Assembly: GCA_947632535.1 (NCBI GenBank) | Contig: CANRPR010000013.1 | Coordinates: forward strand, 1-41,609 | Reading direction: 5' to 3' | Origin: an uncultured Clostridia bacterium | GTDB taxonomy: Bacteria; Bacillota; Clostridia; TANB77; CAG-508 | Length of the DNA stretch: 41,609 nt | Part shown: one piece after another, positions 1 through 41,609 of the stretch | How the letters are laid out: every line of letters begins with the position of its first letter | Numbering within the stretch: position 1 is the first letter of the stretch | The notes under the pieces: model-generated | The model's database searches: none | Seen by the model: only the letters and a program-made list of their open reading frames with translations | Told to the model about the DNA's origin: nothing | Made by a program: the position numbers and the translations under genes

Positions 1-2
1 AA

Positions 3-203
3 GTAAATACAGGAGATACAGAACATAAATATGGAAAAGCATGGAATAGTGATTATGTGCTAATAGGAAGCGCTAGCGTCCCGTTCTCGGTTCGCGGTGG
101 CCATTGCTGGGATAGAGCTGGTGCAGGCGTGTTGATTTCGGGAGGGACCGATGGCGATGCAAGCTACATTGATGGGTTCCGCCCAGTGCTTATATTAAAA
201 TAG
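3..203 (+). CDS. C-terminal end of a probable DGR variable (target) protein, 5' partial
   Basis: This reading frame is open from the window edge and ends at TAG 201-203, giving the last 66 residues of a longer protein. The end reads ...GGHCWDRAG...DGFRPVLILK. A W/G/R-rich stretch closing in GFRPVL is typical of the C-type-lectin-like or formylglycine-enzyme-like fold carried by DGR target proteins and some phage tail or surface proteins. By hand count, bases 71-190 have 73 G or C of 120 (about 61%), far above the flanking DNA. That fits a diversified variable region with a GC-rich template origin. An MSL-Avd-RT cassette lies at 16057-17946. The N-terminal part, including any secretion signal, is outside the window. 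A non-diversified lectin-like or FGE-sulfatase domain remains possible. Confidence 0.7.
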   Translation, partial: VNTGDTEHKYGKAWNSDYVLIGSASVPFSVRGGHCWDRAGAGVLISGGTDGDASYIDGFRPVLILK

Positions 204-248
204 AAATATAATAAATAATACAACCTAACTAACAAATAATATATATCT

Positions 249-299
249 AAACCTCAAGTAATACCTATAATACATAGGAAAATTACTTGAGGTTTTTTA
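249..299 (+). terminator. Rho-independent terminator after the variable-protein gene
   Basis: A 13-bp stem (249-261 with 282-294, approximately) reads AACCTCAAGTAAT against its complement and is followed by a T run. An inner CCTAT/ATAGG pairing extends the hairpin. It closes the upstream gene before the promoter of the penicillin-binding protein. Confidence 0.8.
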
Positions 300-326
300 T
301 AATAAATAATAATATCCGAAAAATAA

Positions 327-355
327 TTGAATTTATAACAAATTCATGATATAAA
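327..355 (+). promoter_or_regulatory. sigma-A type promoter for the class B PBP gene
   Basis: TTGAAT (327-332) and TATAAA (350-355) are separated by 17 nt, and TGA directly precedes the -10 (extended -10). The start codon is 34 nt downstream, with GAGGT as ribosome binding site. Confidence 0.6.
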
Positions 356-388
356 TATAATATATTGATAATAAAGAGGTAATGCCAA

Positions 389-2431
389 ATGAAAAGAAAA
401 ATAAATAAAGGGAAAATAGTAGTTGTATTAATACTAATAATAGCTATAATTGTAGGAATTACCACATTCATAATTTATAAAGCTAATAAGGACAAGCAAA
501 CACCAGAAGATGTTTTAAAACAGTATATGTCATATATAGAACAAGAAAACTATGAAGGAATGTACGAATTATTAACTGAAGATAGTAAAAATAGCATAAG
601 TAAAGAGGATTATATAACTAGAAATAAAAATATATATGAGGGTATTGAAGCAGCTAATATTAAAATAGAAAATGTAGTTATAGAGGAAGAAGATAAAACT
701 GGCAGAAAAATAACATATGATACAACAATGGATACAGCGGCAGGACAAATTAATTTTTCTAATACAGTTCATATGCTAAAAACAGAAAATAAAACATATA
801 ATATAAAATGGTCGTCCAAAGTAATATATCCGGGATTAGCAGATACAGACAAAATAAAAGTAACAACTTTATCTGCAGAAAGAGGACAAATATTAGATAG
901 AAATGGAAAAGTTTTAGCTGGAAAGGGAAGTGTATATTCAGTAGGTTTTGTTCCAGGTAAAATGAGTGAGAATAAAGAAAAAGATATTGAAACAATTGCT
1001 CAATTACTAGATATTTCTGTAGAATCAATTAATAAAGCATTAAGCGCATCATATGTAAAAGAAGATACTTTTGTACCATTAAAAAAGATTGCTAAAGGTA
1101 ATGAAGAACTAGAAAATAAATTACTAGAAGTAAAAGGAATAAAAATATCAACTGTTCAGGATAGAGTATATCCATTAGGAAATGCAATTTCCCATTTAAT
1201 TGGATATGTACAAAGCATTAGTGCAGAAGAATTAAAAGAAAATGAAGGAAAAGGATACACAAGCAAAAGCGTTATAGGAAAATCTGGACTAGAAAAAATA
1301 TATGAAGATAGATTAAAAGGAACTAATGGATGTGAAATATATGTTGTAGATGAAAATGGAAATAAAAAATCTACTATAGCTAAAGAAGAGTTAAAAAATG
1401 GAGAAGATATTAAGTTAACTATTGATAGTAGTTTACAACAAAAAGTATATAACCAATTTAAAGAAGATAATAGTGCTAATGTAGCAATTAATCCAAAAAC
1501 AGGAGAAGTGTTAGCATTAGTTAGTACACCATCTTATGATTCTAACGATTTTGTACTAGGAATGAGTACAGATAAATGGAACAAAATACAAGAAGATGCT
1601 AATAAACCATTATATAATAGGTATCAGTCAACATGGGTACCGGGATCATCTTTGAAACCAATTATAGCAGCAATAGGATTAACAACTGGAAAAATAGATG
1701 CAAATGAAAATTATGGAAAAAGTGGACTAAGTTGGCAAAAGGATTCTAGCTGGGGTTCATATAATATAACAACCTTAAAAGAATATGGTGATGTGGCTAA
1801 TTTACGAAACGCATTAGTAAATTCAGATAATATATATTTTGCAAAAGCAGCCTTAAAAATAGGAGCAGATACATTAGCAGAAAACTTACTAAAAATTGGA
1901 TTTGATAAAGATATTCCATTTGAGCAAGGTATATATAAATCACAATTTGCAACAGATAATAAATTTGAAACAGAAATACAGTTAGCAGATACAGGTTATG
2001 GTCAGGGAAAAGTATTAGTAAATCCTATACATATGGCATCTATTTATTCGGCTTTTGTAAATGACGGAAATATGATAAAACCATATTTGGAGTACAAAGA
2101 TAATAAGAAGGCAGAATATCTTGTAGAAAATGCTTTTTCAAAGGAAGCTGCTAATATTGTAAAAGAAGATTTGATACAAGTTGTAGAAGATTCAAATGGT
2201 ACGGCACATAGTGCGAAAATAAGCGGAATGACAATTGCGGGTAAAACAGGTACAGCTGAAATAAAGGCAAGTAAGGAGGATACTACAGGTACAGAAATTG
2301 GATGGTTTAATGCATTTCGAGTAACAGATAATGCAAATAATCAGTTGTTAGTTATAAGTATGGTAGAAAATGTAAAAGAAAAAGGTGGTAGCCATTATTT
2401 GTTACCAAAAGTAAAAGCGATATTTAACTAG
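389..2431 (+). CDS. Class B penicillin-binding protein, MecA_N type transpeptidase
   Basis: A 680-residue cell-wall D,D-transpeptidase that cross-links peptidoglycan outside the membrane. One N-terminal membrane anchor covers about residues 10-31. It is followed by an NTF2-like MecA_N domain (about 38-150), a PBP dimerisation domain (about 160-330) and the transpeptidase domain (about 340-675). All three active-site motifs are present: SSLK with nucleophile S420, SDN at 479-481, and KTG at 619-621. The architecture matches the PBP3/PBP2a group of Firmicutes, which includes low-affinity PBPs, but beta-lactam affinity cannot be read from sequence. The start follows GAGGT with good spacing. It has its own promoter, and ftsY begins 63 nt downstream with a separate -10 element. 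Confidence 0.92.
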   Translation: MKRKINKGKIVVVLILIIAIIVGITTFIIYKANKDKQTPEDVLKQYMSYIEQENYEGMYELLTEDSKNSISKEDYITRNKNIYEGIEAANIKIENVVIEEEDKTGRKITYDTTMDTAAGQINFSNTVHMLKTENKTYNIKWSSKVIYPGLADTDKIKVTTLSAERGQILDRNGKVLAGKGSVYSVGFVPGKMSENKEKDIETIAQLLDISVESINKALSASYVKEDTFVPLKKIAKGNEELENKLLEVKGIKISTVQDRVYPLGNAISHLIGYVQSISAEELKENEGKGYTSKSVIGKSGLEKIYEDRLKGTNGCEIYVVDENGNKKSTIAKEELKNGEDIKLTIDSSLQQKVYNQFKEDNSANVAINPKTGEVLALVSTPSYDSNDFVLGMSTDKWNKIQEDANKPLYNRYQSTWVPGSSLKPIIAAIGLTTGKIDANENYGKSGLSWQKDSSWGSYNITTLKEYGDVANLRNALVNSDNIYFAKAALKIGADTLAENLLKIGFDKDIPFEQGIYKSQFATDNKFETEIQLADTGYGQGKVLVNPIHMASIYSAFVNDGNMIKPYLEYKDNKKAEYLVENAFSKEAANIVKEDLIQVVEDSNGTAHSAKISGMTIAGKTGTAEIKASKEDTTGTEIGWFNAFRVTDNANNQLLVISMVENVKEKGGSHYLLPKVKAIFN

Positions 2432-2457
2432 AAAATATGGTAATTTATCGAAAGTAG

Positions 2458-2466
2458 TGGTATAAT
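2458..2466 (+). promoter_or_regulatory. Extended -10 promoter element before ftsY
   Basis: TGG followed by TATAAT (2461-2466) lies 28 nt upstream of the ftsY start. I see no clear -35 box, so this would be an extended -10 promoter. Confidence 0.45.
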
Positions 2467-2494
2467 ATAAAAGTGTTAATAAAAGGGAGGCAAT

Positions 2495-3400
2495 ATGGGA
2501 TTTTTTGATAAATTAAAAAACGGTTTAAGTAAAACAAAAACAGCATTTGACGAAAAAATAAATAATGCGTTTAGTGTATTTCGCAAGGTTGACGAAGAAT
2601 TATTAGAGGAATTAGAAGAAATATTAATAATGTCAGATATGGGTATGGAAACTTCTGTGAAAATTATACAAGAATTAAGAAACAGAATAAAGAAGGAAAA
2701 TATAAAAGAAGTAGAAGATGTAAAACAGGCATTGAGAGAAGAAATACAGAAAATATTTGATAGCCAAAAATCAGAATTATTATTAAATACAAAACCATCT
2801 ATAATCTTAGTGGTTGGAGTAAACGGTGTTGGTAAGACTACATCTATTGGTAAAATTGCAAATAGGTTAAAGCAGGATGGTAAGAAGGTTGTGATTGCAG
2901 CAGCAGATACTTTTAGAGCAGCAGCAGTAGAACAGTTAGAAATATGGGCCAATAGAGCTGGATGTGACATTGTAAAAAAACAAGAAGGTATAGATCCTGC
3001 CTCTGTAGTATATGATGCAATAAAAATAGCAAAAGAAACAGATGCAGATGTACTTATATGTGATACAGCTGGAAGATTGCATAATAAAAAATATCTGATG
3101 GACGAATTATCTAAGATACAAAGAGTTATAGATAAGGAATTACCAGAGGCACAAAAAGAAGTGTTATTGGTAATTGATGCAACAACAGGGCAAAATGCTA
3201 TTTCACAGGTTAAGGCCTTTAAGGAAACCACACCAGTAACGGGAATTGTACTAACTAAGCTTGATGGAACCGCTAAGGGTGGAGTTGTAGTTGGTATTGT
3301 AGACGAAAATAAAATACCAGTAAAATTTATTGGTGTTGGTGAAAAAATAGACGATATGGAAATATTTAATAGCAAGGATTTCGTAAGAGCAATATTATAA
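2495..3400 (+). CDS. ftsY: Signal recognition particle receptor FtsY
   Basis: FtsY is the SRP receptor GTPase that docks ribosome-SRP complexes at the membrane for co-translational insertion. The 301-residue protein is essentially the NG domain alone, without the long acidic A domain of proteobacterial FtsY, as usual for Firmicutes. G motifs are clear: the P-loop GVNGVGKTT (about residues 109-117), DTFRAAAVEQL, DTAGR, and the TKLDGTAKGG guanine-specificity and closing motif. AAGGGAGG precedes the ATG. The UPF0182 gene starts 11 nt after its stop with its own SD, so the two are probably co-transcribed. The ffh and ylxM partners are not in this window. Confidence 0.97.
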   Translation: MGFFDKLKNGLSKTKTAFDEKINNAFSVFRKVDEELLEELEEILIMSDMGMETSVKIIQELRNRIKKENIKEVEDVKQALREEIQKIFDSQKSELLLNTKPSIILVVGVNGVGKTTSIGKIANRLKQDGKKVVIAAADTFRAAAVEQLEIWANRAGCDIVKKQEGIDPASVVYDAIKIAKETDADVLICDTAGRLHNKKYLMDELSKIQRVIDKELPEAQKEVLLVIDATTGQNAISQVKAFKETTPVTGIVLTKLDGTAKGGVVVGIVDENKIPVKFIGVGEKIDDMEIFNSKDFVRAIL

Positions 3401-3411
3401 GGAGTGAGCAT

Positions 3412-6243
3412 ATGGAACAACAAATAGACAATAAAACTGAAAATAATCAGACAAATAAAAAAGAAAAGAAAATAAAAATAAGGGTTATTTTAGTTCTTGT
3501 ATTTCTAGCTTTGTTTTCTATATTTATGTATATTTCATACCGTGGGCAATTCTTAGAAATGGTTGAAATTGGACAGAATTATAAAGAAGTGTTGAAAACA
3601 AACTTAAAATATCAATATGGAACTATGTTTGTTAATTTTGTTATATTATTTTTTGCAATTTATTTCACAAACAGAGGTATTAAGAAGGGATTAAAAGACT
3701 TTTTTGAGCAAGAAAAGAAAGATATACCAAAACTTCCTAATAAATCTGTAGCGTTAATAATATCAGCAATTTTGAGTGTAATATTATCAATGAAAATGGT
3801 AGAAAAAATTGCTTTATTTGTTAATAGAGCTTGGTTTGGAATTGATGATCCAATATTTAATATGGATATAAGTTTTTATATATTCCAAAAGCCATTTATA
3901 GAAATGATTTTACTGTATTTCATATTCTTAATTATTGGTTTAACAGTATATGCTGCAATTTATTACATAATTTGCTTTAATGTATATTTTGATGGAATAG
4001 ATTCACAAACATTGAAAAATAGTAGAATAATAAAGCAATTAACAAGAAATATTATACTAGTAGCAATCGGAATTTCTGCAATGGTATTAATTACAACTCA
4101 AGGCATGATTAGTCAAAAGTTTATGATATTAAATGACGATACATCTACAGCAATTTATGGTGCTGGAATTACTGATGTAACAATAAAATTATGGGGTTAT
4201 CGTATACTTGCTGTTGTAATTTTAGTGTCAGCTATAAAATGTGTACAGTATATAAAGCAGAAAAATACAAAACAGTTCTTGATATCAATACTTGCAGTTC
4301 CAGCATACTTAATAGTGTTATTTGTGGCTATGCTAGGATTCAAAGTAATTTACATTAATAAAAATGAATTAGATAGAGAAAAGCTTTATTTGGGCTATAA
4401 TATAAATTATACAAAAGAAGCATATAATATAAAAATAGAGGAATATGAATTAACTGAAGATACAACGCTAAATCAAATAGAAAACAACAAAGAGTTATTA
4501 AGCAATGTAGCACTTGTAAGTGACGATATCATTTTGAAAACTTTAAATACATCTCAGACAAGTACAGGATATTATACATACAAAAATGCTAATATTAATA
4601 GGTATAAGATTGATGGAAAAAATAGATTAGTATATATATCACCAAGAGAAATTGTAAGTAGTGGAAATAGGACATACAATAATAAGACGTATGAGTATAC
4701 GCATGGCTATGGTGCTATTATAACATCAGCTTCGCAAACAGATACAAACGGAAATATTCAATATATACAAAAAGATTTCAATAGTGACAATCAGTCTATA
4801 TATATAGAAAATCCTAGAATTTATTTTGGATTAGAAACAAATAATACTATAGTAACTAATGCTACTAATAAATCAGAATTTGATTATCCTACTAATGCTG
4901 TGCAAAATGCAGAATATACATATGATGGAGAAGCGGGGCTAAAATTGAATTTTATAGATAGACTAATTATGGCAATTAAGGAGAAAGATGTTAATTTAGC
5001 TTTTTCTACTAATGTAGGATCTGATAGTAAAATATTGATAAATAGAAATATTATACAAAGAGCGAAAGCAGTTATGCCATATTTAATTTATGACGAAAAT
5101 CCATACATGGTTATTAGTGACGAAGGTAAATTAGTATGGGTATTGGATGCATATACAGTTACAAATAAATATCCATATTCACAACCAATTACTATGGAAC
5201 ATGATAATATAAAGGAACAAATTAATTATATTAGAAATTCTGTAAAAGTTTTAATAGATGCATATGATGGAACAATGCAATTTTATATTACAGATAAAAC
5301 AGATCCAATTGTTATGGCATATAGAAACATGTATCCAGATTTATTTGAAAATTTGGATGCAGTAATACCAAATAGTGTATCAAAATATTTTGTATATCCA
5401 GAATATTTGTATAAAATTCAAGCAGAAATGTTGGAAAAATATCACAATGTAAGTACAGATGTGTTGTATAGAAGTGACGATACATGGAATATAGCAAAAT
5501 ATTCGAATAATACAAAAACAACAAATGGTGTAGAGCAAGAACCATATTATACAATGATAAAAACAGTAAATGGTAATGAAGAGGAATTAGGCTTGGTATT
5601 GCAATATACTCCAGAGGATAAACAGAATTTAAGAGCATATTTGGTTGGAAAATATACAAATGGAAATGCTAATTTAACTTTATATAAATATTCTTCAGAT
5701 AGTAATATTTTAGGACCAATGCAGTTAGAAACTTTACTAGAACAAGATGAAACTATTTCAAAGGAGCTAGAAACTTTGAATGTAACTGGTACGAAATTAA
5801 TAAAGAATATGTTAATGATACCAATAAATAATGCAATACTATATGTAGAGCCAATTTATCAGCAGTCTTTAAACGAAGCGAAAAGTACACCAATATTGAA
5901 AAAGGTTGTAGTTGCATCATCTAGCAAGGTGGCAATAGATGATACAATTGATGGAGCAATACAAAAACTACTATCTAAATCTGCAGTGGATATTGAAATT
6001 GAAAATACAGATACTGTAATGGATTTAGTTGATGCTATTATAAAGGCAAATACGAATTTGAAAATTTCAACGCAAAGTAATGACTGGGAAATGATAGGAA
6101 AGGATACAAAGAAATTACAGGAATTAATTGAAAAATTAGAAGATGTATATGCAAAGGAAAAGGAAGAACAAGAAGAATTAGAAAAACAGAATACTATTAC
6201 TAATGAGACAAATTCAGTTTTAGTAAATACAATATCATATTAA
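3412..6243 (+). CDS. UPF0182 family large membrane protein (COG1615)
   Basis: A 943-residue protein with about seven hydrophobic helices in the first 320 residues (for example around 24-45, 66-85 and 112-130), followed by a long soluble, probably extracytoplasmic region. This layout and length match the UPF0182/COG1615 family, found in many Clostridia, Actinobacteria and Cyanobacteria. Its function is unknown to me, and no catalytic motif stands out. The C-terminus is a charged coiled-coil-like stretch rich in E and K (about 895-925). AAGGAGTG sits just upstream of the ATG. A terminator follows immediately, so ftsY-UPF0182 form one unit. Confidence 0.85.
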   Translation: MEQQIDNKTENNQTNKKEKKIKIRVILVLVFLALFSIFMYISYRGQFLEMVEIGQNYKEVLKTNLKYQYGTMFVNFVILFFAIYFTNRGIKKGLKDFFEQEKKDIPKLPNKSVALIISAILSVILSMKMVEKIALFVNRAWFGIDDPIFNMDISFYIFQKPFIEMILLYFIFLIIGLTVYAAIYYIICFNVYFDGIDSQTLKNSRIIKQLTRNIILVAIGISAMVLITTQGMISQKFMILNDDTSTAIYGAGITDVTIKLWGYRILAVVILVSAIKCVQYIKQKNTKQFLISILAVPAYLIVLFVAMLGFKVIYINKNELDREKLYLGYNINYTKEAYNIKIEEYELTEDTTLNQIENNKELLSNVALVSDDIILKTLNTSQTSTGYYTYKNANINRYKIDGKNRLVYISPREIVSSGNRTYNNKTYEYTHGYGAIITSASQTDTNGNIQYIQKDFNSDNQSIYIENPRIYFGLETNNTIVTNATNKSEFDYPTNAVQNAEYTYDGEAGLKLNFIDRLIMAIKEKDVNLAFSTNVGSDSKILINRNIIQRAKAVMPYLIYDENPYMVISDEGKLVWVLDAYTVTNKYPYSQPITMEHDNIKEQINYIRNSVKVLIDAYDGTMQFYITDKTDPIVMAYRNMYPDLFENLDAVIPNSVSKYFVYPEYLYKIQAEMLEKYHNVSTDVLYRSDDTWNIAKYSNNTKTTNGVEQEPYYTMIKTVNGNEEELGLVLQYTPEDKQNLRAYLVGKYTNGNANLTLYKYSSDSNILGPMQLETLLEQDETISKELETLNVTGTKLIKNMLMIPINNAILYVEPIYQQSLNEAKSTPILKKVVVASSSKVAIDDTIDGAIQKLLSKSAVDIEIENTDTVMDLVDAIIKANTNLKISTQSNDWEMIGKDTKKLQELIEKLEDVYAKEKEEQEELEKQNTITNETNSVLVNTISY

Positions 6244-6271
6244 TTAAGTAAAATGAATAATTTTTTAATAA

Positions 6272-6304
6272 AAAATCACCCTATAAATGAAGGGTGGTTT
6301 TTTT
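6272..6304 (+). terminator. Terminator after the UPF0182 gene, overlapping the next gene's RBS
   Basis: AAAATCACCCT (6272-6282) pairs with AGGGTGGTTTT (6291-6301) with one T-G wobble, and a T run follows. AGGGTGG in the 3' arm is also the best ribosome binding site for the GTG at 6305. Confidence 0.75.
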
Positions 6305-6598
6305 GTGTTTATAGACGATAATAAATTAGAAAATCTTATGAAAAAGGTAGACGATTTGAATTATTCTTTAACGAAAAATAATTTAATCGATTTATCAGAA
6401 ATTTTGGGGAATAGAAAAGAGTTATTAATTAGAAATTTAATTTCTGGAATTGCAAAAGGCATTGGAATTGGTATAGGTTTTACTATTTTAACAGCTATTT
6501 TAGTAGTTATATTGCAAAATATTGTAAAGTTAAATATTCCGGTTTTAGGTGAATATATTACAGATATTGTTGAAATTGTGGAAAGTAATAAGAGATAG
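6305..6598 (+). CDS. DUF5665-type small membrane protein
   Basis: A 97-residue protein with a charged N-terminal half and one long Gly/Ile/Val-rich membrane segment (IAKGIGIGIGFTILTAILVVI), ending in a short polar tail. The pattern, RNLI.GIAKGIG..IGFTIL, is what I recall for DUF5665 proteins of Clostridia; no function is known. I chose GTG 6305 because AGGGTGG lies 7 nt upstream. The in-frame ATG at 6287 sits in the loop of the preceding terminator hairpin and has no SD. Read-through of the terminator, or a promoter inside it, would be needed for expression. Confidence 0.6.
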   Translation: MFIDDNKLENLMKKVDDLNYSLTKNNLIDLSEILGNRKELLIRNLISGIAKGIGIGIGFTILTAILVVILQNIVKLNIPVLGEYITDIVEIVESNKR

Positions 6599-6640
6599 AG
6601 TCAAAAAATGTAGATTATTTCTTTTTTTCTACCCTAAGAT

Positions 6641-6673
6641 ATGACAGATTTTTAACGATTAAAGATGTACAAT
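6641..6673 (+). promoter_or_regulatory. Possible Spo0A-type spoIIG promoter with long spacing
   Basis: ATGACA (6641-6646) and TACAAT (6668-6673) are separated by 21 nt, not 17. The B. subtilis spoIIG promoter is known for a similarly stretched sigma-A spacing that makes it depend on phosphorylated Spo0A. TTCTACC at 6628-6634 resembles a Spo0A box (TTCGACA) at five of seven positions. The assignment is by analogy. Confidence 0.4.
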
Positions 6674-6695
6674 ATTAATCGATGGGTGATAAGCT

Positions 6696-7592
6696 TTGAC
6701 TATTTATTTAGATATTATATTAATAGAAAATATCATTATGAATTATATAATATTATTTGCAACAGGTTTAATTACAAAGGTAGAAATGAAACAAACTAGG
6801 ATTATATTGTCAAGTGTAGTAGGAGCTTTATATGTAGTAATATCATATATAACATCTTTACGAGTATATTCGAATTCAATATTAAAGTTGATATTGTCAG
6901 TTAGTATGGTGTTTGTAGCATTTAATTCTAAAAGTGTGAAAATGTTGTTTAAACATCTATTAATATTTTACTTAACATCATTTGCTTTTGGAGGGTGTGC
7001 ATTTGCATTATTGTATTATATTAAACCACAAAATATATTAATGAAAAACGGAGTATATATTGGTACATATCCATTGAAAATAGCTTTATTAGGTGGCATA
7101 GTTGGATTTACAATTGTAAATATATCTTTTAAGGTTATAAAAGGAAGAATAAGAAAAAAGGATATGTATTGTGAAGTCAGAATAAATTTTAAAAATCGAA
7201 CATCAAAAATGAAGGCAATGATTGATACGGGAAATTTGCTAAAAGATCCTATAACAGGCAACAAAGTAATTGTAGCAGAAAGTAAAATGTTAGAAGAAAT
7301 AATACCTGCAAAGTCTCTAGAAAGCATAAATAATATGCTAAATTCACATAGTGATGGAGAAAATGGTTTGGATTATGAATATATATCGAGATTAAGGTTA
7401 ATTCCATTTTCGTCATTAGGTAAGCAAAATGGGATGTTAGTTGGATTTAAGCCAGATAGTGTTTTTATTAATTTTGAAGAAATGGAAAAAAGGGTGGATA
7501 AGGTTATTATAGGAATTTATGATAAAAGGTTGAGCAAAACAGGAGATTATAATGGCTTGGTTGGTATTAATGTTATAGAAGAGGTAAGTTAG
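6696..7592 (+). CDS. spoIIGA: Sigma-E processing peptidase SpoIIGA
   Basis: A membrane-embedded aspartic protease that cleaves the pro-sequence from pro-sigma-E in the mother cell once the forespore signals. The N-terminal half (about residues 5-150) holds five hydrophobic segments. The C-terminal half is the cytoplasmic protease domain, with the aspartate motif IDTGN (D177) followed by LLKDPITG. The start is TTG 6696 with GGGTGAT upstream; the product, [19 protein letters not shown], matches the family N-terminus. Length (298) is normal. sigE begins 22 nt downstream, the classic spoIIG operon order, which makes the assignment secure. Confidence 0.93.
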
Positions 7593-7614
7593 AAAGAAAG
7601 GAATAGGTGGTAAA

Positions 7615-8352
7615 ATGAATATTTTTGAAGGAATAAAGGAAAGTTTTAATACATTAAGAATAAAGTACATAAATTGTGAAGGAGATATATTTGAAGATAA
7701 TCCTATATTTTATATTGCAGGAAGTCAAACATTGCCACCTCCATTAACTCCAGAGGAAGAAGAAGAGGTTTTAAATAGATTGTCTAATGGAGATGAGAGT
7801 GTTAGACAAATATTAGTTGAAAAAAACCTTAGGCTAGTTGTATATATTGCAAAAAAGTTTGAAAATACTGGAATAGGAATAGAAGATTTAATATCAATAG
7901 GAACTATCGGATTAATGAAATCTATAAATACATTTAATACTGATAAAAATATCAAACTTGCAACATATGCATCACGATGTATAGAAAACGAAATACTAAT
8001 GTATTTGAGAAAAACAAGTAAAATAAAGGGAGAAGTTTCAATAGATGAGCCTTTGAATCAGGACGGAGATGGTAATGAACTATTATTATCTGACATATTG
8101 GGGACAGACGAAGATGCAACTTCTAAAAGAATAGAGGATGAGGTTGATAAAAAATTGCTTAGAGCATCAATGGAAAAATTAAATAAGAGAGAAAAAAATA
8201 TAATGGAATTGCGTTTTGGATTTAATACTGGTAATGAGAAAACACAAAAGGAAGTGGCAGACATGTTAGGAATTTCACAAAGCTATATTTCTAGATTGGA
8301 AAAGAAAATAATTAGTAAAATGAAAAAAGATATAATGAGCAAGACAGGGTAA
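7615..8352 (+). CDS. sigE: RNA polymerase sporulation sigma factor sigma-E (pro-form)
   Basis: The early mother-cell sigma factor of sporulation, 245 residues. Region 2 is nearly textbook: [30 protein letters not shown] and [20 protein letters not shown]. Region 4 carries the helix-turn-helix [22 protein letters not shown]. The first roughly 33 residues form a pro-sequence. [13 protein letters not shown] aligns with the cleavage area YYIGGSEALPPPL that I recall from B. subtilis, so cleavage is expected around residues 33-36 by SpoIIGA, encoded upstream. GGTGG precedes the ATG. The stop codon abuts a perfect palindrome. sigG, often the next gene in Bacilli and Clostridia, is absent here. Confidence 0.96.
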
Positions 8353-8405
8353 ATTGGGGACGGTTCTTTTTTGGACATTTTGTCCAAAAAAGAACCGTCC
8401 CCAAT
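8353..8405 (+). repeat. Perfect 25-bp inverted repeat (REP-like palindrome)
   Basis: Arms 8353-8377 and 8381-8405 are exact reverse complements around a 3-nt TTT loop. Each outer arm holds GGGGACGGTTC next to a T6 run. It begins one base after the sigE stop and has no T tail beyond the stem, so it is not a classic terminator, though it could stall RNA polymerase or protect an mRNA end. Similar GGGGACGGTTC palindromes recur in Firmicutes genomes as far as I recall, which suggests a dispersed REP- or MITE-like element. Confidence 0.85.
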
Positions 8406-8422
8406 TGGACACAACAAAAGGC

Positions 8423-8451
8423 TTGATTTTTTTACTTTTTTATAATATAAT
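8423..8451 (+). promoter_or_regulatory. sigma-A type promoter for alaS
   Basis: TTGATT (8423-8428), a 17-nt spacer and TATAAT (8446-8451). A second overlapping TATAAT begins at 8441. No T-box leader is present between the promoter and the alaS start. Confidence 0.6.
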
Positions 8452-8487
8452 TTCATAGAAAATAAAATAAGATAAGAGGTAATAAGA

Positions 8488-10245
8488 ATGAAAGCCATAG
8501 ATATAAGAAATAAATATTTGAATTTTTTTGAAAAACATGGTCATAAGGTAATACCAAGTGCACCGCTAATTCCTGAAAATGATCCATCTGTATTATTTAC
8601 TACAGCTGGTATGCAGCCTTTGGTTCCATATTTATTGGGAGAAAAACATCCAGAGGGAAAAAGATTAACAGATTACCAAAAGTGCTTAAGAACAGTAGAT
8701 ATTGACGAGGTTGGAGATAATAGACATTTAACTTTCTTTGAAATGCTTGGAAATTGGTCGCTAGGCGATTATTTTAAAGAAGAATCAATTAAGATGAGTT
8801 TTGAATTTTTAACAAAAGAGTTGCAAATACCAGTGGAAAAGTTATCTGTAACATGTTTTGCAGGAGATGAAGATGCTCCAAGAGATGAAGAATCTGCAAA
8901 AATATGGGAAGAAGTAGGAATGCCAAAAGATCATATATATTTCTTTGGTAAAGATGATAATTGGTGGATAGCAGGAGAAGAAGGACCTTGTGGACCGGAT
9001 ACAGAGATGTTTTATGATACAGGAAAACCAGCTTGTAGTGAACATTGTGATCCTTCATGTGGCTGTGGTAAATATGTTGAAATATGGAATAATGTATTTA
9101 TGGAATATTATAAAACTAATGAAGGCAAATATACAAAATTGGAGCAAAAAAATGTGGATACAGGTTTGGGATTAGAAAGAATGAATATGTTGCTACAAGG
9201 AAAAGAAACACCTTATGATACAGAAATTTTTGAGCCAATTATGAAGAAATTGCAGCAATTAGCAAAAGTGGATAATATACAAAGTAGAAGAATTGTAGCA
9301 GAGCATTTAAGATCAAGTATAATGGTTATATCAGATGGTGCAAGACCAAGTAATGTTGATAGAGGTTATATTTTAAGAAGATTGATTCGTAGAATGACAC
9401 GACATTTGAATAAATTACAAATTGATTTGAATGAGTTGGAAGGCTTAATAGAACTAAATATATCTGTGCTTTGCGAGATGTATCCAGCATTATTAGATAA
9501 TAAAGAAGTAATAAAGCAAGTTATATTAGAAGAAAAAGACAAATTTGTAAAAACTTTATCAAATGGAGAAAGAGAATTTGCTAAAGTTGTAAAAAGCATG
9601 AAAAGTGAGAATAAAACTTTAATTGATGGTCATACTGTTTTTAAATTATATGATACATATGGTTTTCCACCAGAAGTAACTAAGGATTTAGCAGAGGATG
9701 AAAACTTGCAAATTGATATGGAGGAATTTCAAAGATTATATAAAGAACATCAAGAAAAATCTAGAGCTGGTTCTGAACAAAAATTTAAGGGTGGTTTGTC
9801 TGGAAATGGAGAAATTGAAACAAAATACCATACAGCAACACATTTGTTGAATGCTGCATTGAAACAAGTAATAAGCAAAGACATCCATCAAAGAGGTTCA
9901 AACATTACAACAGAAAGAATGAGATTTGATTTTAACTGTGATCATAAATTAACAGATGAAGAAAAGCAAAAGGTAGAGGATTTAGTTAATGAATGGATAA
10001 AACAAGAAATTCCAGTAACTGTAGAAGAAATGAAAAAAGAAGATGCAATAAAATCTGGTGCAGAGTGTATGTTTATTGAAAAATATCCAGATATGGTTAC
10101 AGTATATTCAATAGGAGATGTCTCAAAAGAATTATGTGGGGGACCACATGTTAAAAACACAGGAGAGCTTGGTACCTTTAAAATAAAGAAAGAAGAAGCA
10201 AGTTCGGCAGGAATAAGAAGAATAAAAGCAGTTCTAGTAGATTAA
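8488..10245 (+). CDS. alaS: Alanyl-tRNA synthetase, compact form
   Basis: Charges tRNA-Ala with alanine in the cytoplasm. At 585 residues it is much shorter than the usual roughly 870. The class II catalytic core (about 1-240; SAPLIPENDPSVLFTTAGMQP, RHLTFFEMLGNWS) and the tRNA-recognition middle (RGYILRRLIRRM) are intact. The editing centre keeps its zinc ligands H448, H452, C550 and H554 (HTATH, CGGPH). Between about 420 and 445 the beta-barrel that normally precedes HTATH seems to be missing, and the protein stops after RRIKAVLVD, so the C-terminal DHHA1/C-Ala region is absent. The HIT gene starts 26 nt later and no remnant is visible, so this looks like a natural short AlaRS rather than a broken gene. 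Confidence 0.88.
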   Translation: MKAIDIRNKYLNFFEKHGHKVIPSAPLIPENDPSVLFTTAGMQPLVPYLLGEKHPEGKRLTDYQKCLRTVDIDEVGDNRHLTFFEMLGNWSLGDYFKEESIKMSFEFLTKELQIPVEKLSVTCFAGDEDAPRDEESAKIWEEVGMPKDHIYFFGKDDNWWIAGEEGPCGPDTEMFYDTGKPACSEHCDPSCGCGKYVEIWNNVFMEYYKTNEGKYTKLEQKNVDTGLGLERMNMLLQGKETPYDTEIFEPIMKKLQQLAKVDNIQSRRIVAEHLRSSIMVISDGARPSNVDRGYILRRLIRRMTRHLNKLQIDLNELEGLIELNISVLCEMYPALLDNKEVIKQVILEEKDKFVKTLSNGEREFAKVVKSMKSENKTLIDGHTVFKLYDTYGFPPEVTKDLAEDENLQIDMEEFQRLYKEHQEKSRAGSEQKFKGGLSGNGEIETKYHTATHLLNAALKQVISKDIHQRGSNITTERMRFDFNCDHKLTDEEKQKVEDLVNEWIKQEIPVTVEEMKKEDAIKSGAECMFIEKYPDMVTVYSIGDVSKELCGGPHVKNTGELGTFKIKKEEASSAGIRRIKAVLVD

Positions 10246-10265
10246 CTAATAATAAGAAAGGATAA

Positions 10266-10616
<351 letters not shown>

Positions 10617-10667
10617 AACAAAAAACTTACAAAAATTTGCATTTATCTATCTTTTTTACATTTTTTG

Positions 10668-10676
10668 TGATATAAT
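10668..10676 (+). promoter_or_regulatory. Extended -10 promoter element before the sortase gene
   Basis: TGA plus TATAAT (10671-10676) lies 45 nt upstream of the sortase ATG. There is no good -35 at the usual distance. Confidence 0.4.
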
Positions 10677-10720
10677 ATATGTATATGGGTAAAATAAAAG
10701 TTGTATAGGAGGTAGAATGT

Positions 10721-11422
10721 ATGTTTAATAGTAAATATAGCAATGTTCTTACTGTACTTTTAATAATAGTAATACTAGTAATAATAGCTTTGCTAGGTTT
10801 TGTAGGATATGATTTTTATAAAAAATATAAAATAAATAAGGATGCATCAGAATATATAGCGCAATATGAAGAAGAAGTAAAACAAAATAATAATGAAATT
10901 GAAGAGCCAGAGGATAATACAGTAACAGATAATAATATAGGAGATGCAACTAATCCACTAGATAAATTAGACGAGATGCAGCAAGGAAATTTATCAGGAG
11001 GAAGTTCTTCTAGCAAAAAAACATATACATATAAAGGATTTACTGTATTAGGAACAATAGAAATTCCTAAAACAGGAATTAATTATCCAATATTATATGA
11101 ACAAACTCCAAAAGCTATTGAAACAGCGGTTTCAAGAATGTATGGTCCAATGCCAAATGAAGTAGGAAATCTAGTTATAATAGGACATAATTATAGAAAT
11201 GGAGCTTTCTTTGGAAAAAATAAGCAATTAGTAGAAGGCGATATTATATATATAACAGATAATAATGGAAAAAAGGTAAAATATACAATCTACAAAAAGC
11301 AAATATTAAATCCAGAAGATACGAGTTATATGACTAGAAATACAAATGGAGCCAGAGAAATATCATTATCTACTTGTACAGACGATAGTAAACAAAGACT
11401 AGTTATATGGGCAAAAGAATAA
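10721..11422 (+). CDS. Sortase family transpeptidase
   Basis: A 233-residue membrane-anchored cysteine transpeptidase that would cleave a sorting signal and attach proteins to the cell wall or to pilins. One membrane helix covers about residues 8-30. A low-complexity acidic/Asn linker follows (about 45-95), then the sortase beta-barrel. The catalytic residues are all visible: H156 in IIGHNY, C219 in LSTCTDD and R226 in QRLVIW. GGAGG precedes the ATG. No LPxTG-type substrate gene is adjacent, so the class (D/E-like or another) and substrate stay open. It appears monocistronic, followed by the tRNA operon promoter. Confidence 0.9.
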   Translation: MFNSKYSNVLTVLLIIVILVIIALLGFVGYDFYKKYKINKDASEYIAQYEEEVKQNNNEIEEPEDNTVTDNNIGDATNPLDKLDEMQQGNLSGGSSSSKKTYTYKGFTVLGTIEIPKTGINYPILYEQTPKAIETAVSRMYGPMPNEVGNLVIIGHNYRNGAFFGKNKQLVEGDIIYITDNNGKKVKYTIYKKQILNPEDTSYMTRNTNGAREISLSTCTDDSKQRLVIWAKE

Positions 11423-11457
11423 AATTTATAAAAATATATAAAAATACGAAAAAAATA

Positions 11458-11486
11458 TTGACAAAAATATATAAATTGAGTAAAAT
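11458..11486 (+). promoter_or_regulatory. Strong sigma-A promoter of the tRNA-His/tRNA-Gln unit
   Basis: Consensus TTGACA (11458-11463), a 17-nt spacer and TAAAAT (11481-11486). The start point would fall near 11492-11494, where a perfect hairpin begins. Confidence 0.8.
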
Positions 11487-11493
11487 ATTATTT

Positions 11494-11526
11494 GCGTTAT
11501 TATGATTGATTTAATCATAATAACGC
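11494..11526 (+). other. 14-bp perfect hairpin at the 5' end of the tRNA transcript
   Basis: Arms 11494-11507 and 11513-11526 are exact complements around a 5-nt loop (GATTT). It starts at the predicted transcription start and ends 5 nt before tRNA-His, so it forms a structured leader that RNase P or another nuclease would remove. There is no T tail, so it is not a terminator. Confidence 0.75.
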
Positions 11527-11531
11527 AGTAT

Positions 11532-11609
11532 GGTGGATGTGGCGTAGTTGGTTAACGCGCCAGTTTGTGGCACTGGAGACCGTGGGTTCGAGTCCCATCT
11601 TCCACCCCA
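11532..11609 (+). tRNA. tRNA-His (anticodon GTG)
   Basis: A full cloverleaf: acceptor GTGGATG with CTTCCAC (one U6-U67 mismatch), D-stem GCG/CGC, anticodon stem CCAGT/ACTGG with loop TTGTGGC, and T-arm GTGGG-TTCGAGT-CCCAT. G at 11532 is the G-1 expected for tRNA-His, opposite discriminator C. CCA is encoded at 11607-11609. Confidence 0.95.
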
Positions 11610-11622
11610 TTAATTTATACAT

Positions 11623-11697
11623 TGGGCTGTAGCCAAGTGGTAAGGCACATGACTTTGACTCATGCATGCGCTAGTTCGAATCTAGCCAGCCCAACCA
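11623..11697 (+). tRNA. tRNA-Gln (anticodon TTG)
   Basis: Acceptor TGGGCTG pairs fully with CAGCCCA. The anticodon stem CATGA/TCATG encloses CTTTGAC with anticodon TTG. The T-arm is GCTAG-TTCGAAT-CTAGC. The discriminator is A and CCA is encoded (11695-11697). It shares a transcript with tRNA-His. Confidence 0.96.
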
Positions 11698-11711
11698 AGT
11701 AAATGATTGCA

Positions 11712-11748
11712 AAAAATAGCTTGTATTTAAGAATACAAGCTATTTTTG
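11712..11748 (+). terminator. Terminator of the tRNA unit
   Basis: A 15-bp stem (11713-11727 with 11732-11746), AAAATAGCTTGTATT and its complement around a 4-nt loop, has T residues in the 3' arm. It is A/T symmetric, so it could also end the XRE gene on the minus strand. Confidence 0.8.
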
Positions 11749-11778
11749 TAGCTATACTTCCATTTGGAAGGAGGATAT

Positions 11779-12039
11779 TTATTTATATTTTTTTCTTATA
11801 TCTGCTAATAAGTCATTAACATCTATTCCTAAAATATATGCAATAGCAAATAATTCATAGTCCTTTACAGTTCTTTTATTGTTCTCGATATCATATAAAC
11901 TTTGTCTATGAATACTAATTCCCATAAGTTCCAGTTTTGCAGATAACTTTTCATAAGATAAATTTTTCTTAATTCTATATTCTTTTAGCAACCTTCCAAT
12001 TACATTCATGTTCTCACCAAATTTTATAATTAATGACAT
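11779..12039 (-). CDS. XRE-family HTH transcriptional regulator
   Basis: An 86-residue protein that is almost entirely a Cro/cI-type helix-turn-helix domain: IGRLLKEYRIKKNLSYEKLSAKLELMGISIHRQSLYDIE (about residues 14-52, shown in part), then LFAIAYILGIDVNDLL. I chose the ATG at 12039 because GGAGTGAT lies just upstream. GTG 12048 and ATG 12009 are alternatives. It is divergent from the gene at 12156, and the intergenic region holds a perfect 14-bp palindrome that could be its operator. It looks like a stand-alone repressor in an accessory patch behind two tRNA genes. Confidence 0.85.
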   Translation of the reverse strand: MSLIIKFGENMNVIGRLLKEYRIKKNLSYEKLSAKLELMGISIHRQSLYDIENNKRTVKDYELFAIAYILGIDVNDLLADIRKKYK

Positions 12040-12098
12040 ATTTATCACTCCACAAATATTATTGTATTGATTTTAATATTTTTTTATGTTATATTTGT

Positions 12099-12112
12099 AA
12101 GTGTTAACACTT
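12099..12112. promoter_or_regulatory. Palindromic candidate operator AAGTGTTAACACTT
   Basis: A perfect 14-bp palindrome in the divergent region between the XRE regulator and the gene at 12156. Its size and place suit a dimeric HTH repressor site controlling both genes. No experimental support is visible. Confidence 0.5.
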
Positions 12113-12155
12113 GAATGTTTTTTTAACTAAAATATATTGTAAGAAAGGGGAAAAT

Positions 12156-12668
12156 ATGGATTCGATTTTTAAAAGTATAACTTTAAGAGAAGCTAAAGAA
12201 TTAGCTGATAAAATCAGAGAAACTAAAGAGTATCATTCTTTAGTAGTAGAATTACAATATTTTATAGATTTACAAGATGAAAAAATTACTAATGAAATAT
12301 TAAATGAATTACAAGAATTAATGAGCAGAATAAAAAAATTAATTGAATTAGATTCAAAAATTAAAGAAAAAGAAAATATGGTTAGTTTATTTGAAGAAAT
12401 TTCTACTTATTTCAAAGAACAGGAAATTAGAAAAGAAGATTTACAAAATATTTTCAATGGTGAATTATTTAAAATTGTTGAAGAAGTGGATTTAATTAGT
12501 GGAAAACAAGAAAAAGAACTTGACTTAATATTTATAACAAGAAAAGGTGCAGATAATTATAAAAAAGAACATAAAAATGAGTACGAAGGTAATTTAAAAA
12601 TTAAGATTATTGATAATAAAGATATATTATTAGAGAGAATTTTAAGGTTAATAGAAAACAACTATTAA
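12156..12668 (+). CDS. Hypothetical helical protein divergent from the XRE regulator
   Basis: A 170-residue, highly charged, predicted mostly alpha-helical cytoplasmic protein. No signal peptide or membrane segment is seen. The N-terminal part (LREAKELADKIRETKEYHSLVVELQ) faintly recalls YlbF/YmcA proteins, but I would not assign that family. The rest is a coiled-coil-like stretch (about 60-110) and a C-terminal part with GKQEKELDLIFITRKGADNYKK. ATG 12156 is chosen because AAAGGGG is 5-6 nt upstream; an in-frame ATG at 12111 overlaps the palindrome and lacks an SD. It is probably regulated by the divergent XRE protein. Confidence 0.6.
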   Translation: MDSIFKSITLREAKELADKIRETKEYHSLVVELQYFIDLQDEKITNEILNELQELMSRIKKLIELDSKIKEKENMVSLFEEISTYFKEQEIRKEDLQNIFNGELFKIVEEVDLISGKQEKELDLIFITRKGADNYKKEHKNEYEGNLKIKIIDNKDILLERILRLIENNY

Positions 12669-12756
12669 AAGTATTTTGTGTAGTTTTGATTTTTGCCAAT
12701 CTTTAGTAATTTATTTTATTTTTTATCTATAATTAGTAGTAAAATGTTTTGAATCA

Positions 12757-12765
12757 TGTTATAAT
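12757..12765 (+). promoter_or_regulatory. Extended -10 element before the 12793 gene
   Basis: TGT followed by TATAAT (12760-12765) lies 28 nt upstream of the start codon. No convincing -35 is seen. Confidence 0.4.
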
Positions 12766-12792
12766 ACAAATAGTAGAGGGGAGTGATTAAAA

Positions 12793-13065
12793 ATGATGTA
12801 TCCATATGTGAAATATGGAGATGAGACAGAAGTTGTTTTTTCAAATGTATATATAGAAAATGATATAGAATGTATAGATGTGCATTTTGAACGACCTACA
12901 GAAAATGGATTTGACTCTGTTAGAATACAATTACCAACATATAAAGTAACGGTATGGGAAGGTAATTATAGCGAAAAAGAGATAGAATTTTTTAAACAAG
13001 TTGTTCAAAATAGTGCGGATTTATTTTATAAATATGCAAAAGAAGGAGGACTTAAAATTGCCTAA
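12793..13065 (+). CDS. Hypothetical protein paired with a DUF4160 gene
   Basis: A 90-residue soluble protein of unrecognised family. The first two thirds look like beta strands (VVFSNVYIENDIECIDVHFER, IQLPTYKVTVWEG, cited in part), followed by a helical tail (EIEFFKQVVQNSADLFYKYAKEG). AGAGGGGAGTGAT precedes the start; ATG 12796 is an alternative. Its last codons overlap the likely original start (TTG 13058) of the DUF4160 gene, so the pair is translationally coupled. DUF4160 proteins often travel with a small partner in toxin-antitoxin-like pairs, and this could be such a partner, but I have no domain evidence. Confidence 0.6.
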   Translation: MMYPYVKYGDETEVVFSNVYIENDIECIDVHFERPTENGFDSVRIQLPTYKVTVWEGNYSEKEIEFFKQVVQNSADLFYKYAKEGGLKIA

Positions 13066-13070
13066 TATAT

Positions 13071-13346
13071 TTGAATGTTATCGGTTATAAAATATATTTT
13101 TGGGCTAATGAAAATAACGAGCCTATTCATGTTCATATTTCAAAAGGAAAACTAACTCAAAATACTACAAAAGTTTGGATAACTAAAATGGGAGGTTGCA
13201 TAGTAGCTAATAATAAGAGCAGAATACCAGAGCATGAATTAAACAAACTATTAAGTATAATCTCAAGACATTATTTTTTAATTGTATCGAAGTGGCAAGA
13301 ATATTATAAAGTAAAAGATATAAATGATGTTAAATTTTATTGTTAA
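13071..13346 (+). CDS. DUF4160 domain protein with disrupted N-terminus
   Basis: A 91-residue small protein with the DUF4160 signature GYKIYFWANENNEPIHVHIS, followed by KVWITK and a C-terminal helix with IISRHYFLIVSKWQEY. Members are often described as toxin-antitoxin-like, with no firm biochemical role. In this frame the only start is TTG 13071, which has no SD. AGGAGGA at about 13043-13049 instead serves TTG 13058, whose frame reads LPNIFECYRL and then stops. Removing one base near 13076-13077 joins LPNIFE to VIGYKIYFW, the expected MPxIF...GYK beginning. So the gene carries a one-base insertion, either a real mutation or a sequencing error. Confidence 0.7.
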   Translation: MNVIGYKIYFWANENNEPIHVHISKGKLTQNTTKVWITKMGGCIVANNKSRIPEHELNKLLSIISRHYFLIVSKWQEYYKVKDINDVKFYC

Positions 13347-13398
13347 TATTTGTCTGTCGAGTAAATCGTTATAATATAAAAGGAAGAGGGTAATATAT

Positions 13399-14373
13399 AT
13401 GTGTACAGCAGTAACTTATAATACAAAGGATCACTACTTTGGACGAAATTTAGATTTGGAGTTTTCATATAATGAAACAGTTACAATAACTCCACGCAAT
13501 TATTCTTTTAAATTCAGACAAGAAAATGAAATAAATAGTCACTACGCAATTATAGGTATGGCATATGTTGCAAACAATTATCCATTATATTATGATGCTA
13601 TAAATGAAAAAGGTTTGGGAATGGCAGGTTTAAATTTTCCAACAAACGCAGATTATAAAGAAATAGAAATAGGAAAGAAAAATATAGCACCTTTTGAATT
13701 TATACCATACATTTTATCACAATGTTCAAATATAGAAGAAGTAAAAAGAATACTAGAAAGTGTAAATATAGCAAAAATTAATTTTAGTGAGGAATTACCG
13801 GCATCACCATTGCATTGGATAATTGCAGATAAAGAAAAATCTATAACAGTTGAAAGTGTAAAAGATGGATTAAAAATATATGATAATTCTGTTGGAGTTC
13901 TTACTAATAATCCAACTTTTGATATACACCTATTTAATTTAAATAATTATATGAGTTTATCTACAAAACCACCTGTAAACAATTTTTCACAGGAATTAAA
14001 TTTAGATACTTATAGTCGTGGAATGGGTGCAATGGGACTTCCTGGAGATTTATCTTCTGCTTCTAGATTTGTAAAGGCTACTTTTACTAAAATGAATTCA
14101 AAATCTGGAAATACAGAATCAGAAAGTATAAGTCAATTCTTTCATATATTAGAATCTGTATATCAACAAAGAGGATGTGTATATATGGGTGATGAAAAGT
14201 ATGAAATAACCATTTACAGTTCTTGTTGCAATATGGATAAAGGTATATATTATTATACTACTTATGAAAATAGTCAAATCACTGGAATAGATATGAATAA
14301 AGAAAATTTGGATGGCAGTGAATTAATAAATTATAATTTAATTAAGGGACAACAAATATTAATGCAAAATTAA
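13399..14373 (+). CDS. Choloylglycine hydrolase family protein (bile salt hydrolase / penicillin V acylase)
   Basis: An Ntn-type linear amide hydrolase, 324 residues. Members deconjugate glycine- or taurine-bound bile salts, or cleave penicillin V or acyl-homoserine lactones. The protein begins MCTAV, so removal of Met exposes the nucleophile Cys2. Other family residues align: R16, D19, N79, the TNNP asparagines N170/N171, and R223 in SASRFV. No signal peptide, so it is cytoplasmic. GGAAGAGGG precedes the start, and a TATAAT box is at 13370-13375. It stands alone, with a shared terminator against the convergent amidase. Bile salt specificity is likely in a gut organism but unproven. Confidence 0.88.
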   Translation: MCTAVTYNTKDHYFGRNLDLEFSYNETVTITPRNYSFKFRQENEINSHYAIIGMAYVANNYPLYYDAINEKGLGMAGLNFPTNADYKEIEIGKKNIAPFEFIPYILSQCSNIEEVKRILESVNIAKINFSEELPASPLHWIIADKEKSITVESVKDGLKIYDNSVGVLTNNPTFDIHLFNLNNYMSLSTKPPVNNFSQELNLDTYSRGMGAMGLPGDLSSASRFVKATFTKMNSKSGNTESESISQFFHILESVYQQRGCVYMGDEKYEITIYSSCCNMDKGIYYYTTYENSQITGIDMNKENLDGSELINYNLIKGQQILMQN

Positions 14374-14401
14374 GTGAAAATAGCAAAATTGAATATAAAA
14401 A

Positions 14402-14449
14402 TTACTGGCTAAAGGATGAAATAATACATCTTTAGCCAGTAACTTTTTA
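14402..14449. terminator. Bidirectional terminator between convergent genes
   Basis: TTACTGGCTAAAG (14402-14414) pairs with CTTTAGCCAGTAA (about 14430-14442), with inner ATG/CAT pairs and one bulged G. A T-rich tail follows on the plus strand. It serves the choloylglycine hydrolase gene and may also serve the minus-strand amidase. Confidence 0.7.
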
Positions 14450-14455
14450 TATTTA

Positions 14456-15832
14456 TTATTTGACTTCACCATCTTTTATGACTTCATTTGGAGACAAAAT
14501 ATTTTGCTTAGCAATATTAACACTAGAATTTGATATAGTAGATGGATCGACAGATATTCTATCAATTAATTTCTCAGCAAGAATTTCCGTACAAACTTTT
14601 GTTGTAACATTAGTTGCCACTTTAATAAATTTCTTTTTAGTATTTTCCTCAGGGTTGTGACTGCCTCCAGTAGATGGAATAAACAGCATTGTTTTCTCAG
14701 TAGCTGGAACATATCCAGTGTCTTGACCTGCATATGATGGCATTTCCATATATTGAACATTGTTTTGGCTACAAACATCTTCAATTAGGCAGTTTAGATA
14801 TGTACTTGTGTTTACCGGAGATCCACTAGAAATTTGGGTTATTGTAGTTTGCGTTTTAGTCTTTTTTTCTACCTTTTGAAGAATATTGTTAAAATCTGCT
14901 AAAACATTATCAGGAGTATTGTCTCCCAGCAATCTGAAATCTATCAAACCTTGTGCATTATTTGGAATTTGATTAAAACTTCTGTTATGTCCAGGAGTGC
15001 TAATTTCTACTTGACTTGCTCTACCTTTTCCTTCTTTTTCATATTTCTTGCCTAATTTTCTGATTTCCTTTCCTACCAATGCAGTAGTATCAACAGCGTT
15101 TACTCTTTTCTTCATAGGTGTAGAACCGGTATGATCAGATTTTCCAGTAACATCATATTGTACTCTGACAGCAGAGCCAATTGAAGTAACAATTCCTAAT
15201 AAATCCTTATTCTTATCTTTTTTGTATTGCTTATTTAAAATTTTATACTGTTCTATATGCGTTTCTAATGCATAATCAACTTTATCAAAGATTTTATCTA
15301 CTTCTTCAACATTATCTACATTTTGATGTAAAAGCTTTTTAGATTCAGATATAGCTTCTCTCAATGTGATTGTTTTACCATCTTCAGATTTTTTTTGAAC
15401 TGTTATCTTATCAAAATCCTCTTCTGTTATAGTTCCATTCAAGTATTTACTTCCTAAACAAGCATTTCCAAACCTGCTAGATTCTTCACAAGAATAAATA
15501 ACTACTTTTACAATTCCATTACAATTTTTATTTTTAATTAATTCTTCAACTGATTTAAGCCCAACTAAAACACCAACAGGTCCATCATATTGACCACCAT
15601 TATAAACAGAATCAGTATGAGAACCAATAGCAATAGTTGCTTTTGGTTTATCTCCAAGTACTATTGTTCCACAAATATTTCCTACTTTATCAGTGCTTAT
15701 TTTCATTCCTAATTCTTGCATTTTTTTAATTATCTTAATTTTATATTCAATATCTTCATTTGTATATGCTAATCTATTAATAGGTTCCTGCAATCCAAAA
15801 TTAAAAAAGTCTTTTAGTTTTACTGTATTCAT
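14456..15832 (-). CDS. M20-family hydantoinase/carbamoylase type amidase
   Basis: A 458-residue dinuclear-metal hydrolase of the N-carbamoyl-L-amino acid hydrolase / allantoate amidohydrolase / beta-ureidopropionase group. Metal-site motifs are GSHTDSV (H72), GGQYDGPVGV (D83), SCEESSRFG (E116/E117) and a C-terminal GGSHNPEE histidine. The dimerisation lid follows KSDHTGSTPM. No signal peptide. GGAGTGAT lies just upstream of the ATG. A promoter is seen at 15861-15889. No hydantoinase, purine or pyrimidine catabolism genes are nearby, so the substrate cannot be told from context. At 458 residues it is somewhat longer than the usual 410-420, with a tail of about 30 residues after the conserved end and an insert near 140-190. 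Confidence 0.88.
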   Translation of the reverse strand: MNTVKLKDFFNFGLQEPINRLAYTNEDIEYKIKIIKKMQELGMKISTDKVGNICGTIVLGDKPKATIAIGSHTDSVYNGGQYDGPVGVLVGLKSVEELIKNKNCNGIVKVVIYSCEESSRFGNACLGSKYLNGTITEEDFDKITVQKKSEDGKTITLREAISESKKLLHQNVDNVEEVDKIFDKVDYALETHIEQYKILNKQYKKDKNKDLLGIVTSIGSAVRVQYDVTGKSDHTGSTPMKKRVNAVDTTALVGKEIRKLGKKYEKEGKGRASQVEISTPGHNRSFNQIPNNAQGLIDFRLLGDNTPDNVLADFNNILQKVEKKTKTQTTITQISSGSPVNTSTYLNCLIEDVCSQNNVQYMEMPSYAGQDTGYVPATEKTMLFIPSTGGSHNPEENTKKKFIKVATNVTTKVCTEILAEKLIDRISVDPSTISNSSVNIAKQNILSPNEVIKDGEVK

Positions 15833-15860
15833 TTTATCACTCCTTACATTAACATAAAAT

Positions 15861-15889
15861 ATTTTACCACATAATTACAATATCTGCAA
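15861..15889 (-). promoter_or_regulatory. Promoter of the M20 amidase gene
   Basis: On the minus strand TTGCAG (15889-15884), a 17-nt spacer, then TGG-TAAAAT (-10 at 15866-15861), an extended -10 promoter 28 nt from the start codon. Confidence 0.55.
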
Positions 15890-16056
15890 GATACAAAGTT
15901 GCATTTTAACTAAATTATGACAATAACTTTATAAAAATCAATGAGTATTAGAAAAAAATATTTTTATATATAAAATAACATAATTTGTAAAATATTAATA
16001 AAAAAAGTCGGATATATAGATATAATAAATCAAAAATATAATGGAGGAGGAAGAGT

Positions 16057-16479
16057 ATGAGCAAGTTATACAAGCAATATACAGAAAACAAGAAGAATAA
16101 TACAGATAAGATATATCTTTTCAAGAGTGGTATATTTTACTTGGCATTAAATGAAGATGCACAAAAACTGTCTAAAATTTTTGATTTTAAAATTACTAAT
16201 CTAAGTGACAAGTTAACAAAAATTGGATTTCCTGGCGGAAGGTTAGAATATTATACAAAACAATTGGAACAGCAAAACATAGAATATGAAATTATAGATT
16301 CAAACAATAAAGCAGTAGAGAATGTTTCGGAATACTTAAATAATTTGAAAACAAAGGAAATTATGGATGGACTAATGGAATTAGATATGAATAATGTTAC
16401 TTTTAAAGAAGCATTTGATATTTTACTTAGTACAAATAAACAATTAAAGCAGATAGCAAATAAAACAGATAACAACTAA
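16057..16479 (+). CDS. DGR accessory protein, MutS-like (MSL)
   Basis: A 140-residue protein whose segment of about residues 19-80 (KIYLFKSGIFYLALNEDAQ, then SDKLTKIGFPGGRLEYYTKQLE) resembles the N-terminal mismatch-recognition domain I of MutS, where F-x-x-G-x-F-Y-x-x-y-x-x-DA is diagnostic. No clamp or ATPase domains follow; the C-terminus is a short helical tail. MSL-type ORFs are reported accessory genes of some DGRs, and here the gene sits directly before avd and the RT. GGAGGAGG precedes the ATG and TATAAT is at 16021-16026. Its role in DGR mutagenesis is not established; binding to the A-mismatched cDNA:DNA intermediate is an inference. Confidence 0.75.
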   Translation: MSKLYKQYTENKKNNTDKIYLFKSGIFYLALNEDAQKLSKIFDFKITNLSDKLTKIGFPGGRLEYYTKQLEQQNIEYEIIDSNNKAVENVSEYLNNLKTKEIMDGLMELDMNNVTFKEAFDILLSTNKQLKQIANKTDNN

Positions 16480-16513
16480 TCTATTAAGAGAAAGGGGTTT
16501 TATGTAATAAAAC

Positions 16514-16867
16514 ATGGATACAAATAATTTAGTTATTTATCAAAAATATTTAGAATTAATTTATTATAGCAATGATTTGGTAAGAAAATATCCTAAAAGT
16601 GAAAATTTTGCATTAGTTAAAGAAATTAAAAATACATTATACACAGGTCTTAGACATTTAATGTATGCAATAAAAATGTTTAATAAGCAGGATAAACTAA
16701 AATCGTTAAATGAGTTTGATATTAATTTGAATCTTTTAAAATTGCATGTTAGATTGTCGTACAAATACAGATATATATCTAATCAGAATTATGAAACATG
16801 GAGTAAACATATAACAGATATATGCAATTTGTTAGGAGCGTGGATTTCTTCATGTCTAAAAAAATAA
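16514..16867 (+). CDS. avd: DGR accessory variability determinant (Avd, four-helix bundle)
   Basis: A 117-residue, all-helical, basic protein of the bAvd/four-helix-bundle family. Family features are YQKYLELIYYSNDLVRKYPK at the start and LKLHVRLSYKYRYISNQNYE near the middle, ending in GAWISSCLKK. Avd forms a barrel-like pentamer that binds the DGR RT and the template RNA and is needed for mutagenic cDNA synthesis. The gene overlaps the RT start by 16 nt. The well-placed SD (AAAGGGG, about 16491-16497) fits ATG 16501, which is followed at once by TAA; the true start is ATG 16514, so re-initiation is likely. Confidence 0.88.
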   Translation: MDTNNLVIYQKYLELIYYSNDLVRKYPKSENFALVKEIKNTLYTGLRHLMYAIKMFNKQDKLKSLNEFDINLNLLKLHVRLSYKYRYISNQNYETWSKHITDICNLLGAWISSCLKK

Positions 16868-17946
16868 GAAATTGTTTTTATGAAAAATTAACGTTTAAGA
16901 AAATGATGGAGGCTCATTATAGAGCAAGAAAGCATAAAGTTTATAGAGAAGAGGTTATCCAATTTGAACTGAATTTAGAAAATAATATTACTAATTTGGT
17001 AAACAACATAAGGAATAAAAAATATGTAATGGGAAACTATAGAACCTTTGTAATATACGAACCTAAAGAAAGAGTTATAAAATCATTACCATACGTAGAT
17101 AGAATAGTACATCAATGGTATGTAGAAGAATTTATTAAACCGTATATAATACCTAAATTCATTAATACTACATATGCATGTCTTGAAGATAGAGGCACGC
17201 ACAAAGCAACTGAAAAAGTTCAGCAGTATATGAGAATATGTAAAAGAAATTGTGGCGATTTTTGGGTACTAAAGTGTGACATTAGGAAGTTTTTTTATTC
17301 AATAGATCCAGTTATACTATATGAAATAATGCAAAAATATATACAAGATAAGGCTTTAATGTCATTTACTAAACTATTAATTTTTGGTAAAAATCATACT
17401 ACAGGGGAAGTAGGAATTCCAATAGGAAATTATACAAGTCAGTTTTTTGCTAATATATACTTAAATGAGCTTGATCAATATGTTAAGCGAGAATTGAAAA
17501 TAAAATATTATGTAAGATACATGGATGATTTTGTCTTACTATTAAAAACAAAACAGGAAGCTATAGAAATTAAGAAAAAAATTAATGAATTTATTCAAAC
17601 AAAATTACATTTATCTTTAAATGACAAATCTAGATATTATCCACAAAAGATGGGAGTGAATTTTTGTGGGTATAGAATTTTTACTACACATAGATTGTTA
17701 AGAACGAATAGCAAAAAGAAAATTAAAAGTAATGTAAAGAAGTGGAATAAATTATATTTGAAAGGTAAGTTAGACTTGGAAAAAACTATGCAAAGTATAA
17801 ATTCGTGGCTTGGACATTCTAGCCATTGCAATTCATATAAATTAACTAAAAAAGTGTTAAATTCATGTGAATTTTTAATGGGACCAAAAATAGAAAGGCA
17901 GATGGAACAAAACTTGATAAATGACTTTTTGACTCAATCTCAATAG
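16852..17946 (+). CDS. Reverse transcriptase of a diversity-generating retroelement
   Basis: A 364-residue RT with no maturase or endonuclease domain. Palm motifs: KCDIRKFFYSID (D143), IGNYTSQ (191-197) and YVRYMDDFVLL (D225 and D226 in YMDD), then VNFCGYRIF. The IGxxxSQ version of motif 4 separates DGR RTs from group II intron RTs (QGxxxSP) and retrons. A DGR RT copies a template RNA while misincorporating at adenines, and the cDNA replaces a variable region. ATG 16852 is chosen because MSKKIRN...YEKL fits the DGR RT N-terminus; it overlaps avd by 16 nt. An in-frame ATG at 16822 would overlap more. No template repeat is seen beside it. Confidence 0.93.
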   Translation: MSKKIRNCFYEKLTFKKMMEAHYRARKHKVYREEVIQFELNLENNITNLVNNIRNKKYVMGNYRTFVIYEPKERVIKSLPYVDRIVHQWYVEEFIKPYIIPKFINTTYACLEDRGTHKATEKVQQYMRICKRNCGDFWVLKCDIRKFFYSIDPVILYEIMQKYIQDKALMSFTKLLIFGKNHTTGEVGIPIGNYTSQFFANIYLNELDQYVKRELKIKYYVRYMDDFVLLLKTKQEAIEIKKKINEFIQTKLHLSLNDKSRYYPQKMGVNFCGYRIFTTHRLLRTNSKKKIKSNVKKWNKLYLKGKLDLEKTMQSINSWLGHSSHCNSYKLTKKVLNSCEFLMGPKIERQMEQNLINDFLTQSQ

Positions 17947-17985
17947 AAAATTATTATAAAAAATGTAGATTAATGCATAAAAATG

Positions 17986-17994
17986 TGATAAAAT
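17986..17994 (+). promoter_or_regulatory. Extended -10 element before rsmA
   Basis: TGA plus TAAAAT (17989-17994), 35 nt upstream of the rsmA start. A weak -35 only. Confidence 0.35.
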
Positions 17995-18029
17995 GTTATA
18001 AGCATTTATAGAATGAGGTATAATTGAAA

Positions 18030-18891
18030 ATGAAAAATTTATATGAAGAAACAATGTATATTATGAAAAAATACGGAATTTCTGCTAATAAAAAATTAGG
18101 TCAAAATTTTCTGGTTGACGAAAATATTGTTCACACTATTATAGAAAAATCTGAAATTACTAAAGAAGATTTGGTAATTGAGATAGGACCTGGACTTGGA
18201 ACCTTAACATCTCGGACTAATAGAAAAAGCTGGGAAAGTAGTAGCAATAGAATTAGACGAAAGAATGATGCGCATTTTACGAGATAGATTTCTTACTAGT
18301 GGCAATTTTGAAGTTATCAATCAAGATGTATTAAAAATGGATTTAAACAAAGTAATATGTGAAAATAAGAAAGAAATTATAAAAAAAGCTAAGATAGTTG
18401 CAAACTTGCCATATTATATAACTACACCAATTATAATGAAGTTGTTAGAAGAAAAATTGGATATAGATACAATAACAGTTATGATTCAGAAAGAAGTGGC
18501 AGACAGGTTAACAGCTATACCAGGGACGAAGAACACTGGAGCGATTACCTATGCAATAAATTATTATTCTATAGCAAGTAATGTATTAACAGTGCCAAAT
18601 ACTTCGTTTATACCAAAGCCAGAAGTGGAATCAGAAGTTATAAAGTTAGAAATAAGAAAAAAGCCACCTGTTGAAGTTGAAAATGAAGAGCAGTTTTTTA
18701 GAATAATTAAATTAGCATTTATGCAGAGGAGAAAAACTTTAGTAAATGCATTATCGAATTCAGAGTTTTTTGAAAGCAAATCGCAAATAGAAGATTTATT
18801 AAAAAGCCTAAACATAGATAGTAAAGCTAGGGGAGAGACTTTGACAATAGATCAATATGCAAATATATCAAATAAGGTGAAAAAATGTTGA
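18030..18891 (+). pseudogene. rsmA: 16S rRNA dimethyladenosine transferase RsmA (KsgA), apparent +1 frameshift
   Basis: RsmA dimethylates two adjacent adenines near the 3' end of 16S rRNA during 30S assembly, using SAM. The first frame gives [15 protein letters not shown] and the SAM-binding [10 protein letters not shown], then goes out of frame and stops at 18287. The second frame picks up [18 protein letters not shown] and continues through the catalytic VANLPYYITTP, FIPKPEVES and AFMQRRKTL motifs to 18891. The frames join if one base is dropped around 18208-18216 (in TCTCGGACTAATAG). The rest is intact, so a sequencing or assembly indel is as likely as a real mutation. GAGG at 18015 could serve TTG 18024 or ATG 18030. 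Confidence 0.85.
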
Positions 18892-18911
18892 AAAAAATAA
18901 AAATATATACT

Positions 18912-18945
18912 AAAATATAACTGTATTTTTGCAGTTATATTTTTT
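18912..18945 (+). terminator. Terminator after rsmA
   Basis: AAAATATAACTG (18912-18923) pairs perfectly with CAGTTATATTTT (18932-18943) and ends in T residues. Confidence 0.75.
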
Positions 18946-18968
18946 AATGAAAAGAAATGGAGAACAAT

Positions 18969-19454
18969 ATGCGTATTTTAGGAATAGATCCTGGTTTTGC
19001 AATTACAGGATATAGTATAATAGATTATATAGGCAATAAATTTCAACTTATTGATAGTGGAGCAGTTACAACGAAAGCGGGAGAAGCATTTCCAGAACGA
19101 TTATCAAAATTATATACAGATATAAATATAATAATAGATCAATATAAGCCAGATGCAATATCTGTGGAAGAATTATTTTTTAACAATAATGTTAAAACGG
19201 CAATAAATGTTGCACAAGCTAGGGGAATTATATTGGTTGCAGGATGTCAAAAGCAAATACCAACCTATGAATACACACCTTTACAAGTAAAACAAGCTGT
19301 AGTTGGTTATGGAAGAGCAGATAAAATGCAGGTTCAAAAAATGGTTAAAACAATATTAAAAGTTGACAAGTTACCTAAACTAGATGATATAACAGATAGT
19401 ATGGCAATAGCAATTTGTCACGCACATTCTGCAAAATTTGCGCAAAAATTGTAG
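18969..19454 (+). CDS. ruvC: Holliday junction endonuclease RuvC
   Basis: RuvC resolves Holliday junctions during recombinational repair, as a Mg-dependent dimer working with RuvAB. The 161-residue protein begins MRILGIDPGFAITGY, with catalytic D7, and carries VEELFFNNNVKTA (second acid) and the C-terminal DDITDSMAIAICHAH with the remaining acids. ATG 18969 is chosen since GGAG is 6 nt upstream and family members start MRILGIDPG; ATG 18957 would add four residues. ruvA and ruvB are not downstream; instead a HAD phosphatase follows 23 nt later. Confidence 0.95.
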   Translation: MRILGIDPGFAITGYSIIDYIGNKFQLIDSGAVTTKAGEAFPERLSKLYTDINIIIDQYKPDAISVEELFFNNNVKTAINVAQARGIILVAGCQKQIPTYEYTPLQVKQAVVGYGRADKMQVQKMVKTILKVDKLPKLDDITDSMAIAICHAHSAKFAQKL

Positions 19455-19477
19455 AATAATAGAAGAAGGAGAGAAAC

Positions 19478-20371
19478 ATGCAAGGTGAAAATGAAAATAA
19501 TCTAAAACTAGTAGCAATTGATTTGGATGGAACATTGTTAAATTCTTATGGAGAAGTAACAGAAGAAAACAGACGAGCGATTGCAATGGCGAATGAAAAA
19601 AATGTAAAAGTTATTCTTGCGTCAGGAAGAATGCCTACATCTGTTAAGAATTTTGCAACAGAGCTACATACAACACCATACATTATATGTGGTAATGGGG
19701 CTTTAATTTATGATATTATTAATGAAAAAAATATATATGAAGCATTTTTAACAAGAGAAAAGGTATTAGAAATTATTAAATTATGCGAGGACAATAGTAT
19801 ATATTATAATGTATATACAGAAAAAGAAATCTTGGCTAAAAGCATAAACTACAATATTTTGTATTATAACAGTGAGAATAGTAATAAACCGAAAGAAAAG
19901 AGAACAAACATAAATATTATAGAAAATTTATATCAATATATAGAAGATACCCCTGATTTAAATATTTTAAAAATAACTATATGTGATAATGATAAAATAA
20001 TTTTTTCGGGAATTGTAAGAAAGTTGAAAGAATTGAATGACATTGATGTATTAGAAGTTGAACATATGTCGAGGAAGATTATTAAATCCGGAACACAAGA
20101 AGTTCCACTAGAATACTTTTATACTGAAATATCAAGTGTAAATGCGAATAAATGGAAAGCAATAGAGTTTTTAATGAGTGTGTTTAATATATCGAAAAAT
20201 GAAGTTATGGCTATAGGTGATAATGCTAATGATAAAGAAATGGTTGAAAATGCGAAAATAGGAGTGGCTATGGGCAATTCTATGCTACAAGCAAATGAAA
20301 TAGGAGATGTTTTCGTGAAAGATAATAACTCAAGCGGGGTAGCGGAAGCCTTGTGCAAGTATATAAAATAG
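19478..20371 (+). CDS. Cof-type HAD-IIB family phosphatase
   Basis: A 297-residue cytoplasmic HAD hydrolase of the Cof/YidA group, which dephosphorylates sugar phosphates, phosphorylated cofactors or similar small molecules. Motif I is VAIDLDGTLL (nucleophile D15, acid D17). Motif II is in VILASGR. Motif IV is GDNANDKEMV near residue 245, followed by GVAMGNS. The large C2B cap lies in between. AGAAGGAGAG precedes the ATG, and the 23-nt gap suggests co-transcription with ruvC. The substrate cannot be predicted. Confidence 0.92.
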   Translation: MQGENENNLKLVAIDLDGTLLNSYGEVTEENRRAIAMANEKNVKVILASGRMPTSVKNFATELHTTPYIICGNGALIYDIINEKNIYEAFLTREKVLEIIKLCEDNSIYYNVYTEKEILAKSINYNILYYNSENSNKPKEKRTNINIIENLYQYIEDTPDLNILKITICDNDKIIFSGIVRKLKELNDIDVLEVEHMSRKIIKSGTQEVPLEYFYTEISSVNANKWKAIEFLMSVFNISKNEVMAIGDNANDKEMVENAKIGVAMGNSMLQANEIGDVFVKDNNSSGVAEALCKYIK

Positions 20372-20428
20372 CATTATTACAGAAATGTTACACGAAGATT
20401 ATATTTAGATTACAACTATCAAAATATG

Positions 20429-20457
20429 TTGTTTTTCACTAATAAATGTTGTAAAAT
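20429..20457 (+). promoter_or_regulatory. Candidate promoter of the Tad-like operon
   Basis: TTGTTT (20429-20434), a 17-nt spacer and TAAAAT (20452-20457), 47 nt before the first gene of the locus. Confidence 0.5.
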
Positions 20458-20504
20458 TATATTAATATTGATATTTTGAATAATTATTTAGAGGAGGAAT
20501 AAAA

Positions 20505-21401
20505 ATGGCAACAAATCCGATGCAAAAAAAAGCAAGAACATCATTCTTATTAGGAGTTTTAGTAACTTTGATTGTGGCTGCGGCAATAATAGCTTTACTA
20601 TTTGTGCAATTAAATAAATTACAGGAGGAGAAGAACATATTAGAAGCTTCTAAAAAAAGTGTAGCAATAGTAAGCAGTGATATAAAATCAGGAGAAACAG
20701 TTTTAGATAAAATAACAACTAAAACAATAACAGGTGACGCAATTCCAGCAAATGCAATTTCTATTGGAGATTTGACAGAAAATACAATTGCAAAAATAGA
20801 CTTAACAGCAGGAACAGTATTAACTGGCTCAGCTGTAATAGAACCTGAAGATGTATTAACAGCTGATGTTAGAGAACAACAATATAATATGATAATACTA
20901 CCAGAACAATTAGCAGAACAGGATTATATAGATGTGAGGTTACAATTACCATCTGGACAAGACTACATAGTTGTATCTAAAAAATGCATAAAAAGACAAG
21001 AGACTGAAACAATATGGATAAACATGACAGAAGATGAAATATTAACAATGTCTAATGCAATAGTGGAAGCATATAAAATATCAGGCTCTAAATTATATGC
21101 AACAAAGTATGTCGAACCAGGAAGTCAAGAAAAAGCATCAGAAACTTATCCTGTAAGTAGAGAGATATTAGAGTTAATTAACAATGATCCTAACGTTGTT
21201 GAAGAAGCAAAACAAGGTTTATGGAGAAGATATAATGATGCTCAAGTAAATCAAAGAAATAATGTAATTAATCAATCATTAAATAGAATTGAAGAGGATG
21301 AAAGACAGGCTAATTTGGAAACTAATTTAACAGACGAAATTACAAAGACAAAAGAAACTAGAAAACAATATATAGACGAAATGTCGGGAATTACAGAATA
21401 A
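20505..21401 (+). CDS. CpaB-like SAF-domain protein of the Tad-like locus
   Basis: A 298-residue protein with one N-terminal membrane helix (about residues 13-36), followed by a SAF-like domain (about 48-115; VAIVSSDIKSGETVLDKI, then DAIPANAIS and AGTVLTGSAV), the arrangement of CpaB/RcpC proteins. In diderms CpaB assists the outer-membrane secretin of Tad pili. Here the cell is probably monoderm, so it would act at the membrane-wall face. The C-terminus is a charged helical tail (about 235-298) that usual CpaB proteins lack. GGAGG precedes the ATG. It is the first gene of a run of twelve same-strand genes. Confidence 0.75.
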   Translation: MATNPMQKKARTSFLLGVLVTLIVAAAIIALLFVQLNKLQEEKNILEASKKSVAIVSSDIKSGETVLDKITTKTITGDAIPANAISIGDLTENTIAKIDLTAGTVLTGSAVIEPEDVLTADVREQQYNMIILPEQLAEQDYIDVRLQLPSGQDYIVVSKKCIKRQETETIWINMTEDEILTMSNAIVEAYKISGSKLYATKYVEPGSQEKASETYPVSREILELINNDPNVVEEAKQGLWRRYNDAQVNQRNNVINQSLNRIEEDERQANLETNLTDEITKTKETRKQYIDEMSGITE

Positions 21402-21417
21402 AAAAGGAGAATAAAGT

Positions 21418-22119
21418 ATGGTTTTAGTGGGATTTATAGGTGCGTATGATAAAATTGAATTCATGTTATACTTAGCTAAAATAATGGCAGTGTTGGAAAA
21501 AAAGGTTTTAGTAATAGATGCTACAACAAAACAAAAGTCAAGATATATAGTACCTGTTATAAATCCTACTAAATCGTATATAACAGAATTTGAAAAGATT
21601 GATGTAGCGGTAGGATTTGAAAACTATGAAGATATAAAAGGATACATAGGAATTTCAGAAAAAGAAGATTTTTCGTATGATGTTGTCTTAGTTGATGCGG
21701 ATTCTACAGAAGGAATAGAAAATTTTGGATTAAAAAATAGTTATCATAATTATTTTGTTACTTCTTTTGATATATATTCTTTAAAAAAAGGCTTGGAGAT
21801 TATGAACGATTTACAAGAACCATTACAGCTAACTAAAATATTATTTTCAAGGGATGTTTTAAAATCTGAAAATGACTATTTAAACTTTTTATCGATAGAT
21901 GCTAAAGTGTTGTGGGATGAAAAAAATATTATTTACTTCCCATTGGACAGTCAGGATCAAAATATAATAATTGAGAATCAAAGAAATTCTAGACTTAAAA
22001 TAAAGAGATTAACGCAGTTATATAAAAGTAGTTTATATTTCTTGGTGGAACAAATTATGGCAAATGAGCCAAAGGATAAGATAAAACGTGCATTTAAAAT
22101 TTGTGAAAAAGAGGTGTGA
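21418..22119 (+). CDS. MinD/CpaE-like protein without a functional-looking P-loop (first copy)
   Basis: A 233-residue soluble protein. The N-terminus MVLVGFIGAYDKIEFMLYLA followed by LEKKVLVID has the strand-loop-helix-strand plan of ParA/MinD/CpaE ATPases. The Walker A loop (GKGGVGKT type) is replaced by GAYDKIEF, so nucleotide binding is doubtful. YDVVLVDADSTEG would be the Walker B region. It lies 16 nt after the CpaB-like gene and 3 nt before a second relative. CpaE-type proteins place the Tad machine at the cell pole. This one may be a structural partner of the next protein. Confidence 0.55.
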   Translation: MVLVGFIGAYDKIEFMLYLAKIMAVLEKKVLVIDATTKQKSRYIVPVINPTKSYITEFEKIDVAVGFENYEDIKGYIGISEKEDFSYDVVLVDADSTEGIENFGLKNSYHNYFVTSFDIYSLKKGLEIMNDLQEPLQLTKILFSRDVLKSENDYLNFLSIDAKVLWDEKNIIYFPLDSQDQNIIIENQRNSRLKIKRLTQLYKSSLYFLVEQIMANEPKDKIKRAFKICEKEV

Positions 22120-22122
22120 TGT

Positions 22123-22965
22123 ATGGCAATTATAGCATTTTGGAGTAATTCATTAAAACCTACAGGACAAACAATGTCAGCAGTGGCAATGGCTACATAT
22201 ATGGGGATAGAACATAATTATAAAGTTTTATTTCTAACAACTGTAAAAGATGATAATTCTTTAGAATTATGTTTTGGGCAAAATAAAAACGTAGCCTCTG
22301 TATTTAAAAAAGAAAAGAATGCAGTTACTTTGGATTCAGGAATAGAAGGACTTGCACAAATAGCTTCAAGCAGTAGATTAACACCAGATATGATAACAAA
22401 TTATACGAAAATAGTATTTAAGGATAGACTAGAAGTAATATATGGATATAAATCAAGACATACTGAAGAAGATCAGGTAATAACTAACAAAATAAATAAT
22501 GAACTTAAAAAGATATTACTTAATGCAACACAATATTATGATATGATTTTTATTGACCTAGAAAAAGGAACAGATTCAGAAATGACAAAGGAAATCTTGA
22601 AAATAGCAGATGTGGTAGTTGTAAATGTTGAGCAAAAATTAAATATGATTAACGATTTTATTGAACTAAATACAAACAATAAAGATATGACTAAAAAAAC
22701 AATACTAAATATAGGTAGATATGATAGATTTTCTAAATATAATATTAAGAATATATCAAGGTATACTGGAATGAAGAAAAATATATCTACAGTGCCATAT
22801 AATACACAATATTTTGAGGCAGCAGGAGAAGAAACGGTTGCGGATTTCTTTTTAAGAGTAAGAAGTTCTGACCAATTTGAAACAAACGGAATCTTTTGCA
22901 CACATATAAAAGATGATTTACAAAAAATAATATATAAAATACAAGAATTACAGTTAAAAGCATAA
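22123..22965 (+). CDS. CpaE/MinD-like protein with divergent Walker A (second copy)
   Basis: A 280-residue protein. MAIIAFWSNSLKPTGQTMSA is the position of the deviant Walker A of CpaE/MinD proteins, with KPTGQT where KGGVGKT/S is expected. YDMIFIDLEKGT matches the Walker B region, and ADVVVVNVEQ the following strand. No membrane segment. Its GAGGTG ribosome site overlaps the stop of the first copy, so the two are coupled. The CpaF-type ATPase follows after 20 nt. A localisation or assembly factor for the Tad-like machine is the best guess; ATPase activity is uncertain. Confidence 0.65.
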   Translation: MAIIAFWSNSLKPTGQTMSAVAMATYMGIEHNYKVLFLTTVKDDNSLELCFGQNKNVASVFKKEKNAVTLDSGIEGLAQIASSSRLTPDMITNYTKIVFKDRLEVIYGYKSRHTEEDQVITNKINNELKKILLNATQYYDMIFIDLEKGTDSEMTKEILKIADVVVVNVEQKLNMINDFIELNTNNKDMTKKTILNIGRYDRFSKYNIKNISRYTGMKKNISTVPYNTQYFEAAGEETVADFFLRVRSSDQFETNGIFCTHIKDDLQKIIYKIQELQLKA

Positions 22966-22985
22966 CAAAGGAGGGAGACATATCA

Positions 22986-24959
22986 ATGTTAACAAATATT
23001 ATACTAACAGTTGCGGTATTAGTAATGGCATTGTGCCTCGTTATTAGAAAAATAAGAAAAAGACAAACTGAAAAACCTGACGAAGTATTAGAAGTTGACG
23101 ATAAAACTTATACTTTAGAAAAGATGACCGCATTTGTAAAGAGAAGACTAGATGAAATAACAAAAATAAACTTATATGATATTGGTCTTTCAGAAGAAGA
23201 ATTGAAAAGAAGGAAGAAGAAAAAATACGAATTAAAAAAGGCTTTAAAAGGATGTACATATGGTGATGTTAATGATAAGAAATATGTAAAAGAACTAATA
23301 TTTGACATATTATCTAAAGAATACGGAGTTGACGAAACCAATATATCTAAAGCAATTCCTTTTGATGTTCCATCATTACTAACAGACCAAGATAAATTTG
23401 ATATACTATTATATGCTTATAAAAAGGAATTTGGTTATGAAGCTTTAACCCAAATAATAAAGAAATATAATTTGGCTAATTTAAAATACATTTCAGGAGA
23501 AACAAAACCATGTTATGTTATAACTGGAGAAGAGATTAGTGATATCTATGAAAAAGAGCAGTTAACATTAGATTTCTCTGACAAATTAAATGTTGTTGTA
23601 CAAAGGATTTATCAACACTATAAGGGATATAGTAGTATTGATGAAGTAAGAGATATGAATATAGATGGCGTTTCTGGCGGTGTTTCTGGTTTACCAGAAT
23701 CTTTCTTAAGCCAAGTTGCTCAAACAGATGGAGATTACTTAGATCAAGTGTTAGAAAATAAAGTACCAAGAGCTTGTGATAGTATATGGATATTCTTTCA
23801 AGGTAAATCAATACGATTGGCATTCTTATCATTTGGTACTGAAAGTGAACTTAAGAGAGTATGTCAAAACATATATAAATATAATAATCCAGGACAGTTA
23901 TCAGATACAAATGGTTATAAAATTAATGAAATGAAAGACGGATCTCGTGTTGTTGTTGTAAGACCATCTTTCTCTGAAACATGGGCATTTTTCGTAAGAA
24001 AATTTGATGTTAAGAGAGCAACATTAGAGCAATTAATTTTATTTCCAGGAAAAGAAGATACAATTGAGTTATTAAAATACTTAGTAAAAGGAGCAAGAAT
24101 TATAGCACTTACTGGTGAGCAAGGTTGTGGTAAAACAACAATGCTTATGGGTATGATAGAAAATATATATGAAACTATGAACATAAGGGTTCAGGAAACT
24201 GCATTCGAGTTGCACTTAAGAAAAATATATCCAACAAGAAATATTTTGACTTTTAGGGAAACAGATACAATTTCAGGACAAGAAGGTCTAGATGTTCAGA
24301 AGAAAACTGATGGTTCCGTAAACATTATAGGTGAGGTTGCAACTGACCCCGTAGCATCTTGGATGATTCAGGCAGCACAGGTTGCTTCTAAGTTTACATT
24401 GTTTACTCACCATGCTAAAACTTTTCCAAACTTAGTAACAGCATTAAGAAACTCAATGTTAAGAACTGGTGTGTTCAAAGATGAGAAAACGGCTGAAGAG
24501 CAGGTTGTTCAAGTTTTGAACTTTGATATACATTTAGTAAAAGACTTTAGAGGAAGAAGATACATAGAAAGAATAACAGAATGTATACCAATTGAAAATA
24601 AAAATGAATATACTTTTGAACATAGAAATGAAAAAACAATAGAAGGAAAATTTGATAAATTTTTTGATAATGCAACAAGATATTTTTCAAAAGTAACAGA
24701 TAAACAGATGTATGATTATGTTAATATACTAGAATATATTGATGGAGAATATGTAATTACAAATAAAATTTCAGACGAAAATATTAGAGGAATGCGAAAC
24801 AATATGGATGAAACGGATATTGAAGCATTTGATAAATTCATTGAAAGAAAATGGGGAATTAGAGTAGTTTCAGATAATGGAAGAATAGAAAAAATTGGTG
24901 AGCCAAGTCAAGAGGGAGTAGCAGCAAAACGCGGAAGAAAACCAAAACTAACAAAATAA
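22986..24959 (+). CDS. CpaF/TadA-type secretion ATPase
   Basis: The 657-residue motor of the Tad-like system, a hexameric type II/IV secretion ATPase that powers pilin insertion or extraction. A membrane helix at about residues 2-20 is unusual, since CpaF is normally soluble. The regulatory N-domain covers about 50-360. Walker A is GEQGCGKTT (377-385, K383), with the Asp/His-box region after it and THHAKTF near 475. The C-terminal extension (about 540-657) is longer than in typical CpaF and ends in a basic RGRKPK tail. AAAGGAGGG precedes the start. The T2SSE_N-like and ATPase core order fits TadA. Confidence 0.88.
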   Translation: MLTNIILTVAVLVMALCLVIRKIRKRQTEKPDEVLEVDDKTYTLEKMTAFVKRRLDEITKINLYDIGLSEEELKRRKKKKYELKKALKGCTYGDVNDKKYVKELIFDILSKEYGVDETNISKAIPFDVPSLLTDQDKFDILLYAYKKEFGYEALTQIIKKYNLANLKYISGETKPCYVITGEEISDIYEKEQLTLDFSDKLNVVVQRIYQHYKGYSSIDEVRDMNIDGVSGGVSGLPESFLSQVAQTDGDYLDQVLENKVPRACDSIWIFFQGKSIRLAFLSFGTESELKRVCQNIYKYNNPGQLSDTNGYKINEMKDGSRVVVVRPSFSETWAFFVRKFDVKRATLEQLILFPGKEDTIELLKYLVKGARIIALTGEQGCGKTTMLMGMIENIYETMNIRVQETAFELHLRKIYPTRNILTFRETDTISGQEGLDVQKKTDGSVNIIGEVATDPVASWMIQAAQVASKFTLFTHHAKTFPNLVTALRNSMLRTGVFKDEKTAEEQVVQVLNFDIHLVKDFRGRRYIERITECIPIENKNEYTFEHRNEKTIEGKFDKFFDNATRYFSKVTDKQMYDYVNILEYIDGEYVITNKISDENIRGMRNNMDETDIEAFDKFIERKWGIRVVSDNGRIEKIGEPSQEGVAAKRGRKPKLTK

Positions 24960-24979
24960 AGGAATAGGAGGTGCTTTTT

Positions 24980-27049
24980 GTGGATAATCAAATAATGAAG
25001 TACGGTTTGATAGGCATATTTGGAATTTTTGCAGTAATAGTTATAGCATATTTATTTCTAATGAGAAAAATGAAAAATTCAGATATGCAAAAAGCTATGA
25101 AACTTAGAGCAGGTACAGAAGGAAATGCTTTTTCTTCAGATGTAATTTATCAAAAATTGTACATGATTTACATAAAAACACCATTTATAAAAAGATATCT
25201 AATAAAAATAAGACGAAGACTTGAAATTATCAACATAGACGATGAATACATGACTAGAAAGCAAACTGCCACAATATTAACAAGAGGATTAATAATAGTT
25301 ATATTATTGTCATTACTAATATTTATATTTGCTTCAGGAAATGTGTTATTACTTTGCATTCTATTAATATTTGAAGTGTTTATACTTGAAACATTGATGG
25401 ACGGAATGGTAGATAAAATGGACAATAAATTGCTAAAGCAGCAGATTGATTTGTTTTCAGAAATAAGACATGCATATCATGAATCAAACATGGTTGAAGA
25501 AGCAATTTATCAAGTATCACAAAATGATGAAGTGGAAGTATCAAGACAAGCAGAAAAAATATATGAAATATTAATATCAGATGAGCCGGAAGTAGAATTA
25601 GAAAAATATTATGATGTGGCTCCTAATAGCTACTTAAAAGAATTTGCTGGAGTATCATATTTAACAAAAGAATTTGGAGATAGAAAAGTAGATGGTGCAT
25701 CTTTATACTTGAAGAATTTGAATAATATCACACAAGAAATGCAACTAGAAATACTAAAAAGAGATAAATTAGATTATGTATTTCAAAGTTTGTCATTTAT
25801 AGCAGTTGCACCTATTTTATTGATAGAACCATTAAAGAATTGGGCTGTGGGACAATTTAGTTTTACATCACAATTTTATGATGGTAAAGGTGGACTTATT
25901 GTACAGACTATTATATTGGTTTTAACATTTGTATGTTATACATTAATTAGAAAAGTAAAAGATACCTCGTCAACAAATGCTAATGTAAAGAATACAGAAA
26001 ATCCATGGCAAGCGAAGGTATATAAAAGATTAAAGAAAATAATTGATTTGGTAATACCAAAAAAAGGTACCAAAGATTATAGAAAAATAATTCAGTTATT
26101 AAAAGATGCAGCTTCAAAACAAAAAATTGAATGGTTATATGTTAATAAAATTGCAATTTGTATTGTATCAGGAATTGTGTCCCTACTAATGTTTAACCAA
26201 TTACACAAAACTGCTATAAATTATATATATGAAGAGCCGACTTCGGATTATAATATACTCGGGCAGATGTCGGAAACTGACGAAAGAAAAGCAATGCAGT
26301 TAACAGAGCAAGATAACTTTTTCTTGGATATGTTTAAAGGCAAACAAAATACTACGGTAGAACAAATAGAAGTTGCAATGGAAAAATCAAAGTATTATGA
26401 AGATGCTGGAGAAGAAGAAATAAAGGAAGCAGCTGAAAGAGTTTTTGACAAATTACAAATAATAAATAGTGAATATATGCAATGGTTTGAATGGCTGTTG
26501 GCATTGGTGTTTGCGAGTGTTGGGTATATGGCTCCAACTTTAATGTTACGTTTCCAAGTAAAAATGAGACAGTTAGAGATGGAAGACGAGGTTATGCAGT
26601 TCCAAACTATTATATTAATGCTTATGAGAATTGAGAGAGTTAATGTTGAAATTATATTAGAATGGCTAGAAAGATATTCTAATATATTTAGAGAGCCAAT
26701 TACAAAATGTGTTAATAACTATGAAAGTGGTGCATGGGAAGCTCTAGAAGAATTAAAAAATGATGTATCATATATGCAGTTTATTAGGATTGTTGAAAGT
26801 TTACAAGCTGCAGTTGAAAAAATACCAATTAAAGATGCATTTGACGAATTAGATACGGAAAGAAATTACTATCAAGAGAAGAGAAAAGAGTCAAATGAAA
26901 GATTGATTAGTAGAAAAGGAATGATAGGTAAAGTTATAGGATTTGCTCCAATGATTGTACTGTTTGTTGGATATTTAATAGTTCCACTAGTTGTAATAGG
27001 TATGATGAGTATGACAAGTTCATTTGGTACTATGTCTGATATGATGTAG
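24980..27049 (+). CDS. TadB/TadC-like inner-membrane platform protein, probable fusion
   Basis: A 689-residue membrane protein. TadB and TadC are usually two separate proteins of about 300 residues; this single chain seems to hold both. Membrane helices cluster at about residues 6-25, 92-120, 265-310 and 395-415 in the first half, and 505-530 and 645-675 in the second. Each half has a GspF/T2SF-like helical cytoplasmic domain (DLFSEIRHAYHESNMVEEAI in the first, ILMLMRIERVNVEIILEWLE in the second). GTG 24980 is chosen because AGGAGG is about 7 nt upstream; GTG 24971 overlaps the SD. It would form the platform for the CpaF motor. Confidence 0.75.
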   Translation: MDNQIMKYGLIGIFGIFAVIVIAYLFLMRKMKNSDMQKAMKLRAGTEGNAFSSDVIYQKLYMIYIKTPFIKRYLIKIRRRLEIINIDDEYMTRKQTATILTRGLIIVILLSLLIFIFASGNVLLLCILLIFEVFILETLMDGMVDKMDNKLLKQQIDLFSEIRHAYHESNMVEEAIYQVSQNDEVEVSRQAEKIYEILISDEPEVELEKYYDVAPNSYLKEFAGVSYLTKEFGDRKVDGASLYLKNLNNITQEMQLEILKRDKLDYVFQSLSFIAVAPILLIEPLKNWAVGQFSFTSQFYDGKGGLIVQTIILVLTFVCYTLIRKVKDTSSTNANVKNTENPWQAKVYKRLKKIIDLVIPKKGTKDYRKIIQLLKDAASKQKIEWLYVNKIAICIVSGIVSLLMFNQLHKTAINYIYEEPTSDYNILGQMSETDERKAMQLTEQDNFFLDMFKGKQNTTVEQIEVAMEKSKYYEDAGEEEIKEAAERVFDKLQIINSEYMQWFEWLLALVFASVGYMAPTLMLRFQVKMRQLEMEDEVMQFQTIILMLMRIERVNVEIILEWLERYSNIFREPITKCVNNYESGAWEALEELKNDVSYMQFIRIVESLQAAVEKIPIKDAFDELDTERNYYQEKRKESNERLISRKGMIGKVIGFAPMIVLFVGYLIVPLVVIGMMSMTSSFGTMSDMM

Positions 27050-27070
27050 AAATATGGAAGAAGGAGGAAA

Positions 27071-27096
27071 GGTTGATTAAATTTGTTTAATCAACC
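27071..27096 (+). other. 11-bp hairpin between an SD and its probable start codon
   Basis: GGTTGATTAAA (27071-27081), loop TTTG, TTTAATCAACC (27086-27096). A strong AAGGAGG (27061-27067) lies directly 5' and ATG 27108 lies 11 nt 3' of it. There is no T tail. Confidence 0.75.
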
Positions 27097-27107
27097 TAAC
27101 TGTAAGT

Positions 27108-27650
27108 ATGGATAATGCAACAAAGGCCTTGTATATTGCAGGTACCATATTAATGGCAATAATGGTTGTATCAGTAGTTGTTTTGGTATGGAATAATGCA
27201 TCAGATTGGTTAGGTTCAGAAGAAAGAATGAAAGTTTCGGATCAAATACGAGCATTCAATACAGATTATGAAGCTTTTAATAAAAAATTATTAAGAGCAA
27301 CAGATGTAATTTCAATTATAAATAAGGCGGAAAATAATAATAGAAAATATGCAAAAACTAATAATATACCAACTACTAGGCAAATAAGAAAAGATGAAGT
27401 GAATGAGCCTAATTATTTTATTACAATAGAAATTTCTTTTCTATGGGATTTCCCTGATGGAAGTGGTAGTGGATACTTAGATACATCCGGTTACTTTTCA
27501 ACAATAAGAAATAATGAAACTAATCTACAAAATTTTAAAGAAAATCTAATTTTTGATTGTACAACTACAGGATACAATACAGAAACAGGAAGAATAAATT
27601 ATATGAAGTTTGTTGGGTATGACAAAAAGCAAATAATTGATAATAGTTAG
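27108..27650 (+). CDS. Pilin-like membrane-anchored protein A of the Tad-like locus
   Basis: A 180-residue protein. The N-terminus MDNATKALYIAGTILMAIMV puts a hydrophobic helix (about residues 7-28) almost at the first residue, like a mature type IV pilin, but with no basic leader and G/A-type cleavage site before it. The helix is followed by IRAFNTDYEAFNKKLLRATDV and SIINKAENNN, and the end has YNTETGRINYMKF. These two motifs recur in the three genes that follow. The best SD lies 40 nt upstream across a hairpin. I infer a surface-fibre subunit or minor pilin; no database family is claimed. Confidence 0.6.
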   Translation: MDNATKALYIAGTILMAIMVVSVVVLVWNNASDWLGSEERMKVSDQIRAFNTDYEAFNKKLLRATDVISIINKAENNNRKYAKTNNIPTTRQIRKDEVNEPNYFITIEISFLWDFPDGSGSGYLDTSGYFSTIRNNETNLQNFKENLIFDCTTTGYNTETGRINYMKFVGYDKKQIIDNS

Positions 27651-27664
27651 GAGTGTGAGGGTAA

Positions 27665-28150
27665 ATGGAAAATGCTTCAAAAGCTTTATGGTTAGCAGCA
27701 GAAATGTTGCTAGGGGTTATGATACTTATGGTAGTTGTTGTTTCATTTACCGCAGTACAAGATTTTAGTAGTGAAATAGATGGTAATATACAGTCAAAAA
27801 TGGTAGCAGAATTTAACTCAAAATTTGAACCGTATAATAATAGAAATAATCTAACACCACAGGATGTAGTTACTCTTGTGAACCTTGTTAAAGACTATAA
27901 CTCTAAAGAAGATAGATATAAAGAAATAACTATAGTTTTCGAGGGTGGAGGAATAGATGGTAAATATAAGACTATGATAAATACTTATAGTATAAATTCG
28001 AATATTGCAGATCAATTTATCCAAGCATATGCTCCTAAGGAACAAGTTGTAAACGGGAAGAAAACATTAATTTATACTAAATTTACTTGTGAAATGGAGT
28101 ATGATGCAACAAGGGGTTATGTATCTACTATAAAATTGAAAAAAACATAA
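27665..28150 (+). CDS. Pilin-like membrane-anchored protein B of the Tad-like locus
   Basis: A 161-residue paralogue of the preceding protein. It begins MENASKALWLAAEMLLGVMI with the hydrophobic segment at about residues 7-28. The shared motif is VAEFNSKFEPYNNRNNLTPQ followed by DVVTLVNLVKDYN, and the shared C-terminal strand is YDATRGYVSTIKLKK. TAGGAGTGAGGG precedes the ATG. It lies 14 nt after protein A, so the two are co-transcribed. Extracellular orientation of the C-terminal domain is inferred from the pilin-like plan. Confidence 0.6.
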   Translation: MENASKALWLAAEMLLGVMILMVVVVSFTAVQDFSSEIDGNIQSKMVAEFNSKFEPYNNRNNLTPQDVVTLVNLVKDYNSKEDRYKEITIVFEGGGIDGKYKTMINTYSINSNIADQFIQAYAPKEQVVNGKKTLIYTKFTCEMEYDATRGYVSTIKLKKT

Positions 28151-28209
28151 AAATTTACATAAATAGTACAAGATACCTGAAAAAAACACAAAAAATATAT
28201 AAAAAAATG

Positions 28210-28238
28210 TTGATTTAAAACGAATAAAATAGTATAAT
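28210..28238 (+). promoter_or_regulatory. Internal promoter within the Tad-like locus
   Basis: TTGATT (28210-28215), a 17-nt spacer and TATAAT (28233-28238), located in the 105-nt gap between the second and third pilin-like genes. It would allow the distal subunit genes to be expressed apart from the motor genes. Confidence 0.6.
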
Positions 28239-28255
28239 ATAAAGGAACGTACAAT

Positions 28256-28705
28256 ATGAAAAAAACACTTATTTTTATTTTGATTATTACTGCAGTAGTT
28301 GTAATTGTTTGCGCAACGAGTATTTTAGAGAATAATCAAAAAGTACAAGCAGTAAAAAAATTCAACCAAGAATATGAAATGTACTTAGATAAAGAAATAT
28401 TTGGAGCAGATGTTGCTACATTAATAAATAAAGCAGTAAATACTAATTTGAAAAATAATATAATGCAAGATGAAGAAAAGAACTTTATTGCAAATGATAC
28501 AAATTCACTTCAAATAGAAATATGCTTTTTGTATGACGAAGAAACAGGTGAAACAAGAACATATAATATGGAAAAAGTTTATTATAGAGGAATACAAGAA
28601 TTTATACAAAATTTTAATTTAACAACTTTTAAAATTGATAGTATAGAATATCACCAAACAACTGGAAGAGTTAGTAAAATTGTATTTAAGCAAATAGAAG
28701 CATAA
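28256..28705 (+). CDS. Pilin-like membrane-anchored protein C of the Tad-like locus
   Basis: A 149-residue protein with an N-terminal membrane helix (about residues 4-22). Unlike its neighbours it starts MKKTLIFILI, with basic residues before the helix, so it resembles an ordinary anchored or secreted protein. The family motifs are still clear: VKKFNQEYEMYLDKEIFGAD followed by VATLINKAVNTN, and the C-terminal YHQTTGRVSKIVFKQ. The SD (AAGGAA) is weak. An internal promoter lies 18 nt upstream of the start. Confidence 0.6.
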   Translation: MKKTLIFILIITAVVVIVCATSILENNQKVQAVKKFNQEYEMYLDKEIFGADVATLINKAVNTNLKNNIMQDEEKNFIANDTNSLQIEICFLYDEETGETRTYNMEKVYYRGIQEFIQNFNLTTFKIDSIEYHQTTGRVSKIVFKQIEA

Positions 28706-28781
28706 TAAAAATGTTATTAATATTTTAGATATAAAATCTAAAGATAAAAATATAAAATAGGAACTTTAAGGAGGAAAAGTT

Positions 28782-29267
28782 ATGGAGAACGCTTCAAAAG
28801 CACTATTAATTGCAGGTGCTATATTAATTGTTATTTTGTTAATAGGAGTTGGTATGATGGTATACCAAGGTGCAATGGGTACTGTTAATGAAGGTATATC
28901 AAGTATGAACCAACAAGAAAAACAAGCTTATAATGAAAAATTTGAAAGATATGCAGGAACTACAAAAAAAGGTTCTGATGTAAGAGCATTAATTCAAGAT
29001 GTTATGTCTAATAACTCTGAGAATAAAGAGGTACCAGAAAAAATAGTTGGTCTTTCATTAGGAAAAGGTGTATGTGGAAATAATGCAGACGAGAAATTTG
29101 CATCAGGTGAAAAAACAGCAGAGAATTTACAGAAGGAATTAAATCAAATGTCTGTTGATAGATCAAAGGTTAATTCTTCAGCACTTTTTACTGTTATTGT
29201 TGAAAGAGACATAGACACAGGACTAGTAAATCAAGTAAATGTTACAAAAAATTCAGCTACAAAATAA
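28782..29267 (+). CDS. Pilin-like membrane-anchored protein D of the Tad-like locus
   Basis: A 161-residue protein beginning MENASKALLIAGAILIVILL with the helix at about residues 7-30, the most pilin-like of the set. The family motif is AYNEKFERYAGTTKKGSDVR followed by ALIQDVMSNN; the C-terminal strand is RDIDTGLVNQVNVTK. It has the strongest ribosome site of the four (AAGGAGGAAAAG) and a 7-bp hairpin upstream (28724-28742). On that basis it could be the major subunit, which is an inference. A single Cys occurs near residue 99. Confidence 0.6.
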   Translation: MENASKALLIAGAILIVILLIGVGMMVYQGAMGTVNEGISSMNQQEKQAYNEKFERYAGTTKKGSDVRALIQDVMSNNSENKEVPEKIVGLSLGKGVCGNNADEKFASGEKTAENLQKELNQMSVDRSKVNSSALFTVIVERDIDTGLVNQVNVTKNSATK

Positions 29268-29284
29268 ATAAAGGATGATGGCTT

Positions 29285-30112
29285 ATGGAGAATGCTGTAG
29301 ATGCTTTAAAAATATCTTTTGCTATGTTTGTTTTTGCATTAGCATTAGCATTGATGTTTAATGTAGTTGCTCAAGCCAGGGCGACTGGCGATATAGTATT
29401 TCAGCTAAACGATAAGACAGAAGACTATGAATATGTTACTTCTAGTTCAGGCGATTATAATGCACAAAAAGACAGAATCGTTGGTTGGGAAACTATCTTG
29501 CCAACGATTTATCGTTATCATAAGGAACAATATGGTGTAACGATTGTAGATACTTCTGGAAAACCAATAGTAAGGTTTGACTTAAATGCTGAAAGTCAAT
29601 TAGGAAACTGGCAGGATATTTTAAAATGGAAAGATATTACGAGTAGCACTAATAGTCAATTATATAATCAATATCAAACTACAATTGAGGCGTACAAAAC
29701 CACATATAATGATATTAAATATATATTAGATGAAGTGGATAATGTTATAGATAAAGAAATTCCGGGAAGAGATAGCAATTATAAATTAATTAATCAATTA
29801 GACAATCTAACGGATTTATATAAAGTTGATAATAATGCTAATGTAAGTGTTAAAATTGGTGCACCTTGGATAGGAAATGCAGATGAAATATTAAAAAGAA
29901 TAGCTGTGGATGCAGGTGGCGGAGTTTATTCTAGAAATATGATAAATTATACAGGAAAAAACTTACTAGGAAATTATAAAAATAGAAAGTTCAAAGAAAA
30001 ATTTGTTGAAATTCAAACAAGTGGAATTATTGCAACAGATGGAAATACTAATGATTCTCTTGAAGTTACAAATGTAAACCGTAAATTAGAAATAATATAT
30101 ATTATGCAATAG
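29285..30112 (+). CDS. Larger pilin-like protein of the Tad-like locus
   Basis: A 275-residue protein with the same kind of N-terminus, MENAVDALKISFAMFVFALA, and a membrane helix at about residues 9-30. It lacks the FNxxYE motif. The extracytoplasmic part is rich in Asn, Tyr and Thr, with a helical stretch at about 110-160 and a possible beta domain at the end. AAGGATGATGG precedes the ATG and the gene is 17 nt after protein D. It could be a tip or minor subunit, by analogy with large minor pilins. Confidence 0.55.
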   Translation: MENAVDALKISFAMFVFALALALMFNVVAQARATGDIVFQLNDKTEDYEYVTSSSGDYNAQKDRIVGWETILPTIYRYHKEQYGVTIVDTSGKPIVRFDLNAESQLGNWQDILKWKDITSSTNSQLYNQYQTTIEAYKTTYNDIKYILDEVDNVIDKEIPGRDSNYKLINQLDNLTDLYKVDNNANVSVKIGAPWIGNADEILKRIAVDAGGGVYSRNMINYTGKNLLGNYKNRKFKEKFVEIQTSGIIATDGNTNDSLEVTNVNRKLEIIYIMQ

Positions 30113-30130
30113 TATAAAGGAGGAGAAGAA

Positions 30131-30661
30131 ATGGGAGATACAGTAATGACTATAGTTGCTATATTTCTAGCTGCAATATTGATGTTTGTATTTCCATTAA
30201 TGTCAATATCAGAAAGAACAGATGATATTGCACAATTAAGAGTACAAACTGCTACAGTTGAATATGTGGATGATGTAAGGACAACTGGAAGAGTATCAAG
30301 GGATGAGTATGAAAGTTATTTACAAACATTAGCTTCAACTGGAAATACTTATGATGTAGATATGGAAGTAAAGGTACTAGATGAAAATCCAGGTAAAAAA
30401 ACTTCACAGACAGAGCAAACTAAAATAGGAGAAAACATATATTATTCAATGTATACTTCACAAATAGAAGACGAATGGAATTCTAGAAACGGAGTTATGA
30501 AATTGAAAGAAGGAGATATGGTAGTTGTAACTGTTAAAAATACTAATACTACAATTGCACAGATGTTGAAAAATTTCCTATATAGTATAACTGGAAATGA
30601 AACTTATAAGATTTCCGCACAACACACAGGAGTTGTTATGACAAATGGTAGTAACAATTAA
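30131..30661 (+). CDS. Single-span membrane protein of the Tad-like locus (TadE/F-like position)
   Basis: A 176-residue protein with a membrane helix from residue 5 to about 25 (MTIVAIFLAAILMFVFPLM) and an extracytoplasmic domain. VEYVDDVRTTGRVSRDEYES is a conserved-looking segment after the helix. The size, single helix and place in the operon correspond to TadE/TadF pseudopilins, but I cannot confirm the family. AAGGAGGAG precedes the ATG. It is 18 nt after the previous gene. Confidence 0.55.
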   Translation: MGDTVMTIVAIFLAAILMFVFPLMSISERTDDIAQLRVQTATVEYVDDVRTTGRVSRDEYESYLQTLASTGNTYDVDMEVKVLDENPGKKTSQTEQTKIGENIYYSMYTSQIEDEWNSRNGVMKLKEGDMVVVTVKNTNTTIAQMLKNFLYSITGNETYKISAQHTGVVMTNGSNN

Positions 30662-30686
30662 TTGCTAAAGAATAAGGTGATAATAA

Positions 30687-32135
30687 ATGAAATTACAAAA
30701 TTTAACAGTAATATTTGCTATAATCGTTATACCGGTTTCATTAATATTATCTGCATATATACAAGTACAAATAGATACAGCCAGCTTACAAGCACAATAT
30801 GATACTAAGTTATTAAATGCAACACATGATGCAATAGAGGCTTTTCAATTAAATACTTTAAATAATGATTATTCGATTAATTCGGACTCTTTGCGCCGTG
30901 ATATAAAGGCTGCACTGTCTACATTTACAAATAGTCTGTCAACAGCTATAGGGTTTGGAATGTCTGCAAATCGTACGGTGTTGTCATATATTCCGGCTGT
31001 GGTTTTTACGTTGTATGATGGATATTATGTATATTCGCCAGATTTAAATGAAGATACTAATAATTATGAACATGTATTAAAACCATATGTGTATTATTCT
31101 GCAAAATATGTTACATCTTATGATGATATAGTTGTAAATTATTCTTTAGATAATTTTATTACTGTATATGGAAAAGTAAATGGAACATATTTAAATAATT
31201 CAGGATACGTAATTGATTTAGATAGTGTTAAACTTTCAAATGATGGTAAAGTAATAGAGTACGATGGAATGGACATTTCTACTGAAACTGTAGGTGTAAA
31301 TTCAGCAGATAGTAATAGTGTTAAGGAATATTATCAAAATGCATATAATTTTTCAAAATGGCTAAACGATAAAGGAATATATGGAATTGTAAAATCAGAA
31401 AATGCAGTTAGAGCAGATGGAAAAAAATATAGTGATGCGTATAAAGAGTATAATGCAAATGATGAAGAAATATTGAGGTTTAGCATAGCAAAAGGAAATA
31501 CAGAGGAAGTTGCAACTTCAATGTTTAATGAGCATAAACGCGATATAATGAGATTATCAATACAAGATAATTTGAACTCAGCAATTGCAAATTATAATGG
31601 ACATTCGGAAGGTTTGTCAACCTTTGCAATGCCGAAATTAACAGAACAAGACTGGAGCAAGATATTAACTAATGTAAATATGATTTCATTTATGCAAGGT
31701 ATACAAGTTGGTACAAAATTATATAATAATTATGCTATTATAACTAGTACAAGTAATAAGCAATATGTTTCGCCAGAATCTTTGTACTTTGTTGAATATG
31801 ATAATACAGGTAAATCTCTAGGTGAATATCATAAAATAAATTGTGAAAAATTGCATTTGGCAAGTAATTCAGATCATATAATTGTGGGTTACAAAGGTGC
31901 AGATTTTGAAAAAAGAAGAACTGTAGAGACGAATGCAAGTGGAAATCAGATAGAATATTATACATATTTGCATAGTGAACTTGGATGTTATAAATGTATA
32001 GTAAATTCAATAGAAGAAGATAATATAGATGTAAGAAATTCTAATGCTAGTAATGCTAAGCAATTGAAAAAAGCATATTACTATGCTTTAGCTCGAGAAA
32101 GGAATAATTTGTATAAAACAATACAAATTTATTGA
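30687..32135 (+). CDS. Large membrane-anchored extracellular protein of the Tad-like locus
   Basis: A 482-residue protein, last of the run. A membrane helix covers about residues 7-25 (VIFAIIVIPVSLILSAYIQ), and the following VQIDTASLQAQYDTKLLNAT is reminiscent of the TadE/TadG N-terminal region. A long Tyr/Asn/Ser-rich extracytoplasmic domain follows, with FTLYDGYYVYSPD as a conspicuous motif near residue 110. The place after the TadE/F-like gene suggests a TadG-like role. No enzymatic motif is seen. AAGGTGAT precedes the ATG. Confidence 0.55.
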   Translation: MKLQNLTVIFAIIVIPVSLILSAYIQVQIDTASLQAQYDTKLLNATHDAIEAFQLNTLNNDYSINSDSLRRDIKAALSTFTNSLSTAIGFGMSANRTVLSYIPAVVFTLYDGYYVYSPDLNEDTNNYEHVLKPYVYYSAKYVTSYDDIVVNYSLDNFITVYGKVNGTYLNNSGYVIDLDSVKLSNDGKVIEYDGMDISTETVGVNSADSNSVKEYYQNAYNFSKWLNDKGIYGIVKSENAVRADGKKYSDAYKEYNANDEEILRFSIAKGNTEEVATSMFNEHKRDIMRLSIQDNLNSAIANYNGHSEGLSTFAMPKLTEQDWSKILTNVNMISFMQGIQVGTKLYNNYAIITSTSNKQYVSPESLYFVEYDNTGKSLGEYHKINCEKLHLASNSDHIIVGYKGADFEKRRTVETNASGNQIEYYTYLHSELGCYKCIVNSIEEDNIDVRNSNASNAKQLKKAYYYALARERNNLYKTIQIY

Positions 32136-32216
32136 GTTTAAAAATATAAAACATGGACAAACTAATAATAAATAAATTTTATAGGAAAATTTTGAAAGAC
32201 TAGAAAGGAAGATAAA

Positions 32217-33422
32217 ATGACAAGAACTATAAAACCATTATTTATTATTAGTTTTTTATTATTAATATTAGTATATGTTGCAAGTATTACAAATATGCCA
32301 GATAAAATAATATTATTTCAAGGAGAAGGATATTCTTTAAAAAAAGTACCTGGACTAGAAATAGAAGCAGTACAGGCTTCAACTAATTTGGCAACAGATT
32401 TAAAAACAGGAATAGAACAAGTTGGAAAAGTTGAATATAAAGTTAGTCTATTTGGAGGGATACCCTTAAAAGATATTAGTGTAAGTGTAATACCAAAAAC
32501 ATATGTAGTACCATTAGGAAATGCTATTGGTTTAAAGTTATACACTAATGGAGTATTAGTAGTTGGAATGTCTGAAATAAATGGAAAAAAACCATATGAA
32601 AATACAGGAATAGAAGAAGGAGATATGATAGTTAATGTAGACAATGTAGCAATAAATAGTACGGCTGAATTAGTAAAAGTGGTAAACAAAGCAGGAGAAA
32701 AAGAGATTGAAGTAGAATATGTAAGGAAAGGAAAAACTATGCAGACAAGCATAATTCCAGTAGAAACAGAAAATAATGTGTATAAACTGGGATTATGGGT
32801 ACGAGATGCAGCAGCAGGTGTTGGAACAGTGAGCTTTTATGAGCCATCAAGTGGAATGTTTGCTGCCTTAGGTCATGGAATACAAGATGTTGACACACAA
32901 GAACTTTTAACAATTGCAAAAGGAGATTTTGTAACAACAAGAATATTGTCTATCACAAAGGGTACAAAAGGAAACCCTGGAAAAATACAAGGTTCAATTG
33001 ATAATCAAACTACATTAGGAGAAATATATAAAAATACAGAATTTGGTATATATGGTAAATTAAATAACACTGCAGCTCTGAATATAAATGCTAGTGATGC
33101 TGTGGAAGTTGCAGGTAGAGATGAAATACAAACAGGAGAAGCAAAAATAATATGTACATTAGAAGATAATATAAAAAAAGAATATAAAGTAGAAATAGAA
33201 AAAATATATAAAAATAATAATGAAAACAACAAAAGTATGCTAATAAAAATAACAGATAAAGACTTAATAGAAAAAACAGGTGGAATAATACAAGGTATGA
33301 GCGGAAGCCCAATTATTCAAAACGGAAAATTAGTTGGAGCACTAACCCATGTATTAGTCAACAATCCAGAAATGGGCTATGGAGTTTTTGCAGACATTAT
33401 GGTAAAGCAAATGTCCAATTAA
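32217..33422 (+). CDS. spoIVB: SpoIVB serine peptidase (S55 family)
   Basis: A forespore-made, membrane-tethered serine protease that crosses to the intermembrane space and cleaves SpoIVFA, releasing pro-sigma-K processing in the mother cell. The 401-residue protein has an N-terminal anchor (about 6-25), a PDZ domain (about 100-185; GIEEGDMIVNVDNVAI) and the S55 peptidase domain with H220 in ALGHGIQD and S362 in GMSGSPI. AAAGGAAG precedes the ATG. spo0A is often next to spoIVB, but here murC lies convergent downstream and the Tad-like locus upstream. I saw no clear sigma-F/G promoter in the 81-nt gap. Confidence 0.95.
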   Translation: MTRTIKPLFIISFLLLILVYVASITNMPDKIILFQGEGYSLKKVPGLEIEAVQASTNLATDLKTGIEQVGKVEYKVSLFGGIPLKDISVSVIPKTYVVPLGNAIGLKLYTNGVLVVGMSEINGKKPYENTGIEEGDMIVNVDNVAINSTAELVKVVNKAGEKEIEVEYVRKGKTMQTSIIPVETENNVYKLGLWVRDAAAGVGTVSFYEPSSGMFAALGHGIQDVDTQELLTIAKGDFVTTRILSITKGTKGNPGKIQGSIDNQTTLGEIYKNTEFGIYGKLNNTAALNINASDAVEVAGRDEIQTGEAKIICTLEDNIKKEYKVEIEKIYKNNNENNKSMLIKITDKDLIEKTGGIIQGMSGSPIIQNGKLVGALTHVLVNNPEMGYGVFADIMVKQMSN

Positions 33423-33452
33423 AAAGTTGCTGGATTTTCAGCAACTTTTTAA
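33421..33452. terminator. Bidirectional terminator between spoIVB and murC
   Basis: AAAAAGTTGCTG (33421-33432) pairs with CAGCAACTTTTT (33439-33450) around a 6-nt loop. The T run on one side and A run on the other allow use from both strands. The murC stop codon lies at the loop/stem border. Confidence 0.8.
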
Positions 33453-34823
33453 TAACATAGGTCCTAAATCTGTAATATTACCAGCCCCTAAGGTTAGTAT
33501 AATATCATTGTTTTTGGCATTATTTTTTATATATTTTACAATTTCATTAAAATCTGAAATATATTCGCATTGTTTCCCAAATTCTTTTATTTTATAAGCC
33601 AAATCTTTTGAAGTTATATTATAAGTGTTAGTTTCACGAGCTGCGTAAATATCAGTAATAATAACATGATCGTAGCTCATTAGTGCTTTTGCAAAATCTT
33701 CTAACAAATTTTTAGTTCTACTATAAGTATGTGGCTGAAAAACAACCCAAGCTTCATTGAATTGCTTGTTATATAAAGCGTTTCGTGTTGCAATTATTTC
33801 AGTTGGATGGTGTGCATAATCATCATATACTGATATGTTATTGAAACTACCTTTATATTCTAGACGCCTATGGGCACCAGTAAATTCTGACAAAGCTATC
33901 TTTATTGTATCAGCAGAAATACCATAAAAATCACATAAAGCGATACAAGATAATGCATTTAATACATTATGGTTACCTGCTACAGAAAGTGTAAAGTTAC
34001 CATATAATTCGCCATTTTTGTATGCACTAAAAGTAGGAAAGCCATTTTTATCAAAGGTAATATTTTTTGCTATAAAATTGGCATTTTCGTTTTTTAGTCC
34101 ATAAGTAATGGCATGTGCATTGGTGTATTTTATTAAGTCTAAGCAATTAGCATCATCTGCATTTACAACGATTAAGCCATCATTTGGTAGAAGCTTAGCA
34201 TAATTAATAAAAGCATTTTTTATATTATCTAGATTTTTAAAATAGTCTAAATGGTCATTATCTATATTTAAAATTATTTCTGCTTTTGGATGAAATTTTA
34301 AAAAGCTTTCAACATATTCACAGGCTTCTAAAATAAAATATTCGCTGTTTCCTATTTTGTAATTGCCATCTAATTGTTTTAACAATCCGCCTACTTGGAT
34401 ATTAGGATCTAATCCAGCTTCAAGGAAACACATTGAAACCATTGAGGTTGTGGTAGTTTTTCCATGAGTACCTGAAATACAGATAGTATTTTCAAATGCT
34501 TGAGTGATTTCTCCTAAAAAATCACACCTTTCAATTAGCTTAATACCAAGTTCTTTGGCATAAAGCATTTCAGGATCGTCGCTTTTTATTGCAGCAGTAT
34601 ATACAACAATATCAGCTGTTTTTAAAGCATCAAAATTATGACCGATTATTACAGGGATTCCGTTTGATACTAATTTATCTATTATTTCAGAGCAATTAGC
34701 ATCAGAACCTGTTACAGTAATTCCCCAATGATGTAACATTTCGGCGATTCCACTCATGCTAACTCCACCTATACCAAGCATATGTACATGTTTATATTTT
34801 TTGAAATTTTCTATTTTTGCCAA
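33438..34823 (-). CDS. murC: UDP-N-acetylmuramate--L-alanine ligase MurC
   Basis: MurC adds L-alanine to UDP-MurNAc with ATP, the first step of the peptidoglycan stem peptide, in the cytoplasm. The 461-residue protein has HMLGIGGVSMSGIAEML (UDP-binding Rossmann, about 14-30), the ATP loop GTHGKTT (118-124), LEACEY and HHPTEI motifs, and a typical C-terminal domain ending in LGAGNITDLG. The start is TTG 34823 with AAAGGAGG about 9 nt upstream. It is transcribed from its own promoter (34855-34883), divergent from tig. Confidence 0.96.
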   Translation of the reverse strand: MAKIENFKKYKHVHMLGIGGVSMSGIAEMLHHWGITVTGSDANCSEIIDKLVSNGIPVIIGHNFDALKTADIVVYTAAIKSDDPEMLYAKELGIKLIERCDFLGEITQAFENTICISGTHGKTTTTSMVSMCFLEAGLDPNIQVGGLLKQLDGNYKIGNSEYFILEACEYVESFLKFHPKAEIILNIDNDHLDYFKNLDNIKNAFINYAKLLPNDGLIVVNADDANCLDLIKYTNAHAITYGLKNENANFIAKNITFDKNGFPTFSAYKNGELYGNFTLSVAGNHNVLNALSCIALCDFYGISADTIKIALSEFTGAHRRLEYKGSFNNISVYDDYAHHPTEIIATRNALYNKQFNEAWVVFQPHTYSRTKNLLEDFAKALMSYDHVIITDIYAARETNTYNITSKDLAYKIKEFGKQCEYISDFNEIVKYIKNNAKNNDIILTLGAGNITDLGPMLLKSC

Positions 34824-34854
34824 AGCCTGTGGCCTCCTTTCTAAAAACAGTTAA

Positions 34855-34883
34855 ATTATATACTTTTATTAAAGAAAATTCAA
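34855..34883 (-). promoter_or_regulatory. sigma-A promoter of murC
   Basis: On the minus strand TTGAAT (34883-34878), a 17-nt spacer and TATAAT (34860-34855), 31 nt from the TTG start. Confidence 0.6.
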
Positions 34884-34944
34884 TACTATTATATGTATTA
34901 TGTGTAAAATTTGTTAAATTATTCATAAAATCATTAAGAAAGAC

Positions 34945-34972
34945 TTGCAATATAATTAAAAAGTGATATAAT
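34945..34972 (+). promoter_or_regulatory. sigma-A promoter of tig
   Basis: TTGCAA (34945-34950), a 16-nt spacer and TATAAT (34967-34972) with TGA just before it (extended -10). Confidence 0.6.
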
Positions 34973-35008
34973 ATAGGAACTGATTTATATTTTGAAAGGA
35001 TGAAAAAA

Positions 35009-36292
35009 ATGAGTTTAAAAGTTGAAAAGACAGATAAAAAAGATGAATTAAAATTAGAATTTACTATTGAGGCTGCAAAATTTGATGAAGCAATTAATAA
35101 GGTATTTGCAAAAAGTGCAAAGTATTTTAACATACCTGGTTTTAGAAAAGGAAAAGCACCAATGAAAATAGTAGAAAGGTATTATGGAGAAAAAATCTTT
35201 TATGAAGATGCATTTAATGAAGTAGTACCAGAAGAATATGCAAGAGAGCTAAAGGAAAATAATATTGAGGCTGTAAGTAGACCAGATATAGATATAAAGC
35301 AGATTGGAAAAGGACAAGACTTAATTTTTACTGCAGTTGTCCAAACAAAACCAGAGGTAAAATTAGGTAAATATAAAGGTATAGAAATTAAGAAAATAGA
35401 GTATAATGTAACTGACCATGATATAGAGCATGAGTTAGGACATATGCAAGAAAAGAATGCAAGATTAATAACAATTGAAGATAGACCAGTAGAAAATGGT
35501 GATATTACAGTTATTGATTTTGAAGGATTTGTTGATGGAAAAGCCTTTGAAGGTGGAAAAGCTGAAAATCATGAATTGACAATAGGAAGTGGAGCATTTA
35601 TACCAGGATTTGAAGAGCAAATTATAGGAATGAAGATTGACGAAGAAAAGGATATAAATGTAAAATTCCCAGAAGAATATTTCTCAGAAGAATTAAAAGG
35701 AAAAGATGCTACTTTTAAAGTAAAATTACATGAAATCAAGAAAAAAGAATTGCCAAAATTAGATGATGATTTTGCAAAAGATGTTAGTGAATTTAATACT
35801 TTAGAAGAATTGAAAAATAGTATAAAAGAAAAATTAGAAGAAGAAAATAGCAGAAGAGCAAAAAATGAAACTGGTGAAGCAGTTTTGAAAGCAATCTGTG
35901 ATAAGGTAGAAATTGATATTCCATCAGGTATGATAGAATCTGAAGTTGATAATATGGTAAGTGATGTTGAACAAAGACTAAGTTATCAAGGATTAGATTT
36001 AACTACTTATTTGCAATATATGGGTAAAACACTTGAAGAATTTAGAAAAGAATATGAAGAACAAGCAGGTATTGCTGTTAAGAATCGTCTAGTTTTAGAA
36101 GCTATAATAAAAGAAGAAAAAATAGAAGTAGACGAAAAAGATGTAGAAGCAAAAATAAAGGAAATGTCAGAAATATACGGTAAAACAGAAGAAGAATTAA
36201 AGAAAAATGAAAACTTTGTAAATTATGTAAGAGATGCATTAAAAAATGAGCAAGTTATGGAGTTTATTGTACAAAATGCAAAAATAAAATAA
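35009..36292 (+). CDS. tig: Trigger factor (ribosome-associated chaperone and prolyl isomerase)
   Basis: Binds the ribosome exit tunnel and shields nascent chains. The 427-residue protein has the N-terminal ribosome-docking domain with IPGFRKGKAP (GFRxGKxP signature), the FKBP-type PPIase domain (about 150-240; GDITVIDFEGFVDG) and a helical C-terminal domain. ATG 35009 is chosen because AAAGGA is 8 nt upstream; the ATG at 35000 would overlap that SD. tig-clpP-clpX is a common gene order, linking folding with degradation. Confidence 0.97.
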   Translation: MSLKVEKTDKKDELKLEFTIEAAKFDEAINKVFAKSAKYFNIPGFRKGKAPMKIVERYYGEKIFYEDAFNEVVPEEYARELKENNIEAVSRPDIDIKQIGKGQDLIFTAVVQTKPEVKLGKYKGIEIKKIEYNVTDHDIEHELGHMQEKNARLITIEDRPVENGDITVIDFEGFVDGKAFEGGKAENHELTIGSGAFIPGFEEQIIGMKIDEEKDINVKFPEEYFSEELKGKDATFKVKLHEIKKKELPKLDDDFAKDVSEFNTLEELKNSIKEKLEEENSRRAKNETGEAVLKAICDKVEIDIPSGMIESEVDNMVSDVEQRLSYQGLDLTTYLQYMGKTLEEFRKEYEEQAGIAVKNRLVLEAIIKEEKIEVDEKDVEAKIKEMSEIYGKTEEELKKNENFVNYVRDALKNEQVMEFIVQNAKIK

Positions 36293-36419
36293 TGTAGCAA
36301 TAGAGTCAGAAATCACAAGTTAAAGGGGGAAAATTGGAATTCAATAAAAAGAGTTCGCAAAGTTGTGCCAATAGCTTTGAAATCTGACTTTTGTTAATAT
36401 ATTTAAGGAGGGTAAAATA

Positions 36420-37016
36420 ATGGATAATAGTTTAGTTCCATATGTTGTTGAACAAACAAATAAGGGAGAGAGATCATATGATATATTCTCTAGACTTTTA
36501 AAAGACAGAATAATATTTTTAGGAGAGCAAGTAGACGCAACTTCTGCAAGTTTAGTTGTTGCACAATTGTTATTTTTGGAGTCAGAAGACCCAGACAAAG
36601 AAATATTTTTATATATAAATAGCCCAGGAGGATCTATTACAGATGGTATGGCAATTGTAGATACAATGAATTATATAAAATGTCCAGTATCAACAATATG
36701 CGTGGGTCTAGCAGCAAGTATGGGAGCAGTTTTATTAACATCAGGAGAAAAAGGAAAAAGATATGCTACTCCTAATGCAGAAATATTGATACATCAACCA
36801 TTAATATCTGGTGGCTTATCGGGTCAAACTACTGAAATAAAAATACATGCAGACCATATGGTAAGGACAAGAGAAAAATTAAATAAATTGTTAAGTGAAA
36901 GAACAGGTCAACCATTAGAGATTATTGAAAAGGATACTGAAAGAGATCATTATATGACAGCAGAGGAAGCTTTGAAATATGGATTAATTGATGGAATAAT
37001 GGATAAAAGAGCGTAA
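36420..37016 (+). CDS. clpP: ATP-dependent Clp protease proteolytic subunit ClpP
   Basis: The 198-residue serine protease that forms the tetradecameric ClpP chamber. The catalytic triad is S100 ([11 protein letters not shown]), H125 (ILIHQP) and D176 (ERDHYM). [14 protein letters not shown] is the oxyanion/handle region. AAGGAGGG precedes the ATG. It starts 127 nt after tig; a weak TTGAAA/TATTTA pair lies in that gap and I see no CtsR-type operator. clpX follows after 32 nt. Confidence 0.97.
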
Positions 37017-37048
37017 CTAATGATAAAAAACATATAAAGGAGGGTATA

Positions 37049-38356
37049 ATGGCAAAGAATCAAGGTGAAAAGAATATAAAATGTTCTTTTTGTGGAAAAC
37101 CACAAGAAAGTGTAAAAAGAATCGTAGCAGGACCAGGAGTATATATATGTGACGAGTGTATAGCACTTTGCAAAAGTATAGTGGACGAAGAATATTATGA
37201 TGATGAAGAATATATTGAAAAAGAGGAAGGTTTTAGACTACCTAAGCCAGACGAAATAAAGAATATATTGGATCAATATGTAATAGGACAGGAAGATGCT
37301 AAAAAAACTTTGGCAGTTGCAGTGTATAATCATTATAAAAGAATTAATAATGAAGAAAAAATGGGAGATGTTGAAATACAAAAAAGTAATGTGCTATTAT
37401 TAGGCCCAACTGGTTGTGGAAAAACATTACTAGCACAAACTTTAGCAAGAATATTAAATGTACCGTTTGCAATTGCAGATGCAACTACATTGACAGAGGC
37501 TGGATATGTAGGAGAAGATGTAGAAAATATTTTATTAAAATTAATTCAAGCAGCAGATTACGATATTGACTTGGCACAAAAAGGAATTATATATATTGAT
37601 GAGATAGATAAAATATCTAGAAAATCTGAAAACCCTTCAATTACAAGAGATGTTAGCGGTGAGGGTGTACAACAAGCTTTGTTAAAAATAATAGAAGGAA
37701 CAGTTGCATCCGTTCCACCACAAGGGGGAAGAAAACATCCACATCAAGAATTTTTGCAAATAAATACACAAAATATTCTATTTATTTGTGGAGGTGCTTT
37801 TGAGGGCCTAGATAAAATCATAAATGACAGAGTTGGTAAGAAAACAATAGGCTTTGGTGCTAAGATAGAAACGAAAAAGGAAATAGATAAGTCAGCTATT
37901 TATGCAGAATTATTACCACAAGATTTGTTAAAATTTGGTTTAATACCAGAATTTGTGGGAAGATTGCCAATAGTAGCTACATTGCAAGAGTTAGATAGAG
38001 ATACTTTGATAAAAATAGTGACAGAACCAAAGAATGCATTGGTAAAACAATATAAAAAGTTATTAGAACTAGATGATGTTGAATTAGAATTTGAAGCAGA
38101 GGCTTTAAATTTAATAGTGGATAAGGCGATTGAAAGAAAAACTGGAGCTAGAGGTTTGCGTTCTATTATAGAAGAGATAATGAGGGATATAATGTTCGAT
38201 ATTCCGTCAAATCCTAAAATTGAGAAGTGTATTATTACAAAGGAAACTGTGGAAGGAACAGAAAAACCAAAACTAGTTTTAAATGAAGATAAGAAACCAG
38301 TAGTCCAGATTAAAAAGAAAAAGGTTGTTACCAAGAAAAATGGAGAATCAGCATAA
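37049..38356 (+). CDS. clpX: ATP-dependent Clp protease ATP-binding subunit ClpX
   Basis: The 435-residue AAA+ unfoldase that feeds ClpP. The N-terminal zinc-binding domain has CSFCGKPQ and CDECIALC (four cysteines, about residues 12-41). Walker A is GPTGCGKT (K125), Walker B is [10 protein letters not shown], and the pore/IGF region contains [12 protein letters not shown], needed to dock on ClpP. The C-terminus extends into a Lys-rich tail. AAAGGAGGG precedes the start. A terminator lies about 30 nt after the stop. Confidence 0.97.
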
Positions 38357-38385
38357 AAGTTTGGATTTAACTATATGAAAAGAAA

Positions 38386-38438
38386 TAAAAATAAGAGTTA
38401 TTGTATAATTTATGTATTATGATTAACTCTTATTTTTT
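38386..38438. terminator. Terminator between clpX and the convergent peptidase gene
   Basis: AAAAATAAGAGTTA (about 38387-38400) pairs with TAACTCTTATTTTT (38423-38436), with weak inner pairing in the loop. T and A runs make it usable from both strands. Confidence 0.75.
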
Positions 38439-38444
38439 TGTGTT

Positions 38445-39836
38445 CTATTTAGCTAATTCGTATATTGCCTTAGCATAGATTTTTGAGCTTAGTATTAAAT
38501 TATCAATTGAAATAAATTCGTCAATCTGGTGGCACATATCTTTTTCACCGGGCATATTTGCACCAAAGGATATGCAATTATCAAAAGCACGAGCATAGGT
38601 AGCTCCACCTATAGCAATAGGTTTTTCATTTAAACCTGTTGTAGTATTGAAGATATTGCAAAGTGTAGTAACAAGCTCGGAGTCTGGATTTATATATAAT
38701 GCGGATTTTTCACCACTATAGTCAATGTTTACATTATGAGTTGATGCGGTTGAATTTATTTTATTCTTTATAGCTATTATAGATGTGTTTACAGGAATTC
38801 GTATGTTAGAAGATATTTGTAATGTTCCGTCTTTAAAGTATATTTGCGACACATTAAAAGTTAGTTTTCCGCTTTCGTCTTCACAATATATTTCTAAATT
38901 TTCACCATTGTACTGTGTGTTAATGAATTGGTAAAAATAAGATATAATTGGAATATCTATGTTATACTTTTCTAGAAATTCATATAGAATAACTATTGCC
39001 TTTGAAATGGCATTGTCACCCAAATCAGGATGAGCGGAGTGTGCAGCAATACCGTGTGATATAATGGAAATAGAGTTAGAGATTTCTTGTATAATTTCTA
39101 TAGAATAGTTATGATTTTCTACTAAATTTTTTAGTGTTAATATATATTCATTACATTTTTGATTATCGCTAATATTTAATTTGATTTTGCAGTATTTTGG
39201 TACTACATTAATAGCATTATTATTGTCACATACTTCTGCTATTGATATTGTATCTTGAACAATTTCTTGTGAAAAGTGAGCATTGAGTAGTGCTTTTTCA
39301 GCATATATACATGGAAAATCGGCATCAGGGCTAAATCCAATAGTAGGAGCTTCTTCGTGCCTTTTATAATAATTAATACACTTCCAGTCATTCTCTTCAT
39401 TAAGACCAACAATTAATCTAACTCTCTTTTGTACTTGACAAGTATCCATAACAGCTTTCATAGCATACAAACTAGCAATTACAGGACCTTTATCGTCTAT
39501 GGCACCTCTACCATAAATTTTTCCATCGAGTACAGTTGCACTAAAAGGAGGAAATTTCCAATTTTCTCCTGCAGGAACAACATCAAGATGACCGATAATT
39601 CCTACTAATTCTTTGCCTTCTCCAAACTCAATATAACCACAATATCCATCTAAATTCTTGGTCCTAAACCCAAGCTTATTGCCGAGTTCTAATAAATAAT
39701 CTAATGCATCTGCACAATTTTTTCCAAATGGCTCTAGTCTATTTTCAGAAGTTGTAAGAACACTAGGTATTTGTATTAATTTACGGGTATTAGAAATAAT
39801 ATCATCTTTCATACTATCAATTTTAGAATTTAACAT
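38445..39836 (-). CDS. M20 family dipeptidase, PepV-like
   Basis: A 463-residue zinc dipeptidase of the PepV/Xaa-His group, which hydrolyses dipeptides in the cytoplasm. Metal-site motifs are IGHLDVVPAG (H83, D85), GRGAIDDKGP (D114) and LNEENDW. The lid domain follows, and IGGATYARAFDNCISFGANM lies near the C-terminus, as in PepV. No signal peptide. AAAGGA lies 11-12 nt upstream of the ATG. It faces clpX and has no operon partner. Confidence 0.92.
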   Translation of the reverse strand: MLNSKIDSMKDDIISNTRKLIQIPSVLTTSENRLEPFGKNCADALDYLLELGNKLGFRTKNLDGYCGYIEFGEGKELVGIIGHLDVVPAGENWKFPPFSATVLDGKIYGRGAIDDKGPVIASLYAMKAVMDTCQVQKRVRLIVGLNEENDWKCINYYKRHEEAPTIGFSPDADFPCIYAEKALLNAHFSQEIVQDTISIAEVCDNNNAINVVPKYCKIKLNISDNQKCNEYILTLKNLVENHNYSIEIIQEISNSISIISHGIAAHSAHPDLGDNAISKAIVILYEFLEKYNIDIPIISYFYQFINTQYNGENLEIYCEDESGKLTFNVSQIYFKDGTLQISSNIRIPVNTSIIAIKNKINSTASTHNVNIDYSGEKSALYINPDSELVTTLCNIFNTTTGLNEKPIAIGGATYARAFDNCISFGANMPGEKDMCHQIDEFISIDNLILSSKIYAKAIYELAK

Positions 39837-40016
39837 ATATCATAACATATCCTTTCTGCCTTTATTGGCGATATCAATTATAGTATATCATAGTTATATG
39901 AAAAAGGAAATGAATTTATGATAATTGTTAGGATACTATGGAACAAAAAATATTGGTAACATAAAATTCACAATAAAAATTATTATTAATATATTATATA
40001 AAGGGGTGTGAAAATA

Positions 40017-41243
40017 ATGAAAAAGCTGTTTAAAATAATTATAGTGCTCCTTATGATAATAGTTTTTAGTTTGTTGAGACATACATATGTATATGCGTTA
40101 TCACCTTCTAGTAATGTTGTTCTTGCAGGTATAGATGTTAGTAATTTTCAAGGAATTGTGGATTATTCAAAGGTTAAGGCTTCAGGAATAGATATTGTAT
40201 ATATTAAGGCTAGTCAGGGAGATAGTATAGTAGATAAGTTTTTTAGGACTAATTATGATAATGCCAAAGCAAATGGATTAAAAGTTGGTTTTTATCATTT
40301 TATGACTGCTAGAAGTAAGGAACAGGCTATAAGGGAGGCAGAGTTTTTTAGTTCAGTTATAGCTAATACGATTCCGGATTGTAAACTGGCAATGGATTTT
40401 GAGAGTTTTGGAAATTTATCTGTTAAGGAGATTAATGATATTTCTCTTGCTTTTTTGCAAAAGGTAGAGGAGTTAACTAAGAAAGAGTTGATAGTATATA
40501 GTAATGCATATAATGCAAGGGCTACATTTGGAATAGAAATTGCTAGTAGATATCCTTTATGGATAGCAGAATATGGACCAGAGGTGCCATCTAGTAATGT
40601 GAATTGGAATTATTGGGAGGGATTTCAATTTACTGATGAGGGAAGGGTTAATGGAATAGATGGTTTTGTTGACAGAGATAAGTTTAGTATAGATGTGCTG
40701 CTAGATAAAAGTGAAGAAATAGAACCAGCTGAACCGATAAATCCTCCAGCTGATGATGAATTGGTAAATAACGAGATTGTTTATGTTGTGAAAAAGGGAG
40801 ATACTTTAAGTGAGATAGCTTTAAAATATGGTACAACTGTCGAAGATTTAGTTAGAGAAAATAATATAAGTAATGCTAATTTGATATATGTGGGGCAAAG
40901 GATTATTATAAGAAAGAATGATGTGGTGAATGAGGATAAGTCAGTTTATATTGTAAAAAGGGGAGATACATTGAGTGGGTTAGCTTTGAGGTTTAGTACT
41001 ACAGTAGATGTTTTGGTAAAATTAAATAATATAAAAAATCCTAATTTGATATATGTGGGACAGAGATTAATAATTGGTGAGAGTAAATCGTTAGATAGAC
41101 CTATTATTAGATATAGAGTGAAAAGAGGCGATTGTTTGTATAGAATTGCAAGGAGGTTTGGTACTACAATTAAACATATTGTGCAATTAAATAGTATTAG
41201 AAATCCAAACTTGATATATGTTGGACAGATTTTGAGGATTTGA
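40017..41243 (+). CDS. Secreted GH25 lysozyme with three LysM repeats
   Basis: A 408-residue peptidoglycan muramidase. A signal peptide covers about residues 1-29 ([19 protein letters not shown], then YVYA). The GH25 catalytic domain spans about 36-225 with the active-site aspartate in GIDVSNFQG and the DFE motif (AMDFESFG). A Pro/Glu linker leads to three LysM domains at about 256-299, 311-354 and 366-408, each ending NLIYVGQ. LysM repeats anchor the enzyme on the cell wall. AAGGGGTG precedes ATG 40017; GTG 40008 overlaps the SD. Wall remodelling, spore or mother-cell lysis are all possible roles. Confidence 0.93.
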
Positions 41244-41267
41244 GATGTCTTTTGTGAAGTGTTCTGA

Positions 41268-41304
41268 CAAAAGTTGAAATCTAATTAGGGTTTTAACTTT
41301 TTTT
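41268..41304 (+). terminator. Terminator after the lysozyme gene
   Basis: AAAGTTGAAATCT (41270-41282) pairs with GGGTTTTAACTTT (41288-41300) using three G-T wobbles, followed by a T run. Confidence 0.7.
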
Positions 41305-41382
41305 GATAAAAATGAAAAAAGTAATAAAAATGTATGGAAAAAAAATGCCTTTTGTGTTAAGATAGTAAAGTGATAATTATTT

Positions 41383-41458
41383 GCTACTGTAGCTCAGTTG
41401 GTAGAGCAACAGATTCGTAACCTGTAGGTCGGCAGTTCGATTCTGCCCAGTAGCTCCA
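41383..41458 (+). tRNA. tRNA-Thr (anticodon CGT)
   Basis: Acceptor GCTACTG pairs fully with CAGTAGC; D-arm TAGCTCAGTTGGTAGAGCA; anticodon loop TTCGTAA (CGT at 41416-41418); T-arm GGCAG-TTCGATT-CTGCC; discriminator T; CCA encoded at 41456-41458. The anticodon stem ACAGA/CCTGT has one A31-C39 mismatch. Confidence 0.93.
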
Positions 41459-41502
41459 TTAAGTAAAATCGTTGCACTTTGGCGAAGATGGTTAATTGGC
41501 TG

Positions 41503-41536
41503 TAAAAGGTCAATTTTTTTGTTGCCTTTTATTTTG
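41503..41536 (+). terminator. Probable terminator after tRNA-Thr
   Basis: TAAAAGG (41503-41509) pairs with CCTTTTA (41525-41531), with CAA/TTG pairs inside and a T-rich tail. The remaining bases to 41609 hold nothing I can recognise. Confidence 0.45.
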
Positions 41537-41609
41537 TAGATAATTAGTAAATTTAATGAAAAAATTTTCAAATTATATTATAATTTATACGAAATATTTA
41601 AAAAGTTAA

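Follow-up and report, generated by a model that had tools for sequence, protein, structure and literature searches.

A diversity-generating retroelement cassette without an adjacent template in an uncultured Clostridia bacterium, and the dispersed RT-14 template RNA genes that it probably uses in trans

The window (the whole stretch of DNA analysed, a 41.6-kb contig of 41,609 nt) comes from an uncultured Clostridia bacterium and carries on its forward strand an operon of three intact genes. The first, at 16057..16479 (140 aa), encodes MSL, a stand-alone MutS domain-I-like protein whose residues 4-88 match PF01624 (E 5e-11). The second, at 16514..16867 (117 aa), encodes the four-helix-bundle accessory protein Avd, which matches PF22296 (bAvd, E 1.2e-20), NCBIfam NF033474 DivGenRetAVD (83.1 bits, cut-off 80) and PHROG 3206, 'Avd protein of DGR' (E 4e-26). 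The third open reading frame, at 16822..17946 (374 aa), encodes a reverse transcriptase (RT) of the type found in diversity-generating retroelements (DGRs). It matches RVT_1 (E 1.2e-16) and PHROG 1423 (E 6e-114), and its IGNYTSQ and YMDD correspond to the DGR-type motifs [IVL]GxxxSQ and YxDD. A sequence-only reading of the window had proposed an MSL-Avd-RT cassette with these RT motifs at 16057-17946, and the matches to the three frames bear this out. It had also described Avd and RT as overlapping. The overlap exists but is probably shorter than the frames suggest: similarity matches of the RT begin at residue 11 and the true start is probably the ATG near 16852, which would make the overlap about 16 nt instead of 46.

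In MutS, mismatch recognition uses a Phe-X-Glu motif. The MSL proteins keep the domain-I signature of MutS, with the Glu of this motif replaced by a hydrophobic residue: the FYE position of MutS reads FYL, FYI or FYV in the MSL of the window and of the relatives shown.

The best solved relative of the RT is 8ub7, a 328-aa 'Reverse transcriptase' (E 8e-44), which we take to be the BPP-1 bRT complex; group II intron RTs follow far behind, at E 1e-16. The operon is conserved. Among 80 RT relatives, from gut-type Clostridia and Bacilli metagenome-assembled genomes (MAGs), MSL lies upstream in most and Avd in nearly all. Of three comparisons of the window RT, the one that was usable, with L040, gives a dN of 0.22 and a dS of about 1.46, which indicates that the RT is under purifying selection. 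A phage-borne origin was considered and rejected: among the phage relatives listed, identity reaches only 37-39%, and none of them is a close source. A genome-wide search found the window RT to be the single RT of the whole assembly. No second RT turned up, and so no template-variable pair with an RT of its own lies elsewhere in it.

Usually, a DGR has its template repeat (TR) near the RT. This feature is absent here, as the sequence-only reading had noted. Self-comparison of the entire contig revealed no A-biased repeat pair, and a covariance model of the template module described below, run with filters off, found no module in the window (genuine copies score 93-109 bits, whereas the top score here was 12.6 bits at E 1.9). 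An Rfam scan of the window returned three tRNAs only. In most Clostridia-type relatives, the TR module lies antisense, 18-170 nt after the RT. The corresponding site, 17947..18023, is empty; the gene directly after it is ksgA/rsmA-like, as read from its translation. A decayed module was also sought in 17947-18029, after the RT, and none was found. The RT lies well inside the contig, and its flanks are fully assembled.

At its other end, the window begins inside a target gene, of which only the 3' end is on this contig (3..203, forward strand), with an open frame ending GFRPVLILK. Its variable region (VR) is at 72..190, forward strand. The sequence-only reading had singled out 71-195 and proposed matching it against the whole genome. 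We did so with the VR at window 61-210 as query against the window's genome (G000; a 1.43-Mb, 68-contig draft, 92% complete, with 2.2% contamination). There were nine further clear matches, five of them VRs in other genes and four non-coding, so the region is a real VR at the 3' end of a target gene. The four non-coding matches are A-rich, carry NNGNANNNNG-type strings in the VR frame and lie on contigs C1, C3, C7 and C28, none on the window contig. A covariance model for the clade recovers exactly four copies in G000 at E<=1e-12 (93-109 bits), the next best having E 8, and these are the same four modules. As far as can be read from DNA, the template is distant and the cassette acts in trans; both possibilities raised by the sequence-only reading hold to this extent.

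The modules have a common layout, in which a short leader (GGGATTAA..C) is followed by the TR (about 115 nt), GTTCCGCCCGGTGCTCACGTTCTAGCA, a hairpin spacer and a conserved element of about 100 nt. The C1, C3 and C7 modules are complete. The C28 module (L025:10756-10976) is without the TR 3' end and the spacer; the segment between the AATAATGG and ACAATGG repeats is gone, apparently by deletion between short direct repeats. It is possibly inactive. Promoter signals before the modules are weak (67% vs 47% in shuffles).

The 3' domain of the module is Rfam RF02921 (RT-14). The C1 copy scores 52.1 bits against a cut-off of 48.1; the C28 copy (42.6 bits) is below the cut-off and the other copies are somewhat below it. 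RF02921 is entered in Rfam as an sRNA. The sources searched assign RT-14 no function, and no paper searched names the family. It is said to stem from a 2017 survey of 224 candidate structured RNAs. Its two helices are 97.6% paired (34 copies), and 15 of their 18 pairs vary on both sides. There are 79 such covarying cells vs 18.6 in shuffled controls, a number also far above slid controls. A third, long-range helix encloses the TR: the leader sequence GGGATTAAACT pairs with the RT-14 segment AGTTTAATTCC. This helix is 11 bp long and is fully paired (11/11) in about 40 of 47 modules. Counting distinct arms, 209 of 231 cells are paired vs 193.5 +/- 2.6 after shuffling (maximum over 5000 shuffles, 205); the leader of C28 and of a few other modules was misplaced in this 47-module count, which makes the agreement lower, not higher. 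Compensating changes between leader and RT-14 are seen in L066 (GGGATTAGACT/AGTCTAATTCC), L091 (GGGAGTAAACT/AGTTTACTTCC), L057 (GGGATTAGGTT/AACCTAATTCC) and G000 (GGGATTAAATC/GGTTTAATTCC). The spacer RNA of BPP-1, located 3' of the TR, both recruits bRT-Avd and acts as the primer for cDNA (PMC12875486). Since RT-14 lies on the same side of the TR, we infer by analogy that it most likely has both functions.

That the module contains a template is best seen in the relatives. The sequence just 5' of RT-14 pairs there with a nearby second copy, and mismatches are essentially confined to template A. In L041, the pair differs at 16/38 A and 0/116 non-A sites, in L061 at 18/55 and 0/139, and in L080 at 12/23 and 0/85. 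One non-A mismatch each is found in L070 (16/42 A, 1/118 non-A), L076 (14/38, 1/124), L066 (13/34, 1/106) and L048 (10/39, 1/121). The Bacilli-type loci L085 (21/29 A, 0/96 non-A), L082 (11/29, 0/107) and L108 (15/36, 0/102) have none. Among loci that share this operon and module, more than eight have 0-1 non-A mismatches over 85-139 sites. These pairs indicate that the sequence just upstream of RT-14 is the true TR in the relatives.

The same pairs bear on the class of the RT. Could it be of another class (group II-like, retron or antiviral), with the repeats belonging to something else? The best NCBIfam matches of the RT are indeed group II, Drt3a and retron models, but all fall below their cut-offs. 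The Avd and MSL neighbours, both known as DGR accessories (PMC10053308) and both found in the operon, speak for a DGR, as do the IGNYTSQ motif and 8ub7 as the best solved match. RTs with 57-71% identity to that of the window, encoded in the same operon, adjoin TR/VR pairs with A-only mismatches. Another class is extremely improbable, as the relatives already contradict it.

The relatives normally carry the module beside the RT, and its position depends on the type of locus. Clostridia-type loci usually have it on the opposite strand, 18-170 nt after the RT, and Bacilli-type loci usually on the same strand, upstream of the RT. Enough flank was available for 29 Clostridia-type loci. A module is recognised near the RT in 23 of them, and an A-only repeat pair in one more, L073. 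The remaining five, L040, L042, L046, L060 and L072, have none there. Four of these five have modules elsewhere in the genome: three on other contigs for L040, two on other contigs for L042, one on the same contig about 59 kb away for L046, and one on another contig for L072. A genome-wide module search of the L060 genome found none.

The genome of L042 (G057) is the clearest natural evidence, as judged from sequence, of such an RT working in trans. One RT was detected in it, the 10 kb upstream and the 8.5 kb downstream of this RT hold no module, and both remote modules adjoin a VR with near-perfect pairing (mismatches at 16/45 A vs 1/119 non-A, and at 13/24 A vs 1/67 non-A). The L072 genome has two RTs, and its remote template pairs with a copy near the RT (19/44 A vs 8/113 non-A). 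In L036, the best RT match among the relatives, a degenerate module (34.5 bits) occupies the usual place and an intact one lies upstream. This arrangement would be expected of a stage between adjacent and dispersed modules.

In other genomes, modules stand in tandem beside the RT. Tandem copies number eight in L057 (plus one remote), eleven in L107, and several each in L083 and L077. In a Bacilli MAG (L095:563-9654), about 25 tandem modules, spaced roughly 370 nt apart, lie upstream of the RT. In L057, one template fits the local VR well (2/111 non-A mismatches) and the other templates fit it worse.

The targets in G000 form a family of about 27 paralogous genes on some 20 contigs. Their VRs close the open reading frames with FRPVL or similar. 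A prepilin-like N-terminus (GITLIALVITIIVLLILAGVTI) is present in 10 of 20 target genes inspected (N_methyl domain at E 0.2 only), and one of two targets tested gave a weak match to the FGE-sulfatase domain (E 2e-4, just below the cut-off). From these features, the targets are probably surface proteins of the pilin type with a putative C-type-lectin-like tip. The best template for the window VR is the C1 module (T1), with 17/29 template A and 9/82 non-A sites mismatched (Fisher p 1.1e-6). In all, nine VRs show a significant mismatch excess at template A (best p 1e-6), and 12 are too diverged to be judged for A bias. In the nine better VRs, 46-65% of the mismatches are at A, below the 75% that is usual for DGR TR/VR mismatches (PMC8144416). 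They have 9-25 non-A mismatches of about 80, and the remaining VRs have 31-46. One target, on C7, lies directly upstream of the C7 module, and its VR does not pair with the TRs. Unlike the VRs of relatives, no G000 VR agrees with one of the four TRs throughout its non-A sites, so either these TRs have not homed recently or the cognate templates are missing from the assembly. Any recent activity in G000 is putative.

The two readings of this mismatch pattern deserve separate consideration. In one, the adjacent template has been lost and the DGR is now inactive, the modules and VRs being fossils of a former trans or cis system. The many non-A differences between TRs and VRs in G000 would fit, as would the truncated C28 module and the target genes, at least five of which look broken or frameshifted. 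So would two relatives: the close relative L036, with its degenerate module after the RT, and G030, where the RT gene (G030:C26:12602-13849) is broken by stops and three RT-14 modules remain in the genome, which indicates a decaying system. However, the three operon genes of the window are intact and its RT shows purifying selection, and the three complete modules have perfect leader:RT-14 helices with lineage-specific compensating changes.

A further argument against a relic comes from the assembly. The first 77 nt of the window are an exact copy of the last 77 nt of C16 (C16:32973-33049), and this overlap stops exactly at the first VR boundary (GCTAGC). The remainder of the window target gene is probably on C16, the two contigs being adjacent. 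An assembly graph built with k=77 leaves a 77-nt overlap at a branch, and the first base of the VR is apparently where the graph has forked here. Such a fork would arise if the VR varied within the sampled population, and could also arise from a paralogue sharing the 77-mer; none was found in the bin. Taken with the intact genes and modules, this leaves inactivity of the whole system a possible but doubtful reading.

In the other reading, the cognate templates are in the unassembled 8% of the genome, the four modules are minor copies, and the RT acts in trans on templates that the assembly does not contain. The lack of any VR in full non-A agreement with one of the four TRs is what this would predict, and several target genes sit at contig ends, which implies that repeats break the assembly. 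A further RT or modules could indeed be missing from a 68-contig, 92% complete draft. But the flanks of the RT were assembled in full and hold no template, the assembly did recover four modules, and the TRs share a non-A framework with the better VRs. We consider unseen cognate templates unlikely.

Binning needs to be considered as well, since in a 68-contig draft with 2.2% contamination the RT contig and the template contigs might come from different organisms. Against this, one member of the target family is on the window contig itself, and its VR pairs best with the C1 template; the contig joins C16 by the exact 77-nt overlap, and the split layout is found independently in other genomes. 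A mixed origin is thus very unlikely.

On the evidence of the sequences compared, the window cassette is a genuine DGR organised in trans. We hold it highly probable that the cassette is the protein-coding half of this DGR, and that its templates are separate, self-contained RNA genes elsewhere in the genome. In the proposed mechanism, the MSL-Avd-RT operon would make a mutagenic reverse transcriptase complex. Each template RNA gene would supply, in this order, a leader (GGGATTAA..), the TR (about 115 nt), a spacer and the structured RT-14 3' domain. Pairing of the leader with RT-14 over 11 bp would bring both ends of the template together, and RT-14, by analogy with the Bordetella spacer RNA, would bind RT-Avd and prime cDNA synthesis. 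The A-mutated cDNA would then be transferred to distant loci, overwriting the VR at the C-terminus of prepilin-like surface proteins. Many distant templates, and the approximately 27 related surface-protein genes, would thus apparently depend on one enzyme.

The system resembles the DGR of Bordetella phage BPP-1 in having Avd and a mutagenic RT, and a template RNA in which the TR is followed by a structured 3' part. In BPP-1, however, avd, TR, spacer and RT lie side by side, and the TR is flanked upstream by the coding sequence of avd (PMC12875486). In the window's genome, the template RNA has a gene and a leader of its own, located elsewhere and present in four copies, and the RT operon has the extra MSL gene. 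Trans action on remote targets is already known (PMC10907252; PMC4891356). In Thiohalocapsa PB-PSB1, each class of DGR has a locus with RT, TR and accessory gene together (PMC10907252), whereas in the window's genome the RT is apart from all detected templates. The DGRs of Treponema denticola also have remote target genes but, unlike here, RT and TR are together in a core module (PMC4891356). In the parts of the MetaCSST survey consulted, some DGRs have several TRs, up to 6 in an atypical case, and 79.9% of multi-VR DGRs have only one; those parts make no mention of separate template RNA genes or of arrays of 8 to about 25 modules (PMC6642488). Compared with its Rfam entry as an sRNA, RF02921 is here assigned as the 3' part of DGR template RNAs, where 11 bp join it to the leader that precedes the TR. 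In the literature searched, which was incomplete, so that priority is provisional, we found no account of RT-14 serving DGR template RNAs as their 3' domain, of free-standing dispersed template genes without a template at the RT, or of large template arrays.

These results explain an RT cassette that looks incomplete and assign a function to an RNA family that was an orphan in Rfam. They indicate that DGR templates can be free-standing genes. A TR near the RT is usual, and is required by some detection pipelines, but is not essential to the mechanism. The detection of Roux 2021 demanded a repeat within 1 kb of the RT. Searches of this kind miss split systems, so that counts of DGRs and of their targets are probably too low for small gut Clostridia. 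More generally, we lean towards the view that this clade of gut Clostridia and Bacilli has a two-part, programmable DGR, in which one RT-Avd-MSL complex is combined with a library of independent RT-14-tagged template genes that multiply and move separately, many templates rewriting many paralogous surface proteins. With separable tagged template RNAs and arrays, template choice, RNA recognition and trans-mutagenesis become directly testable, and a separable tagged template RNA could serve as a modular tool for targeted diversification.

RT-14 modules are also present in three genomes (G015, G037 and G050) that have no close relative of the window RT. These modules are either orphan template genes or served by a different RT partner.
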